A DNA stretch of 58,358 nt, from positions 1 through 58,358 of the forward strand of contig JAQXPK010000005.1 in assembly GCA_029100605.1 (NCBI GenBank), in the 5' to 3' direction. The stretch's first letter is position 1. Every line of letters starts with the position of its first letter. The DNA is from Bacillota bacterium (lineage in GTDB: Bacteria; Bacillota; Clostridia; Oscillospirales; Oscillospiraceae). Positions 1-58,358 of the stretch are shown piece after piece. A program made the position numbers and the translations under genes. The notes under the pieces were generated by a model. It ran no database searches and was not told the DNA's origin. It worked only from the letters and a program-made list of their open reading frames with translations.

Positions 1-96
1 GGTTTTGTCATGCAATCATTCTGTTTTTTTGATAATACCTTAACACTACATATTTCCCGCTCTTCGGCAAACACTAGGTTCAAAGGAGCGATGAAT

Positions 97-390
97 ATGG
101 ATGGACAGGAACTGGTGAAACAGACATTGGATCAAATACCGCAACCCAGCGCCAATGCAAAACGCATTGTAGGACTTGTAAAGGAAGGCGGCAGGATTAC
201 AGGGTATCAGCTCTCCGACGATTCCTTTGTAGAAAAGCAACAGGCAGTGAATATGGCAAAGCATGGCCAGATTGCCGGTGTCGGCATCGCCCACCGGGGA
301 GATACGGAATACCTGAAATCCATCCCAAACGGGAGTGAAAATGACAATCTAGGGAATCTCCCCTCTGTTTCCCCGGAACCCAAGGCATAA
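97..390 (+). CDS. DUF3892 small protein
   Basis: Predicted cytoplasmic protein of about 97 residues with the DUF3892 pattern: a segment reading RITGYQLSD, then a Val/Ala-rich helix ending AKHGQIAGVGIAH and a closing EYLKSIPNG. The family has no established biochemical role. AAGGAG at 83-88 sits 8 bases before the ATG at 97. An in-frame ATG at 91 is only 2 bases from it, so 97 is preferred. It is monocistronic: a strong hairpin follows the stop. The last ~15 residues (Pro/Ser/Glu-rich) lie outside the conserved domain. Confidence 0.75.
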   Translation: MDGQELVKQTLDQIPQPSANAKRIVGLVKEGGRITGYQLSDDSFVEKQQAVNMAKHGQIAGVGIAHRGDTEYLKSIPNGSENDNLGNLPSVSPEPKA

Positions 391-403
391 GCTGTATCGT
401 TCA

Positions 404-438
404 AGGCCGCCGGTTTTCAGTACGAAAACCGGCGGCCT
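404..438 (+). terminator. strong hairpin after DUF3892 gene
   Basis: A 15-bp stem (404-418 with 424-438, core GGCCGCCGGTTTTC) with a 5-base loop. No U-tract follows, so it is either a Rho-independent terminator lacking its tail or an mRNA-stabilising hairpin. Confidence 0.55.
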
Positions 439-792
439 CAGCGCGCCCCGGCGCAAAACAGGCACGGCCTTCCGCAGTCGGATTCCCCGGATAATGCCAT
501 CCAAAACACCCATTTTTCCCGCTTCCGGGAAGGGGATACAGGTTTTTCCACGGCATACAGATGTCCGTATGCAATAGTCACAAAAGAGTTGGCGATTTTA
601 TTTCGTTTTTCAGCAAAAAGTTGCGTTGCAATTCAATGAACCATATAATATAATGTAGAATAAGTTTGTATAGGGTGGGTATTTACCCAGAAGGCAGGCA
701 AAATAGAACGATGAGAATCGGCTTGTCCGCCGTTTGTGTCAGCATCACGCTCTCGCCGGGGTTCCCGCAATGTCAAAGAAAGGAAAGATTCT
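439..792 (+). promoter_or_regulatory. promoter and 5' leader of the peptide ABC operon
   Basis: No gene is seen here. At 621-654 there are two overlapping sigma-A promoters: TTGCGT (621-626)-17 bp-TATAAT (644-649) and TTGCAA (626-631)-17 bp-TATAAT (649-654). The resulting leader is about 130 nt and ends in AAAGGAAAG just before the ATG at 793. I recognise no known riboswitch in it. Confidence 0.65.
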
Positions 793-1722
793 ATGAACTC
801 CAAGACCTTATTGTATATTCTAAAGCGTATTGCGCTGGCCATTTTGACAGTTTGGGTTGTCATAACGGTCACGTTCTTTGTCACCCGCGCCGTTCCCGGC
901 GGCCCCTTCATGGCGGAAAAAGCGATTTCCAAGGAGGCACAGGCCGCCCTGGAAGCCAAATACGGTCTGGACAAGCCTGTCATGGTGCAGTATGTCACCT
1001 ACCTGAAGGACGTGGTTACGAAGCTGGACTTCGGCCCCTCTCTGAAACTCAGAGGCCGTATGGTGATCGATGTCATCGCCGACGGCATGAAAACCTCCGT
1101 TAAGCTGGGCCTGATTGCCGCCTTCATCGCCCTGACGACGGGCATTGTTCTGGGCTCCGTTGCCGCCCTGCGGCGGAACACCCTGCTGGATAAGAGCATC
1201 ATGGTCATTGCCACCGCCTTTGTTTCTATGCCCTCGTTCATCATGGGCACTCTGCTTTTGCTGCTGTTCGCGGTTCACTGGCCGATCTTCCCTGCCAACG
1301 GCTCCACCACCCAGGGCTTGGTTCTGCCCATTATCACCCTGTCACTGTATCCCATGGCCTATATCACCCGGCTGACCCGCAGCTCCATGCTGGACGTTTT
1401 GGGTCAGGATTATATCCGCACTGCCCGGGCAAAAGGTGTTTCTCAGTTTAAGATTATCTTCGGTCACGCGCTGAAGAACTCCCTGATTCCCGTCATCACT
1501 TACTTTGGGCCGATGCTGGCTTATATCGTCACCGGTTCTCTTGTTGTGGAGCAGATTTTCGCCGTGCCCGGCATCGGGCGCGCCTTCGTCACCTCCATTA
1601 TCAACCGTGACTATCCTTTGATTATGGGCACCACCATTGTGCTGGCCTGCCTGATTGTTGTTATGAACCTGGTCAGCGATATTCTGTACAAGGTTGTTGA
1701 CCCCAGAATCACCCTCGAGTAA
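793..1722 (+). CDS. oppB: peptide ABC transporter permease (OppB/DppB family)
   Basis: First membrane subunit of an oligopeptide/dipeptide importer, 309 residues, the usual length for the family. It has an N-terminal membrane helix (about residues 9-30), the PGGPF segment typical of DppB N-termini, and the BPD_transp_1 core. Near residue 215 it carries the EAA-loop sequence YIRTARAKG that docks on the ATPases. The ATG at 793 is chosen because AAAGGAAAG lies just upstream; the longer reading frame from 736 lacks a ribosome site and begins with a basic non-membrane stretch. First gene of the five-gene operon; 11 bases separate it from the next. Confidence 0.92.
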   Translation: MNSKTLLYILKRIALAILTVWVVITVTFFVTRAVPGGPFMAEKAISKEAQAALEAKYGLDKPVMVQYVTYLKDVVTKLDFGPSLKLRGRMVIDVIADGMKTSVKLGLIAAFIALTTGIVLGSVAALRRNTLLDKSIMVIATAFVSMPSFIMGTLLLLLFAVHWPIFPANGSTTQGLVLPIITLSLYPMAYITRLTRSSMLDVLGQDYIRTARAKGVSQFKIIFGHALKNSLIPVITYFGPMLAYIVTGSLVVEQIFAVPGIGRAFVTSIINRDYPLIMGTTIVLACLIVVMNLVSDILYKVVDPRITLE

Positions 1723-1733
1723 GGAGACAGAGA

Positions 1734-2792
1734 ATGAAAAAGAAGTTTTTTTCCATGCACGTGGATGTAGATGACTTCATCCCCGCAACCGACGAAGAAA
1801 AGGCATATATGGTGCAGATGCGCCCCTCCACCACCTTCTTTAAGGATGGTATGAAGCGCTTGATGAAGAACAAGGTCGCGGCCGTGAGCATGTTCCTGAT
1901 TATCTTCATCACCCTGGGATCGATTATTATCCCCTTCTTCTGGCCCTATAAATACGACAAGATGCTGGGCAATACCCCTGGTAAACCCATGGATTCCTCC
2001 TACAATAACCTTGCTCCCTTCCAGTACGGCGAAACGGAGCAGAAGCGAATTGCCGCCGGCGAGAAGGTCTTCCCCCACATCTTCGGCACAGACGCCCAGG
2101 GTCGTGATTACTTCATCCGCGTGGTCTATGGAACCCGGATCTCCCTGGCTGTTGGTTTCTTTGCCAGTATTATTGTGCTGATTATCGGTATGACTGTAGG
2201 CTCTATCTCCGGTTATATCGGCGGCAAGGTCGATATCATTATCATGCGGATTGTGGATATCATCTATTCCCTGCCGGATACCCTGATGGTCATCCTGCTG
2301 GCCTCCGTGATGAAGGTTAGTTTGGGGGCGCTGCTGGAAGGGACGGTTCTGGAAAAGCTGGGAACCAATATGGTCTCCCTATTCCTGGTGTTCGGACTGC
2401 TGTACTGGGTGTCCATGGCTCGCCTGATCCGTGGCCAGATTCTGTCCCTGCGGGAACAAGAATATGTCCTGGCCGCCCAGGCCACCGGTGCCAAGGCCGG
2501 CTGGATCATCCGCAAGCACCTGCTTCCCAACTGCATCAGCGTGGTAATCATCTCCACCGCTCTGCAAATTCCCAACGCCATCTTTACCGAAAGCTACCTG
2601 TCCTTCCTGGGTCTGGGCGTTAACGCTCCTATGCCCTCTCTGGGCTCTCTGGCTTCTGATGCGTTGAACGGCATCAACAGCTACGCCTACCGTCTGATCA
2701 TTCCCGCCATCGTCATCAGCTTGATTGTACTTTCTCTGAACCTGTTTGGCGACGGCCTGCGGGATGCATTCGACCCCAAACTGAAGAATTAA
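1734..2792 (+). CDS. oppC: peptide ABC transporter permease (OppC/DppC family)
   Basis: Second membrane subunit, 352 residues, pairing with the upstream OppB-like protein. It starts with a soluble ~45-residue cytoplasmic segment, then a membrane helix (about 50-68). The OppC signature region FGTDAQGRDYF follows near residue 115, then five more helices and the EAA loop YVLAAQATGAKAGWI. OppC members normally read GTDxxGRDxF here, so the match is good. GGAG follows directly on the upstream stop at a suitable distance. The substrate is inferred to be peptide from family and operon context only. Confidence 0.92.
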   Translation: MKKKFFSMHVDVDDFIPATDEEKAYMVQMRPSTTFFKDGMKRLMKNKVAAVSMFLIIFITLGSIIIPFFWPYKYDKMLGNTPGKPMDSSYNNLAPFQYGETEQKRIAAGEKVFPHIFGTDAQGRDYFIRVVYGTRISLAVGFFASIIVLIIGMTVGSISGYIGGKVDIIIMRIVDIIYSLPDTLMVILLASVMKVSLGALLEGTVLEKLGTNMVSLFLVFGLLYWVSMARLIRGQILSLREQEYVLAAQATGAKAGWIIRKHLLPNCISVVIISTALQIPNAIFTESYLSFLGLGVNAPMPSLGSLASDALNGINSYAYRLIIPAIVISLIVLSLNLFGDGLRDAFDPKLKN

Positions 2793-2805
2793 GGAGGAAG
2801 CCGCT

Positions 2806-3807
2806 ATGGCATTGTTAGAAGTAAAAGACTTGCACACTTCCTTCTTTACCCCCGCAGGAGAAGTGAAGGCTGTTAACGGTGTGTCGTTTAATCTGGACCG
2901 GGGCAAGGTGCTGGGTATTGTGGGCGAGTCCGGCTCCGGTAAGTCCGTCACCGCCTATTCCATTATGCAGATTCTGGAAAAGACCGGTAAGATTGTCTCC
3001 GGTTCCATCAAATTTGACGGGCAGGAGCTGGTGGGAATCGGCGAGGCCGGCATGAAGGACATCCGGGGCAATAAAATTTCCATTATCTTCCAGGATCCCA
3101 TGACCTCCCTGAACCCAACCTACACCATTGGTCATCAGCTGATGGAGGCGATTCTGCTGCACACTTCCCGGAACAAGCAGCAGGCCTATGACCGGGCAGT
3201 GGAAATGCTGCGGCTGGTCAATGTCAACGAGCCGGAGAAGCGGATGAAACAGTATCCCTTCGAGTTCTCCGGCGGTATGCGTCAGCGGGTTATGATCGCA
3301 ATGGCTCTGGCCTGCGAGCCGGATATTTTGATCGCGGACGAGCCCACCACTGCCCTGGATGTCACCATCCAGGCTCAGATTCTGGAGCTGATGCAGAGCC
3401 TGCAGAAGGAACTGGGCATGGCGATTATTCTCATTACCCATGACCTGGGCGTTGTGGCTCAGATGTGCGATGAAGTGATTGTCATGTACGCAGGCTCCAT
3501 CTGCGAGCAAGGCACCGCCGACGAGGTTTTCTACAATCCCCGGCACGAATATACCAAGGGTCTGCTCCGTTCGATTCCCACGGTGGACAATGACGGAAGC
3601 CGGCTGCATCCCATTACCGGCACCCCCATTGATCTGCTGAATATGCCCAAGGGCTGTCCCTTCGCGCCCCGGTGTGACGCCGCAATGAAGATCTGTATGC
3701 GGGAGCGCTGCCCCCGGATGCAGATCAATGATATGCACCAGGCGTCCTGCTGGATGAACGTTAAGGAAGCCTTTGACAACGGAGAGCTTGAGGAGGCGGA
3801 GTCTTAA
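2806..3807 (+). CDS. oppD: peptide ABC transporter ATP-binding protein (OppD/DppD family)
   Basis: Cytoplasmic ATPase subunit of 333 residues. Walker A is GESGSGKS (about 44-51), the signature is FSGGMRQR, Walker B is ILIADEP, and the switch histidine lies in ITHDLG. The C-terminal oligopeptide extension carries the cysteine cluster CPFAPRC...C...CP (about 283-305), typical of OppD/DppD proteins that bind a 4Fe-4S cluster of unclear role. AAGGAGG precedes the start by 8 bases. It is paired with the next gene, which starts at the base after its stop. Confidence 0.93.
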
Positions 3808-4788
3808 ATGAGCGAATTTGAAAATCTGGTAGAGGTCAAGCACCTCAAGGAATACTTCCCCATTAACACCGGCCTGTTCAAGACCACCCCTCTGAAGGCC
3901 GTGGACGATGTGTCCTTTGCCATCCGCAAGGGCGAAACCCTGGGCTTAGTCGGCGAGTCCGGCTGCGGAAAAACCACGGTTGGTCGTACCATCCTGCACC
4001 TGTATAAGCCCACCGACGGCGAGGTCTGGTTCGAGGGCAAGAAGATTCAGTCCAAGCAGGACATTCTGGAATACCGCAAGAAATCCGCCATGGTCTTCCA
4101 GGATCCCTATTCTTCTCTGAATCCCAGAATGACCGTTTCCGACATTATTGCCGAGCCGCTGGATGTCCATCATCTGTACAGCAGCAAGGCCGAACGCCAG
4201 GAAAAGGTTCTGGAGCTGATGTCCAAGGTTGGCCTGAATTCCGAGCACGCGAGCCGCTACGCTCACGAATTCTCCGGCGGTCAGCGCCAGCGAATCGGCA
4301 TTGCCCGGGCTTTGGCCATGGGGCCTGAGTTCATCGTGTGCGATGAGCCGGTATCCGCGCTGGACGTTTCCATTCAGGCACAGGTCATCAATATGTTTGA
4401 TGAGCTGCAGGATGAAATGGGACTGACTTATCTGTTCATTGCCCATGATCTTTTGGTCGTGCGTCACATTTCCGACAGAATCGCTGTCATGTATTTGGGT
4501 AAAATGGTGGAGATGGCGGATGCCAACGAGATTTACGATCATCCCCTGCATCCCTACACCAAGTGTCTGATGTCCGCCGTTCCCCTCCCCGACCCCAAGA
4601 AGGCGCGGGAAAACAAGCGGATCGTCCTTTCCGGCGACATTCCCAGTCCCCTGCACGCCCCCTCCGGCTGCCCCTTCCGCACCCGCTGCCCCTATGCGAC
4701 AGAGGAATGCGCGGCAAGTATGCCCGAGTTCAAGGAGGTCGCTCCAGGTCACTACGCCGCCTGCCACAACCTGGACAAGTGTAACTAA
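3808..4788 (+). CDS. oppF: peptide ABC transporter ATP-binding protein (OppF/DppF family)
   Basis: Second ATPase subunit, 326 residues. It shows Walker A GESGCGKTT, signature FSGGQRQR, Walker B FIVCDEP and switch IAHDLLVVRHIS. The C-terminal oligo_HPY extension has the pattern GCPFRTRCPYA...C. Its ATG abuts the oppD stop, and GGAGG in the end of oppD serves as ribosome site, so translation is probably coupled. With OppD it would form the heterodimer driving peptide import. An 80-bp gap without genes separates it from the binding-protein gene. Confidence 0.93.
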   Translation: MSEFENLVEVKHLKEYFPINTGLFKTTPLKAVDDVSFAIRKGETLGLVGESGCGKTTVGRTILHLYKPTDGEVWFEGKKIQSKQDILEYRKKSAMVFQDPYSSLNPRMTVSDIIAEPLDVHHLYSSKAERQEKVLELMSKVGLNSEHASRYAHEFSGGQRQRIGIARALAMGPEFIVCDEPVSALDVSIQAQVINMFDELQDEMGLTYLFIAHDLLVVRHISDRIAVMYLGKMVEMADANEIYDHPLHPYTKCLMSAVPLPDPKKARENKRIVLSGDIPSPLHAPSGCPFRTRCPYATEECAASMPEFKEVAPGHYAACHNLDKCN

Positions 4789-4868
4789 CCCTGTTTCATC
4801 ATCCGCCGTTTCATATGCCGTTATGAGATGCGGATTTTGAATAAAATTCATTATTTTGAGAAAGGAAA

Positions 4869-6674
4869 ATGAGAATGAAAAAACTGATCGCTTTGCTTCT
4901 GGCAGTCGTCATGGTTCTGTCTCTCACCGCCTGTGGCGGTAAGACCGAAGAACCCGTTGCAACCAATGGTGCAACCACTGCTACCGAAGTCGCAGGCATG
5001 ACTCCCGCCGAGAAGGCCGCTGCCGAGGCTGAAATTCGTTACGCCATCGGCCTGCTGTTCGACCGCAACTACATCGTTGAGAACGTTGCCCAGAACGGCG
5101 CTGTCCCCGCTTCCTCCTTTGTCGCCATGGGTATGACCGATGCCGACGGCTCTCAGTTCTATGAGAACGCCGGTCACAGCGACGAGTATGTGGGCTACTA
5201 CAGCGTGGACAAGGACGCTTTCGAGGCCAACTACGCGGAGGCTTACGCCATCCTGTCCAAGTACTACGAGGTGGACGAGAACGGCATGTTCACCAACTTC
5301 CCCACTCTGACCTACCTGTACAACACCTCCGAGGGTCACAAGGCCATCGCTGAGTACCTGCAGTCCGCTCTGGCTGCTGTGGGTATCACCATGAACCTGG
5401 AGAACCAGGAATGGAACACCTTCCTGAACACCCGTAAGGCCGGCGACTTCTCCGTTGCCCGTAACGGCTGGCTGGCTGACTACAACGATCCCATCTCCTT
5501 CCTGGATATGTGGACCACCGGCTCCGGCAATAATGACGTGCAGTTCGGCAAGGGCGACAACGCCACCGTGGCTGCTTACGACCTGGATCTGACCGATCTG
5601 GGCTACGATGTCAAGGTTGAGGACGGCACCTGGGCTGAGACCTACGATGTCATCATCCCCCTGATCAAGAGCTGCACCGACACCAACACCCGTTACGAGC
5701 TGATGCACCGCGCCGAGGATCTGCTGATGTCCACCGGCTGCATCGTTCCTCTGTACTTCTACACCGACCTGTATATGCTGGACGACGGTGTTGAGGGCTT
5801 CTACTCCACCCCCCTGGGCTTCAAGTTCTTCCAGAACACCACTCTGAACGGCGCTGGCGATTCCCTGGCTGTCTGCCTGGCTTCCGAGCCTGACACCATT
5901 GATCCCGCCCTGAACTCCGCTGTTGACGGCGGCACCATGTGCTCCCACCTGTTCTCCGGTATGGCCAAGTGGGCTCAGAAGGACGACGGCACTCTGGAGA
6001 TCGTTGCCGACTGCGCGACCGAGCTGTCCGAGCCTGTTGTCAATGACGACGGCACTGCCACCTACACCTACACTCTGAAGGACGGCCTGAAGTGGTCCGA
6101 CGGTCAGGATCTGACTGCCAAGGACTTCGAGTTTGCCTGGAAGCGCGCCGCTTCCTCCGCTCTGGGCGCTGACTACGGCTACATGTTCGAGGTTATCAAG
6201 GGCTATCCCGATGACCTGGCTGTCACCGCCGTGGACGACACCACTCTGGAAGTCACCCTGAACAACGAGCTTCCCTACTGGAACGAGCTGATGGCCTTCC
6301 CCACCTACTTCCCTGTTCGTGAGGATGTTGTCTCCAACGAGGCTTGGGCTACCGATCCTTCCACCTACGTCTGCAACGGCCCCTACAAGATGGCTTCCTG
6401 GGATCACAACTCCCTGATCACCCTGACCAAGAACGAGAACTACCATGATGCCGACAGCGTCACCATGAACGAGCTGAAGTTCTATCTGTCTGACGATGCC
6501 AACAACATGCTGACCAACTTCAAGAACGGCACCTGGCAGCTCATCGACGATGTTCCCACTCAGGAGATCTCCACTCTGAAGACCGATTATCCCGACGAGT
6601 TCAAGGTCGCCGGTCAGATCGGCACCTACTACGTCTGCTGGAACATCAACCAGCCCCTGCTGCCCGAGGCTTAA
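4869..6674 (+). CDS. circularly permuted peptide-binding lipoprotein (SBP family 5)
   Basis: Extracytoplasmic receptor of the importer: a 601-residue lipoprotein with a hydrophobic signal and lipobox LTAC (Cys22). The internal order is unusual. After a Thr/Glu-rich linker (23-43), residues ~44-327 match the C-terminal half of OppA-type proteins, from the segment IRYAIGLLFDRNYIVENVAQ to its normal end GFKFFQ. A short linker NGAGDS (327-332) follows. Residues ~333-601 match the normal mature N-terminal half: SEPDTIDPALN, the domain with GLKWSDGQDLTAKDF and GPYKMASW, ending at YYVCWNINQPLLPEA just before the stop. The frame is open, codon use is strongly biased throughout, and a terminator follows. 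An alternative ATG at 4875 has better ribosome-site spacing. The permutation is my reading from memory of the family. Confidence 0.88.
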   Translation: MRMKKLIALLLAVVMVLSLTACGGKTEEPVATNGATTATEVAGMTPAEKAAAEAEIRYAIGLLFDRNYIVENVAQNGAVPASSFVAMGMTDADGSQFYENAGHSDEYVGYYSVDKDAFEANYAEAYAILSKYYEVDENGMFTNFPTLTYLYNTSEGHKAIAEYLQSALAAVGITMNLENQEWNTFLNTRKAGDFSVARNGWLADYNDPISFLDMWTTGSGNNDVQFGKGDNATVAAYDLDLTDLGYDVKVEDGTWAETYDVIIPLIKSCTDTNTRYELMHRAEDLLMSTGCIVPLYFYTDLYMLDDGVEGFYSTPLGFKFFQNTTLNGAGDSLAVCLASEPDTIDPALNSAVDGGTMCSHLFSGMAKWAQKDDGTLEIVADCATELSEPVVNDDGTATYTYTLKDGLKWSDGQDLTAKDFEFAWKRAASSALGADYGYMFEVIKGYPDDLAVTAVDDTTLEVTLNNELPYWNELMAFPTYFPVREDVVSNEAWATDPSTYVCNGPYKMASWDHNSLITLTKNENYHDADSVTMNELKFYLSDDANNMLTNFKNGTWQLIDDVPTQEISTLKTDYPDEFKVAGQIGTYYVCWNINQPLLPEA

Positions 6675-6700
6675 GTCCCGGATCAGCTGAGACAAAATCG

Positions 6701-6733
6701 CTCCCGCCTTCCGAAAGGAAGGTGGGAGTTTTT
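6701..6733 (+). terminator. Rho-independent terminator of the peptide ABC operon
   Basis: A 12-bp stem CTCCCGCCTTCC / GGAAGGTGGGAG with a GAAA tetraloop, followed by TTTTT. It closes the operon and lies just past the 3' end of the convergent acyltransferase gene. Confidence 0.9.
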
Positions 6734-6739
6734 CGTAAA

Positions 6740-8038
6740 TCAAGCGTGAACGGCTTTTCTTTGGGTCTTACTCAGCTTGTACAGCTCCTCCGCCGCCAGG
6801 CGGGTTCGCGCCACGACGTCGCCGCCGCCCTTGGGGAAGCAGTAATACAGACGCTGGTTGTCGCCGATACAGATGATGTCTCCGATTTCATACCAATAAT
6901 AGTCGGCGTAGAGGCCATAGCTGGCTGTGGGCTTCTGAGTATAGCGCAACCGCCCGTCACAGCCGGTGAGTGTGAACCCATCCCGATCGTGGGTCAGATG
7001 CCCTTGTCCCACCTTGTATATGGCCTTAAAATCCACCATGATGGCAATGTCCACATCCAGATCCAGCCGGTAGGTGCCGTCCAAAAGCTGCTGACGCACC
7101 TGCTCCCGCTCCCAGCGATACCAATCTGGAATGTGGGAAAACTCCGTCTGTCCAGCCGTGGCTTCCATCTCGCCCAGAGGCGTCAGCGTCCAAATCTTTC
7201 CGCACCCACCGCAGGTCAGGGTGGTTCCCTTACCCACCATCTTTCCTTCTGCCCCACAGTGGGGGCACCGGTAGAGAATCCGGTTCAGGCCGTCCGCCCG
7301 GAAATCGTCGGTAATCTCGATGCCGTTTTCCTTCTGCCAGCGGAAATGGTCGAAGGAAAAGGCCGTGTCCAGCCCGTCGGACAGCTCTTTCACGGTTTTT
7401 GTCTCAACGTCTTCCCGGGTGTAGAGCAGCCGCACCTTCGCCGTCACCGGTACGCTCTTTCGCACTTGAAGTTCATTATACAGCGGATTGCGGCTGAAGG
7501 CGCCGAAGGTCTCGATCATCACCACGGGCACATCCAGCTTTTTCAACAGGATCCCCATTTTCCGGGGCAGCGGCGTACAGGTGCCGTCGAAGGAGTAGCT
7601 GGCCTCGGGATACATGAGGACGCTGGTTTTCAGGGTTTTCAGGCAGTAGGCCATGTCCTGTACCAGGGTCAGATCGGTGACAAATTTCTGGGTGGGTACG
7701 CAGCCGATGGTACGCATGAGCCAGGCCATCAGGCCGCCCATGCCCACGAAGCCGTCGGAGGTGCAGATGATGTTGAAGGGTCTGGGGTAGAGAATGCGGT
7801 AGGCAATCTGCAGATCCAAAAAGCAGGAGTGGTTCATGAGAATCAGGCACGGTTCACCCTCTCCCAGCTGCTCCATGCCCTCGCTGGTATAGGAGAACCG
7901 GGTTCCCGCGAGGCCGGGGATGGTCAGCCCCCGGATAAAAGTGCGCCAAAAGAGATTCGGCTTTTTCGGGTGTTGGTGGGGGTAATGGGGCAGCGCCATG
8001 ACTTTCTCAAAGTCCATTTCCTTGACAGTGGTTTTCAT
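6740..8038 (-). CDS. PlsC-like 1-acyl-glycerophosphate acyltransferase with zinc ribbon
   Basis: Predicted acyltransferase of 432 residues acting at the membrane face in phospholipid synthesis. The HX4D catalytic box is in MNHSCFLD (about residues 81-88), and the later FPEG-like box is probably YPEASYSFDG. The second half adds a four-cysteine zinc ribbon (CPHCG...CGGCG, about 255-285) and a C-terminal beta-rich region, making it longer than plain PlsC (~240 residues). The start at 8038 is set by AGGAGG 8 bases upstream. Acyl and acceptor substrates cannot be told from sequence. No operon partner on this strand. Confidence 0.78.
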   Translation of the reverse strand: MKTTVKEMDFEKVMALPHYPHQHPKKPNLFWRTFIRGLTIPGLAGTRFSYTSEGMEQLGEGEPCLILMNHSCFLDLQIAYRILYPRPFNIICTSDGFVGMGGLMAWLMRTIGCVPTQKFVTDLTLVQDMAYCLKTLKTSVLMYPEASYSFDGTCTPLPRKMGILLKKLDVPVVMIETFGAFSRNPLYNELQVRKSVPVTAKVRLLYTREDVETKTVKELSDGLDTAFSFDHFRWQKENGIEITDDFRADGLNRILYRCPHCGAEGKMVGKGTTLTCGGCGKIWTLTPLGEMEATAGQTEFSHIPDWYRWEREQVRQQLLDGTYRLDLDVDIAIMVDFKAIYKVGQGHLTHDRDGFTLTGCDGRLRYTQKPTASYGLYADYYWYEIGDIICIGDNQRLYYCFPKGGGDVVARTRLAAEELYKLSKTQRKAVHA

Positions 8039-8179
8039 AATGCGGCCTCCTGGTTGTGGGATTGGGGATCTGCTGAGATTCGTTTCGCAGCGATTATACC
8101 AGATGTTCACAATTTCGTCAAGATTCCGCCCTGTCCTGGGCGCGTCCTCTCCCGAATTGTTCCGCAGGAAAGAAAGTGC

Positions 8180-8208
8180 TTGACAAATCTGTGCTTACTG
8201 TATATACT
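8180..8208 (+). promoter_or_regulatory. sigma-A promoter of the GntR-ABC operon
   Basis: TTGACA (8180-8185), a 17-bp spacer and TATACT (8203-8208): near-consensus, overlapped by the operator below. Confidence 0.85.
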
Positions 8209-8227
8209 GATAATATACAGTAAGCAC
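8191..8227. promoter_or_regulatory. GntR operator, perfect 15-bp inverted repeat
   Basis: GTGCTTACTGTATAT (8191-8205) and its exact reverse complement ATATACAGTAAGCAC (8213-8227) flank a 7-base spacer and cover the -10 box. Position and symmetry point to autorepression by the GntR protein encoded immediately downstream. Confidence 0.85.
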
Positions 8228-8243
8228 ACTCTGGAGGGACGAA

Positions 8244-8621
8244 ATGAACATCCTGATCGACAATAAGAGCGGCCTTCCCATCTACGACCAGATTTTCTCC
8301 CAGATCAAAGCCCAGATCATCAGCGGTGAGCTTCGGGAAAATGAGGCGCTGCCCTCCATCCGAAATCTGGCAAAGGATCTGCACATCAGCGTTGTGACCA
8401 CCAAGCGGGCTTACGACGAGCTGGAAAAAGAGGGCTTCCTATATACTATCGCCGCCAAGGGGTGCTTCGTGGCGCCGAAGAATGTGGAGCTTCTCCGGGA
8501 GGAGACGCTGAAAACAATGGAACGGCACATCGATCAAATCGTCGGTCTGGCAAAGTCCATCGGCCTTCGCCCCGGCGAGGTGTTGGACATGGTCAAATTT
8601 GCGATGGAGGAAGAATCATGA
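8244..8621 (+). CDS. GntR-family repressor (YtrA type)
   Basis: DNA-binding regulator of 125 residues. The N-terminal winged helix contains LPIYDQIFSQIKAQIISGEL and LPSIRNLAKDLHISVVTTKRA, followed by a short C-terminal dimerisation helix pair, as in YtrA-type GntR proteins of 120-130 residues. These normally repress an adjacent ABC exporter operon and are relieved by cell-wall stress or antibiotics. Here the promoter carries a perfect palindrome over the -10 box, and the next gene overlaps by ATGA. GGAGGG precedes the ATG. The inducer is unknown. Confidence 0.9.
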   Translation: MNILIDNKSGLPIYDQIFSQIKAQIISGELRENEALPSIRNLAKDLHISVVTTKRAYDELEKEGFLYTIAAKGCFVAPKNVELLREETLKTMERHIDQIVGLAKSIGLRPGEVLDMVKFAMEEES

Positions 8622-9460
8622 ACGCATTGGAAATTCGGGACTTAACCAAGCACTATGGCGGCTTTTCCCTGGAGCATCTGAACCTGACCCTGCCCAAGGG
8701 CTGCATCATGGGTCTCGTAGGAGAAAACGGCGCGGGAAAAAGCACCACCATCAAGCTGATTCTGAACGTCATCCGCCGGGACGGCGGCACCGTCACTCTG
8801 CTAGGCAAGGACAACCGGGAAAACCTGGCCTTGACTAAGGAGGATGTGGGCGTCGTGCTGGATGAAGTGGGCATCTCCGCCTGCCTCACCGCCCGGCAGG
8901 TGGGACGCATTATGAAAGACATCTACCGGAATTGGGATCAGGCCGCCTTTGACGGGTTCCTGACCCGCCTGGCGGTGCCCACGGACAGGAAATTCAAGGA
9001 ATTCTCCCGGGGCATGAAAATGAAGCTGGGCATCGCCATCGCCCTGTCCCACCATGCCAAGCTGCTGATTCTGGACGAGGCCACCAGCGGCCTGGACCCG
9101 GTGGTGCGGGACGAGGTGATGGACATTTTCATGGAATTCACCCGGGACGAAGCCCATTCCATCCTGATCTCCTCTCACATCGTCAGCGATCTGGAGAAGA
9201 TCTGCGATTACATCGCGTTTCTGCACAAGGGTAAACTCTTGCTCTGTGAGGAAAAAGACCGCCTGAAGGAAGAATACGGCGTGCTCCACTGCACCCCCCA
9301 GGAGGCGGATGCCATCCCCGCCGCCGCAGTCATCGGGCGGAAAACCTCCGCCTACGGCTGTGAGCTGCTGGTAAAGCGCGACCAGGTGTCCGGGAATCCC
9401 ACCTTCAGCCCGGTGGATATTGAGCAGCTGTTCATCTTCATGGCAAAGGAGGAAAACTGA
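8618..9460 (+). CDS. ABC transporter ATP-binding protein (YtrB-like)
   Basis: ATPase of 280 residues for the ABC-2 type exporter formed with the next gene. Walker A is GENGAGKST, the signature is the divergent FSRGMKMKLGIA (SRGM in place of SGGQ, common in YtrB/BcrA-type exporters), and Walker B is LLILDEAT. The start at 8618 overlaps the GntR stop (ATGA), giving translational coupling; longer frames upstream lie inside the GntR gene. The physiological substrate is unknown. Such cassettes often act in envelope stress or bacteriocin/antibiotic export. Confidence 0.9.
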   Translation: MNALEIRDLTKHYGGFSLEHLNLTLPKGCIMGLVGENGAGKSTTIKLILNVIRRDGGTVTLLGKDNRENLALTKEDVGVVLDEVGISACLTARQVGRIMKDIYRNWDQAAFDGFLTRLAVPTDRKFKEFSRGMKMKLGIAIALSHHAKLLILDEATSGLDPVVRDEVMDIFMEFTRDEAHSILISSHIVSDLEKICDYIAFLHKGKLLLCEEKDRLKEEYGVLHCTPQEADAIPAAAVIGRKTSAYGCELLVKRDQVSGNPTFSPVDIEQLFIFMAKEEN

Positions 9461-9461
9461 T

Positions 9462-10076
9462 ATGAAGGGTCTGCTTCGGAAGGACTTCTATATGCTCTGG
9501 AGCTACAATAAGATGTTCCTCATCCTCATTTTCGGATTTATTGCGCTCTCCGCCCTCCCCGTCAACGGAGATAACACCTTTTTCTTCTACTATCCCTGTA
9601 TTCTGGGCAGCGCGCTTCCCGTCTACCTTTTGGCCTACGACGAGGCCGAGCACTGGTGCACCTTCTGTGACACCCTGCCGGTGACACGGCAGCAATTCGT
9701 CGCCGGGAAATACCTCATGGGTCTAATCTGTGCCGGCATCATCTCCATTCTCTCCGCCGCCGCTGCCGGGCTGCGCATGGTTCGCAGCGGTGGGTTCGAT
9801 TCGGTGGACTTTGGAGATCAGCTTGCCATCCTGGCAGCCATCGCTCCCCTGCCCGCCGCGCTGTGCCTGCCGCTGATGTTCAAGTACGGCACCCAGAAGG
9901 GACGCATCGCTCTCTTCGTGGTGATTGGCCTGTTTTGCGGCGTCACCATTCTCGTGGATCCGCCAGAGCTGTCCGGCCTATCGTTTCCCATCTGGGCTCT
10001 GCCGGTGCTGTCTGCGGCGCTCTTTGTCATCTCCTGGCTGCTGTCCGTCCGGTTCTATCAGAAGCGGGAATTCTGA
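9462..10076 (+). CDS. ABC-2 family membrane permease
   Basis: Membrane subunit of 204 residues with about six hydrophobic helices. It begins with KGLLRKDFYMLW, typical of ABC-2 permeases in GntR-ABC cassettes, and has a cytosolic loop LAYDEAEHWCTFCDTLPVTR after the second helix, a known hallmark of this permease group. It starts one base after the ATPase stop, with AAAGGAGG inside that gene as ribosome site. Third and last gene of the operon, followed by a bidirectional terminator. Confidence 0.85.
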   Translation: MKGLLRKDFYMLWSYNKMFLILIFGFIALSALPVNGDNTFFFYYPCILGSALPVYLLAYDEAEHWCTFCDTLPVTRQQFVAGKYLMGLICAGIISILSAAAAGLRMVRSGGFDSVDFGDQLAILAAIAPLPAALCLPLMFKYGTQKGRIALFVVIGLFCGVTILVDPPELSGLSFPIWALPVLSAALFVISWLLSVRFYQKREF

Positions 10077-10086
10077 ACAGCGTGCC

Positions 10087-10121
10087 AAAAATCCCGGGCG
10101 GCGTACCGTCCGGGATTTTTT
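10087..10121. terminator. bidirectional terminator between convergent operons
   Basis: A 15-bp stem (10087-10101 with 10106-10120, one G-T pair), loop CGTA, T-tract on both strands (ATTTTTT on +, A-run on the left). It serves the ABC cassette on + and the S-component gene on -. Confidence 0.9.
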
Positions 10122-10130
10122 CGCTTTCTG

Positions 10131-10676
10131 TTACCGCTTCAGCGCCTTGCGCAGAACCGGGACGATCAGCAGGGCGACGCCGCCGCCGATGAGGGCGGTG
10201 ATCAGCTGGGGCCAGCTGAAGGTAGCGGGCAGCGCCTTGAGCATCGGCTCCTTCAGCGTGCCGGCAGCCAGCAACGAGGACGCCATCACGCCGCAGATGA
10301 TCTTCACCACGATGAGATACAGCGCGGCAAATTTTGCCAGGGCTGCCACCAGCCAGGCGGCGATCTGCCTGCCAATCTCCCTGCCGTTCTCGCCTGCGAT
10401 GAGCCGCAGCAGCACCACGAACACGGTGTTGCCCACCATGATGGCGGGCACCGTGAGAATCTGCGGGGCAATGCCCAGCAGGAATGCCAGCACCGGAGAA
10501 ATCACCGCCACGGTGATGCCGCTGCCCATACCCGCGACCAACACCGTGATTGCCAGCACCGCGTTGACGCAGGAGCCGGTGACCAGCTGACCAAAGCCCT
10601 TGGTCAGCGCCTGCAGCGCCACAAGCAGTGCCAGCATAATGGCGGTTTCCGTAATCCAACGTACCTTTTTGTTCAT
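10131..10676 (-). CDS. ECF transporter S component (substrate unassigned)
   Basis: Hydrophobic protein of 181 residues with about six membrane helices. The N-terminus KKVRWITETAIMLALLVALQ resembles substrate-capture subunits of energy-coupling factor vitamin transporters. It would dock on a shared EcfAAT module encoded elsewhere. AGGAGG lies before the ATG. It follows a TM1266-type gene by 18 bases and shares its leader. The ligand could be a vitamin or precursor; I cannot place it in ThiW, RibU, PanT or another named group from sequence alone. Confidence 0.75.
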   Translation of the reverse strand: MNKKVRWITETAIMLALLVALQALTKGFGQLVTGSCVNAVLAITVLVAGMGSGITVAVISPVLAFLLGIAPQILTVPAIMVGNTVFVVLLRLIAGENGREIGRQIAAWLVAALAKFAALYLIVVKIICGVMASSLLAAGTLKEPMLKALPATFSWPQLITALIGGGVALLIVPVLRKALKR

Positions 10677-10694
10677 AAACCCATCCTCCTTCTG

Positions 10695-10952
10695 TTATTC
10701 CTTGGAGATGACGCCTGAGTAGGCCGTTTTCACGCTGACCCCCACCAGGCTTCCGATTTTTCCGGAGAGGGCGGCAATGGTATTCTGGGGCGCGTCCAGC
10801 GCCACAGCAATGATGCTGACCCCCCGCTTGCGGTAAGGAATGCCCATGCGCCCGACGATAAACTCCGCGTATTCGTGGAGCAGGGCGTTCAGGCGTTCCA
10901 CCATCTCCCCGTTTTCCACAATGATGCTCATCACCGCAAGTCTCGTTTCCAA
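10695..10952 (-). CDS. TM1266-family iron-only hydrogenase system putative regulator
   Basis: Small ACT-like protein of 85 residues starting METRLAVMSIIVEN. The core IVGRMGIPYRKRGVSIIAVALDA matches the TM1266 family, annotated as a putative regulator of the [FeFe]-hydrogenase maturation system and structurally a NikR-C/ACT-like fold. A TTG start at 10952 is preferred: GGAGG sits 8 bases upstream, and the length then equals the family norm (~80-85). Longer reading would place the start inside the leader terminator. No hydrogenase gene is in the window, so the regulatory link is family knowledge only. Confidence 0.8.
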   Translation of the reverse strand: METRLAVMSIIVENGEMVERLNALLHEYAEFIVGRMGIPYRKRGVSIIAVALDAPQNTIAALSGKIGSLVGVSVKTAYSGVISKE

Positions 10953-11096
10953 CGGAAACACCTCCAAACACAAAAATTGCCGTGACCCTGACGGCACGGC
11001 AACAGCAAGCTACCCCGGAATGTTCTCCGCGGTAAAATACCATATTCGCACCTTTCAGGCAGCCGCATATGGCTTACTGTCAGGATCCTTGTCATT
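10953..11096 (-). ncRNA. candidate riboswitch/attenuator leader upstream of TM1266-ECF S operon
   Basis: On the minus strand the ~140-nt leader runs from about 11090. Bases 11079-11087 can pair over 9 bp (one G-U) with 10984-10992. That second segment lies in the loop and base of a terminator (stem TTGCCGTG / CACGGCAA at 10995-11002 and 10977-10984, then U5 at 10972-10976). Between them are two further helices: CCAUAU/AUAUGG around a GAAA-capped hairpin, and UACCGCGG/CCGGGGUA with one mismatch. Mutually exclusive P1 and terminator is riboswitch architecture. It does not match TPP, FMN, cobalamin, THF or preQ1 consensus as I remember them. Confidence 0.6.
10972..11002 (-). terminator. attenuator terminator in the leader
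   Basis: 8-bp stem, 10-base loop and U5 tail on the minus strand, located 20 bases before the TTG start of the TM1266-family gene. Confidence 0.75.
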
Positions 11097-11125
11097 AGCA
11101 TAACACGTTCCCGGTGCTTTGTCCA
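11097..11125 (-). promoter_or_regulatory. promoter of the TM1266-ECF S operon
   Basis: On the minus strand, TGGACA (11125-11120), a 17-bp spacer and TATGCT (11102-11097). Confidence 0.6.
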
Positions 11126-11179
11126 GCCCTGTCCATGGAGAAAAAGTCAGTCTCTTTTTGGCGGATTCCCACAAAAGGC

Positions 11180-12514
11180 TCACGTTCTCCCCGCTCTCGC
11201 CGCCCGGCGTTCCAGCTTGGTGCGGAAGTGGCGTTCCAGGCTGGGCACCATGAGCAGACACACCAACGCGGCGGTAAAGCCGCCGTTGTACAGGCACATA
11301 CCGCCGTGGAGCACGGGCACCGTGGTGACCATGCAGAAGTGGGCCATCGCCGCCACCATGCCGTAAAACCACCCGTATTTATCCGCAATGGGGCTGAGGC
11401 CGTTGGCGTAGCACAGCCCAACGATGATGGACTGGGCGCTTAAATACTGGGTGAACGTACCGCCGGTCAGGGGAGAAAGCAGCCGGAACAGCCAGGACGC
11501 TGAGGCGTAACCCAGCATAATGGGCCAGATATTCCCCGGGTGGGAGCCGGAATTGCAGGTCGCCAGCATACAAAAGACGACGCCGAAGGTCACGCCGTTC
11601 ATCTCCGCGCCGATGAGGTTATAGTAGGCGAGAATGAACAGCCCGTACATACCCACGTTCATCAGCATGGCAGCGTTGTCATAGGTGGCGGCAAAGTCCA
11701 CCACCTGATCCGGATCCGTCAGCAGCTTCCAGTAGTCCCTGGGGCGGCAGCCCATGGCGAGAGCCACAATCACGCAGGCGGAAAACAGAATAATGCAGAA
11801 GGTATTGACGATGACGGGTGACGCCACCGACAGGTCGGAAATCGCCTCCGGCACCGGTACGCCCATGGCTTTATACAGCACACCCTGGAGCAAAAACGCG
11901 GTCATTCCCACGGGCAGAGCAGCGGAATACAGGGCGAAGCCCTTGTGCACTCTGGGGGAGTTTTCCAGCCCAGCCGGGAGAAAGAAGCCCACAAACGCCC
12001 CCACGGCAATGGCGAGCACCACGCCCATAGGGGAAAAGCCCACCACCTCGGCGTTGGGATAGCGCACCAGCAGCTCGGAAATAAAGGGCGCGACGCCGGT
12101 GGAAAAGAGCATGGCATTGGAATGGTCGCCGATGGGCACCTTCCGCACCAGGCAGAACAGCACCACGCCGAACATGGTCGGCCACATATTGAGAATGTGG
12201 ATGCCCCAGGAGCCAAAGCCCGTGGTGAGAATGGTCACCAGCACCGCCGCGTCATTGGCCTTTTTGCCGGGAATGCAGTAGACGGCGGTACACACCAGTC
12301 CAACCAGTGCCATATTCAGGAATGTGGCGGCATAACCGCCGATGGAGAAGAAATTGGTGGATGCTTTTGTAGGCGCGCCCAAGATTTTCAGCAATCCGGA
12401 GAGCATCTGCCCCCGGTCGGGCATACAGAAGGCCGCCGCAAGAAAGCTCAGGCTGAAGCAAAGGAAAAAGCCCTTCAGAAACGTATTTTCGGGAAGCGCA
12501 TTCCATTTTCTCAT
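11180..12514 (-). CDS. DUF1576 multi-spanning membrane protein
   Basis: Predicted integral membrane protein of 444 residues with about 10-12 helices, matching DUF1576. Characteristic segments are the internal repeat-like pair GFGSWGIHILNMWPTMFGV and CNSGSHPGNIWPIMLGYA, and the C-terminal HGGMCLYNGGFTAALVC. The repeated W-P-I/T-M-x-G motifs suggest two inverted structural repeats, as in secondary transporters; function is unknown. The ATG at 12514 with AGAGAAGG upstream is chosen over a long N-terminal extension reading through repeat DNA. Single gene. Confidence 0.8.
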   Translation of the reverse strand: MRKWNALPENTFLKGFFLCFSLSFLAAAFCMPDRGQMLSGLLKILGAPTKASTNFFSIGGYAATFLNMALVGLVCTAVYCIPGKKANDAAVLVTILTTGFGSWGIHILNMWPTMFGVVLFCLVRKVPIGDHSNAMLFSTGVAPFISELLVRYPNAEVVGFSPMGVVLAIAVGAFVGFFLPAGLENSPRVHKGFALYSAALPVGMTAFLLQGVLYKAMGVPVPEAISDLSVASPVIVNTFCIILFSACVIVALAMGCRPRDYWKLLTDPDQVVDFAATYDNAAMLMNVGMYGLFILAYYNLIGAEMNGVTFGVVFCMLATCNSGSHPGNIWPIMLGYASASWLFRLLSPLTGGTFTQYLSAQSIIVGLCYANGLSPIADKYGWFYGMVAAMAHFCMVTTVPVLHGGMCLYNGGFTAALVCLLMVPSLERHFRTKLERRAARAGRT

Positions 12515-12600
12515 GGTAGTACCTTCTCTCTTCTCTGGGATACCTCTATTAAACCACACTTTTCCGCCCCTGTCCAGTACAGGGAAGAAATAATGCCGCC

Positions 12601-12945
12601 AAATAGCAGTTTTGCGGCGAGTCGCCGCTGGCAATGCGTGCCCGGGTGGTTTATAGTCGTTACGCCATTGGGCGTTCATTAAGGTATGATTGCCCCTGGC
12701 AATCATGATGATTTTGATTCGCTGCGCGGAGCACCACGCTCGGTTCGTTACAGGGCGGAAAATTGCAGTTTGCGGGGATGCCCCCGCGGGCAATGCGTGC
12801 CCAGGTGGCCTTTAATCGTCACGCCATTGGGTGGACATTAAGGTATGATTGCCCCCGGCAATCATGATGATTTTGATTCGCTGCGCGGAGCACCACGCTC
12901 GGTTCGTTTCATGGTACCAAATTGCAGTTTGGCGCGCAGCGCCCA
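12601..12945. repeat. tandem direct repeat, ~159-bp unit, 2.2 copies
   Basis: Two nearly identical units (about 12601-12759 and 12760-12918) and the start of a third (12919-12945). Each holds GCAATGCGTGCCC, a GATTGCCCC-GGCAATC hairpin and the shared run GATGATTTTGATTCGCTG. No reading frame spans them. It looks like duplicated non-coding palindromic repeat DNA rather than a gene or CRISPR. Confidence 0.85.
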
Positions 12946-13129
12946 AGGCTTCTCCTTGAGGAGAAGCTGGCAAAAATCTATGATTTTTGACTGATGAGGT
13001 GTGCAGTACCCGTGTACGATAAGGAAAGCATTTCGGCGAATTGGGACAGGGTAACGCCGCTACGGCGGCGACACCTCATCCGTTTCGCCTGACGGCGAGC
13101 CACCTTCCCCTCAAGGGGAAGACTTTGGT
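12946..13129. mobile_element. REP/MITE-like palindromic element
   Basis: The ends AAGGCTTCTCCTTGAGGAGA and TTCCCCTCAAGGGGAAGACT form imperfect ~27-bp terminal inverted repeats, each itself a hairpin. Internal GATGAGGTG / CACCTCATC and GCCGCTACGGCGGC add more pairing. Elements of this design are abundant in Faecalibacterium-like genomes. No transposase; mobilised in trans, if at all. Confidence 0.7.
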
Positions 13130-13218
13130 GCGCCAAATTCCAATTTGCAGGGATGTCAGCGGCGGGGTTGAGCATGACAAAAAGCACCGGGATAGGCCGG
13201 TGCTTCCGTATTTCAGAG

Positions 13219-13389
13219 CTAAGGCAACACCGCGCAATGGGAACTGTGGGCTTCGGCGGATCTAAAGCCCCAATCGCGCAGTATGAAAAATGGAAAATAC
13301 ATCCAGTATTCCCCCGTTTTTCATACGTTCGCTTGTGTCAAAATCTCTTGCCGAATCTCCTTGCTCCATTATCCGGTATTGCCCTAAGA
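13219..13389. mobile_element. MITE-like element, TTAAGGCA family, copy 1
   Basis: The left end CTAAGGCAACACCGCGCAAT and right end CCGGTATTGCCCTAAG are inverted-repeat related to each other and to the element at 25482-25553. The interior (~120 bp) has no gene. The right end runs into the last codons of the ribbon-helix-helix gene. Confidence 0.55.
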
Positions 13390-13548
13390 TTGCTTTCCCA
13401 GAAGCTCCGGGTGCTTTTCCTCCAGCCACTGGCGAATGATCTCCTCGGAAAGCTGAGACAGACTCCATTTCTTTTCTGCGGCAATTTTGGATAAAACCGA
13501 TTTGATTTCAGAATCAGTGCGATAAGTAATGTACTCTGTTTTCTTCAT
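13384..13548 (-). CDS. ribbon-helix-helix DNA-binding protein (CopG/Arc type)
   Basis: 54-residue protein beginning MKKTEYITYRTDSEIKSVLS. It fits a short beta strand for minor/major-groove contact followed by two helices ending EEIIRQWLEEKHPE. Such proteins are often antitoxins or plasmid/element regulators. AAGGTGAT lies 7 bases before the ATG at 13548. It is divergent from an 87-residue protein across a 90-bp region with a palindrome at 13561-13575, probably its own operator. The 3' end overlaps the right end of a MITE-like repeat, so the last residues may be altered. Confidence 0.7.
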   Translation of the reverse strand: MKKTEYITYRTDSEIKSVLSKIAAEKKWSLSQLSEEIIRQWLEEKHPELLGKQS

Positions 13549-13560
13549 TCGTATCACCTT

Positions 13561-13612
13561 GTATACATGGTATACCTTTTCCCTTGACGAAACCATATTT
13601 ATCAGATATACT
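13561..13612. promoter_or_regulatory. divergent promoter with palindromic operator
   Basis: GTATAC-ATG-GTATAC (13561-13575) is a perfect inverted repeat 12 bases from the ribbon-helix-helix start. On + strand TTGACG (13584-13589)-17 bp-TATACT (13607-13612) drives the 87-residue gene. Confidence 0.65.
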
Positions 13613-13638
13613 AGATATATCATCAACGAGGTGATCGT

Positions 13639-13902
13639 ATGGACACATTTGAAACCGTATATTACTTCCTGCTGGGAGAAATGGAGGATGGGTATGCCCT
13701 TGACTGGGTGGAGAATGCCTTTTCGCCGGGCAGCGAATGTGACCGGGCATACCGGCGGATAGAAGCCGCCCGGCAGCGCCTGTCTGCCCGGCTGGGGACG
13801 GAGGACGATGCCGACGTGGAGGAAATCCTCTCCGTCCAGCTGGACATTCAGAAAGCCCTGTGTCAAAAAATCTTCGCATATGGGCAATTCCAAGGAAAAT
13901 AA
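13639..13902 (+). CDS. hypothetical acidic small protein, partner of RHH gene
   Basis: 87 residues, acidic and predicted helical: MDTFETVYYFLLGEMEDGYA at the start, then a segment rich in Arg/Glu (YRRIEAARQRLSARL) and a final helix. I recognise no family. GAGGTGAT precedes the ATG at 6 bases, and a near-consensus promoter lies at 13584-13612. Divergence from a ribbon-helix-helix gene invites a toxin-antitoxin reading, but nothing in the sequence resembles a known toxin. The local architecture recalls small DUF-type proteins carried near integrated elements. Confidence 0.6.
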   Translation: MDTFETVYYFLLGEMEDGYALDWVENAFSPGSECDRAYRRIEAARQRLSARLGTEDDADVEEILSVQLDIQKALCQKIFAYGQFQGK

Positions 13903-13943
13903 TGATGCAAAACGCGGGCGTCCGGTTGGACGCCCGCGATGGG

Positions 13944-15440
13944 TTATGCTTCGTTGACCGCTTCCACGAACCGTTGGAACGCGTCACGACCCTCAGGGGT
14001 GTTTTTGTAAACCCCCGCATCCTCCAGAACGGCGGTAAACACCCGACCCGTCTCCTGAAGGAGGGTTTCCAGAGCGTTTTCCTTGGTGAAAACATACCGC
14101 TGCTTCAGCTCCGCCACCCAGTCCCCATGTTTGGAAAGCACCGGGTCGGCGGAAATGTCCTTCCCCGCCACGATGGCCTCCGCCAGGTCGCTCAGTTCAC
14201 CCTTCAGGCGGCTGGGCAGCACCGCCAAGCCCATGACCTCGATGAGGCCGATGTTCTCCTTCTTAATATGGTGCTTGTCCCCGTGGGGATGGAACACCCC
14301 CAGAGGATGCTCCGGCGTGGTAATATTGCACCGCAGCACCAGATCCAGCTCGTACTTCTCTCCCCGGCGGCGGGCAATGGGGGTGATGGTATTGTGGGGT
14401 TCGCCGTCGGTGAAAGCCACAACGCCCACACTCTCGTCGGAATACCCCCGCCAGCAGGTAAGGATCTTATCCGCCAGCGCCGCCAAACGCTTGGGGTCAT
14501 CCCCGTCCAGACGAAGGACGCTCATGGGCCATTTGACAATGCCCGCCTGAATTTCCTCATATCCCTGGAAGCAAACCTCCGCTTCCACCGGCGCTTTCTC
14601 CATGGCGAAGGTATAGTGCCCACCCTGGAAGTGCTCGTGGCTGAGAATGGAGCCGCCCACAATGGGCAGATCGGCGTTGGAGCCCACAAAATAGTGGGGA
14701 AATGCCGTCACAAAGTCCAGCAGCTTTTCAAAAGCCGCCCGGTCGATCTTCATGGGAACGTGCTCGGCGTTAAAGACGATGCAGTGTTCGTTGTAATAGA
14801 CGTAGGGCGAATACTGCAAATACCAGTCCTTCCCACCTACGGTGATGGGGATGATCCGGTGGTTGGCTCGGGCGGGGTGATTCAGCCGTCCGGCGTAGCC
14901 CTCGTTTTCCCGGCACAGCTGGCACTTGGGATAGCCGGACTGAGGGGCGTTCTTGGCGGCGGCAATGGCCTTGGGATCCTTCTCCGGCTTGGACAGGTTG
15001 ATGGTGATGTCCAGCTCACCGTATTCGCTGGCATACTTCCAGCGCATATCCTTTTGAATGCGGTAGCGGCGGATGTAATCGGTGTCACAGCTGAATCTGT
15101 AGTACCAGTCGGTGGCAGAGCGAGGGCTGACGGCGTACTTTTCCCGGAAGGTGCGGATCACTTCCCGTGGCATGGGGGTGACGGCACCCATAATCCGGGT
15201 GTCGAAAATGTCCCGGGCGGTGATATTGTCCTCGCACAATCCCTTTTCGCAGGCATAGTCCAGCATCCCCGCGAGAATGTCCTCCAGATTTTCCAGCAAC
15301 GGCTCCCCGGAGGGGTCATAGTCGTCCTTGCGGAGAATATCCAGCAGCCGGTTGGTCAGCACCTGGCGGTCAACCGGCTCGGCAAGGCCGGTTTTCACGG
15401 CGTAGGCAACCAGAGATTCGATGCAGGTCTCGATCTTCAT
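13944..15440 (-). CDS. galT: UDP-glucose--hexose-1-phosphate uridylyltransferase (Firmicute type 2)
   Basis: Leloir-pathway enzyme of 498 residues transferring UMP from UDP-glucose to galactose-1-phosphate. The length and N-terminal helical domain are those of the Bacillota-type GalT, clearly longer than the ~350-residue E. coli type. The active-site region reads ILSHEHFQGGHY with the histidine pair, and further conserved segments NEHCIVFNAEH and ITVGGKDW are present. Its ATG overlaps the galK stop by 4 bases (ATGA), so the two are translationally coupled. No aldose epimerase or UDP-glucose epimerase gene is nearby. Confidence 0.93.
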   Translation of the reverse strand: MKIETCIESLVAYAVKTGLAEPVDRQVLTNRLLDILRKDDYDPSGEPLLENLEDILAGMLDYACEKGLCEDNITARDIFDTRIMGAVTPMPREVIRTFREKYAVSPRSATDWYYRFSCDTDYIRRYRIQKDMRWKYASEYGELDITINLSKPEKDPKAIAAAKNAPQSGYPKCQLCRENEGYAGRLNHPARANHRIIPITVGGKDWYLQYSPYVYYNEHCIVFNAEHVPMKIDRAAFEKLLDFVTAFPHYFVGSNADLPIVGGSILSHEHFQGGHYTFAMEKAPVEAEVCFQGYEEIQAGIVKWPMSVLRLDGDDPKRLAALADKILTCWRGYSDESVGVVAFTDGEPHNTITPIARRRGEKYELDLVLRCNITTPEHPLGVFHPHGDKHHIKKENIGLIEVMGLAVLPSRLKGELSDLAEAIVAGKDISADPVLSKHGDWVAELKQRYVFTKENALETLLQETGRVFTAVLEDAGVYKNTPEGRDAFQRFVEAVNEA

Positions 15441-16654
15441 GCCTCGGCCTCCATCTCCACGCCGCCCTGGGGGCGGATGGACAGCACGTGGCAGGCGCCC
15501 TTGCCCAGCACCGCATCAATGCCAGCGACGAAGCTATCCAGAATGTCAAAGGGGACAAAGGCCTGGACAGTTCCGGCAAAGCCGCCGCCGTGAACCCGGT
15601 AAGCGCCCCGTCCGTTTAAGTAGTGCTCGCACAGCGCCAGGCTCACCGCCACGTCCTGATGGGTCTTGTACCCGGCGGGGATCACGTTCTGCAAATACAT
15701 ATAGGACGAGTAGCCGCTCTGCTTGACAAGGGACAAAAATGCGTCAAAGTCCCCCGCCTTCAGCGCCGCCACCTGTTTGGGCACCCGGGCGTTCTCCTGG
15801 TAGAAGTGGATGGCCCGGAGCACCGCCCGGTCGCCGCACTCCAGCCGTAGCGCCGGGATGGCGGCGTAGAAGTCTTTTTCATCGATCTGGGTCAGCACAT
15901 CCTTGCCGAAGTGGGCGCATACAGCCTTCAGCTCCCCGGGAATCGCGGCGTACTCGTCGGTGAGGTCGGCGTGGCTGGCCTGAGAATCGATGATGCACAG
16001 GGCGTGAGCGCAGGCAGAAAAGTCAAAGTCCACCGGCTCGATGATGGGCTTATCCTTATCGAAGAAATCAATGGTGACCAGATTGCCCACGGCGGAGGCC
16101 ATCTGATCCATCAGCCCGCAGGGCTTGCCAAAAAACACGTTCTCCGCGTACTGCCCGATCATGGCGATTTCCGGCTGGGATACCTTTCCGTCAAAGAACA
16201 GGCCGTTGAGGATAGTGCCGATGAGCACCTCAAAGGCGGCGGAGGAACTGAGCCCGGAGCCGGGCAGGACGGTGGATTCGCAGTAGGCGTCAAAGCCCCG
16301 CACCCGGCAGCCCAGCTGGGAAAACCGGGCGGCAACGCCCCGAATGAGAGCGGGCGTGGTGTTGATTTCCTCGGCCTTGGGGGTCAGCTCCTTCAGTTCA
16401 ACCACGCTCATGGGGTAGCCCTTGGACAGGATGCGTACCGTGTCCGTGCCGTTCACCCGGACGGCGGCCCGGGTATCCAGATTCACCGCGGCAGCCAGAA
16501 CCCGACCCCGCTGGTGGTCAGTGTGGTTGCCGCCGATCTCGGTGCGTCCCGGGGCGGAGAAATACCGCTGCGGCGCACCGCCAAAGGCGGCGGCGAAACC
16601 GGCGTCCAAACCCTGCTTTTCGGCAGGGGAAAGCATCAGCTTGGGTGCAGACAT
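15437..16654 (-). CDS. galK: galactokinase
   Basis: GHMP-family sugar kinase of 405 residues phosphorylating galactose at C1. The galactose-binding signature GRTEIGGNHTDHQ is near residue 36 and the phosphate loop LPGSGLSSSAA near residue 130; the C-terminal GGGFAGTVQAFV is the third GHMP motif. GGGAGG sits 7 bases upstream of the ATG at 16654, which decides the start over an 11-codon longer frame. It is first gene of galKT. No dedicated regulator or transporter adjoins it. Confidence 0.94.
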   Translation of the reverse strand: MSAPKLMLSPAEKQGLDAGFAAAFGGAPQRYFSAPGRTEIGGNHTDHQRGRVLAAAVNLDTRAAVRVNGTDTVRILSKGYPMSVVELKELTPKAEEINTTPALIRGVAARFSQLGCRVRGFDAYCESTVLPGSGLSSSAAFEVLIGTILNGLFFDGKVSQPEIAMIGQYAENVFFGKPCGLMDQMASAVGNLVTIDFFDKDKPIIEPVDFDFSACAHALCIIDSQASHADLTDEYAAIPGELKAVCAHFGKDVLTQIDEKDFYAAIPALRLECGDRAVLRAIHFYQENARVPKQVAALKAGDFDAFLSLVKQSGYSSYMYLQNVIPAGYKTHQDVAVSLALCEHYLNGRGAYRVHGGGFAGTVQAFVPFDILDSFVAGIDAVLGKGACHVLSIRPQGGVEMEAEA

Positions 16655-16772
16655 AACATAACCTCCCAATCGTTTCATGACAGCCACGGAGGGCCGCTAT
16701 TTTCTGTGCTCATTATATCTCATTCTCTCCAAAAAGGGAAGCACAATTTTCCATAATCTTGCTTTTTTGCAC

Positions 16773-16803
16773 AAAGCGGGAGGGGCGATGCCCCTCCCGC
16801 TTT
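16773..16803 (-). terminator. terminator after the M20 peptidase gene
   Basis: Perfect 14-bp stem AAAGCGGGAGGGGC / GCCCCTCCCGCTTT around a 3-base loop, 12 bases past the stop on the minus strand. The tail is a short TTT. Confidence 0.75.
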
Positions 16804-16814
16804 GCCTTGGAATT

Positions 16815-18248
16815 TCAGCACTTCTTCATTAGCCGGATGAAGAACTCCACCGCCTTGGCGACGGTGTCCAGGCGGATGCGCTCGTTGTTGCCGTGGATGG
16901 TGGCTCGCTCCTCGGCGCTCAAGTCCATGGCGGAGAAACGGTAGACGTGATTGCTCAGATCCCGGTAGTGCCGGGAATCGGAACACTGCACCATGAGATA
17001 CGGCGACACCACGCAGCCCCGCCAGGTCTCCGCCACGGCAGACGATACCTTCTCCCAGGCAGGGCAGCCGGTCTCGGAGACAGGACTGGGATCAAAGGCC
17101 TCCAGAGCCGTAATCTCCACAGCGGGGTCGTTCACGGTTTTTCTCAGGTAGTCCAGAGCGGAAGAAACGGTATCGGAGGGGTTCAGGCGCATATTCGCCA
17201 CCATTTTCGCCTCCGGCGGGATGACGTTCCGGGCGGAGCTGCCCTCCATCTGGGTAAAGGCCACGGTGGTGCGGATCAAAGCGTTCATCTCGCCGCCGCT
17301 CTTCTTGGCAAGCAGGTCAATCACCCAGCCAAAGCACCACATATTGGCGAAAATCACCCGGTACAGGAGGGTGGAATACCGACCCAGCGTGTCGAACATC
17401 TGGGAGGCAGGGCCGTCAATGTGAGCCGGGAAGGGGTGATCCTCCACCCGCTTGCAGGCTGCCGCCAGAACGCCCACCGGCGTGTGGGGCTTGGGAGCGG
17501 AAGCGTGACCGCCGGCGGAAACGGTGCGGTACTGGGCATTCAGCATACCCTTTTCCGCGATTCCAATGAGACCGCAGGGCTGCTTGACTCCGGGGAATAC
17601 ATTCTCCACCACGGCGCCGCCCTCGTCCACCACCATGGCGGGATGGATACCCTTCTCTACGAAGTAATTCACGATGTTAACCGCGCCCTGTCCGTTGACC
17701 TCCTCACCGCCGGAGAAGGCGAAATAGATGTCGTTTTCCGGCTGGAAGCCTGCACCGATAAGATAGTTGGCAGCGGACAGGATGCCGTTGAAGGTGACCT
17801 TGGTGTCCAGCGTGCCCCTGCCCCAGAGGACACCGTCCTCAATGACCGCGGCGAAAGGAGGCTTGTCCCACTTTTCCTCGTCCACCGGCACCACGTCATA
17901 GTGAGCCATGAGCACAGCGGGGTCGCCCTCCCCTTTTCCCCGCCACCGCAGCAGCAGCGCCCGGTCGGGAAGCTGCTGGAACGAACAGACTTTGAACACC
18001 TCGGGATACAGCTGGGGCAGAAGGGCGATGAGCTTCTGGAACTCCCCCTCGTCCTCCAGCGTATGGTCGTTGTAGGATACGGTCTTGCAGCGTACCAGCT
18101 GCGCCAGCGCGTCCACGGCGGCATCCTTGTCAAAGGAAATCTCCTCCTGGGAGATCTCCGGCTGAGGCTTGGGACGGAAGCGGATGGTGCGCACCGCCAC
18201 CACCGCGATAAACAGCACAAGGATGGCAAGAATCAGATAACCGATCAT
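16815..18248 (-). CDS. membrane-anchored M20/M25 family metallopeptidase
   Basis: 477 residues. An N-terminal membrane helix (about 3-20) anchors a M20 peptidase domain of the PM20D1/carboxypeptidase S kind. Zinc-ligand and catalytic segments are MAHYDVVP (His, then Asp), WGRGTLDTK (bridging Asp), SGGEEVNGQG (general base and ligand Glu) and the C-terminal IHGNNERI (His). The dimerisation lid lies between them. It is the last gene of a three-gene operon after two membrane proteins, 3 bases from the preceding stop. This suggests hydrolysis of a peptide or acyl-amino acid handled by those proteins; the substrate is unknown. Confidence 0.85.
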   Translation of the reverse strand: MIGYLILAILVLFIAVVAVRTIRFRPKPQPEISQEEISFDKDAAVDALAQLVRCKTVSYNDHTLEDEGEFQKLIALLPQLYPEVFKVCSFQQLPDRALLLRWRGKGEGDPAVLMAHYDVVPVDEEKWDKPPFAAVIEDGVLWGRGTLDTKVTFNGILSAANYLIGAGFQPENDIYFAFSGGEEVNGQGAVNIVNYFVEKGIHPAMVVDEGGAVVENVFPGVKQPCGLIGIAEKGMLNAQYRTVSAGGHASAPKPHTPVGVLAAACKRVEDHPFPAHIDGPASQMFDTLGRYSTLLYRVIFANMWCFGWVIDLLAKKSGGEMNALIRTTVAFTQMEGSSARNVIPPEAKMVANMRLNPSDTVSSALDYLRKTVNDPAVEITALEAFDPSPVSETGCPAWEKVSSAVAETWRGCVVSPYLMVQCSDSRHYRDLSNHVYRFSAMDLSAEERATIHGNNERIRLDTVAKAVEFFIRLMKKC

Positions 18249-18250
18249 GT

Positions 18251-18916
18251 TTACAGCACTCCTCTCCGATACAGCAGCCGGGCAACGCCGATGGTGAACA
18301 GGGCGCTGACAGGCACCATAATACCCACGGTCCCGGCGTTCAAGGCGGGGACAAAAATGAACAGAATCAGCATCATTACCACAGGTGCCACGGCAATTTT
18401 CCAGTTCTTACTGACGAAGGCCACGCCCAGGCCGCCGAACAGGGCGGGCAGCATCTGGGCAAAGGCCGGCTCCAGCACCGGCGCTTCCAGAATGGGGGTC
18501 AAGGGCACAATGCAGATGACGCCGATGATAATGATAACGGTTGTGACGATGGAGGAGGTGGCGATGGCAACGGTGGAAATGACCTCGCCCTCCTCGGAAT
18601 TGGCGCTGACGCCGTTCTGCTCCAGCGCGTTGATGGCGCAGGGCAGCTTCAGGTTGGAGATGTTTCCGGTGACGAAGCTCAGGTAGGAGCCGCCCGCGCC
18701 CAGCATGGGCACATAGGTCACGGTTTCGATAATGCCCACCGCCCAGTACATGGGCGCGGTGGCGATCAGTCCCACCGCCAGCGCGCCCCAGTCCGGCGCC
18801 GCGCCGAAGATGGCGGCTACCGTCAGAGGAAAGGCCAGCAGCAGCACCATCACCGACAGGTTCCAGATGGTGCCGCTGCGGTGGACGGAATCGATGTAGC
18901 TTGCGTTCTTTTTCAT
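18251..18916 (-). CDS. membrane protein, partner of DUF5058 protein
   Basis: 221-residue hydrophobic protein with about six to seven membrane helices and a polar segment LPCAINALEQNGVSANSEEG in the first half. The GGSYLSFVTGNISNLK stretch is striking: Gly/Ser-rich and probably re-entrant. I recognise no named family beyond its habit of accompanying DUF5058. GGGAGG before the ATG at 18916 sets the start. It is sandwiched between the DUF5058 gene (13-base gap) and an M20 peptidase, so a two-subunit transporter feeding the peptidase is plausible. Confidence 0.72.
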   Translation of the reverse strand: MKKNASYIDSVHRSGTIWNLSVMVLLLAFPLTVAAIFGAAPDWGALAVGLIATAPMYWAVGIIETVTYVPMLGAGGSYLSFVTGNISNLKLPCAINALEQNGVSANSEEGEVISTVAIATSSIVTTVIIIIGVICIVPLTPILEAPVLEPAFAQMLPALFGGLGVAFVSKNWKIAVAPVVMMLILFIFVPALNAGTVGIMVPVSALFTIGVARLLYRRGVL

Positions 18917-18929
18917 GGCAGTCCCTCCC

Positions 18930-19679
18930 TTAGCCCAGCCAGGCGGTGATGGGAATGGCGGAGGCCATGCCCAGAACCAGGGAGATGGGCAGGGCATAGT
19001 CATTGACCCAGTTCCACTTGAATTTCTTCAGCAGCAGCCCGCAGGCGAGCATGATCAGCGCGGACACCGCCATGACGCACACCGGCACCAGGCCGGAAGT
19101 GGGGGCGTAGTCCCCGGGGATCCAAAGCCGGGAGAAATCACAGAACACATAGCCCAAAAACGCGGAGATCATGCCAATGAACAGGGCGTTCTGAAAAATA
19201 TCCGCCCATTTGGCGTCCCGCTTTTCCAGGCTTGTCATCCCCCGCTGGAGCTTCCTGCCGATGGCGGGCACCAGCCAGATGCCCACCATGATGGACAGGG
19301 TCATCACCAGGGTGATGTTGACGTACTGCTGCGCCGTCAGGGAGCTGATTTTGCCCAGTTCCAGACCCATGGCGCTGACGGCGTTGGAGGCTGCAATGGC
19401 CTCGTAGCTCAAAGAGCCCACCACGCTGAGCCGCAGCCAGGGCAGCGGGATACCCAGGCTCTTGCTCAGAGTGATGACGCTGATGACAATGGACACCGCC
19501 GGGGCGATGGTAAACAGGGCGGCGGTTTTGATGGTCTTTTTGATTTTCGTCTGGTCCATGCCCAGTTCCCGGCTTCGCTTCAGAGCCTTCACCAGGAAGA
19601 ACACCGACTGAGCCAGCACCACGGCAATCAGGATTCCCGCCAGGAGAAACAATATGGGGTGATTAACGCTGAATTCCAT
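18930..19679 (-). CDS. DUF5058 family membrane protein
   Basis: 249 residues and about six to seven helices, with a long amphipathic linker KALKRSRELGMDQTKIKKTI after the first. The conserved-looking segment LRLSVVGSLSYEAIAASNAV follows. This agrees with DUF5058, a family of unknown function common in Clostridia. First gene of the operon DUF5058-membrane partner-M20 peptidase. Both membrane proteins have Gly/Ser/Asn motifs typical of substrate paths, so I infer a transporter pair, not shown by homology. Confidence 0.75.
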   Translation of the reverse strand: MEFSVNHPILFLLAGILIAVVLAQSVFFLVKALKRSRELGMDQTKIKKTIKTAALFTIAPAVSIVISVITLSKSLGIPLPWLRLSVVGSLSYEAIAASNAVSAMGLELGKISSLTAQQYVNITLVMTLSIMVGIWLVPAIGRKLQRGMTSLEKRDAKWADIFQNALFIGMISAFLGYVFCDFSRLWIPGDYAPTSGLVPVCVMAVSALIMLACGLLLKKFKWNWVNDYALPISLVLGMASAIPITAWLG

Positions 19680-19829
19680 GAAAACACCTCCGAAAAAATG
19701 ATGTCCCCATTATATCACGCCCCTTTCGCCGAAACAAGACAAAATCTCCCTCCGAAGTGAAAATCATTCTTGCTATTTGCAGTCACATCAGGTAGAATGG
19801 GGAAGAATGATTTGGAGAAAGAGGCAGCT

Positions 19830-21299
19830 ATGATGGAGACAACGGCATTTGACAACGACAAATATCTTCAGCTTCAGTCCGCCCATATCCGGGAGCGGAT
19901 CGCGCAGTTTGGCGGCAAGCTGTACCTGGAATTCGGTGGGAAGCTCTATGACGACAACCACGCCTCCCGGGTTCTGCCGGGCTTCCAGCCGGACAGCAAG
20001 CTCAAGATGCTTTTGCAGCTCAAGGATCAGGTGGAGATGGTCATTGCCATCAACGCCGACGACATTGAGAAGAACAAGGTGCGGGGCGATCTGGGCATCA
20101 CCTACGACCGGGACGTGATCCGATTGATCGACGTGTTCCGGGGCTTTGGGCTGTATGTCTCCAGCGTGGTGCTCACCCGGTTCCGGGAGCAGGCGCTGGC
20201 AAAGGCCTTTCAGTCCCGCCTGGAGGGAATGGGTATCCGGGTGTACCATCACTTTGAGATTCCGGGCTATCCCTCCGACACCGCCCTCATCGTCAGCCCC
20301 GAGGGCTTTGGGAAAAACGACTATATTGAAACCACCCGCTCTCTTGTGGTAGTCACCGCCCCCGGGCCGGGCAGCGGCAAGCTGGCAACCTGCTTAAGCC
20401 AGCTCTACCACGAGCACCTCCGGGGCAGAACCGCTGGCTACGCCAAATTCGAGACCTTCCCCATCTGGAATCTGCCCCTGAACCATCCGGTGAACCTGGC
20501 CTATGAAGCCGCCACCGCCGACCTAAACGATGTCAACATGATCGACCCCTTCCACCTGGAGGCCTACGGCGTCACCACCGTCAACTACAACCGGGATGTG
20601 GAGGCGTTCCCCGTTCTGGTGGCGATTTTTGAGAAGATTCTGGGGGATTGCCCCTACAAATCTCCCACAGACATGGGCGTGAACATGGCAGGCTGCTGCA
20701 TCGTGGACGATGAAGCCTGTCGGCGAGCTTCCCGGCAGGAGATTATCCGGCGGTACTATGTGGCCCTGTGCGAGCAGAAGCAGGGCAAGGGCAGCGATGA
20801 AGCCGTGCGGAAGCTGGAGCTGCTGATGAAAAAGGCGGGCGTGTCCCCGTCGGAGCGGCGGGTCATCGTCCCTGCCCTGGAAAAAGCAGAGAAAACCGGC
20901 GCGCCTGCCGCCGCGATGGAATTGCCGGACGGCACCATCATCACCGGCAAGACCACCGATCTGCTGGGCGCCTCCTCGGCGCTGCTGCTCAACGCCCTGA
21001 AGAAGCTGGCCGGGATGCGGGACAGCCTGCACCTGATTTCCCCGGTGGTGCTGGATCCCATCCAGCACCTGAAGGTGGATCATCTGGGCAACCGCAATCC
21101 CCGTCTCCATACCGACGAAACGCTGATTGCCCTGTCCATCTGCGCCGCCACCAACCCCCTGGCGGAGCTGGCGATGGAGCAGCTCAGTAAGCTCCGGGGC
21201 TGCGAAGTGCATTCCTCCGTGATTCTCTCCCCGGTGGACGAAAACATCTTCAAACGTCTGGGGGTCAACCTGACCTGCGAGCCCAGATACAAGGGCTGA
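19830..21299 (+). CDS. DUF1846 family protein (putative ATP-dependent, DUF1846/PF08903)
   Basis: Cytoplasmic protein of 489 residues, the standard length of DUF1846. It begins with a region containing [20 protein letters not shown] and carries the conserved [19 protein letters not shown], a P-loop-like nucleotide-binding segment. Family members have a solved structure with nucleotide-binding-like domains but no proven reaction. The ribosome site GAGG lies 5 bases before ATG 19830 and 8 before ATG 19833, so the second Met is equally possible. Single gene with its own terminator. Confidence 0.88.
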
Positions 21300-21312
21300 T
21301 CCAGACCGTAAG

Positions 21313-21349
21313 AAAAGCAGGCCTGTCTTAAAAGACGGGTCTGCTTTTT
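21313..21349 (+). terminator. terminator of the DUF1846 gene
   Basis: AAAAGCAG...CTGCTTTT stem with further imperfect pairing (GTCTTAAAAGAC inside) and a TTTTT tail. Confidence 0.8.
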
Positions 21350-21352
21350 CGA

Positions 21353-21652
21353 TTATACCAGCTCCAGCAGTCCGGAAAGCGCCGCCTCCACGCCGGTTCC
21401 GGCGGCGATGCACTCGTGGAGGGCTTCCCGGAAGAAACGACAGCCGGTCAGCGCCTGTTCCTGCTTGGGCGCCAGCGTCCAGTCCATGGCGGCGGTGGTG
21501 CCATCATAGACCGATGCGTTGGACACGTCCATGCCCGTCAGCTCGCAGGTGTCCGTCTGATTCTCAATAATCGACTGCAAAAGCCCCTGGCTCACTTCCG
21601 TCTGGTAGGGGGTGAAGGCGGTGAGAAATGAAAAGCCTGTGACCCAGAAGAT
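21353..21652 (-). pseudogene. fragment of glycine dehydrogenase subunit 1 (GcvPA)
   Basis: The minus-strand reading contains [20 protein letters not shown] then [23 protein letters not shown]. This is the active-site-proximal stretch of glycine decarboxylase P-protein subunit 1, which is normally ~440 residues. Only ~100 residues remain, and what follows does not continue the family. Both ends are missing, so it is a relic; no gcvT/gcvH/gcvPB lies nearby. The terminator at 21313-21349 abuts its remnant end. Confidence 0.75.
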
Positions 21653-21962
21653 GTTCCGGGTGGTGTGACAATAAAGAATGGGACAGGCGCTCTGCAATGC
21701 AGGGCGTTTTTTCTGTGGAGAAACATTGACGAGTATGGTACAATGGGAACCGGAAATAAGCGCCCAAAAAGGCTATGAAATAACGGTAGTAAACAGCCCC
21801 GATTTTTACTACCATTTTACTACTACAGCCTGCCGTAACTTGCTCCATTTTGCCCTGTTTCGGGAAATCTGTGATAGAGTAAACGCTGCTACACCCCGAA
21901 AATAGGCGGGATAAATTGGAGCAAATCAAGGCAGAATACAGTATTTTAAGAAGATTAACATT
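21653..21962. other. intergenic, no gene recognised
   Basis: About 310 bases of lower GC content between the GcvPA relic and the phosphatase gene. A 75-codon open frame (21678-21905) has no ribosome site or family resemblance and is left out. Probably decay debris. Confidence 0.5.
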
Positions 21963-22394
21963 TTGATAAAAGTATTATTTGTTTGCCATGGCAATATCTG
22001 CCGCAGTCCGATGGCGGAGTATGTTTTGAAGGATATGGTGGCAAAGGCGGGGATGGCGGAGCAGTTTGAGATCGCTTCGGCTGCGGTGAGCCGGGAGGAA
22101 ATCGGCAGTCCCGTCTATCCTCCCGCTCGGCGGGAGCTGGCAAAGCACGGGATTTCCTGCGAGGGTCACGCCGCGCGTCAGGTGACGGTGGAGGACTACC
22201 GTCATTTCGACCGGATCTACTATATGGATCGCAGCAACGCCCGGTATCTTGCCCGGATGCTGCCGGAAGATCCGGAGAAAATACGTCCCCTCCTGAGCCG
22301 GGACGTGGTGGATCCCTGGTACACCGGGGACTTCGCCCGAACCTGGGCAGATATTGTGGAAGGGTGCGAAAGAATTATGGAGGAACTTGCATGA
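21963..22394 (+). CDS. low-molecular-weight protein-tyrosine phosphatase
   Basis: 143 residues. The N-terminal P-loop CHGNICRS (CX5R, nucleophile Cys9) follows the first beta strand IKVLFV, and the general-acid loop DPWYTGDF sits near residue 113 as in LMW-PTP/YwlE-type enzymes. It hydrolyses phosphotyrosine or phosphoarginine; which one cannot be told. The start is TTG 21963, as the strand MIKVLFVCHGN must begin there; the ribosome site (AAGAAG) is weak. The stop overlaps the next gene by ATGA. Confidence 0.88.
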   Translation: MIKVLFVCHGNICRSPMAEYVLKDMVAKAGMAEQFEIASAAVSREEIGSPVYPPARRELAKHGISCEGHAARQVTVEDYRHFDRIYYMDRSNARYLARMLPEDPEKIRPLLSRDVVDPWYTGDFARTWADIVEGCERIMEELA

Positions 22395-22927
22395 ATCGGG
22401 AAGAACTGGAGGAAAAATTGGCGGAACTGCCGCTGTATTGTTATCAGTTTTTGAAGCCACAGGAGCTGGAATTCTCGGAGCGCATTCGCTGGATCTGTGA
22501 GCACGAGTGCCCCATGTACGGCAAAAGCTGGGCCTGCCCGCCGGGAGTGGGAAGCGTGGAGACGTGCCGGGAAACCTGCCTTCGGTATGGCAGCTGCCTG
22601 ATGATTGCCACCGTCACGGAGGTTCGCGACATCGCGGATATTCACGAGACCCTGGCGACCCGCCCGGAGCATGAGGCAATCACCAACCAGGTGGGTGCGC
22701 TGCTCCGGGAGCAAGGCGCCGCGCCCTACATTCTGTCCACGGAGGCCTGCGCCATCTGCCCACGCTGCGCCATTGCCGACGGTCAGCCCTGCCGCTATCC
22801 GGAGCGGATGCACCCCTGCGTGGAAAGCCATGGCATCAACATCATCCCCACGCTGGAGCGATGCGGGCTGGAATTTCAGTACGGCGACAACGTGGTGACC
22901 TGGGTATCTCTGCTGTTCTTTGATTGA
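22391..22927 (+). CDS. DUF2284 putative metal-binding protein
   Basis: 178 residues, cysteine-rich: C-EHECPMYGKSWACPPGVG near residues 37-55, then ACAICPRCAIADGQPCRYPE near 120-140. This is the DUF2284 pattern, thought to bind an iron-sulfur cluster or other metal. It overlaps the phosphatase gene by four bases and so is translationally coupled, with GGAGG inside that gene. The link between a tyrosine phosphatase and DUF2284 is co-transcription only. Confidence 0.85.
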   Translation: MNREELEEKLAELPLYCYQFLKPQELEFSERIRWICEHECPMYGKSWACPPGVGSVETCRETCLRYGSCLMIATVTEVRDIADIHETLATRPEHEAITNQVGALLREQGAAPYILSTEACAICPRCAIADGQPCRYPERMHPCVESHGINIIPTLERCGLEFQYGDNVVTWVSLLFFD

Positions 22928-22938
22928 GAGGGTATAAA

Positions 22939-23211
22939 ATGCAGGATAGAAGCATTGCTTTCGAGAAAATCGCCAACGCCCGGGATATGGGCGGGCTGCA
23001 TACGGTGGAGGGACGCGTCCTTTCCCCCGGCCTTCTGATTCGTTCCGCGAATCTGTCAGAGGCAACGCAAGCAGACAGAATCGTTCTGCGGGACAAGTAC
23101 CATTTGTCCATAATCATCGATTTGCGGACGGAAACGGAGCGAACCCAAATGCCCGACGCGTCCGTCGCAGCTGCGGATTATCTGCCGATATTTTTTCATA
23201 AGCCCTATTGA
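22939..23211 (+). pseudogene. truncated tyrosine phosphatase (Y_phosphatase3 type)
   Basis: 90 residues resembling only the N-terminal third of the ~250-residue family: IANARDMGGLHTVEGRVLSP, LIRSANLSEAT and a strand IIIDLRTETER. The HCxxGKDR catalytic loop that should follow is absent because the frame stops at FFHKPY. It starts 11 bases after DUF2284. The TGA stop overlaps the -35 box of the metal ATPase promoter, consistent with a deletion that fused the two regions. Catalysis is unlikely. Confidence 0.7.
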
Positions 23212-23236
23212 CAACGGACAGAATAAAAGGTATACT
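23208..23236 (+). promoter_or_regulatory. consensus promoter of the metal P-type ATPase
   Basis: TTGACA (23208-23213), 17-bp spacer, TATACT (23231-23236). Confidence 0.88.
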
Positions 23237-23247
23237 GGCATTATCAA

Positions 23248-23263
23248 ATGAGCGTATGCTCAT
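23248..23263. promoter_or_regulatory. ArsR/SmtB-like operator
   Basis: Perfect inverted repeat ATGAGC-GTAT-GCTCAT just downstream of the -10 box. It resembles ArsR/SmtB-family (CadC, CzrA, NmtR) half-sites around TGA...TCA. No ArsR gene is present in the window, so the sensor must act in trans. Confidence 0.6.
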
Positions 23264-23289
23264 ATATAGAATTAAAGGGAGGCATTCCC

Positions 23290-25425
23290 ATGGAGAAAAA
23301 GGTGTATCTTGTGGAAAATCTGGACTGCGCCAACTGTGCGGCAGAGGTGGAAGCCGCGCTGAACGCCCATCCGGCGGTGCAGGAGGCGGTGCTGACCTTT
23401 TCCACGAAACAGCTGCGGCTGACTGCCGAGGATCCGGACGCCCTGCTGCCGGAGCTGCGGGAGCTGGCTCGGAGCGTAGAGCCGGAAATCGAGATCTACC
23501 CCAAGGGAGAGCAGCCTAAAAAGCACCACGCCGAATGCGGCTGTGAGCATTCCCACACCCATGGGGAACACGTCCACGGGGAATCGAACCCCCAGGAAGA
23601 CGACAACCACGGCGGCGAAGAGAGCCTGAAGCCCATCGTGGTGGGCACGGGGCTGTTCGTACTGGGGCTGGTTTTGGAGCATTTCGGGTTTCGCTGGCTG
23701 ACTTTGGGCGTATGCATCGCGGCCTACGTTCTGCTGGGCGGCGAGGTCGTAAAGACGGCAGTGAAAAATCTCGTCCGGGGCCGGATGCTGGACGAGAATT
23801 TCCTCATGGCTCTGGCCTCCATCGGCGCGTTCTTCATCGGCAGCTACACCGAAGCCGTAGGCGTTATGCTGTTTTACCGGGTGGGCGAATTCTTTGAGGA
23901 CAAGGCGGTGGAACGCAGCCGCAGCCAGATCATGGAGGCGGTTGATCTGCGTCCCGAGGTTGTCCAGCTGGTGGACGGAGAGACGGTGCGGGAGATTCCC
24001 GCCGGTGATGCCAAAGTTGGAGACATCGTCCTGGTGCGCCCCGGCGACCGAATTCCCCTGGATGGATGCGTGGTCAGCGGCAGCAGCCGCATCGACACCG
24101 CGCCCATCACCGGCGAGCCGGTGCCGGTGTCCGTGGCGGTGGGAGACAGCGTCATTTCCGGCTGCGTCAACACGGCGGGGCAGCTCACCATCCGGGTGGA
24201 AAAGCCCCTGGGAGAATCCATGGTGACGCGGATTCTGGACAGCGTGGAAAACGCCGCCGCCAGCAAGCCAAAAATCGACCGCTTTATCACCCGGTTCGCC
24301 CGGATCTACACTCCCGTCGTGGTAACAGTCGCGGCAGTTACGGCGGTGGTGCCTTCCCTGATCACCGGACAGTGGAGCTACTGGGCTTATACCGCCCTGA
24401 CCTTCCTGGTCATGAGCTGCCCCTGCGCGCTGGTGCTCAGCGTGCCGCTGGCCTTCTTCGCCGGAATCGGCGCAGGCAGCAAAAAGGGCATTCTCTTCAA
24501 GGGCGGGCAGTCCATGGAGGCCATGGGAAAGATCAAGGCCGTGGTCATGGACAAAACCGGCACCATCACCCGGGGCGACTTTACGGTGCAGAAAATCGTG
24601 GGGGGCGACGAGCTTCTGGAGCTGTGCGCCAGCTGCGAGCAGCAGTCCACCCACCCCATTGCCGAGAGCATCGTCTCCGCGGCAAAGCAGCGGGGTCTGA
24701 CTCTGCGGCGGCCTGAGGCGCTGGAAGAACTGGCAGGCCGGGGCATCCGCGGAACGCTGGCAGGCCGGGAGATTCTCTGCGGAAACGAGCGGCTGCTGGA
24801 TGAGCAGGGCATCGCCTTCCCCAGAGCCAGGGAGTACGGCACCAAGGTGCTGGTAGCCGTGGACGGGGTGTACCAGGGATACCTGCTGATTGCCGACACC
24901 GTGAAGCCTGGAGCGGAAAACGCCATCCGTGCCCTGCGGGACGACGGCATTGAGACCATCATGCTCACCGGAGACGCCGAGGCGTCGGCAAAGGCGGTCG
25001 CCGGAGCGGTGGGCATCCGGGAGGTTCACGCCGGGCTGCTGCCCCAGCAGAAGCTGGAGCGGCTTCAGGACATCCGGAGGGAAAAGGGCGCGGCTATGTT
25101 CGTGGGCGACGGCATCAACGACGCGCCGGTGCTGGCGGGCGCGGATGTGGGCGCGGCCATGGGAAGCGGCGCGGACGCAGCCATCGAGGCGGCGGACGTG
25201 GTGTTCATGACCTCGGACGTAGAGGCGGTACCTCAGGCGCTGCGCATTGCGAAGCAGACCGGAAAGGTGGCCTGGCAGAATGTGATCTTCGCCCTGGCGG
25301 TTAAGCTGGCGGTGATGATTTTGGGACTGTGCGGCTACGCCTCCATGTGGCTGGCGGTGTTCGCCGATTCCGGTGTTGCCATGCTGTGCGTCCTCAATTC
25401 CATCCGGATGCTGTACCATAAGTAA
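23290..25425 (+). CDS. heavy-metal P1B-type ATPase (Zn/Cd/Pb exporter)
   Basis: 711-residue membrane efflux pump. It has an N-terminal HMA domain with LDCANCAAEVE, then a His-rich linker (about 78-115, KHHAECGCEHSHTHGEHVHG). The transmembrane metal site is CPC (Cys377-Pro-Cys379), the phosphorylation site DKTGT (Asp421), and the hinge GDGINDAPVLAGADVG; the eight-helix layout is that of ZntA/CadA. CPC plus a Cys/His linker favours Zn/Cd/Pb over copper. GGGAGG precedes ATG 23290. The upstream operator suggests metal-induced derepression. A terminator follows; it is monocistronic. Confidence 0.92.
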   Translation: MEKKVYLVENLDCANCAAEVEAALNAHPAVQEAVLTFSTKQLRLTAEDPDALLPELRELARSVEPEIEIYPKGEQPKKHHAECGCEHSHTHGEHVHGESNPQEDDNHGGEESLKPIVVGTGLFVLGLVLEHFGFRWLTLGVCIAAYVLLGGEVVKTAVKNLVRGRMLDENFLMALASIGAFFIGSYTEAVGVMLFYRVGEFFEDKAVERSRSQIMEAVDLRPEVVQLVDGETVREIPAGDAKVGDIVLVRPGDRIPLDGCVVSGSSRIDTAPITGEPVPVSVAVGDSVISGCVNTAGQLTIRVEKPLGESMVTRILDSVENAAASKPKIDRFITRFARIYTPVVVTVAAVTAVVPSLITGQWSYWAYTALTFLVMSCPCALVLSVPLAFFAGIGAGSKKGILFKGGQSMEAMGKIKAVVMDKTGTITRGDFTVQKIVGGDELLELCASCEQQSTHPIAESIVSAAKQRGLTLRRPEALEELAGRGIRGTLAGREILCGNERLLDEQGIAFPRAREYGTKVLVAVDGVYQGYLLIADTVKPGAENAIRALRDDGIETIMLTGDAEASAKAVAGAVGIREVHAGLLPQQKLERLQDIRREKGAAMFVGDGINDAPVLAGADVGAAMGSGADAAIEAADVVFMTSDVEAVPQALRIAKQTGKVAWQNVIFALAVKLAVMILGLCGYASMWLAVFADSGVAMLCVLNSIRMLYHK

Positions 25426-25430
25426 CCATA

Positions 25431-25480
25431 AAGCGGCAGTTTGGGATACTTTGGAATTCCCAAACCGCCGCTTCCCTTTT
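25431..25480 (+). terminator. terminator of the metal ATPase gene
   Basis: Long imperfect stem AAGCGGCAGTTTGGGA / TCCCAAACCGCCGCTT with one bulge, ending in CCCTTTTG. Confidence 0.8.
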
Positions 25481-25481
25481 G

Positions 25482-25553
25482 TTAAGGCAGCAGCGCACAA
25501 TGGGGTAAAAATCCGCCGAAGATCGCAGTTCCCATTGTGCGGTGCTGCCTTAA
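25482..25553. mobile_element. MITE-like element, TTAAGGCA family, copy 2
   Basis: 23-bp terminal inverted repeats (25482-25504 and 25531-25553; one mismatch) of the type TTAAGGCAGCACCGCACAAT around a 26-base centre. Related in both ends to the longer element at 13219-13389. No coding capacity. Confidence 0.7.
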
Positions 25554-25596
25554 TTCCTTTTTAAGGAATCCCCCTCTTTCATCTTAAGAAACTGGG

Positions 25597-25605
25597 TGAT
25601 ATAAT
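25597..25605 (+). promoter_or_regulatory. extended -10 promoter of the two-component operon
   Basis: TGATATAAT is an extended -10 element; the expected -35 (TTTCAT, 25577-25582) is poor. It lies 33 bases before the response-regulator start. Confidence 0.55.
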
Positions 25606-25637
25606 AAAGGAAAACTGGGAAAGTGGGAGGAACCGGT

Positions 25638-26333
25638 ATGTACAACATTCTCATCTGTGACGATCAGCCGGACATTGTCAACGCGCTGAAGATCTACCTT
25701 GCGCCGGAAGGGTACAATCTCTTTGAGGCGTTCACCGGAAAAGAGGCGGTGGAGATCGTGAAAAACAACGACATCCACCTGATTCTGCTGGACGTAATGA
25801 TGCCCGTCATGGATGGCATCACCGCCACCGCCAAGATTCGGGCGTTTTCCAACGCCCCCATCATACTGCTCACCGCCAAGTCCGAGACCGAGGACAAGGT
25901 GCTGGGGCTGAACGTGGGCGCGGACGACTACATCACCAAACCCTTTGTGCCCGTGGAGGTGCTGGCCCGGGTGCGCTCCCAGCTGCGCCGGTACGCCCAG
26001 CTGGGCAGCCGTCCGGAGGAGAACAGCGGCAGCATCACCATCGGCGGCATCACCCTGGACGACCGCACCAAAACCGTCACCGTGGAGGGCGAACCGGTTT
26101 CCCTGACCCCCACGGAGTACGCCATTTTGCACCTGCTCATGGCGAACCCCGGGAAGGTGTTTTCCACCAAGGTGCTCTATGAATCCGTGTGGCAGGAGGC
26201 GGCGCTGGGCAGCGAGGGCGCTGTCGCCGTCCACATTCGCCATCTGCGGGAGAAAATTGAAATCAACCCCTCGGAGCCTCGCTACCTGAAGGTGGTCTGG
26301 GGGCAGGGCTATAAGATGGAAGGGGGAAACTGA
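25638..26333 (+). CDS. OmpR/PhoB-family response regulator
   Basis: 231 residues. The receiver domain has the acidic pair in ILICDDQPD, phospho-acceptor Asp in ILLDVMMPVMDG (about residue 53), Thr/Ser in ILLTAKSE and Lys in YITKPF. The C-terminal winged helix holds LTPTEYAILHLLMANPGKVF and VHIRHLREKIE. GGGAGG lies 7 bases before the ATG. It is followed after one base by its kinase. The target genes are unknown; the sortase-anchored protein downstream of the kinase is a candidate. Confidence 0.93.
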   Translation: MYNILICDDQPDIVNALKIYLAPEGYNLFEAFTGKEAVEIVKNNDIHLILLDVMMPVMDGITATAKIRAFSNAPIILLTAKSETEDKVLGLNVGADDYITKPFVPVEVLARVRSQLRRYAQLGSRPEENSGSITIGGITLDDRTKTVTVEGEPVSLTPTEYAILHLLMANPGKVFSTKVLYESVWQEAALGSEGAVAVHIRHLREKIEINPSEPRYLKVVWGQGYKMEGGN

Positions 26334-26334
26334 G

Positions 26335-29300
26335 TTGCGGTACAACATCGCCTTTAAGTTCCTTGCCGTCGCCCTGTGCGCCCTGATGCTGCTCACCGCC
26401 GCTGCCAGCGGCTTGGGGATCGTGGCGCTGATGGAGCAGGGGCTGTTCGACAAGACCGTAGCGGAGCTGCGGGAGGAGGAGATCCAATCGCACGGACAGT
26501 ACTTCGCCATTCAGACGGCAACTCACTATGCCGAGTCCCAGCTGGGCGGCTGGCCGGCGGAGCTGGAGGAGCCGGACTGGCAGTACGGCTGGGGAAACCG
26601 GTGGGGCGGCTGGTTTTACGGTTCCTTTGACCCGGAGGCCTCCGGTTATGTGCTGAAGGACGCTGAGGACAATGTGCTGGAGCGGGACGGGGCGGAACGG
26701 CTGTCCAACGCCTCCACCTATTCTTTCCCGGTCAGCGGCTCCTATCGATACGTCCTCTCCGTGGAGCCGAAGCAGGAGCCGGTGCCGGAGACGACTGCGG
26801 AGGGAATTCTGAATTTCATCCCGGAGGGCGGGGAAATGGGGGTCTACCGCGTTTCCATCGACTATGAATCCGGCAGCGAAAGCGCCAGCGGCGGCGCTGA
26901 CCCCATCGGATACATTCAGAGCGTGGACGGTACGGTGGTATTTACAGCCTCTGAGCCGGGGATGGTGAATCTGCCCTCCGCGCCCGTCCAGGCCGTTACC
27001 TTTTGGGACGAAAATGACAATATCCTCTATCAAGCTGAGAATGTGGCTTCCGACTGCTTTTCTCTGGACCCGGAAGGCCGGTTTACCTTTGACAGCTCTG
27101 GGCAGCTTCTCACCGATGGAACAGAGAGGAACAGCGTTCCTTCTGATGGTGCGGACACTGCCCCGGCGGAGGAAACCGCGCCCCAGGAGGCAAGCGGTTC
27201 TTCCGTTTACGATGATATTCCCGACGACAACACGGCGGTATATGGTGCCTCCTTCTTCCTCCGGTTGGAAAACGGGGAGAACCAGAGCATTGGCTGCTTC
27301 GGCACCGAGAAGCCGGTGGGCGTGCTGACCCGAAACGACGCGGAGGTTCTCTTCTTACGGTTCCGGGCGGACAGCGCCTTCTATCAGGACAATTTCCCGG
27401 CGGATGCGGTGATTACCGAAGTGGAATTCCGGGGCGAGGAGGACACGGTGCTGTACCGGGCGGAGAATCCGGAAGGCGTAGGCGAATTTGACTGGAGCAC
27501 CGATGGGACGGCGACCAGTTTCCGGGTATCTCCGGCGGTGGAAGCCCGCGCGATGACGGCGCAGACTCCGTCCGACGAGACAACCCCGGTGGAAACGCAG
27601 ACCGGTGAGACACTTCCCGGCGAAACCGTCCCCGCGGAAACCGAGCCGGAGGTCGTGACGGACACTCCGGTGCCCTCCACCGATCCCGAGGGGCCTGTAT
27701 TCACGGACGACGAGCTTCGCACGACCGAATACTGGGACACCGAGACCCAGCAGGCCATGGTGGTCACCTACCGCCTGGCCTTGATGCCGGATTACACTCT
27801 GGAGCTGACCGTGGCACCGGGGGGCTACCGTTACGACTATGCGTACCCGGTGCTGGAGCTGCTCCAAACTTACCGCAATTATCTCTTCGCCGCGCTGGGC
27901 ATCAGCCTGCTGCTGTTCGCCGTGCTGGCGGTGTACCTGTGCTGCGCCGCCGGACGGAAGCCCGGCAGGGAGGAGACCCGCGCCGGGGGCTTCAACTGCA
28001 TCTGCCTGGATGTCTATTTCGCGGCGGGGGCGGTGCTGATTGTCGGCTTGGGCGCTCTGATTGAGGAATACGCCGACGACCTGTTCCGGCTGAACCTCCA
28101 GACCGCTTTTGCCGGAGTGCTGGGGGCGGGATACCTGGCGTGCCTGATCTTCGTGGGCTTCTGCTTCGCCTGTGCCGCCCAGTTCAAGACCCCCGGCGGC
28201 TACTGGTGGCGGAACCTGCTGTGCTGGCGGCTGCTGAATCTGCTGGTCAAGTGCGCGCATGGCTTCTTTACGGGCTGCGGCTGGCTGTGCCGGAAGCTGC
28301 CCAAGGGGTTTGCCGTCCTCCGAGGCTGGGCGCTGGCTCTGCTGGGACTGCTGAAGCGGCTCTGGCTGTGGCTGTGGGGACTGGTGAAGAAGGCCGCCGG
28401 GAAAGTCGGCAAGACCGTCAATCGCTTCTACTCCCTGATGCCCCTGACCTGGCAGTGGATGCTCACGGGCTTTACCATGGTGCTGCTGCTGTTTGTCGCC
28501 ATCGCCACCCGCTCCGAGGGGATGCTGGTGCTGTGCCTGATGGCCTGTGTGGCGGTGGTGCTCTATGGGGCTTACTGCTTCGGCACCCTGCTGGAAAGCG
28601 CCAAGCGCATGAGCAAGGGCGACTTAGACACCAAGGTGGACGAAAAGTACCTTTCCGGCGCGTTTCGGGATTTTGCCGGGGAATTGAACGACCTGGCGGG
28701 GGTCGCCGTGGTGGCGGCGCAGAAGCAGCTCAAATCCGAGCGGATGAAAACGGAGCTGATTACCAACGTTTCCCACGACATCAAAACGCCCCTGACTTCC
28801 ATTATCAATTATGTAGACCTGCTGCAAAAGCCCCACACCCCCGAGGAAGAGAAAACCTATCTGGAGGTGCTGAACCGTCAGTCCCAGCGCTTAAAGAAGC
28901 TCATTGACGATCTGATGGAGATGAGCAAGGCCAGCACCGGCAATCTGACGGTGGACATCACCAAATTGGACGCGGCGGAGGCCGTCAACCAGGCGCTGGG
29001 AGAATTCTCCGACAAACTGGACAAGGCTCAGCTGACGCCGATTTTCCGCCGTCCGGAGGAGCCGGTGGCGGTGATGGCGGACGGGCGTCTGCTGTGGCGG
29101 GTGCTGAGCAACCTCTTAAGCAACGCGGTGAAGTACGCCCTGCCGGGCACCCGGCTGTATATCGACCTGATGGCGCTGGAGGGTAAGGTCGTGATTTCCC
29201 TGAAAAACATCAGCCGGGAGGAGCTGAACGTAGACGCCGACGAGCTGATGGAGCGGTTTGTCCGGGGGGACGACTCCCGGAACACCGAGGGCAGCGGCCT

Positions 29301-29406
29301 GGGGCTGAACATTGCCAAGACCCTGATGGAGCTGCAAAAGGGTCAGCTCCAGCTGCTGGTGGACGGGGATTTGTTCAAGGTAACGCTGATCTTCCCCGGG
29401 GCATGA
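26335..29406 (+). CDS. very large sensor histidine kinase
   Basis: 1023 residues from a TTG start preceded by GAAGGGGG. Layout: membrane helix 9-31; long extracytoplasmic region ~32-512 including a Thr/Pro/Glu-rich linker (~418-462); helices at ~517-537, ~553-575 and ~585-610. An amphipathic Trp/Leu/Lys-rich stretch (~640-690) and two more helices (~700-747) follow, then a HAMP-like coil. HisKA has NVSHDIKTPLTSIINY (His ~814), and the ATPase domain has NLLSNAVKYA and GSGLGLNIA. Ordinary kinases of this kind have ~450-600 residues; the extra is sensor and multi-helix core. The external ligand domain is not recognised. Confidence 0.9.
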   Translation: MRYNIAFKFLAVALCALMLLTAAASGLGIVALMEQGLFDKTVAELREEEIQSHGQYFAIQTATHYAESQLGGWPAELEEPDWQYGWGNRWGGWFYGSFDPEASGYVLKDAEDNVLERDGAERLSNASTYSFPVSGSYRYVLSVEPKQEPVPETTAEGILNFIPEGGEMGVYRVSIDYESGSESASGGADPIGYIQSVDGTVVFTASEPGMVNLPSAPVQAVTFWDENDNILYQAENVASDCFSLDPEGRFTFDSSGQLLTDGTERNSVPSDGADTAPAEETAPQEASGSSVYDDIPDDNTAVYGASFFLRLENGENQSIGCFGTEKPVGVLTRNDAEVLFLRFRADSAFYQDNFPADAVITEVEFRGEEDTVLYRAENPEGVGEFDWSTDGTATSFRVSPAVEARAMTAQTPSDETTPVETQTGETLPGETVPAETEPEVVTDTPVPSTDPEGPVFTDDELRTTEYWDTETQQAMVVTYRLALMPDYTLELTVAPGGYRYDYAYPVLELLQTYRNYLFAALGISLLLFAVLAVYLCCAAGRKPGREETRAGGFNCICLDVYFAAGAVLIVGLGALIEEYADDLFRLNLQTAFAGVLGAGYLACLIFVGFCFACAAQFKTPGGYWWRNLLCWRLLNLLVKCAHGFFTGCGWLCRKLPKGFAVLRGWALALLGLLKRLWLWLWGLVKKAAGKVGKTVNRFYSLMPLTWQWMLTGFTMVLLLFVAIATRSEGMLVLCLMACVAVVLYGAYCFGTLLESAKRMSKGDLDTKVDEKYLSGAFRDFAGELNDLAGVAVVAAQKQLKSERMKTELITNVSHDIKTPLTSIINYVDLLQKPHTPEEEKTYLEVLNRQSQRLKKLIDDLMEMSKASTGNLTVDITKLDAAEAVNQALGEFSDKLDKAQLTPIFRRPEEPVAVMADGRLLWRVLSNLLSNAVKYALPGTRLYIDLMALEGKVVISLKNISREELNVDADELMERFVRGDDSRNTEGSGLGLNIAKTLMELQKGQLQLLVDGDLFKVTLIFPGA

Positions 29407-29893
29407 AATGTATCGTGCTCATTGGGATGACAAAGTAAAGCGGTAAATTGAAATTTTATGTAATCCCTCCGTAGGGCTTACGACAAACTGCAATTTATAC
29501 CCTAGTGTTCATAATTTCGTCGCTTTTTATTTTCATTTCCGTTATTGCCTGTTCAAAACCAAAAAGTATTGTAATAGCAGAAAGGTTGCGGAAGCCGTGA
29601 GCCGCTTCCTTTCCACTCCGTAGATCCTCTTTTCTACCTCTCTTCTTTCCAAACCCTTTCGCGGGAACCCCGGCGCCAGCCTTGGCGCCGGGGTTTTCCC
29701 GTTCCGTGGCTCTGCAATCTTTTTGTAACCTTTTGGTGACAAGTATTGCAGAACGGAAGAATTTGCGCGGTTGAAAAACAGAAAATACAGGAATTTTATG
29801 GAAACCGATGGCAGGAGATTTCCCGCGGAAACAGGCAATGTTTAAGATTGTTATAAACTGTAAGATTTTTTGTTACAATTTGTAATTTACCTA
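29407..29893. other. intergenic region after the kinase
   Basis: No gene is seen. It is AT-rich compared with its neighbours apart from a strong terminator hairpin at 29663-29700. The region upstream of 29894 holds no other recognisable element. Confidence 0.5.
29663..29700 (+). terminator. terminator downstream of the two-component operon
   Basis: 12-bp perfect stem AACCCCGGCGCC / GGCGCCGGGGTT, extended by GGG...CCC, followed by TT; symmetrical, so it could work in either direction. It is 256 bases past the kinase stop. Confidence 0.75.
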
Positions 29894-29922
29894 TTGACTT
29901 CCAGAAATGGATGTGGTATCAT
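29894..29922 (+). promoter_or_regulatory. promoter of the surface-protein gene
   Basis: TTGACT (29894-29899), 17-bp spacer, TATCAT (29917-29922); leader of ~115 nt to the ATG. Confidence 0.75.
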
Positions 29923-29930
29923 GCAGACAT

Positions 29931-30009
29931 GAAAGAGATGCCGGGGCAAGACCGGCGGGGAGCCTCCCCGATTGGCGACACCGACGATCCCAGAGCCGGC
30001 AGCATTTCT
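29931..30009 (+). ncRNA. candidate structured leader RNA of surface-protein gene
   Basis: Bases 29931-29944 pair with 29996-30009 (GAAA...ATGCCGG with CCGGC..CATTTC, a closing P1 with small internal loops). They enclose hairpins CGGGG-AGCCT-CCCCG (29956-29970) and TTGG-CGACA-CCGA (29972-29984). GCCGG (29940-29944) can alternatively pair with CCGGC at 29952-29956, so two folds compete. I could not fit it to c-di-GMP, c-di-AMP or cobalamin consensus. Confidence 0.5.
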
Positions 30010-30043
30010 AAACCAAAACCAATTTTCTAGGAGGTTAGAAACT

Positions 30044-31447
30044 ATGAAAAACACAATGAAGAAGCTGCTTAGCCTCGTATTGGTGGCTATGCTGCTGGTT
30101 TCCGCGATCCCCTTCCAGGCAAGCGCGGCGAGCACTGGTGGCAGTGTAAGTACCGTTCAGGTGCCGGTTCAGGTTAAAATCAGCGTAAACGGCGGTGCTT
30201 ATGAGAATGTGGGGGGTCTCAAGTATCTGGAAGTTTCTGTTTTCGAGCAGAAGTTTGGCGAAACCGAGGCAATGAATCTGCTGGAGAACAAGACGAATCG
30301 TACTTTCGTTAAGTGGGGAAGTTCCTCATCTGGCGATCTGGGTTCAGAGATTACATTGACGAACGACAGTTGGCTTGCAACCGAGCTTCCCAAGGGCTAT
30401 ACCGTATATGCGTACTTCAACGAGACTCGTAATACTTCCACTGCCAAGAATGTCACCGTACATGTGTACTACTCTGACAACAAGCTGAAGGAAGATAAGA
30501 CGATTACCGTTGATGTTGGCGGAATCACCCTCAGCCTGGAAAGAGGTAAGCAGATTGCAGGCGCGGATGTTGAGAAGTGGTCTTCCACTGCTTCTAACAA
30601 TGTCACAAACTCCAGCTATACCGTCAACAACTGCCCCGATGAACTGTATCTGTATCTGAAGGCAGCTTCCACTGACAATGCAGGTTCCGGCAGCGGCTCT
30701 ACTGCTACCACCCACAGAGTTACTTTCTGGGATGGCAATCAGGCTGTTAAGACTATCCGCGTAGCAGCTGGCGCGACCATGGATAAGGCCGAGTTTGATG
30801 ATGCTCAGAACGAAGTCGGTGCCAAGACTGGCTATACCTTCAAGGGCTGGAAGATCAACAATACAGGCGATCCCTACACCAACGCCCAGGCATCCAATAT
30901 TGCCATCAATAGTGCTGTTGACTTCTACGCTTCCTTCGAGAAGAACTCCACAACTGGCGGTTCCTCCAATGACGGTTCCACTTCCTCCGATTCCAACAAG
31001 TTCCCCTACAAGGTGTATCTGCATATCTTCAAGGACAACAAGATTGACGAGCCTGCTAAGACCATCAACATCACCGATGGCATTGCTCTGGACGGCAAGG
31101 TCACTCTGGACGAGGTCAAGACCGTTGTGAAGAACAACTACACCGCCAAGACCAGCGACGGCATCAAGTATGACGGTATGTACCTGGCCGAGGGCAACTG
31201 GGTCGGCAACTTCGTCAATGACACCCAGAAGTATGACACGATTCAGGACACCAACGAGATGCGCAAGACCCGTGAGGTGCACATCAACGTCATGATCACC
31301 AACGCCAACGCCAAGAACGCTGAGAAGGCCGACACCACCAACCCCAAGACCGGTGATACCATCCTGGTTCCCGTGATCTTCATGCTGGTCTCCGGCTCCG
31401 CCATCGCCGCGGCTTACATCTACAGCAAGAAGCGCACCGTGAAGTAA
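30044..31447 (+). CDS. sortase-anchored surface protein with InlB-type repeat
   Basis: 467-residue secreted protein. Signal peptide ~1-27 (ends FQASAAS), a unique beta-rich N-terminal domain (~35-205) and a Ser/Gly linker. One InlB/Listeria-Bacteroides repeat (~223-305, VTFWDGNQ...GYTFKGW...YASFE), then a Ser/Thr/Asp linker and a second domain (~325-435). The C-terminal sorting signal is NPKTGD (about 443-448), followed by a membrane helix and a KKR tail. NPKTG is a class-B/E-like sortase motif. TAGGAGG precedes the ATG. Likely adhesin or wall protein; no sortase gene in the window. Confidence 0.88.
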   Translation: MKNTMKKLLSLVLVAMLLVSAIPFQASAASTGGSVSTVQVPVQVKISVNGGAYENVGGLKYLEVSVFEQKFGETEAMNLLENKTNRTFVKWGSSSSGDLGSEITLTNDSWLATELPKGYTVYAYFNETRNTSTAKNVTVHVYYSDNKLKEDKTITVDVGGITLSLERGKQIAGADVEKWSSTASNNVTNSSYTVNNCPDELYLYLKAASTDNAGSGSGSTATTHRVTFWDGNQAVKTIRVAAGATMDKAEFDDAQNEVGAKTGYTFKGWKINNTGDPYTNAQASNIAINSAVDFYASFEKNSTTGGSSNDGSTSSDSNKFPYKVYLHIFKDNKIDEPAKTINITDGIALDGKVTLDEVKTVVKNNYTAKTSDGIKYDGMYLAEGNWVGNFVNDTQKYDTIQDTNEMRKTREVHINVMITNANAKNAEKADTTNPKTGDTILVPVIFMLVSGSAIAAAYIYSKKRTVK

Positions 31448-31469
31448 TTCCCCTCCCCTAACAATCCCA

Positions 31470-31497
31470 CCCCCGGCAGCATCGCTGCCGGGGGTTC
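31470..31497 (+). terminator. terminator of surface-protein gene
   Basis: CCCCGGCAGC-ATC-GCTGCCGGGG stem-loop followed by GTTCG; strong stem, weak T-tail. Confidence 0.65.
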
Positions 31498-31530
31498 GCG
31501 TTTTCGGCGGTTTTCGGATTCCTCAAATTG

Positions 31531-31688
31531 ATACTAACTCTTGATTAAAGACTTTAATTCTTTCCGGCCTGAATTGCGTCAGAATTCGTTATCTTCCTTG
31601 CTGGGCGTCAGCCCAGCGGCGTCATCTGCCTTTTCTGACACAATCCATTCTCGGAAAGCTATTAAAGCTTTCAATCAAGAGTTAGTAT
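31531..31688. mobile_element. 158-bp MITE, copy 1
   Basis: Ends ATACTAACTCTTGATTAAAG and TTTCAATCAAGAGTTAGTAT are long terminal inverted repeats. The interior has subterminal palindromes (CTTTCCGG, GCTGGGC...GCCCAGC). A second copy, in opposite orientation and ~90% identical by eye, lies at 47680-47838. No gene inside. Confidence 0.9.
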
Positions 31689-31724
31689 GAACGAGAGAAT
31701 AAGACGCCATGAAGTATTGACCCA
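31689..31724. repeat. fragment of TetM-NYN gene start
   Basis: The 36 bases after the MITE (containing AATAAGACGCCATG) repeat the sequence at 41967-42001, itself a decayed copy of codons 3-13 of the TetM-like gene at 44362. A short orphan fragment. Confidence 0.6.
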
Positions 31725-31733
31725 CATCCTATC

Positions 31734-31762
31734 TTGTGGGATTTCGTTTGCTTTGCTATAAT
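31734..31762 (+). promoter_or_regulatory. promoter of the AraC-GH39 gene
   Basis: TTGTGG (31734-31739)-17 bp-TATAAT (31757-31762) with an extended TG; it places the transcript start near 31769, downstream of the ATG at 31761, supporting ATG 31785 as start. Confidence 0.7.
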
Positions 31763-31784
31763 GAGAAAAAGATCGAAAGGACTG

Positions 31785-33980
31785 ATGGACGTGGACCCAT
31801 GTCATCTGGAGCAGTTTTGGTTTACGCTGCTGCACAGCGGCGACCCCCGGGAGCTGTGGCACCCGGAACTGGAGATTGTATTCCTTCTACAGGGGACGGG
31901 ACGGGTCTATTTCTCGGATTTGAAAACCGCGTACCCGCTGCGGGAAGAGGATATTTTCGTCGTGAACAGCTTCGAGGTGCAGGACTTTGAATTGGACGGG
32001 GATTCTACAGCGCTGTCCTTCTCAATGGCGCCGGAGTTTGTCGGTCGGGTTGCGCCTGAGCTTCTGAAATACAAGGTCAGCTGCCGTTCCTTCCTCTATG
32101 TGGAAGAGAAGCAGTCAGCCTTTCACGTTCTGCGGCAGGATCTTGCCCGAGCCTTTCAGGCGCTGAATAAGCGGGAAAAATCCGGCGCTTCCTATTCCAA
32201 AAGCAGCGCCGCTGCCATTTTGGAGGACTTAAGTCGGTACTTCCTGGACGACAGCCAGCCGGTGGAAAGCGGTCATGTCCAGCAGACCCTGAAAACCGTC
32301 ACGCAGTACATTCAGGAGCATTACCGGGAACGCATTACTCTGGACGCCCTGGCAAAGCACACCTACCTGAGCAAGACCTATCTTTCCCGATGCTTCACCC
32401 GGTATCTGGGCATTCCCTTCACCGGCTATGTGGAGCTGCTGCGTCTGTCCAGCGCATCGCGGCTTTTGGCGGGGCAGGGAACGCTGACCCAGATCGCGGA
32501 AGAAAGCGGCTTCCCCAACGTCAACGCCATGATCCAGGCTTTCAAGCGGTACCGAGGCGTCACCCCCGGCGAGTACAGACGCGCCCTGAACCAGAAAACG
32601 GGCACGTCTCAGGGAATGGAGCTTCCGGAAAATGGCAGCGCGCTGTTTGCGGCTCTGCTGCGCTATGCCGCCGTTTCTGCCCCCCAGATACCCGAGACGC
32701 AGCGGGTGCAGGAGGTGACGGTAGACACGGCGGGGAGGAAGGAGCCTCTTTCCGCCCACTGGAAGCGGCTGCTGAATGTGGGATACGCCCGGAGTCTGAC
32801 CGACGGCAGGGTGCAGCGGGAGCTGCGGCGGCTTCAGCAGACCGTGGGCTTCGAGTTTCTGCGGGTCAAGGGCGTGCTGGACGACGATATGTGCCTGTTT
32901 CGGCTGGACATGAATGGGAACCCGGTGATGAATTTTGCCTATGTGGACGAGGGAATCGACTTCATTCTCTCTCTGGGCGCCAAGCCCATGCTGGAGCTGA
33001 GTTTTATGCCCAGTCTTTTGGCGAAAAAGACAGATTCCTTTGCTATGCGGGGGTCGATCCTTTCCGGCCCCAAGGATGTCGCCGCCTGGCAGGCGCTGAT
33101 TGGCTCCCTGATGACCCATCTGGCGGAGCGCTATGGCGGGGACGCTGTGGCGCTGTGGCTGTTCTCCCCCTGGCTGCCCCCGGACTTTATCGATATGGGG
33201 CTTTGCAGCCGGGAGGAATACGCCGAAGTGTATGCCGCCTCCTGTCACGCCATTCGATCCGCCGTGCCCCGGGCGCTGATTGTCGGCCCCGGAAGCGTAT
33301 CCTTTTCGGCCTGCTGGCCCTGGTACCGGGAAATGTGCCGCCAATGGGACTGTATGCCGGATGTCCTCTCCTTCCGCTCCTTTGCCGCCGTCGGGGAATC
33401 AGAAGAGGATGAGATCAAGCTCATCGGCAATAACGAGAGCTTTTCCTTCGCGGTCAGCGGGGACGAGGATTTCCTGTCCCACACCGCGTCTCAAATTCGG
33501 GAGGTTCTCCGGCGGGACGGTCTGGAGAGTATGCCCCTGATTCTGGAGGAGTGGAGCAACAATATCTGGCAGCGGGATCTGTGCAACGACACCTGCTACA
33601 AGTCCGCCTATCTGTTCAAGAATATCCTGGAAAACAACCAGAGCCTCAGCGCTATGGGCTACTTTGCCCTGAATGATCGGCTGGACGAGATACCGCCCTC
33701 CACGGAGACCTTCCACGGCGGGTTCGGCCTGTTCACCCAGGACGACATTCCCAAAAGCGCCTGTCTGGCCATGGAGCTTCTGGCGCAGATGGGGGACAAG
33801 CTCCTCCAGCAGGGCGAGGGGTATCTGGTGTCCCAGCGGGGAGAGGAGATTCAAATCTTTTTGTATAATTACAGCCATTATGACCTGCTGTACCGCTACC
33901 GCCATGTGGCGAATATGAGCAAAACCAACCGGGAGCAGGTGTTTGTTCACCGGGAGCCGAGAGCTTTTTTATCCGGCTGA
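31785..33980 (+). CDS. AraC regulator fused to GH39-like domain (zero-frame product)
   Basis: 731 residues as read in the zero frame. N-terminal cupin-like effector domain (~10-95, LWHPELEIVFLLQGTGRVYF); AraC double HTH (~165-265, ITLDALAKHTYLSKTYLSRC and IAEESGFPNVNAMIQAFKRY, GVTPGEYRR). A C-terminal ~400 residues like GH39 beta-xylosidases follows. The acid/base WNEP motif is replaced by LFSPWLPPD, so the domain is probably a sugar sensor, not an enzyme; a Glu pair in LILEEWS remains. The frame ends at TGA right after a T6A run; homologous sequence continues in the -1 frame. It faces and probably controls the transporter-esterase-GH3 operon downstream. Confidence 0.85.
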   Translation: MDVDPCHLEQFWFTLLHSGDPRELWHPELEIVFLLQGTGRVYFSDLKTAYPLREEDIFVVNSFEVQDFELDGDSTALSFSMAPEFVGRVAPELLKYKVSCRSFLYVEEKQSAFHVLRQDLARAFQALNKREKSGASYSKSSAAAILEDLSRYFLDDSQPVESGHVQQTLKTVTQYIQEHYRERITLDALAKHTYLSKTYLSRCFTRYLGIPFTGYVELLRLSSASRLLAGQGTLTQIAEESGFPNVNAMIQAFKRYRGVTPGEYRRALNQKTGTSQGMELPENGSALFAALLRYAAVSAPQIPETQRVQEVTVDTAGRKEPLSAHWKRLLNVGYARSLTDGRVQRELRRLQQTVGFEFLRVKGVLDDDMCLFRLDMNGNPVMNFAYVDEGIDFILSLGAKPMLELSFMPSLLAKKTDSFAMRGSILSGPKDVAAWQALIGSLMTHLAERYGGDAVALWLFSPWLPPDFIDMGLCSREEYAEVYAASCHAIRSAVPRALIVGPGSVSFSACWPWYREMCRQWDCMPDVLSFRSFAAVGESEEDEIKLIGNNESFSFAVSGDEDFLSHTASQIREVLRRDGLESMPLILEEWSNNIWQRDLCNDTCYKSAYLFKNILENNQSLSAMGYFALNDRLDEIPPSTETFHGGFGLFTQDDIPKSACLAMELLAQMGDKLLQQGEGYLVSQRGEEIQIFLYNYSHYDLLYRYRHVANMSKTNREQVFVHREPRAFLSG

Positions 33981-34228
33981 AAAATCTGCCGGAGGGCGAC
34001 TACCGACTCTGCCGCTTTGGGCTTACCCGTTCCGGCGGCAGCAGCTACGACGCCTGGGTGCAGATGGGCGCGCCCAGTCCCCTGAACCGGGAGGAGCGGG
34101 AGCTGCTGCAGCGGCTGGCCTGTCCCCAGTACCGCACGGAGCGGATGCGGACGATCCAGGGGGAGCTGCACATCAAAGCCAGCCTTGCGCCCCAGGATGT
34201 GTGGCTGATCCGGGTAAGACGTGTATAG
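33965..34228 (+). other. -1 frame extension of the AraC-GH39 gene with slippery site
   Basis: The heptamer TTTTTTA (33965-33971) lies in the canonical X_XXY_YYZ register (GCT TTT TTA). A hairpin TCCGGC-TGAAAAATCT-GCCGGA starts one base later. After a -1 slip, the frame from ATC at 33971 stays open for 85 codons to TAG 34226. It encodes the expected GH39 C-terminal beta-sandwich (FGLTRSGGSSYDAWVQMG). Either programmed frameshifting, a homopolymer indel or a sequencing error explains this. Confidence 0.7.
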
Positions 34229-34362
34229 AAAAGAATATGTCCGCATCGGATTGTGAAATCTTGCCATTTTTATCATGAAATCATGCACTCGCAAGGATTC
34301 CCCTTCTGCCCGCCCCCGGGAAAGACAGCAACAAACTGAATCAGAATGAAAACGAAACACTC

Positions 34363-34391
34363 TTGTTGGAATTGGTTGAATTTTGTATAAT
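34363..34391 (+). promoter_or_regulatory. promoter of the carbohydrate operon
   Basis: TTGTTG (34363-34368)-17 bp-TATAAT (34386-34391), extended TG. It lies 32 bases before the transporter start. Confidence 0.75.
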
Positions 34392-34423
34392 CAGTACATA
34401 TCAAGCTAAGGAGGAAGCTTAAT

Positions 34424-35818
34424 ATGAGCAAAGATGCACAAACAACAGTTCCGACAAGTCAATACGTGGAAAACATCGGCCTGGGGGAGAAGATCGCCTA
34501 CGGCGGCGGAGACCTTGCCAGCAATCTGATTCTGGTGCTGACATCCACCTTCGTCACCTTCTTCTACACCGACGCCCTGGGGCTGAACGCTGCCATCATC
34601 GGCACCATTATGATGCTCTCCCGGGTGTTCGACGGCTTCACCGACATCTTCATGGGCTTCGTCATGGATCAGGTCAAGTCCAAACATGGCAAGGCCAGAT
34701 GCTGGCTGCTGTGGCTGGCCATTCCCATCGCCCTGGCGACGGTGATGGTGTTCCTGGTGCCCAACATCGGCGAGGTGGGCAAGTACATCTACGTCATTAT
34801 CACCTACAATCTGGTCACCACCTTCCTGTACACCATGATTAACATTCCCTACGGCGCCCTGACCTCCCTGATGACCCGGGATCAGGATCAGCGCACCGTC
34901 ATCAACATTTTCCGGATGTTCATGGCCCAGGTGGGCTCCCTGATCATCAACGCCTTCACCCTCCCCTTCATCAACGCGGTGGGCGGCTCCACCAACCAGC
35001 GCAGCTGGATCATCGTCTCCGTAATTTACGGCATCGTCGCAGCGGCGCTGTTCCTGATCTGCTTTGCCAAAACCAAGGAGCGGGTTCAGATCAGCTCCCA
35101 GCAGAAGGAAAGCATTCCTCTGGGTGAGTCCTTCCGGCTGGTACTGAAAAACAACTACTGGCTCATCATTGTCGCCATCTGGGTGGTTACCGCCCTGGGT
35201 ATGGGCATGGGCATGAGCGTGGGTACCTACTACGCCAAGTATATTCTGGGCGATGAGAACCTGTCCGGCTTCCTGTCCGCCATTTCCCTGATTCCCGTTC
35301 TGGTCTGTATGCCCATGGTGGCGCCTCTGAGCAAGAAGTACGGCAAGCGGAACGTGGCGCTGGTTGGCAGTATCATCAGCATCGTCGGGCAGGCGGCTAT
35401 GCTCCTCAATCCTCACAGCTTCGGCTGGCTCATTGTGTGCAATGTGATTAAGGGCGTGGGTCAGTCTTCTCTCACCGGCACCCTGTTCGCCATGGTGGCT
35501 GACACCATCGAGTACGGTCAGTGGAAGACCGGCAAGCGGGTGGAGGGTATGCTCTACTCCAGCACCACCTTCGGCGCAAAGATCGGCGCGGGCGTCGGCA
35601 TGGCCATCGCCATGGGCATCCTGGGCGCTGCCGGTTATGCTGGAACCGCTGCCGTCCAGACGAAAGCGGCCCTGACCGCCATCCAGAACCTGTACCTGCT
35701 GGCTCCTCTGCCCTTCCTGATTGCCATGCCCATCCTGTATTCCTTCTACAAGCTGGACAAGATCTATCCCCAGGTCATGGCAGAGCTGGCGCAGCGGGAG
35801 CAGAAAGGCAAGCTGTAA
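34424..35818 (+). CDS. GPH-family sugar:cation symporter (MelB/XynB-type MFS)
   Basis: 464-residue transporter with 12 predicted helices. The N-terminus GLGEKIAYGGGDLASNLIL and the segment SRVFDGFTDIFMGFVMDQVKSKHGKAR are glycoside-pentoside-hexuronide family hallmarks (Asp residues of the cation site in the second). It imports a glycoside with Na+ or H+. AAGGAGG precedes the ATG. First gene of an operon with two esterases, a PAP2 phosphatase and a GH3 enzyme, and just downstream of the AraC-GH39 regulator, so the cargo is probably an (acylated) oligosaccharide or aryl-glycoside. Confidence 0.92.
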   Translation: MSKDAQTTVPTSQYVENIGLGEKIAYGGGDLASNLILVLTSTFVTFFYTDALGLNAAIIGTIMMLSRVFDGFTDIFMGFVMDQVKSKHGKARCWLLWLAIPIALATVMVFLVPNIGEVGKYIYVIITYNLVTTFLYTMINIPYGALTSLMTRDQDQRTVINIFRMFMAQVGSLIINAFTLPFINAVGGSTNQRSWIIVSVIYGIVAAALFLICFAKTKERVQISSQQKESIPLGESFRLVLKNNYWLIIVAIWVVTALGMGMGMSVGTYYAKYILGDENLSGFLSAISLIPVLVCMPMVAPLSKKYGKRNVALVGSIISIVGQAAMLLNPHSFGWLIVCNVIKGVGQSSLTGTLFAMVADTIEYGQWKTGKRVEGMLYSSTTFGAKIGAGVGMAIAMGILGAAGYAGTAAVQTKAALTAIQNLYLLAPLPFLIAMPILYSFYKLDKIYPQVMAELAQREQKGKL

Positions 35819-35847
35819 ACATTTCCAAGTAAGGAGGATATACCGCA

Positions 35848-37404
35848 ATGGTCAAGACATTCCGTTACGACGACGTGCCTGTACTGGAGACTACCTCCGG
35901 TAAACTGAAGGGCTATTTCTACGACGGCGAATACGTTTTCAAGGGCGTTCCCTACGCCTACGCCGACCGCTTCCAGATGCCTGTCCCCTCCAAGTGGGAG
36001 GGAATCCAGGACGCGACTTCTTACGGCTTCGTCTGCCCGCTGATGACCCAGGATACCCCCAGCGCGGAGCTGATGGTGCCCCACCGCTACTGGCCCATGG
36101 ACGAGCACTGCCAGAATCTGAACATCTGGACGAAATCTCTGGACAAAAATGCCAAGAAGCCCGTTATTGTGTGGCTCCACGGCGGCGGATACTTCGCCGG
36201 TTCTTCCATTGAGCAGGTGGCCTACGACGGTCACAATATGTGCATGGAAGGTGACGTTGTAGTAGTCTCTATCAACCATCGGCTGAACATTCTGGGCTAT
36301 CTGGACTTGTCTCCCTTTGGAGAGAAATATACAAACTCCGGCAACGCCGGTCACGCGGACATGGTGGCGGCATTGCAGTGGGTGCACGACAATATCGCCC
36401 TCTTTGGCGGCGACCCGGACAATGTGACCATCTTCGGTCAGTCCGGCGGCGGCATGAAAGTGGCAGACCTGATGCAGATTCCCGCGGCGGACGGATTGTT
36501 CCACAAGGGTCTGATTATGAGCGGCGTAGCCGACGAGACGATGCTCCCCTCCTGCGTGGGCACCGGTGAGGCCATAGTCACCGCCATGCTCACGGAGCTG
36601 GGTCTGACCGCTGCCGACGTAGAACAGCTGGAGACCCTGCCCTATCCGGAGCTGGTGAAAACCTATACCAAGGTCATGCCCTCTGTGGCTATGACCGGCG
36701 GTTATGTGGGTGGCGCTCCCCTGGTCAACGACTGGTTCCTGGGCAACCCCCTGCAGCACGGTATGCGGGAGCACGCCCGGGAGATTCCCCTGATGATCGG
36801 CTCCGTCTTTGGCGAGTTTGCCTTTGCCCCCGCCCCGTTTGACAAGACCACCCTCACGGAAGGGGAAGTCAAAGCCATCGTCGGCAAGGTTTACAGTGAA
36901 CACACCGAGGCTGTGCTGACCGCCTTTGCCGAGGCGTACCCCGGGAAGAACCCCACGGATGTGCTGAACATTGACCGCGCCATGCGTCAGCCCTCCAAGA
37001 AGCTGGCCGCCCTGCACGCCAGGGGCGGGAAGGCCGGAACCTACCTGTATGACTTCACGCTGGAGTTCCCCATGATGCACAAGATCGCTTGGCACTGCTC
37101 CGACATTCCCTTCTTCTTCCACAACACCGACAAGGTGGAGGTCTGTTCCATCCCCGGCGTCACCGAGAAGCTGGAAGCGCAGATGTTCGGCGCGTTCATG
37201 CACTTTGCCAGAACCGGCGTGCCCGGTCAGGAAAGTCTGCCCGTCTGGCCGGAGGTTACGGAAACGGAAGAGCCTACCATGATTTTTGACCGGGAATGCC
37301 AGGTGCGGGATCATTTCGACGACGAACTGCTGAAGCTCATCGACAGCATTCTGCCGCCCTTCAACCTGATGGAGCTGATGGCAAGTCAGAACGTGCAGCA
37401 CTGA
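35848..37404 (+). CDS. type-B carboxylesterase
   Basis: 518-residue alpha/beta hydrolase without signal peptide, so cytoplasmic. N-terminal FKGVPYAYADRF is the family's first landmark; oxyanion hole HGGGYFAGSS (~111-120); nucleophile elbow GQSGGG (~196-201) in place of the more usual GESAGG. An acidic residue in EFAFAP-like context and a His in FYLYDF/WHCSDIPFFF complete the presumed triad. AAGGAGG lies before the ATG 29 bases after the transporter. Substrate likely an ester on the imported sugar (acetyl, feruloyl or similar), inferred from context. Confidence 0.9.
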   Translation: MVKTFRYDDVPVLETTSGKLKGYFYDGEYVFKGVPYAYADRFQMPVPSKWEGIQDATSYGFVCPLMTQDTPSAELMVPHRYWPMDEHCQNLNIWTKSLDKNAKKPVIVWLHGGGYFAGSSIEQVAYDGHNMCMEGDVVVVSINHRLNILGYLDLSPFGEKYTNSGNAGHADMVAALQWVHDNIALFGGDPDNVTIFGQSGGGMKVADLMQIPAADGLFHKGLIMSGVADETMLPSCVGTGEAIVTAMLTELGLTAADVEQLETLPYPELVKTYTKVMPSVAMTGGYVGGAPLVNDWFLGNPLQHGMREHAREIPLMIGSVFGEFAFAPAPFDKTTLTEGEVKAIVGKVYSEHTEAVLTAFAEAYPGKNPTDVLNIDRAMRQPSKKLAALHARGGKAGTYLYDFTLEFPMMHKIAWHCSDIPFFFHNTDKVEVCSIPGVTEKLEAQMFGAFMHFARTGVPGQESLPVWPEVTETEEPTMIFDRECQVRDHFDDELLKLIDSILPPFNLMELMASQNVQH

Positions 37405-37420
37405 GTCGGGAGGCGCAATC

Positions 37421-38263
37421 GTGGAGAAAAAAGAAAGACGCGTTGTATTCGCAGCAGGGCTTGCGCTGCTGCTGGTGTTCACCTTTACGGATCTGCAAAT
37501 CTCCATGGCAATCGCCAATAAGCCTCTCTGGGCGCGGGTGTTTGAAGTCGTGGGTGAAATACCCTTTACAGTCCTGACCATCGCCGGCTGCGCCATGTTG
37601 TTCCGGTTTCGCACGAAGAAAAATATCGCGTGGAACATACTGTGCGCTGTGGGTGCGGGGGCGCTGTTTCTGCTGTTCTCCCTGATGGGCGGCTTCATGA
37701 CCTACAACTATCTCACCGACAACTTAGGTCAGATTTCCATGGTCTGGATGGTGCTCATCGCCTTGACGATGGCGGGGCTTGGTGTCTGGATTGCCTGTCT
37801 CGTTCCCGGGGAAAAACGCGGCGAGGCGCTGCGCTATGCGGCGACGGCGCTGCTGTACTGCCTCCTGGTGATCGTCATTATGAACTCTCTGAAAACCGTC
37901 TGGGGCAGAATGCGGTTCCGGGAAATGACCGACCCCGTTCATGAATTCACCCGTTGGTATCAGATCGTACCCAGAGGCGGTTTCGACAACATCTATGCCT
38001 CCTTCCCCTCGGGGCATTCCATGAATTCCGCAGGCGTAATTCTGCTGATGCTGCTGCCGCCGATGATTCCGGCGCTGGCCGGCAAGGGGAGAATCCTGCA
38101 CGCCATCGTGTATGTCTGGTGCGCGGTGGTCGGCGTCAGCCGGGTGTTCATGGGCGCCCATTTCGCCAGCGATGTAACCGTAGGCATTCTGCTGTCTCTG
38201 ACAATTTTTGAAGTGCTGCGGGCAGTGGTGTACCGGAAAAAATCGACAGACAGCGCCGCGTAA
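37421..38263 (+). CDS. PAP2-family membrane phosphatase
   Basis: 280 residues, six predicted helices, GTG start with GGAGGCG upstream. Phosphatase motifs: KTVWGRMRFRE (variant of KX6RP lacking the final Pro), PSGHSMNSAG, and SRVFMGAHFASDV (SRX5HX3D). These match type-2 phosphatidic-acid or undecaprenyl-pyrophosphate phosphatases acting at the outer face of the membrane. Its place inside a sugar-catabolic operon is odd; it may be a passenger or dephosphorylate a lipid carrier or sugar phosphate. Followed by a 12-bp hairpin. Confidence 0.85.
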   Translation: MEKKERRVVFAAGLALLLVFTFTDLQISMAIANKPLWARVFEVVGEIPFTVLTIAGCAMLFRFRTKKNIAWNILCAVGAGALFLLFSLMGGFMTYNYLTDNLGQISMVWMVLIALTMAGLGVWIACLVPGEKRGEALRYAATALLYCLLVIVIMNSLKTVWGRMRFREMTDPVHEFTRWYQIVPRGGFDNIYASFPSGHSMNSAGVILLMLLPPMIPALAGKGRILHAIVYVWCAVVGVSRVFMGAHFASDVTVGILLSLTIFEVLRAVVYRKKSTDSAA

Positions 38264-38277
38264 GGCGGACACACACC

Positions 38278-38305
38278 GGGGGGCGGTTTCCCAAAACCGC
38301 CCCCC
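38278..38305 (+). terminator. intra-operon hairpin between PAP2 and GH3 genes
   Basis: Perfect 12-bp stem GGGGGGCGGTTT-CCCA-AAACCGCCCCCC with no T-tail, 22 bases before the GH3 start. It may process or stabilise the mRNA rather than end it. Confidence 0.5.
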
Positions 38306-38327
38306 TGAACAGCAAGGAGATGCGTCA

Positions 38328-40592
38328 ATGAAACAGAAATGGAAACGAATTCAAGCGGACGGATATGTGCGGATCGACAACGGCGACGGTCAGGCTCTGG
38401 GTCTCGCGGCGGACAGCCCGGTTCCGCTTCTCACGGTGGACGGCTACGCCTTCAAGGATTTTCTCCGAACAGGGGAGCTGGCTCCCTATGAGGACTGGCG
38501 GCTTTCCAGCGAGGAGAGGGCGCGGGATCTGGCAGGACGGCTGTCTATCGAGGACATCGCCGGACTGATGCTCTACAGCGCCCACCAGTTGATTCCCGCC
38601 CGGGGGCCGCAGGCCGCGGTGTTCGGCGGCACCTACGGCGGAAAATCCTATGAAGAAAGCGGCGCCAACCCCTGGGATTTGACCGATCAGCAGAAGAAGT
38701 TCATCGTGGAGGACAGGGTGCGCCACGTGCTGATTATGAAGCTGGAGAGCACGGAGGCGGCGGTGCGCTGGAACAACAACCTTCAGGCTCTGGCGGAAAG
38801 GGTGGGCTTCGGCATCCCCGCCAACAACAGCTCCGACCCCCGTCACGGAGCTGGCTCCACCGCAGAGTACATGGGCGTCACCGGCGAGCCCATCTCCAAA
38901 TGGGCAAACGGCATCGGCCTGTCTGCCTCCTTTGACCCGGATTCCGTGAAGGAATTCGGCGAAATCGCCTCGGCGGAATACCGGGCGCTGGGCATCACCA
39001 CCGCCCTGTCTCCCCAGATCGACCTGTCTACCGAGCCTCGCTGGATGCGCTTCGCCGACACCTTCGGCGAGCACACCCAGATGACCATTGATATGACAAG
39101 AGCCTACTGTGACGGCTTCCAGACCACGAAAGGAAGCCAGGACGGCTGGGGTAAAGACAGCGTCAACACCATGGTCAAGCATTTCCCCGGCGGCGGTATG
39201 TGCGAGGGCGGCAGGGATGCCCACTACGCCTACGGCAAGTACGCCGTGTACCCCGGAGGCAATTTTGAAGAGCACCTGAAGCCCTTTACGGAAGGCGCGT
39301 TCTCCCTGCCCGGAAAAACCGGAAAGGCCAGCGCCGTGATGCCCTACTACACCATCTCCCAGGGCGCGGATCCGAAAAACGGAGAAACTGTGGGCAATTC
39401 CTACAACCAGTACCTGATCGGCGATCTGCTGCGGGAAAAACTGGGCTACGACGGCGTGGTCTGCACCGACTGGGGCATTACCCACGACATGGGTAAGACG
39501 GAAGAGGAATTCGCGGGCAAGTGCTGGGGCGTGGAAACCCTCACCGAGGCGGAGCGCCACCTGAAAGCGCTGGAAGCGGGTGTAGACCAGTTCGGCGGCA
39601 ACAACGATGCGGCACCTGTGCTGGAAGCCTACGGGATGCTCTGTGAGAAATACGGCGAGGAAGCCGCCCAGGCCCGGTTCCGCCGGTCTGCCTACCGGCT
39701 GCTGCTGAATATCTTCCGCACCGGCCTGTTTGAAAACCCCTATCTGGATTTGCAGACTTCCCTCGCAACGGTGGGCTGCCCGGAGTTCGTGGAAAAGGGC
39801 TACCGCTCCCAGCTCCGCTCTATTACGATGCTGAAAAACAGGAGCCGCACCCTGCCGCTGCAAACCGGGATCAAGCTCTATGTGCCCGACCGTTTTGTCA
39901 AATCCTATCTGGACTTCATGAGCCATCCCACCCAGCCCCGTACCATTGTCCCCGCGGGGAAGGCGGCGCTGGCAAGGTGCTTTACTCTGGTGGATACGCC
40001 GGAGGAGGCGGACGCGGCGGTATGCTTCGTGGAGTCTCCCATCTCCGTGGGCTACGACCCGGAGGATCGGGAGCAGGGCGGCAACGGCTATGTGCCGGTG
40101 ACGCTGCAATACCGTCCCTATCAGGCGGTGAACGCCCGGGAACACAGCCTCGCCGGCGGCGACCCGCTGGAGGAGAGCCGCGACCGGGGCTACCGGGGCA
40201 AGTGGAACACCGCAGCCAACGAGGCGGATCTGGACATCGTTCTGGACACCAAAAAGCGGATGGGCGATAAGCCTGTGGTAACAGTGGTCAGCCTGAAAAA
40301 CCCCATGGTCATGGCGGAGCTGGAACCCTACACCGACGCCCTGCTGGTGGAATATGGCGTGACGCCCCAGGCGGTGGTGGACGTGCTCACAGGAAAATTC
40401 ACACCGGAGGGGCTGCTGCCGGTGCAGCTTCCGGCGGATATGGACACCGTGGAGCGTCAGTGTGAAGACGTTGCCTTCGATATGACCTGCTATCGGGATT
40501 CGGAAGGCCACACCTATGACTTTGGATTCGGAATGAATTATGACGGCGTGATTCAGGATGAGAGAACCCGCCGCTATCGCAAAGGAGAATAA
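38328..40592 (+). CDS. glycoside hydrolase family 3 (cytoplasmic)
   Basis: 754 residues without signal peptide. (alpha/beta)8 domain with LSIEDIAGLMLYSAHQ, the substrate segment NNSSDPRHG, LSPQIDLSTEPRW, KHFPGGG and nucleophile Asp in VVCTDWGI (~381); then the alpha/beta sandwich. It lacks a clear C-terminal fibronectin-type domain. Beta-glucosidase, beta-xylosidase or related activity on the imported glycoside; specificity cannot be assigned. AAGGAGA before ATG 38328, following the hairpin. Ends three bases before the next esterase gene. Confidence 0.9.
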   Translation: MKQKWKRIQADGYVRIDNGDGQALGLAADSPVPLLTVDGYAFKDFLRTGELAPYEDWRLSSEERARDLAGRLSIEDIAGLMLYSAHQLIPARGPQAAVFGGTYGGKSYEESGANPWDLTDQQKKFIVEDRVRHVLIMKLESTEAAVRWNNNLQALAERVGFGIPANNSSDPRHGAGSTAEYMGVTGEPISKWANGIGLSASFDPDSVKEFGEIASAEYRALGITTALSPQIDLSTEPRWMRFADTFGEHTQMTIDMTRAYCDGFQTTKGSQDGWGKDSVNTMVKHFPGGGMCEGGRDAHYAYGKYAVYPGGNFEEHLKPFTEGAFSLPGKTGKASAVMPYYTISQGADPKNGETVGNSYNQYLIGDLLREKLGYDGVVCTDWGITHDMGKTEEEFAGKCWGVETLTEAERHLKALEAGVDQFGGNNDAAPVLEAYGMLCEKYGEEAAQARFRRSAYRLLLNIFRTGLFENPYLDLQTSLATVGCPEFVEKGYRSQLRSITMLKNRSRTLPLQTGIKLYVPDRFVKSYLDFMSHPTQPRTIVPAGKAALARCFTLVDTPEEADAAVCFVESPISVGYDPEDREQGGNGYVPVTLQYRPYQAVNAREHSLAGGDPLEESRDRGYRGKWNTAANEADLDIVLDTKKRMGDKPVVTVVSLKNPMVMAELEPYTDALLVEYGVTPQAVVDVLTGKFTPEGLLPVQLPADMDTVERQCEDVAFDMTCYRDSEGHTYDFGFGMNYDGVIQDERTRRYRKGE

Positions 40593-40595
40593 AAA

Positions 40596-41708
40596 ATGGG
40601 CAAGCAATACGACGACAAGTTAGTTCAGGCGCTGAAGCAGCGGCAGAAGGTGGAGGACTACCACGGTGCCCCGGTTCTGGTGAAATATCTGCCGGATTGC
40701 GATGAAAAAGGTGCCATGGATCCCCGGCTGTACCGGGATCAGAAAAAGAGCCTGCAAATGATGGCCTGGATGCCCTCCTTCCTCATGAAGATGGACACCT
40801 CCCCCAAGAGCATCGCCAATCTGAGGAAAATGTTCAACGGCATTAAAAGCGTTCCCTGTGTGGAAGCGCCTATCAGCATCGAAAAGCGCACGGTCCCGGC
40901 GGAGGACGGCTATGAGATTCCAGTGCGGATCTACAAAGCCAACCGGGAGGACACCGGCAAGGCGATTCTCTATTACATCCACGGCGGCGGTTTCTTCGGC
41001 GGCTCCCCAGATGTGGTGGAAGAATCCGTGAAGATGTTCGTTGCCAAGTCCGGGCTGTGCGCCGTATCCGTGGACTACCGACTGGCACCGGAGCATCCCT
41101 ACCCCGTCGGGCATCAGGACTGCTACCGGGTACTGCGGTGGATCGGAGAAAACGCCGCTTCCTTCGGCGGCGACCGGGAGCACATTTTCGTGGCAGGTGA
41201 CAGTGCCGGCGGCAATCTGACCCAGTACTGCACCACCCGGGATCGGGAGGACGGAGGGAATCTGGTAAAGGGTCAGCTCCTGCTGTATCCGACCCTGAAC
41301 ATGGCGGGCGTGCAGGATGAACTCTTCCAGCCCGGCATGGAGCAGTTTGAGATGGCGCCCAGCCAGAAGCGGGGTCTGACCAAGATGCTGAAAATGTTCT
41401 CCGGCATGACCACCGGACTGGAACCGATTCTGGGAATCCGGGACGCCCATAACGACTACCTCAACCCCTATACCCGTGACCCGGCTAACAACCCGCCCAC
41501 CTTCCTGACCGTGGGAGGACACGACTTCCTGAAGCTGGAAACCCTGGGCTACGGCGTGAAGCTCCACCGTGCCGGTGTGGAAACGAAAATGGTTCTGTAC
41601 AAGGGCTTCGGTCATGCCTACATTGATAACACCGGCGTCTATCCCCAGTGCGAGGACTGCATCGATGAGATGGTGTCCTTCATTTTGGCACACTGCAGCA
41701 CGGATTGA
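40596..41708 (+). CDS. alpha/beta-hydrolase-fold esterase (HSL/AXE-like)
   Basis: 370 residues, cytoplasmic. It has the hormone-sensitive-lipase type oxyanion motif YYIHGGGFFGGSP (~126-138), nucleophile GDSAGG (~201-206) and a C-terminal triad Asp in VGGHDFLK and His in GFGHAYID. A ~90-residue helical N-terminal cap precedes the core. It starts 3 bases after the GH3 stop with AAAGGAG in that gene. A second esterase in the same operon suggests the sugar carries more than one type of acyl group. Probable last gene of the operon. Confidence 0.88.
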   Translation: MGKQYDDKLVQALKQRQKVEDYHGAPVLVKYLPDCDEKGAMDPRLYRDQKKSLQMMAWMPSFLMKMDTSPKSIANLRKMFNGIKSVPCVEAPISIEKRTVPAEDGYEIPVRIYKANREDTGKAILYYIHGGGFFGGSPDVVEESVKMFVAKSGLCAVSVDYRLAPEHPYPVGHQDCYRVLRWIGENAASFGGDREHIFVAGDSAGGNLTQYCTTRDREDGGNLVKGQLLLYPTLNMAGVQDELFQPGMEQFEMAPSQKRGLTKMLKMFSGMTTGLEPILGIRDAHNDYLNPYTRDPANNPPTFLTVGGHDFLKLETLGYGVKLHRAGVETKMVLYKGFGHAYIDNTGVYPQCEDCIDEMVSFILAHCSTD

Positions 41709-41779
41709 AAGATTCCCATTGCAGAAAAGCGGCTCTTTGAAACCGTTTTTATGGAATCCAGCCAGAAATCAATGGGTAT

Positions 41780-41809
41780 CCGATTTGCATGGCGCACCAT
41801 GCAAATCGG
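41780..41809 (+). terminator. perfect hairpin after the esterase gene
   Basis: 13-bp stem CCGATTTGCATGG-CGCA-CCATGCAAATCGG, 71 bases past the stop, then AGGTGCAAGGGTTTTGCGCT; terminator-like but with a displaced T-rich tail. Confidence 0.5.
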
Positions 41810-41877
41810 TAGGTGCAAGGGTTTTGCGCTTTTTGGTGTTGCCTTACGTCAATGCGCAAGCAGTACCATACTGTTCG

Positions 41878-42016
41878 GAAAAATCAGCGTTAATCTATCG
41901 ACTTTTTGCCCCCTCCCATGGTATCATACCGGTAATGATCCATGGAAGGGGGCGTTTTATATGCCTGAACGAGTAAATAAGACGCCATGCAGTATTGACC
42001 CGCTGGCTTATGTGTA
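41878..42016 (+). repeat. decayed copy of the TetM-NYN leader and first codons
   Basis: About 137 bases matching 44279-44415. It includes the palindrome (41909-41952 versus 44310-44353), ribosome site GGAAGGGGG and an 18-codon frame from ATG 41961 (MPERVNKTPCSIDPLAYV, stop) corresponding to the true gene's MPEQVNKTPCCVGLLAHV. The rest of the gene is missing. Confidence 0.85.
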
Positions 42017-42106
42017 AGTGGGTAGAGGAGTGCCACATTTTGAGGAGTTTGCAGTAGCCGTGAGCCATCATGTTGGTTGCAATTACTGCAAATTTATTCT
42101 ATCATC

Positions 42107-42136
42107 TGAAACTTTTTCCCATGCCGGAGAATCTAT
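42107..42136 (+). promoter_or_regulatory. possible ECF-sigma promoter of sigV operon
   Basis: TGAAAC (42107-42112) with a downstream AATCTATA element at ~17 bases resembles SigV/SigM-type promoters (TGAAAC-N16/17-CGTC), consistent with autoregulation. The -10 match is weak. Confidence 0.45.
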
Positions 42137-42170
42137 ATAGTGGAAGCAAAAAGAAAGGAGGGTACTGTCC

Positions 42171-42659
42171 GTGAATAAGGTGCTTTATGAGCAGCTAGTA
42201 GCGTATATTCTGGAGAATCAAAACCGCTTTTACAGGCTGGCATACAGTTATACCAAAAATCAGGAGGATGCGCTGGATGCCGTCCAGAATGCGGTGTGCA
42301 AAGCGCTGGAATCCTTTGAAAGCATCCGGAATACGGGCGCAATCAAGACCTGGTTCTATCGGATTCTGATCAACGAGAGTCTGCATATCATTCAAAAGCG
42401 GAAAAAGGAGGCCGCGTCTTCTGACTTAGAGGATGTGGATATGGTGTATCATGAGAAAGCATACGATCAGGAATCTGTAGAAGAGGAGTTGGATCAGCTG
42501 GAGCCGGATGTGCAGGAAATTATCCGGCTGAGATTCTTTGAGGAAATGTCCTTGAAAGAGATTTCCAGCATCACGGGGTACAACCTTAGCACGGTCAAAA
42601 CAAAGCTATATCGGGGCTTAAAACTTTTGAGGGAAAACATACAGGAGGCAGCATTATGA
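42171..42659 (+). CDS. sigV: ECF RNA polymerase sigma factor, SigV-like
   Basis: 162 residues from a GTG start with AAAGGAGG. Sigma region 2 contains YRLAYSYTKNQEDALDAVQ and IKTWFYRILIN; region 4 contains IIRLRFFEEMSLKEISSITG and LSTVKTKLYRGL. The next gene is an RsiV-type anti-sigma factor, which makes this the lysozyme/envelope-stress sigma SigV. In Bacillus/Clostridioides relatives, lysozyme binding to RsiV frees SigV to turn on wall-modification genes. The start of rsiV overlaps the stop by four bases. The operon is flanked by duplicated TetM-NYN leader sequence. Confidence 0.88.
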   Translation: MNKVLYEQLVAYILENQNRFYRLAYSYTKNQEDALDAVQNAVCKALESFESIRNTGAIKTWFYRILINESLHIIQKRKKEAASSDLEDVDMVYHEKAYDQESVEEELDQLEPDVQEIIRLRFFEEMSLKEISSITGYNLSTVKTKLYRGLKLLRENIQEAAL

Positions 42660-43540
42660 GTAACTTGCAGGAAATGAAGAAACGGTATGACAATATCCCC
42701 ATCCCGGACGCCCTTTCCGTTCGCGTGCAGCAGGCAATTGGGGAATCCAGAAAAAAACAGCCGGGAAAAGAACACAACAGCCATAGGGCTTGGTTCCCCC
42801 GGGCAATCCGGGGCATAGGAACGGCGGCTGCCGCTGCCTGTGTTCTTTTCACGGTGGCGCTGAATACCATGCCTGCCTTTGCCGCGGAGGCTGCCCAGCT
42901 GCCTGTAATCGGCGGACTGGCTCGTGTACTGACGTTCCGCTCCTACGAAACAGAACAGGACGATATTGCCGTGTCCGTGGAAATCCCGTCCATTGAAATC
43001 ATCCAGCGGGACACGGGAATCGAAGTTGACGCAGTCAATCAGGAGATTCTGAACCGCTGCAGAGAGTATGCGGATGCGGCGCTTGACCGGGCGGAGGCAT
43101 ACAGAACCGCTTTTCTGGAGACCGGCGGTACACCGGAGGAATGGGCACAGCACAATATCCAAATCACAGTTGGCTATGAGATCAAGCATCAGGATGAGAA
43201 GTACCTGTCCTTTGTTGTGAGAGGTAACGAAAACTGGTCAAACGCGTATCAGGAAGCCTGTTTCTATAACCTGGACTTAAGTACCGGGGCGTATGTTACC
43301 CTGAAGGATCTGCTGGGCGACAATTATGAGGCACTGGCAAATGAAAGCATTCGCCAGCAGATCAGGGAAAGAGAAGCTGCCGGAGAATCGTTCTTCCCGG
43401 AGGACGCAGGGGGCTTTACAGGTATTACGGAAAATACAAAATTCTATATCAACGCCAACCACAAGCCTGTAATCGTATTTGATAAGTACGAAATCGCCAA
43501 TGGGGCGGCAGGGGAAATTGAATTTGAAATCGGAGGATAA
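42656..43540 (+). CDS. rsiV: anti-sigma factor RsiV (DUF3298 lysozyme receptor)
   Basis: 294 residues. A cytoplasmic sigma-binding N-terminus (1-~52) precedes one membrane helix (~53-74, GIGTAAAAACVLFTVAL) and an extracellular domain. That domain has DUF4163/DUF3298 features: VGYEIKHQDEKYLSFVV, YNLDLSTGAYVTLKDLLGD and a C-terminal TKFYINANHKPVIVFDKYEI. This is the RsiV layout; the extracellular domain would bind lysozyme and then be cleaved by signal peptidase and RasP-type protease. Coupled to sigV by ATGA overlap. Confidence 0.9.
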   Translation: MSNLQEMKKRYDNIPIPDALSVRVQQAIGESRKKQPGKEHNSHRAWFPRAIRGIGTAAAAACVLFTVALNTMPAFAAEAAQLPVIGGLARVLTFRSYETEQDDIAVSVEIPSIEIIQRDTGIEVDAVNQEILNRCREYADAALDRAEAYRTAFLETGGTPEEWAQHNIQITVGYEIKHQDEKYLSFVVRGNENWSNAYQEACFYNLDLSTGAYVTLKDLLGDNYEALANESIRQQIREREAAGESFFPEDAGGFTGITENTKFYINANHKPVIVFDKYEIANGAAGEIEFEIGG

Positions 43541-43544
43541 TCCC

Positions 43545-44069
43545 ATGAAAAATCAAGTGAAAAGGGCAGAAATCTGCATTTTGAGCATTGCTCTGATGGG
43601 GGTGCTTTTGGTGGGATGCGGGGTAAATCAGCAGGAAACCCAGCAGACCATTGCGGCAGAGACAATGGCGGAAGTTACGGAAGCAACACTGGGAGCAACG
43701 GAGGAAACAGCCCAAGAGGAACAAAGATACGAGGATAACTTCGCGGTGGACAGCAAGGCTGCGAAGGAATTTGCCCAGAAGGTTCAAGATGTAACGGTGA
43801 AAAAGGATTTGGAGGGTCTGGCGGAGTTGACTTCCTTCCCGGTCTATGTGGGTTTGCCGGGGGTTAGCGTGGTAGAAACCAAAGAGGATTTTCTGAAACT
43901 TGGTGCAGAAAAAGTGTTTACAGAGGAACTGGTGAAATCTGTAGAAATGGCTGACATCGAGAATTTTCAGCCCAGCAAAGCAGGTTTCTCCATTTCCGAT
44001 GGAGGGACGGCAAATATCAACTTTGGCGTTGTAAACGGTGTGCTGGCAATCACCGGAATCAATTATTGA
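43545..44069 (+). CDS. lipoprotein in the sigV operon
   Basis: 174 residues. Signal with lipobox LLVGC (Cys ~25), then a Thr/Glu-rich linker and a ~110-residue domain starting NFAVDSKAAKEFAQKVQDVT. It has the feel of an NTF2-like or Ig-like extracytoplasmic domain, but I assign no family. GGAGG 7 bases before the ATG; 4 bases after rsiV. Third gene of the operon, likely induced by SigV and acting at the outer membrane face, possibly in lysozyme or wall-stress defence. Confidence 0.78.
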   Translation: MKNQVKRAEICILSIALMGVLLVGCGVNQQETQQTIAAETMAEVTEATLGATEETAQEEQRYEDNFAVDSKAAKEFAQKVQDVTVKKDLEGLAELTSFPVYVGLPGVSVVETKEDFLKLGAEKVFTEELVKSVEMADIENFQPSKAGFSISDGGTANINFGVVNGVLAITGINY

Positions 44070-44119
44070 TTCCGGAAAAGAACGCGGAAAACATCATCTA
44101 ACGAAAGGCGGGGAGCATT

Positions 44120-44185
44120 TTGTCCGCAAGCATTCTTGTTCCATTCCTATTTGCAGGGATCATTGCGTTCCTGTACACAAGATGA
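44120..44185 (+). CDS. possible 21-residue membrane peptide
   Basis: A TTG-started frame after a GGGGAG sequence encodes a single hydrophobic helix (SILVPFLFAGIIAFLYT) ending TGA. Past the stop the same frame continues with a Lys-rich stretch and SDWNAPSIGWQY, so it may be the head of a longer small protein broken by a stop. Weak evidence; no homolog known to me. Confidence 0.25.
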   Translation: MSASILVPFLFAGIIAFLYTR

Positions 44186-44309
44186 AAGGCAGCAAAGGCA
44201 CCCAATGAAGGCAGCAAAAAGAAAAAGGCGCGTCCTATTGATTCTGATTGGAATGCACCATCCATAGGCTGGCAATACAAAAAATCCACGCTGATCTATC
44301 GACTTTTCG

Positions 44310-44353
44310 CCCCCTCCCATGGTATAATACATGTAATTATCCATGGAAGGGGG
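44310..44353 (+). promoter_or_regulatory. palindrome sequestering TetM-NYN ribosome site
   Basis: A 44-base near-palindrome whose left arm CCCCCTCCCATGG pairs with right arm CCATGGAAGGGGG, the gene's Shine-Dalgarno. The centre GG(T)ATAAT-ACATGTA also pairs. The copy at 41909-41952 has paired substitutions that keep the helix. Because TATAAT lies in the centre, a DNA-operator role over a promoter is also possible. Confidence 0.65.
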
Positions 44354-44361
44354 TGTTTTAT

Positions 44362-46896
44362 ATGCCGGAACAAGTCAATAAGACGCCATGTTGTGTAGGC
44401 TTGCTTGCCCATGTGGACGCGGGGAAAACGACTCTCAGCGAGGCGATGCTGTATGTCAGCGGCGCGCGGCGGAAGCTGGGGCGGGTGGATCATCAGGACG
44501 CGTTTCTGGATACCCATGCCCTGGAGCGGGCGCGGGGGATCACCATTTTCTCCAAGCAGGCACGGCTGGAAACCTCCCACCGGGTCGTGACCCTGGTGGA
44601 CACCCCCGGGCACGTGGATTTTTCCGCCGAGGCGGAGCGCACCCTGCCGATTCTGGACTGCGCCATTCTGGTGATCAGCGGCACTGACGGGGTACAGGCG
44701 CATACTCTGACATTGTGGCGGCTGCTTCAGCGGTATCAGGTGCCGGTGTTTCTGTTTGTCAACAAGATGGATCTGCCCGGCACGGACGCTGAGGCGCTTC
44801 TGAAGCAGCTGCGGGAGCAGCTCAGCCCCGCCTGCGTGGATTTTTCTGCCCCCGGGGCGGAGATCGCGGAAAACGCCGCCCTGTGCGACGAGGCGCTGCT
44901 GGAAACCTATCTGGAGACCGGCACCGTCACCGACGGGAATCTGCGCTCCCTCGTGGAAAAGCGGAAGCTGTTTCCCTGCTGCTTTGGCTCCGGGCTGAAG
45001 CTGGAGGGCGTGGCGGAGCTTCTGGAGATTTTGGACAGATACGCCCCGGAGCCGAAATATCCGCCGGAATTCGGCGGGAAAATCCACAAAATTTCCCGGG
45101 ACGCCCAGGGCGTCCGCCTGACCTGGCTGAAGGTCACCGGCGGGCAGCTGAAGGTGCGCTCGACAGTGCGTTATGTCAACCAAAAGGGAGAGCCCCGGGA
45201 GGAAAAGGCAGTGCAGCTGCGGCTGTACTCCGGCGACAAGTTCACCGCGCCGGAGATGATCGCCGCCGGGCAGATCGCGGCGGTGACGGGGCTTTCCGAA
45301 ACCTGGGCGGGGCAGACGCTGGGGGCGGAACCGCGGGGGCAGCCCTATGTGCTGGAGCCGGTGATGACCTACCGGGTGAATCTGCCTGCCGGCGCCGACC
45401 CGGCGCTGGTTCTCCCAAAGCTGCGCCAGCTGGAGGAGGAAGACCCCCAGCTGCATCTGCTCTGGGAAAACGGGCAGATCCATGTGCAGATCATGGGTCG
45501 GGTGCAGCTGGAGATCTTCCGGAGCCTGGTGAAGGAGCGCTTCGGGCTGGACGTGACCTTAACTGACCAGCGGATTTTCTACAAGGAGACCATTGAAAAC
45601 ACGGTGGAGGGCGTGGGGCATTTTGAACCCCTGCGCCACTATGCGGAGGTGCATCTGCTGCTGGAGCCCCTGCCCCGGGGCAAAGGTCTCAAATTCGACA
45701 CGGTGTGCCCAACGGACGTGCTGGACGGCAATTACCAGCGGCTCATTTTGACCCATCTGGAAGAGAAGGCACACAGGGGTGTGCTCACCGGCGCGCCGAT
45801 TACGGATATGAAAATCACCCTGCTGGTGGGCAAAGCCCACCTGAAGCACACCGAAGGCGGCGACTTCCGGCAGGCAACCTATCGGGCTGTCCGGCAGGGG
45901 CTGATGCAGGCGAAATCCATTCTGCTGGAGCCCTGGTACGCCTTTACCCTCACCATGCCCACGGAGCAGATCGGCAGAGCCATCACCGACATCCGAGCCA
46001 TGGGCGGCGAATTGGAAGCGCCGGAATCCAGAGGCGCACTTTCCACGCTGAAAGGGCTGGTTCCCGCTTCTGAGGTAAAGGACTACGCCGACACGCTGGC
46101 GGCCTACACCCAGGGCAGGGGCAGATTGCAGCTGACCCTCCACGGCTACGCCCCCTGCCACAATGCCGACGCGGTCATCGCGGAAACCGGCTATGACCCG
46201 GAGGCCGACCTGGAGAACACCCCGGATTCGGTGTTCTGCGCCCATGGGGCGGGCTTCAACGTGAAGTGGAACCGTGTCCCGGAGTATATGCACCTGGAAA
46301 GCGGTCTGAAAACGGAGAAAGCCCCCGAACTCATCACCCGAAACCTCCGGGCGGACGACAGGGAGCTGGAGAAGATCATGGAGCGGGAGTTCGGCCCTAT
46401 CCGCCGCCCTCAGTACGGCTCCTCCTCCAACCGCCCCGCCACGGAGGAGGTGACCATCCGCACCCCCCGGCAGAAATACATTCTGGTGGACGGCTACAAC
46501 ATCATCTTTGCCTGGGAGGATCTGGCGGCTCAGGCCAAGGACGACCTGGACGCCGCCCGGCGGCAGCTGTGCGACGCGCTGTCCAGCTACGCAGGGTTCA
46601 CCAAGTGCCGTGTGGTGGTGGTATTCGACGGTTACAAGCAGAAGGGCAATCCCGGGGAAAAGCACCAGGATCACAACATTCAGGTGGTCTACACCAAGGA
46701 GGGCGAGACCGCCGACGCCTACATTGAGGCTCTGGCTCACGAGATCGGTCAGGACTACGCCGTGAGGGTCGCCTCATCCGACGGCCTGGTGCAGCTGTCC
46801 TCTCTGGGAAGCGGCGTTCTGCGAATGTCCGCCCGGGAGCTGCGGGAGGAAGTAGAGGCCGCCAGGGAAGCCATGAAGCGGCACTATCGGGCATAG
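44362..46896 (+). CDS. TetM/TetO-like ribosomal-protection GTPase fused to NYN (YacP/Rae1-like) nuclease
   Basis: 844 residues. Residues 1-~640 are an EF-G-like translational GTPase of the tetracycline ribosomal-protection type: P-loop AHVDAGKTT (16-24), LDTHALERARGITI (switch I), VDTPGHVDF, NKMDLPGTD, and domains II-V with FYKETIENTVEGVGHFE (~408-424) and a loop at YAPCHNADAVI. After ~640 a linker leads to a C-terminal NYN/PIN-like domain (~706-844): ILVDGYNIIFAW, VVVVFDGYK, ETADAYIEAL, RVASSDGLVQ, the Asp set of YacP/Rae1 mRNA endonucleases. Classical TetM/W are ~640 residues and lack this. It may rescue A-site-blocked ribosomes and cleave their mRNA; inference. GGAAGGGGG is the ribosome site. 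Confidence 0.9.
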   Translation: MPEQVNKTPCCVGLLAHVDAGKTTLSEAMLYVSGARRKLGRVDHQDAFLDTHALERARGITIFSKQARLETSHRVVTLVDTPGHVDFSAEAERTLPILDCAILVISGTDGVQAHTLTLWRLLQRYQVPVFLFVNKMDLPGTDAEALLKQLREQLSPACVDFSAPGAEIAENAALCDEALLETYLETGTVTDGNLRSLVEKRKLFPCCFGSGLKLEGVAELLEILDRYAPEPKYPPEFGGKIHKISRDAQGVRLTWLKVTGGQLKVRSTVRYVNQKGEPREEKAVQLRLYSGDKFTAPEMIAAGQIAAVTGLSETWAGQTLGAEPRGQPYVLEPVMTYRVNLPAGADPALVLPKLRQLEEEDPQLHLLWENGQIHVQIMGRVQLEIFRSLVKERFGLDVTLTDQRIFYKETIENTVEGVGHFEPLRHYAEVHLLLEPLPRGKGLKFDTVCPTDVLDGNYQRLILTHLEEKAHRGVLTGAPITDMKITLLVGKAHLKHTEGGDFRQATYRAVRQGLMQAKSILLEPWYAFTLTMPTEQIGRAITDIRAMGGELEAPESRGALSTLKGLVPASEVKDYADTLAAYTQGRGRLQLTLHGYAPCHNADAVIAETGYDPEADLENTPDSVFCAHGAGFNVKWNRVPEYMHLESGLKTEKAPELITRNLRADDRELEKIMEREFGPIRRPQYGSSSNRPATEEVTIRTPRQKYILVDGYNIIFAWEDLAAQAKDDLDAARRQLCDALSSYAGFTKCRVVVVFDGYKQKGNPGEKHQDHNIQVVYTKEGETADAYIEALAHEIGQDYAVRVASSDGLVQLSSLGSGVLRMSARELREEVEAAREAMKRHYRA

Positions 46897-46965
46897 CCGC
46901 AGCGCAAGACCGCGTGGCTCCGAAAGGGAGCGTCCCATTTATGGGATCGTTGCTTTCAGAAATGT

Positions 46966-46994
46966 TTGACAGATGGCATCCGCCCGGATATAAT
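46966..46994 (+). promoter_or_regulatory. consensus promoter of the His-rich/CooT operon
   Basis: TTGACA (46966-46971)-17 bp-TATAAT (46989-46994). Confidence 0.9.
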
Positions 46995-47026
46995 AGAGAA
47001 AACAATTCCGTTAGGAGGTAATTTTC

Positions 47027-47389
47027 ATGCATATCGATCACGATCACGTGGGCGCGCACACCCATGAGCATACCCACGACGGTGTCACCCACACCCACGA
47101 GCACACCCATGAGCACCCCCACGACCACGAGCATTCCCACGACTGCACCCAGGACTGCGCGTCCTGCGCCAGCGCCTGCGAGCACACCCCCATGGAGGAG
47201 CTGGTGGCGCTGATGAAGTACATGGTGGGTCACAACGCCGCCCACGCCAAGGAGCTGGCCGATCTGGCTGTCCAGCTGGACAAGGCCGGAAACCACACTG
47301 CCTATGAGCAGGTCATGGCCGCCGTGTCCGACTTTGAGAAGGGTAATATGCGTCTGAGCGTGGTTCTGTCCAGCCTGGACGAGAAGTAA
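47027..47389 (+). CDS. His-rich metal-binding protein
   Basis: 120 residues. The first ~45 carry more than 18 histidines in HTHEH/HDHEH runs, followed by CTQDCASCASAC, a Cys cluster. The C-terminal half (~58-120) is a helical domain beginning MEELVALMKYMVGHNAAHAKE. His-rich N-termini of this kind bind nickel, cobalt or zinc. TAGGAGG before the ATG; 13 bases from a CooT-family gene, which points to nickel storage or delivery. No hydrogenase, urease or CODH gene is in the window. Confidence 0.78.
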   Translation: MHIDHDHVGAHTHEHTHDGVTHTHEHTHEHPHDHEHSHDCTQDCASCASACEHTPMEELVALMKYMVGHNAAHAKELADLAVQLDKAGNHTAYEQVMAAVSDFEKGNMRLSVVLSSLDEK

Positions 47390-47402
47390 AGGAGCGTTTT
47401 CT

Positions 47403-47600
47403 ATGTGTCTTTCAACCGTTTACAAAAACACCCTGACCCCCGAGACGGTGATGATGCGCAACGTCATGAAGATTGAGTGCCGGGACGGCATGGTGATCCT
47501 CACCGACCTGATGGAGCGCCAGATGGCTGTGGAGGGCACTCTGGAGATGGCAAACCTGGTTGACGGCGTTGCCGTGGTGAAGGAGAACATCCCCGCCTAA
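47403..47600 (+). CDS. cooT: CooT-family nickel-binding protein
   Basis: 65 residues beginning MCLSTVYKN. The N-terminal Met-Cys (Cys2) is the proposed nickel ligand of CooT; the remainder, MKIECRDGMVILTDLMERQ, is the family's small beta-barrel. CooT helps nickel insertion in CO dehydrogenase in Rhodospirillum and occurs as a stand-alone protein in anaerobic Clostridia. AAAGGAG lies before the ATG. Co-transcribed with the His-rich protein and ended by a strong terminator. Confidence 0.85.
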   Translation: MCLSTVYKNTLTPETVMMRNVMKIECRDGMVILTDLMERQMAVEGTLEMANLVDGVAVVKENIPA

Positions 47601-47611
47601 TGCTGAACCGC

Positions 47612-47646
47612 AAAACGCCCGGACGGAAAACCCGTCCGGGCGTTTT
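47612..47646 (+). terminator. terminator of the His-rich/CooT operon
   Basis: Perfect 15-bp stem AAAACGCCCGGACGG / CCGTCCGGGCGTTTT with 5-base loop and T-tract. Confidence 0.92.
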
Positions 47647-47679
47647 TGCAGTGAAAGAGTTTATTCGGATTTTCGTTTG

Positions 47680-47838
47680 ATACTAATTCTTGATTGAAAG
47701 CTTTAAAAGCTTTCCGAGAATGAATTGTGCCAGAAAAGGCAGATGACGCCGCTGGGCTTTCCGCCCAGCAAGGAAGATAACGCATTCTGGCGCAATTCAG
47801 GCCGGAAAGAATGAAAGTTTTTAATCAAGAGTTAGTAT
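47680..47838. mobile_element. 159-bp MITE, copy 2 (inverted relative to copy 1)
   Basis: Begins ATACTAATTCTTGATTGAAA and ends AATCAAGAGTTAGTAT. Its reverse complement aligns along its whole length with 31531-31688, differing at about a dozen positions. Non-coding. Confidence 0.9.
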
Positions 47839-47880
47839 TAGCTATGCCCAGAGTCAATTATCCGAGCGAAGCGAGGAAAG

Positions 47881-48132
47881 GGTATTGGCGGCTTTAAGCA
47901 GGCAATGCAGAAAAATAAGCAGGACATCATGGCAGTGAGCGCGATGTCTCAGGGCATCAGAAGCGCGTTGAATGGTGGCGACCAGGCACAGACAGCGCAA
48001 ACAATTTCTGCAAGCGTACAGTTTATCATGCAGGGCGACCGCACGCAGTGGATCCCAATTTTGAAAATTATGTAGAGTATATGTTGGACAGCAGCCTTCA
48101 AGACGTATTTACCACGGGTATAGAGGAAACAA
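47881..48132 (+). pseudogene. degenerate accessory gene remnant
   Basis: An open stretch from 47881 to TAG 48073 (…AMSQGIRSALNGGDQAQTAQ…) lacks a start and shifts frame near 48045, where NYVEYMLDSSLQDVF continues in another frame. It is followed directly by a TnpV remnant. The family is not recognised; probably phage- or transposon-derived debris. Confidence 0.45.
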
Positions 48133-48270
48133 ATGAAAACCGCTGAGGGCGTTACCGAGAGCTTGAAAGTAAACGATCCTATGGCGTGGGTGCAGAGGAT
48201 GAACAGTATCCAAGCCAGAGCGGAGGAAATTGTCCGGGAGGAAATCATCTATGGGGAGGTTGCGGTATGA
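48133..48270 (+). pseudogene. TnpV C-terminal remnant
   Basis: 45 codons, VTESLKVNDPMAWVQRMNSI then QARAEEIVREEIIYGEVAV, match the end of transposon-encoded TnpV (~120-150 residues). The N-terminal two thirds is absent. It overlaps the next gene by ATGA, so coupling between them is retained. Confidence 0.65.
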
Positions 48271-48530
48271 GTGTCTTGGAAAATTTTTGGTATGGCAATA
48301 TCGAGCCGTCCGAGTATGATACATCCTCCGCAAAAGAATACAAGGAAGCACTTCTGCGTATCAGCCGGAATGAAGAAAGCCTACAGGATACGCTCACGGA
48401 CTCGCAGCGAAAACTGTTCTCACAGTACCTGGACAGTGTTCGTGAATTTCAGGACATGTCAGAATGCCTGTTGTTCCAGAACAGCTTCCGCCTGGGAGCC
48501 AGAATGATGCTGGAGATCATGAACGAATAG
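48267..48530 (+). CDS. DUF6809-like small protein
   Basis: 87 residues, mostly helical: MSVLENFWYGNIEPSEYDTS then SQRKLFSQYLDSVREFQDMS and FRLGARMMLEIM. This pattern is common beside TnpV and other integrative-element genes, where the proteins are annotated DUF6809; function unknown. It overlaps the TnpV remnant by four bases, and GGGGAGG upstream supports the start. A hairpin at 48544-48576 follows. Confidence 0.68.
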   Translation: MSVLENFWYGNIEPSEYDTSSAKEYKEALLRISRNEESLQDTLTDSQRKLFSQYLDSVREFQDMSECLLFQNSFRLGARMMLEIMNE

Positions 48531-48543
48531 GCAAATCTCCCGC

Positions 48544-48576
48544 GGTACCCACCGGTCAGCCTGACCGCTGGGTGCC
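48544..48576 (+). terminator. hairpin after DUF6809 gene
   Basis: GGTACCCACCGGTCAG / CTGACCGCTGGGTGCC imperfect 16-bp stem, no T-tail. Confidence 0.5.
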
Positions 48577-48686
48577 ATAATATAGATACAAGTTATGAAT
48601 CATTATTCTTTTATGCGCTTTCTTCTTTGCTATGCTGGTAATTCATTTCAAAGTCCATCGTTTTTTCAGTTCTACCAGAACCCATA

Positions 48687-49112
48687 TTATTTAGTGGATA
48701 AAAAAGATTCTTGTTCTATTGTTACGCCATACTCTAATATTCTTTCCATCGCATCTTCAAAGATTGGATACTCTTGATTCACCAAAGCAGCTTTGATCTT
48801 TTCCAAATATTTAGTGGAACGAACAAGGCCATTCATATGATGGGCTGTAACATCCTGTCCAGACATCCTCATGGGCAATGCCTTTGGAATCAGCTGTTGA
48901 AGCTGTGAATACATCTGGAAGCCTCCGAGGTCAATATCCGCCCAAAAGGAAACCTCACAATCTGCATGCAATGCCGCCCCAATTTTGGCAAAGAGCTTTT
49001 TCTTCTGTGGGCTGAGAAAACCGCCATGATAGACAACCAATTCTTCCTTGCAGCGCTCTGATAAAATATACTCATCGTAATTTGTCTTGTTTTCGATGAA
49101 TGTTATTGATGT
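48687..49112 (-). pseudogene. decayed C-terminus of Wadjet JetD (DUF2220)
   Basis: The minus-strand frame reads ITFIENKTNYDEYIL, VVYHGGFLSPQKKKLF, WADIDLGGFQMYSQL and ends ILEYGVTIEQESFLSTK. These are the landmarks of the JetD toprim-like C-terminal domain (ENKTNF, YHGGF, DxDxGGF, LEQE). Full JetD has ~380-400 residues; only ~140 remain, and no start fits. Just upstream GAGGAGG plus a GTG start open a different frame (17 codons), showing a frameshift or fusion. No jetA, jetB or jetC is present. Confidence 0.7.
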
Positions 49113-49233
49113 CTTTTTCTTTCACGAGAGAGACCTCCTCATTATTGTAGTTGTGTGGTCGGCAAACCACTTCTACTATAATGGGGAGCTTTTTTCTTGT
49201 CTACTACACTCCTCGCTAGAAGCTATTCTTTTG

Positions 49234-49311
49234 CCACCGGCAGAGCCGGTGGTTAACTTTGGTCAACCAAGAGAACCCGTGGTACAGTTTTTGTAAACTG
49301 TACCACGGGTT
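49234..49311 (-). terminator. double hairpin after the repressor gene
   Basis: A perfect 17-bp stem (49274-49290 / 49295-49311, core AACCCGTGGTACAGTTT) 15 bases beyond the repressor stop, and a second hairpin CCACCGGC-AGA-GCCGGTGG (49234-49252). The first is the likely terminator of the minus-strand gene. Confidence 0.75.
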
Positions 49312-49325
49312 GTTATTACGTTTGT

Positions 49326-50135
49326 CTATAGGACACGCCCCACAACCTGGAAGCCTGCCTGCGCCGATATGACTCTCGGTGCGTATTTCTGGTTGTAGGA
49401 AATCATGACCGGCTGCATATACATGGTGCCGTAGCTGTCGGAAAACGCTTCCCGCTGTTCTTCGTCCGGCTCCTGTTCGTCGTATACCTTGATGTAGCCC
49501 GCACCATTGTAAATGAAGATACCTACCTCGCCGATATTCACCCGGTCACATTGCTTCACCCAAACGATCTGCCCGTCATGGTAGACAGGCTCCATGCTGT
49601 CACCGGAAACCCTCACACCGAAGTCCGCACCGTCAGGAACTGTTGACGCGGGGAAACGCACCATCTCAAAGCTGCCTTCATCCAGGAATGCGCCAGTACC
49701 GGCAGAACCGGACAAGTTGCTCACCGGCATTTCCACAAACTGAATAATCCGGCTGCTCCGGCTTTCGGGCTTGTATCGCCCAGAAGCAATCAGATCAGCC
49801 TTATAGTCCGCGACCTTCCGCATTCCTTCCTCGTTCAGATCAGGCGCTGGGCCGGTGCTCATAAAAAGAGACAGGTCGCAGTCCATATCAAGCGCTTGGG
49901 CGATGGCAACGAGCTGATAAGGATTGGGAGTATTACTGCCGTTCTCCCACTTCTGAATGGCGGATGCAGTGGCAGATACTCCATAGTCTTTCAATACCGC
50001 ACTGAACTTCACAAGGCTCAGTCCTTTATTGTTTCGCGCTTTGGAAAGCACCTTTCCGATATAATTCATGCTCTTTTCCGACGCGGCATCATAGTGACCT
50101 TGTTTCCTGGGGTGGTATACGGTAGAGTTCGCCAT
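49326..50135 (-). CDS. CI/LexA-like repressor (XRE HTH + S24 peptidase)
   Basis: 269 residues. HTH domain (~25-85: LSKARNNKGLSLVKFSAVLK, ATASAIQKWENGSNTPNPYQ); linker; S24 self-cleavage domain with a probable Ala-Gly scissile bond in GSAGTGAFLDEG, catalytic Ser in VSGDSMEP and Lys in YIKVYDEQ. Such proteins keep prophages or ICEs silent and are cleaved after DNA damage. The promoter at 50162-50190 carries a GACAA..TTGTC repeat fit for autorepression. The N-terminal ~30 codons are duplicated at 57256-57351. Confidence 0.88.
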   Translation of the reverse strand: MANSTVYHPRKQGHYDAASEKSMNYIGKVLSKARNNKGLSLVKFSAVLKDYGVSATASAIQKWENGSNTPNPYQLVAIAQALDMDCDLSLFMSTGPAPDLNEEGMRKVADYKADLIASGRYKPESRSSRIIQFVEMPVSNLSGSAGTGAFLDEGSFEMVRFPASTVPDGADFGVRVSGDSMEPVYHDGQIVWVKQCDRVNIGEVGIFIYNGAGYIKVYDEQEPDEEQREAFSDSYGTMYMQPVMISYNQKYAPRVISAQAGFQVVGRVL

Positions 50136-50161
50136 AAAAGCACCGTCCTTCCTATGGCCTG

Positions 50162-50190
50162 ATTATATATCGACAAGAAACGGTTGTCAA
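50162..50190 (-). promoter_or_regulatory. perfect consensus promoter with operator for the repressor
   Basis: On the minus strand TTGACA (50190-50185), 17 bp, TATAAT (50167-50162). Inverted repeat GACAA-N7-TTGTC (50172-50188) lies within the spacer. Confidence 0.85.
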
Positions 50191-50299
50191 CAGAAATATG
50201 TCCTAAAAATCTGCAATATACGCATTAATCATCCCGTATCAGATATGCTATCATTGAGTCATGTAAAATGTGAGATGCCGTTATGAGCCGGGACGTACT

Positions 50300-50626
50300 T
50301 TGTCCCCCGATGCCTACGGGATGCAGCGCAGAACGCTGTGCGATTACTTCCGATCCTGCAAACTGCGCAAACAGATCACGGATTGGACGGAGTGTCAGGC
50401 GGATACTCTGAGCGCGGCAATCCTTCTGCCAGAAGATGCCGTGCAGGAGGGAATGTTTATCTTCGGTCTGGGTGAACACATGACGGTACTGAGCAAAAAA
50501 TACTCGCCAAACAAATTTGAATCGTTTTGCCGCATGGCAGATTTCCTTGGCGTATCCAGAACCACCCTTTCTTTCCGAATGGAGCAGTTGGGACTTCCGG
50601 AACGGAACCTGCTGTGTGTGGGATAG
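50300..50626 (+). pseudogene. ImmA/IrrE-type metallopeptidase fragment
   Basis: The frame contains TECQADTLSAAILLPEDAVQ and, near its end, ADFLGVSRTTLSFRMEQLGL: the C-terminal half of ImmA/IrrE proteins, which cleave element repressors. The HEXXH zinc motif and all upstream sequence are missing, although the ~110 remaining codons are open. Its location next to a CI-like repressor is the classic ICE arrangement (ImmR/ImmA), here decayed. Confidence 0.65.
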
Positions 50627-50700
50627 AATGGGAGGTTTTGCATATGGACGATTCATCAATGCGACAAGAAATGCAGCTTCACAATGTTCTACAAAACATC

Positions 50701-50995
50701 AATGCCCACCGGCACGGTAGAGCGTAAGTGTCCCCGCTGCAAACGTATTCTCTTTGAGGTCGGCGGAAACAACAGCCATATGAAGGACAGGAAACCGTGC
50801 GCCGCTTTTCTCAACCGTACAAGAAGCAACGGAATTATCTCCTGAGAGGCACCGTTTTCTGTGGCTGCTGTGACCATGCACTTTCCTCTATTGCAAACAG
50901 CCCTTTTCAGTTGCCGCCGCTCACATGTGTACCCTGTGAGATTCACCGAACGGCTTTAAATTGGAGAAATATGAAAAATCAAGAAACCTGCTTCA
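50701..50995 (+). pseudogene. Com-like zinc ribbon and serine-recombinase debris
   Basis: MPTGTVERKCPRCKRILFEV (ATG 50701) looks like the small zinc-ribbon Com protein. In an overlapping frame from 50797, KKQRNYLLRGTVFCGCCDHA matches the zinc beta-ribbon of large serine recombinases (normally ~500 residues). Both are fragments, so this is scrap of an integrative element. Confidence 0.6.
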
Positions 50996-51787
50996 TTATG
51001 ATTCCTCGTTCGCAATACGCCTGCGGTATTCAGACGGGGTCATTTGCATTCTGGCTTTGAACTGCCGCATAAAATGCAGCTCGCATTTGTACCCGCACAG
51101 TTCCGCTATCTGTGTAATATGCATATCCGTTGTGGAAAGCAGATACTTTGCGTGTTCCATGCGGCTCTGAATAACATCGTTCATAACGCTGATGCCGAAA
51201 ATTTCCTTGTATAAATGCTGGAAATAGGATTTGCTCATTGTTAGCTGGTGGGCAAGCCCCTCAATGCTCCAGTCCTGATAGGGCATGTTGTAAATCTGTG
51301 AGCGCAATATGGACAGCTTCTCATAATAAGAACCCGAGCCTTCTTGTACTGTGGAATGGATCTTCTCACTGAGCTTGATGAAAAACAGCTTCATATACAA
51401 TTCAACGGAATCCGCCTTATATAAATTGGACGAATAATTCTCATAGCACATATTCTTGATGATAAGGGACAAACCGTTTAGGTTTCCGATAGGCACTACC
51501 GTGTCAAAGGGAATGTCCAGCGCTTCTAAAAAATTCATCTCATCATCGGAGATGCTGAAATGGAACCAGTCGTTGGAGAACTGCGCACCATATGCACGAT
51601 ACAGCTGTGGGGTGCCCTCACGATACAGCATAAAGGAATCAGGCTCTGTAATCCTATCCTCACCATTCAGCGTGAAAATTGCAGGGGTTTTCAGGAGAAG
51701 CATAAGATAGTCCCCCGAGCCTGTTGGACGACGTATCTGAAAATCAGCGTCATGGCAATGGTTGTAACCGATATTGTTGATATGCAA
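50996..51787 (-). CDS. AraC-family regulator of the GH51/GH3 cluster
   Basis: 263 residues. N-terminal cupin-like ligand domain (HCHDADFQIRRPTGSGDYLM) and C-terminal double HTH (WSIEGLAHQLTMSKSYFQHL; ITQIAELCGYKCELHFMRQF; MTPSEYRRR). A TTG start at 51787 with GGAGG 8 bases upstream is preferred to longer frames. It is divergent from the arabinofuranosidase gene across a 195-bp region and probably activates it with an arabinose- or xylo-oligosaccharide signal. Confidence 0.85.
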   Translation of the reverse strand: MHINNIGYNHCHDADFQIRRPTGSGDYLMLLLKTPAIFTLNGEDRITEPDSFMLYREGTPQLYRAYGAQFSNDWFHFSISDDEMNFLEALDIPFDTVVPIGNLNGLSLIIKNMCYENYSSNLYKADSVELYMKLFFIKLSEKIHSTVQEGSGSYYEKLSILRSQIYNMPYQDWSIEGLAHQLTMSKSYFQHLYKEIFGISVMNDVIQSRMEHAKYLLSTTDMHITQIAELCGYKCELHFMRQFKARMQMTPSEYRRRIANEES

Positions 51788-51976
51788 TTTCCACACCTCC
51801 CAATATACCATGTATTTGTTATATACGATTTTACCCCACAAATCAAGCCAGTGTTTTTTGGAAGCCAATCGTGAAAGCAGGATATGTCAGTGTTTTAGCA
51901 GGATGTTATATTGAAAGATGCGGCACATGATTTATAATTCAGGATAGGAAGAACACCTTTATCGGAAAGGATATGA

Positions 51977-53482
<1,506 letters not shown>

Positions 53483-53590
53483 CAGCGATACATCAACGCC
53501 CGGGGGACAGGCGTCCGTGTTTGAGCCTACCGGCGGCCGGATCAACAGTTTTTCGATGCAGTATACGATAAATCGGAAAGGGAAATCACG

Positions 53591-55669
53591 ATGAAAAAAT
53601 ACCTTGACAGCTCCCTCAGCGCAGAAGAACGGGCAATTGCGCTGACCGATGCAATGACGGTGGATGAGCAGGCTTCTCAGCTCCGATACGACGCTCCTGC
53701 CATAGACAGGCTGGGCATTCCTGCATACAACTGGTGGAACGAGGGGCTTCACGGTCTGGCACGTTCGGGCGTAGCCACAATGTTTCCGCAGGCTATCGGT
53801 CTTGCGGCTATGTTTGATACAGAACTGACGCAGAAGGTCGCGGCTATAACCGCCGAGGAAGCTCGCGCAAAGTATAATGCGTATACAAAATACGGTGACA
53901 GAGATATCTACAAGGGGCTGACCATCTGGGCGCCCAATATCAATATTTTCCGTGATCCCCGCTGGGGCAGAGGACATGAGACCTACGGCGAAGATCCGTT
54001 TTTAACCGCCAAAAACGGGAAAGCCTTTGTAAAAGGCTTGCAGGGTGAAGGAAAAACAAGGAAAGCTGCCGCCTGCGCGAAGCATTATGCGGTACACAGC
54101 GGCCCCGAAGCGGTGCGTCACGAGTTTAATGCCGAAGTCTCCAAAAAGGATATGGAAGAAACCTATCTTCCTGCCTTTGAAGCACTCGTCAGCGAAGCCC
54201 ATGTTGAGGGCATCATGGGCGCGTATAACTGTGTAAACGGCGAGGCTGCCTGCGCGAGCAGCTTCCTTATGTCCAAGCTGAACGAGTGGGGCTTTGACGG
54301 ATATTTTGTATCCGATTGCTGGGCGGTACGCGATTTCCATGAGCATCACGGCCTTACGTCGAATCCGATTGAATCCGCGGCTCTTGCCATAAAATCGGGA
54401 TGCGATGTAAACTGCGGCTGCACGTATGTGTATCTCCTTGCCGCACTTAACAAGGGACTTATCACCAAAGAGCATATCCGAAATGCCTGCATACATCTTA
54501 TGCGGACAAGGATAAGGCTTGGTATGTTCGATGATAAAACAGAATACGACGATATTCCTTATACCGTTGTAGCGTGCAGGGAGCACAAGGCGGTTTCGCT
54601 GAAATGCGCGGAAAAATCCATGGTATTGCTGAAAAATAACGGCATCCTTCCGCTGGATGAAAGCCGACTGCGGACAATCGCGGTCATCGGCCCAAACAGC
54701 GACAGCACAATCGCGCTGGAGGGCAACTATAACGGTACCGCGGATCAGTATGTTACCTTCCTTGATGGTATCCGCGAGCGCTTTGATGGCAGGGTCATTT
54801 ATGCCGAGGGTTGTCACCTTTATAAAGACAGGGTGTCCGCTCTGGCGCAATCGGGTGACAGATATGCGGAGGCACTCGCCGCTGCGGACTGCGCCGACCT
54901 GGTTGTACTTTGCGTTGGACTCGACGCCACCATTGAGGGCGAAGAGGGCGATGCGGGCAACGAGTTTTCTTCGGGAGATAAAAAGGATCTTCGTCTTCCT
55001 GAATGTCAGCGCATCCTGATAGACAAGCTCATGCACACGGGGAAGCCAGTTGTCGTTGTGTGCGCCGCAGGAAGCTCGGTGAATATCGAATGTGAGCCGG
55101 ATGCGCTTATTCACGCATGGTATCCCGGCTCGGAAGGCGGCACGGCACTTGCGGAAATACTTTTCGGCGACGTTTCCCCCTCGGGCAAGCTGCCCGTCAC
55201 ATTCTACGAGCGTTCCGATATGCTTCCCGACTTCACCGATTATTCCATGAAAAACCGCACCTATCGTTATGCGGAAAATAATGTGCTGTATCCCTTCGGA
55301 TACGGTCTTACTTACGGAAAAATCGTATGCACATCGGTTGAATACATGGACGGCAAGGCAGTTGTGACCGCCGAGAACACGGGCGACAAAACGGTGGAGG
55401 ATGTTATTCAGCTTTATATCAAGGACTATTGTGAAAACGCTGTGCCGAATGTGAGTCTGTGCGGTTTCAAGCGGATAAAGCTTGCGGCAGGCGAAAAAAT
55501 GCTCGTAGAGATATCTGTATCGGAAAGAGCATTTACCGCTGTTGACGTTAGCGGCAAGCGCAGCCGCTTCGGCAGCAGGTTTACATTGTACGCAGGCACG
55601 CATCAGCCGGATGAACGCAGTGAAAAGCTGTGCGGCACCAAGTGCGTCAGTACAGAAATCATTTTTTGA
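53591..55669 (+). CDS. beta-xylosidase/beta-glucosidase, GH3
   Basis: 692 residues, cytoplasmic. Xylosidase-like start WWNEGLHGLARSGVATMFPQ, nucleophile Asp in YFVSDCWAV (~240), then the alpha/beta sandwich and C-terminal fibronectin III-like domain (~590-680). The WWNEGLHG segment is typical of plant/Bacteroidetes/Clostridia GH3 xylosidases (Xyl3A group). It follows GH51 by ~110 bp in the same operon; together they would degrade arabinoxylo-oligosaccharides. GGAAATC is a weak ribosome site. Confidence 0.92.
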   Translation: MKKYLDSSLSAEERAIALTDAMTVDEQASQLRYDAPAIDRLGIPAYNWWNEGLHGLARSGVATMFPQAIGLAAMFDTELTQKVAAITAEEARAKYNAYTKYGDRDIYKGLTIWAPNINIFRDPRWGRGHETYGEDPFLTAKNGKAFVKGLQGEGKTRKAAACAKHYAVHSGPEAVRHEFNAEVSKKDMEETYLPAFEALVSEAHVEGIMGAYNCVNGEAACASSFLMSKLNEWGFDGYFVSDCWAVRDFHEHHGLTSNPIESAALAIKSGCDVNCGCTYVYLLAALNKGLITKEHIRNACIHLMRTRIRLGMFDDKTEYDDIPYTVVACREHKAVSLKCAEKSMVLLKNNGILPLDESRLRTIAVIGPNSDSTIALEGNYNGTADQYVTFLDGIRERFDGRVIYAEGCHLYKDRVSALAQSGDRYAEALAAADCADLVVLCVGLDATIEGEEGDAGNEFSSGDKKDLRLPECQRILIDKLMHTGKPVVVVCAAGSSVNIECEPDALIHAWYPGSEGGTALAEILFGDVSPSGKLPVTFYERSDMLPDFTDYSMKNRTYRYAENNVLYPFGYGLTYGKIVCTSVEYMDGKAVVTAENTGDKTVEDVIQLYIKDYCENAVPNVSLCGFKRIKLAAGEKMLVEISVSERAFTAVDVSGKRSRFGSRFTLYAGTHQPDERSEKLCGTKCVSTEIIF

Positions 55670-55685
55670 CGTTTGGGGGAGGAAA

Positions 55686-57036
55686 ATGAAAACTGTACAC
55701 CAGGACGGAATGATGATCGAATTCGATTGTGAAGTCGTGATGCGTGATGGCACAATTATCCGGTATGACATCTACCGTCCTGACAAGGAAGGGCAATACC
55801 CGTGCATCACGACCTATGGGCCTTACAGCAAGGGGATGCACTTTTCTCAGGGCTACAGCCTGTTCTGGCATGAGATTCAGGAAAAGTATCCGGAAATTCT
55901 CAAAGGCACCAGTGGGAAATATATGAACTGGGAAACCGTCGATCCTGAAAAATGGGTTCCCGAGGGCTATGCAATTGCCAAAATCGACTCCCGCGGCTGC
56001 GGACGTTCGGAGGGGGTTGTTGACAATTGGACGATTCAGGAGGCGGAGGATTACGCCGAATGCATTGAAAAAATCGCCGCTATGCCCTGGTGTGACGGCA
56101 AAGTAGCAGGGCTTGGGATTCCTTACTATGCCATTATGCAATGGGCCGTGGCAGCGCAATGCCCGCCTCATCTGAAAGCGATTATCCCCTTCGAGGGTGC
56201 GTGTGATCTTTACAGAGAATTTGCACGGCACGGCGGCATTGGGTCTGATTTTGTAAACGCCTGGTATCCGCTGCAGGTTGCCGCAGTTCAGCATGGCCTT
56301 GGAAAATGCGGACAGGTGGGAAAAATCTCTGGCGACTATCTGTCAGGGCCTGAAACACTGTCAAAAAAAGAGCTCATCAAAAACAGACGAGGGCGTCGAT
56401 TTCTTCACGGAGCCGCTGACTGAAGAACTTGAAATTACCGGGCCTGCCGCCGCATCGCTGCTTTTGTCTTCCTCGACCAGGGATGCGGATATTTTTCTTA
56501 CGATTAGGGTTCTTGACCCTAACGGAAACGATGTATCCTTCGTTGCCGCCAATGACCCCCACGGCGTGATTGCAACAGGCTGGTTAAGAGCATCCCATAG
56601 AAAGCCGGATGAAGGGAGGAGCCTGCCATACCGTCCCTATCATACCCATGACGAGCTTCAGCCTTTGCAGAAAGGCGAGAAAGTATCCATGGATATCGAA
56701 ATCTGACCCACTTCCATCATGATTCCCAAGGGTTACCGTCTGGGTGTTAACATCGGAGGAAGAGACTTTCGATTTACCGCTCCGGATTTAACAAGTAAAG
56801 TAGACATCAGTCATTATTTGAAAAATCCGAAATTGATGATCGGAATGTTCCGAGCGCTTCCCATGAATCAGCTGTTCAAAATTCTTACCCATGAAAAGGT
56901 GTGGGCTGGAAACGCGATGTATACCCATTATATGGACAGAAAACGAAAAGAGTTTTCCGGCACCACAACGGTATATTCCGAAGCCGACAATCGGCCGTAT
57001 CTTCTTTTGCCGGTTATCCCAGGCAAAAAAGCTTAA
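55686..57036 (+). pseudogene. broken CocE/NonD-family hydrolase
   Basis: The family has ~550-600 residues. Here ~210 N-terminal residues (VVMRDGTIIRYDIYRP, IDSRGCGRSEG) are followed by an internal deletion and a +1 frame change around 56290-56390. The C-terminal X-Pro domain (VDFFTEPLTEELEITGPAAA, ATGWLRASHRKPDEG) comes next, then an in-frame TGA at 56704-56706 where a conserved Trp (EIWPTSI) is expected; reading resumes to 57036. The nucleophile elbow is GLGIPYYA: Pro replaces the catalytic Ser (residue ~146). At least three lesions, so a true pseudogene. Confidence 0.85.
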
Positions 57037-57255
57037 AACATATCACAGGTGTATCCTGCAAACAGGAGAGGAATCAAAGGAAGACTATCTTGCACAGCCT
57101 GTATTTTATAGAACCTTTGTTATTCTTTCTTTGCAAAGTGAGAGTAAAACATGCCGTATATACTAAACAGACGAATAGAAGCTATCTAATTTATGAGAAC
57201 GGCATGAAAACTGCCACGAAAGAGGATTTAGGCAAATCCAATCTCGAAGGATATC

Positions 57256-57351
57256 CCTTATCGTTTCGTGCCTTGGAAAGCACTTTGCCGATATAATTCA
57301 TGCTCTTTTCAGAAGATGCATCATAGTGATTCTGTTTTTTGGGGTGGTACC
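57256..57351 (-). repeat. duplicated fragment of the CI-like repressor gene
   Basis: The minus strand encodes YHPKKQNHYDASSEKSMNYI then GKVLSKAR, the same as residues 7-34 of the repressor at 49326-50135, with ~85% base identity. Same orientation, 7.2 kb apart. It truncates the reductase gene to its right. Confidence 0.85.
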
Positions 57352-57800
57352 AGTCCGCAGAGCTTCGCCTTGGGGAAGCAGTCTACCCAGCCCTGCAAGC
57401 CGTTGTAGGCCTTTTCAAAGGTAGCGTCCCCACCGTCGGCTGCCGTGGCGATCATATAAACCTCCCGGAAAGCGTAGTCCGACTCATACAAGGGATTCAT
57501 GCGGTCAAGCAATGTCTTCATCTGACCGCACATCTCGTAGTAGTAGATGGGCGTGGCGAAAACCAGCACATCCGCCCGGCGCAGTTTCTCCATGATTTCC
57601 GGGGCGTCGTCCTTCTGAACGCACTTCCCGGTTTTAAGACAGGAAAGACAGCCGATGCAGTATTGAATGTTCTTGCCCTTCAGGCTGAGCAGCTCCACAT
57701 GGTTGCCCGCTTCCTCCGCGCCTCTGGCGCACTCCTTTGCCAGCAGTTCTGAATTGCTGCCGCCTCTGAGACTGGTGGAAAGAATCAAAACATTTTTCAT
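57321..57800 (-). CDS. truncated flavodoxin-like NAD(P)H-dependent reductase
   Basis: 159 residues. FMN-binding start VLILSTSLRGGSNSELLA, the cysteine pair CIGCLSCLKTGKC, then ATPIYYYEMCGQMKTLLDRM: an iron-sulfur/FMN flavodoxin-fold reductase normally ~180-200 residues. The last nine residues (VPPQKTESL) come from the fused repressor fragment in another frame, so the native C-terminus is lost. AAGGAG lies before the ATG. It may be inactive. Confidence 0.78.
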   Translation of the reverse strand: MKNVLILSTSLRGGSNSELLAKECARGAEEAGNHVELLSLKGKNIQYCIGCLSCLKTGKCVQKDDAPEIMEKLRRADVLVFATPIYYYEMCGQMKTLLDRMNPLYESDYAFREVYMIATAADGGDATFEKAYNGLQGWVDCFPKAKLCGLVPPQKTESL

Positions 57801-57884
57801 AATTTATGCTCCTTTTTGTATGCGGATTCGATATCAATTAGTGGCCCCAGAACATGATAGCACAATCCCGACATAAAGGCAAAA

Positions 57885-57936
57885 GAAATAACCCTCGACC
57901 TGTTGCCTACTCACTGCAACCGTCGAGGGTTATTTC
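57885..57936. terminator. long perfect hairpin
   Basis: 15-bp outer stem GAAATAACCCTCGAC / GTCGAGGGTTATTTC with an inner GTTGC...GCAAC stem. T-rich on both sides, so possibly a bidirectional terminator marking an element edge. Confidence 0.6.
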
Positions 57937-58081
57937 CTTTCAAAGGTGGGTTCCATCTGTGGTTAACCTCGCTTTCTTCGGATTTGGAGATTACTTAGTA
58001 CATTGGACTCACTCCTTTTTTGTATTTTCATAATAGCGCAGGTTCCCTTATTTTGCAAGATGGGATGATATACAAGAATGC

Positions 58082-58255
58082 GTGGCAAAAGTTGGAGAAT
58101 GGTCGCTGTTCCTGAACCACCGGGGGCGGCGCTGCTACAACAGCTTGTGCAGGCGCTGCGTCCACAGCTGTAAGCAGAGCTTTCGTGCCACCGTGGTGGA
58201 GTGCCCGCGATATTTTTCCAAGCGGGCAGTTGGGAAGGAGGATTATTATGCGTAA
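58082..58255 (+). CDS. small Cys-rich protein upstream of mobC
   Basis: 57 residues from GTG 58082: EWSLFLNHRGRRCYNSLCRR then CVHSCKQSFRATVVECPRYF. Four to five cysteines suggest metal binding. Small proteins with this CYNSxC...C...CK pattern precede MobC in some conjugative elements. No clear ribosome site; the start is uncertain and the N-terminus may be truncated. It overlaps the MobC start. Confidence 0.45.
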   Translation: MAKVGEWSLFLNHRGRRCYNSLCRRCVHSCKQSFRATVVECPRYFSKRAVGKEDYYA

Positions 58256-58358
58256 GCAGGGAGAAACGCCAAAGCGAAACCGCACAGAGCAAATCAAATT
58301 CTGGACAACCCCGGAAGAGAAAGACCTGATTCTCAAAAAGATGGAATTGTACGGAACC
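58248..58358 (+). CDS. mobC: MobC-like relaxosome protein (partial, runs off the window)
   Basis: 37 residues visible: MRKQGETPKRNRTEQIKFWT then TPEEKDLILKKMELYGT. This is the ribbon-helix-helix start of MobC, which opens oriT with the relaxase. AAGGAGG lies 7 bases before the ATG. It signals a mobilisable or conjugative element continuing beyond the right edge. Confidence 0.75.
   Translation, partial: MRKQGETPKRNRTEQIKFWTTPEEKDLILKKMELYGT

Follow-up and report, generated by a model that had tools for sequence, protein, structure and literature searches.

A naturally circularly permuted OppA-type lipoprotein in a Bacillota opp operon, with an order of halves that appears to have arisen more than once among orthologues

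The window, by which we mean the whole stretch of 58,358 nucleotides analysed here, carries an oppB-oppC-oppD-oppF-oppA operon, in which the four upstream genes are assigned by their Pfam matches and the final gene is an oppA with its two halves in swapped order (Table 1). The preliminary description of this DNA had taken promoter, operon and terminator to be intact. The operon is borne out by the Pfam matches, and a terminator-like hairpin does follow the oppA stop codon, in a region (400-6800) for which the scan returned 9 terminator sites against 5.2 expected from shuffling; the promoter comes down to one weak site at 626-654, 5' of oppB, which is the sole plus-strand promoter-like candidate in the same region (5 sites against 4.0 expected), and the 80 bp separating oppF and oppA contain no promoter-like site. 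A profile search of the window's genome found four other SBP_bac_5 genes, each with a single canonical stretch. On the minus strand, a converging gene (6740-8110) resembles by eye a 1-acylglycerol-3-phosphate acyltransferase with a zinc-ribbon-like stretch.

The oppA frame (4869-6674) is open and complete, as had been stated, and encodes 601 amino acids from the first ATG or 599 from the ATG at 4875; the latter is more likely to be the start, given its better spacing from the GAAAGG motif and its agreement with homologues that start with MKKL. Behind the lipobox (LTAC, residues 19-22, read from sequence only), the C half begins at the helix IRYAIGLLFDR and runs to the family's usual C-terminus, from which, as the preliminary description had it, the linker NGAGDS leads into the usual N-terminus. 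That account ended the protein at NINQPLLPE; the stop does fall there, after a final alanine that had been omitted, such that the actual end is NINQPLLPEA. An antisense open frame of 630 amino acids (4851-6743, minus strand) spans the entire permuted gene and is probably a by-product of its codon use.

Table 1. Features of the opp operon and of the permuted oppA gene in the window
Feature	Position	Strand	Basis
oppB permease	793..1722	+	PF00528 (queried from 799); start picked from ORF
oppC permease	1734..2792	+	PF00528, PF12911
oppD ATPase	2806..3807	+	PF00005, PF08352
oppF ATPase	3808..4788	+	PF00005, PF08352
Ribosome-binding site GAAAGG, 9 nt 5' of ATG 4875	4860..4865	+	read from sequence
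Lipoprotein signal peptide, last residues LTA	4869..4931	+	sequence; start 4869 or, likelier, 4875
Lipobox cysteine (LTAC)	4932..4934	+	sequence; permissive lipobox pattern matches 119/119 database proteins of the window's order of halves
Spacer, 21 residues, lipid anchor to permuted core	4935..4997	+	sequence
C half (domain III and last strands of domain I), usually second, first here	4998..5846	+	profile search, alignments
Linker NGAGDS, usual C-terminus to usual N-terminus	5847..5864	+	sequence; by-eye comparison with a canonical orthologue (L024)
N half (domains I and II), usually first, last here; terminal NINQPLLPEA	5865..6671	+	profile search, alignments
Stop codon at domain I/III hinge	6672..6674	+	sequence
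Terminator-like hairpin, 13 pairs	6700..6729	+	hairpin scan

The swapped order, which the preliminary description had read from the sequence, is recovered by independent alignments. The Pfam family PF00496 matches the window protein in two stretches (scoring 228.8 bits, above the curated cut-off of 32.4), and in a profile search of the genome the segment covering profile positions 194-367 (4962-5534, E 7.9e-29) precedes that covering positions 11-213 (6036-6662, E 1.5e-40), in place of the collinear N-to-C order of the profile. Aligned to the solved OppA of Bacillus subtilis (8are), the protein displays the same reversal: its residues 332-592 correspond to chain 21-286 and its residues 53-224 to chain 294-450, and these limits place the cut in the interval from chain residue 286 to 294, in the hinge between domains I and III where the new ends had been predicted to lie. 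A canonical orthologue from the genus (L024) is collinear along 8are and matches PF00496 in one stretch (5-367). These alignments rule out that the family's usual order had been given wrongly, and the conservation of the swapped order across many species rules out a chance origin. PF00496 is the only Pfam match of the protein, and its best solved relatives are OppA, DppE, and MppA; the structure model is only fair (mean pLDDT 71.9, pTM 0.68), and structural comparison barely reached the C half. With both halves homologous to one canonical protein, their order swapped, the old ends joined and the new ends at one site, the ORF is confirmed, at the level of sequence, as encoding an OppA-type (SBP_bac_5) lipoprotein that is a true circular permutant of natural origin, with its cut in the hinge between domains I and III, and thus a permuted relative of these lipoproteins rather than an ordinary member of the family.

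Relatives in which the same order might be found had been proposed as a check, and the genus supplies them. Among the loci fetched from it (L008-L029), 16 carry the window's order, hereafter CN (L008-L023), five the canonical order, hereafter NC (L024-L028), and one an N half alone; 14 of the 16 align end to end with the window protein, L019 stopping at residue 567 and L022 being without the first part of the C half. The underlying search covered 99 genomes including the window's own; matches at E 0.001 turned up in 86 of them, in many cases confined to the signal peptide or to a portion of the protein. The best 120 database proteins comprise 118 of CN order, the window's own record included, and two odd fusions (i.e., 117 of the 119 others are CN). 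At greater distance, the CN order is present in the single-contig genomes G772 (3.12 Mb), with oppBCDF directly 5' of oppA, and G928 (3.04 Mb). The named records are nearly all MAGs, and several genes appear under more than one handle (L007/L117/P0002, L009/L093, L008/L038, L024/L094, and L090/L119). Whatever the order, oppF lies directly upstream of oppA in 101 of 110 loci (L007-L116); five of the remaining nine are too short upstream to tell, and four are unlinked, namely L022 and L069, which are one CN gene with an incomplete C half and no adjacent opp genes, L023, a fast-evolving CN gene of the genus that is 46-51% identical to that of the window, and L029, a fragment comprising the N half alone. 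L022/L069 and L023 are perhaps orphans or decaying copies. The preliminary description had held that relatives with the same order would speak against a permutation; many do exist, but alongside same-operon orthologues of canonical order, with identities reaching 87%, and hence they do not refute the permutation, which is instead both real and recurrent.

The orthologues display further orders. In the sets examined four are common (NC, CN, and two designated CNC1 and CNC2), and a fifth was seen once. CNC1 reads C(~100-283)-N-C(1-~92), with the cut in the loop preceding PTLTYLYN, and CNC2 reads C(~184/212-283)-N-C(1-185), ends at SGNND(C/V)QFG and gives a single, normal-looking Pfam stretch. 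All 120 proteins among the matches listed in one database search are CNC2, and in five of five larger CNC2 loci oppA lies behind oppBCDF; at another locus (L137), a CNC2-order oppA is split into two frames by a stop or frame change. The pooled 501 rows contain 169 CN, 123 CNC2, 107 CNC1, and 102 NC, and the 158 rows below 85% identity contain 61 NC, 39 CN, 36 CNC1, and 22 CNC2, counts that track the queries used and include repeats of single genes and are not natural frequencies. The 501-row set leaves out P0001, P0020, rows with halves below 220/190 residues, and P0332, a CNC2 protein whose short head segment was lost by the filter. The fifth order, N(118-272)-C-N(2-121), is that of L214 (5821-7623) in Subdoligranulum variabile TSDC17.2-1.1 (OY725879.1, circular, 215 kb), a single ORF with a lipobox, situated behind oppBCDF and bearing a Ser/Ala-rich C-terminal tail, whose residues 442-558 correspond to 16-132 and residues 54-441 to 138-522 of 8are. 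A search for more genes cut in the N half, in 394 genomes of the order to which the window belongs, gave a match at E 1e-90 in 18, and no listed match extends into the moved part. Thus, the permuted orders seen number four, three cut in the C half and one, a single case, in the N half; the notion that the anchor always moves to domain III was dropped, as the L214 cut lies in the N half. The permissive lipobox pattern matches 119/119 CN, 76/77 CNC1, 110/119 CNC2, and 20/29 NC database proteins.

In one permuted/canonical pair, 87% identical, blocks of 840 and 815 bp have traded places. The cleanest case is L090, a CN gene that lies amid canonical genes in both the operon and the oppA trees; against the canonical L108, the 840- and 815-bp blocks are exchanged at 80-81% DNA identity, and the flanking sequence, oppF and the signal peptide included, stays collinear. 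The CN genes compared stop at nearly the same point, at most about ten residues past the strand ...YYVCWNIN or ...YYYIFN. Order-flipping repeats at the junctions were absent from the three regions tried (the window, L090, and L108). Just past the CN gene of L090, positions 9856-10380 hold what is left of another oppA C half, diverged to 32% identity.

The most likely route to such a chain would begin with a tandem duplication of oppA, proceed through in-frame fusion of the copies, and end with loss of the redundant outer parts; excision and reinsertion in one step would be an alternative. The ends of OppA lie close together and several of its loops tolerate a cut, and hence the duplication route could succeed. 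Permutation by duplication is also the standard textbook model, as given in the excerpted text of PMC3320104. Tandem oppA copies in relatives fit such a route, with two canonical copies in L204, CN pairs in L210 and L212, and five CN copies in L205 (2840-12990, genome G934); the lineages that carry them differ from those of the clean recent switches. Duplication with loss of the outer halves had been proposed from the outset, and it stands as plausible, with no true intermediate having come to light. P0001 (N-C-N, 879 amino acids, on a 3.5-kb contig) is best matched by canonical genes to about residue 430 and by CN genes thereafter, and was rejected as an intermediate in favor of an apparent chimera that joins canonical to permuted gene sequence, formed by assembly or recombination. 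Likewise, P0020, a CN gene of 716 amino acids in which some 110 residues are repeated in frame (104/111 identical), was set aside as a tandem duplication inside the gene, and an apparent 1172-amino-acid frame in G864 is two separate canonical genes in tandem (L204). Besides P0001 itself, none of the best 120 of 7,997 matches to P0001 exceeds 690 amino acids. A search at E 1e-4 beside the CN genes detected no remnant of a lost half; what it matched in addition were diverged paralogues (20-33% identity).

The distribution of orders over trees shows, as far as sequence phylogenies bear on it, that the window's order arose more than once among orthologues. The operon tree, built from joined OppB, OppC, OppD, and OppF, that is, from unpermuted genes (42 rows, without the short locus of the window itself; IQ-TREE, LG+G4), requires at least five order changes; none of 200 bootstrap trees unites the CN genes in one clade, and forcing them all into one clade is rejected (AU p 6e-119). 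The tree of re-ordered oppA sequences in 43 rows requires at least six changes (single CN clade, AU p 0.0008), FastTree oppA trees at least eight in 147 rows and at least nine in 158 rows, and the 95-row oppA tree at least ten, starred branches alone forcing four changes of CN; a single clade of all 32 CN rows in this last tree has an AU p of 2e-72. AU tests of narrower groupings gave p 0.0014 for 12 Oscillospiraceae-clade CN rows and 5e-49 for the same with L090 in the operon tree, and 8e-35 for the CN rows minus ten distant ones and 0.008 for 16 window-like rows in the 95-row tree, these sub-groups having been named after the tree was seen, so that the clean test is that of all CN rows only. 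The trees were inferred with LG+G4 or FastTree, not with a mixture model; the rows of the operon, 43-row, and 95-row trees were hand-picked; and the 147-, 158-, and 95-row trees include one or two downstream paralogues of CN loci (L059, L096, or L060) that are labelled NC. Some of the switches correspond to one genome each, namely L090 (L119 being an identical copy), L045, and L040 (by its place in the operon tree). Trees of the N half and of the C half disagree on some rows (nine against six changes), canonical L094-type genes fall inside a CN clade in the operon tree and outside it in the oppA trees, and L047-type CN genes shift too; from these conflicts, recombination within or of oppA is likely and the number of switches uncertain. 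Nearly all distant relatives have the canonical order, the exception being a distant CN clade (L205, L210-L212), and a return from CN to the canonical order is at most a possibility.

Could a single ancient permutation have sufficed, with the present mix arising by transfer of whole oppA genes between lineages? CNC2 does form one clade, as does CNC1 in the operon tree (97/96*), though with two changes in the oppA trees, and the operon has apparently moved between phyla, judging by the Coriobacteriaceae records. However, L090 groups with the canonical L107/L108 in both the oppA tree (99/97*) and the operon tree (99/97*), which argues that its oppA was not replaced by a foreign CN gene, and a single CN clade is rejected in operon and oppA trees alike; we hence regard one origin as improbable. 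Still less credence attaches to an assembly or binning artefact, in which two oppA copies or strains would have been merged into a scrambled contig. The window's genome, at 143 contigs and 84% completeness, and the chimeric appearance of P0001 might invite such a reading, but the order is repeated in 16 further loci within the genus, 14 of which align with the window protein over its full length, in CN records from several projects and, judging by contig names, several assemblers, and in the single-contig genomes of relatives. Moreover, both halves are under purifying selection (dN/dS 0.1-0.3 among permuted genes), which also points to the permuted genes being functional. An artefact is therefore highly improbable and, for the family, in effect refuted.

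We are confident that the gene makes a working, presumably peptide-binding, lipoprotein of an OppABCDF importer, its chain circularly permuted in place. The permuted OppA would catch peptides outside the membrane and pass them to OppBC, with fold and peptide binding predicted to be as in OppA. The domains of OppA are bordered at 1-44/169-270/487-517, 45-168, and 271-486, and from these borders the lipid anchor would be attached at the hinge, where domain III starts, and no longer to domain I, and the lobes would be linked by one chain crossing rather than two. The GW-D-DP motif is conserved, though in a distant set it is found in only 6 of 19 CN rows and 19 of 24 canonical rows. As to why the order changes, we lean towards neutral change with strong site constraint over an adaptive one. 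Neutral permutation, in which tandem duplication is frequent, loops tolerate cuts and drift fixes whichever order remains, is somewhat favored by the tandem copies in L204, L205 (five), L210, and L212, by the retention of the same operon, motif and selection pressure in orthologues of differing order, and by the single L214 case, in which the cut in the N half implies that the anchor need not end up on domain III. The recurrence of nearly the same hinge cut in separate CN lineages sits less easily with drift and suggests constraint or benefit, though constraint alone suffices. An adaptive switch, in which the anchor would leave domain I for domain III or the hinge and so alter presentation to OppBC or the wall, draws on the placement of the anchor on the C half in all three common permuted orders and on a similar idea raised for TpMglB-2, whose authors also considered the role of anchoring (PMC4990184). 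Against this, L214 bears its anchor on the N half and the permeases of canonical and CN orthologues are closely related, and we consider an adaptive switch rather unlikely. Also doubtful is the broader proposition that the order of OppA in Clostridia (and some Coriobacteria) is labile, having been re-cut at least ten times at four loops, with returns to the canonical order, and selected for a re-sited membrane anchor.

The window protein shares with OppA/DppE proteins (PF00496; B. subtilis OppA 8are, Salmonella OppA 1ola) the sequence family, the operon partners, the GW-D-DP motif, the predicted fold of the modelled parts, and a lipoprotein signal as in Gram-positive members, but differs from them in the C half preceding the N half and in the new termini at the domain I/III hinge. 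The closest precedent is TpMglB-2 (Tp0684), a sugar-binding protein from Treponema pallidum assigned to ‘Type Ic / Cluster Bc’, which is likewise a natural circular permutant and a lipid-anchored ABC binding protein with Gram-positive relatives (PMC4990184). That protein is a sugar-binding Type I protein with a moved, poorly conserved part of the N lobe and one topology described in the excerpted text (PMC4990184); in contrast, the window protein, with PF00496 as its only Pfam match, lies outside the sugar-binding Type I / Cluster B proteins, belongs to another family, has fully alignable halves, and has orthologues in several orders. Natural permutants are also known among DNA methyltransferases and saposin/swaposin, where the orders, in the excerpted text of PMC3320104, separate distinct genes or families, whereas here they differ between same-operon orthologues of up to 87% identity. 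Natural permutation itself is well known; what is unexpected is how many orders and switches occur among closely related orthologues. A search of open-access full-text literature showed no permuted OppA or SBP_bac_5 protein among the papers listed, and it is likely that none is in print. As a rule, natural circular permutation has to be inferred from families that diverged long ago, with the steps lost; closely related same-operon pairs such as these make mechanism, intermediates, and fitness testable in living species pairs, for a peptide-catching lipoprotein of a gut bacterium that has apparently been re-cut more than once in evolution with its job likely kept. They also carry a warning for annotation: among the matches listed, the protein names make no mention of a swap, and permuted proteins are recovered only in part when a domain or structure search presupposes a single order.

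Opp operons of CN order also occur in records labelled Coriobacteriaceae or Atopobiaceae (L057, L059-L063, and L096), with identities of 60-68% in the oppA halves and about 72-84% in OppB-F, a distribution suggestive of transfer between phyla. Directly behind the CN-order system of L059, L060, L061, and L096 lies another opp system, of canonical order.
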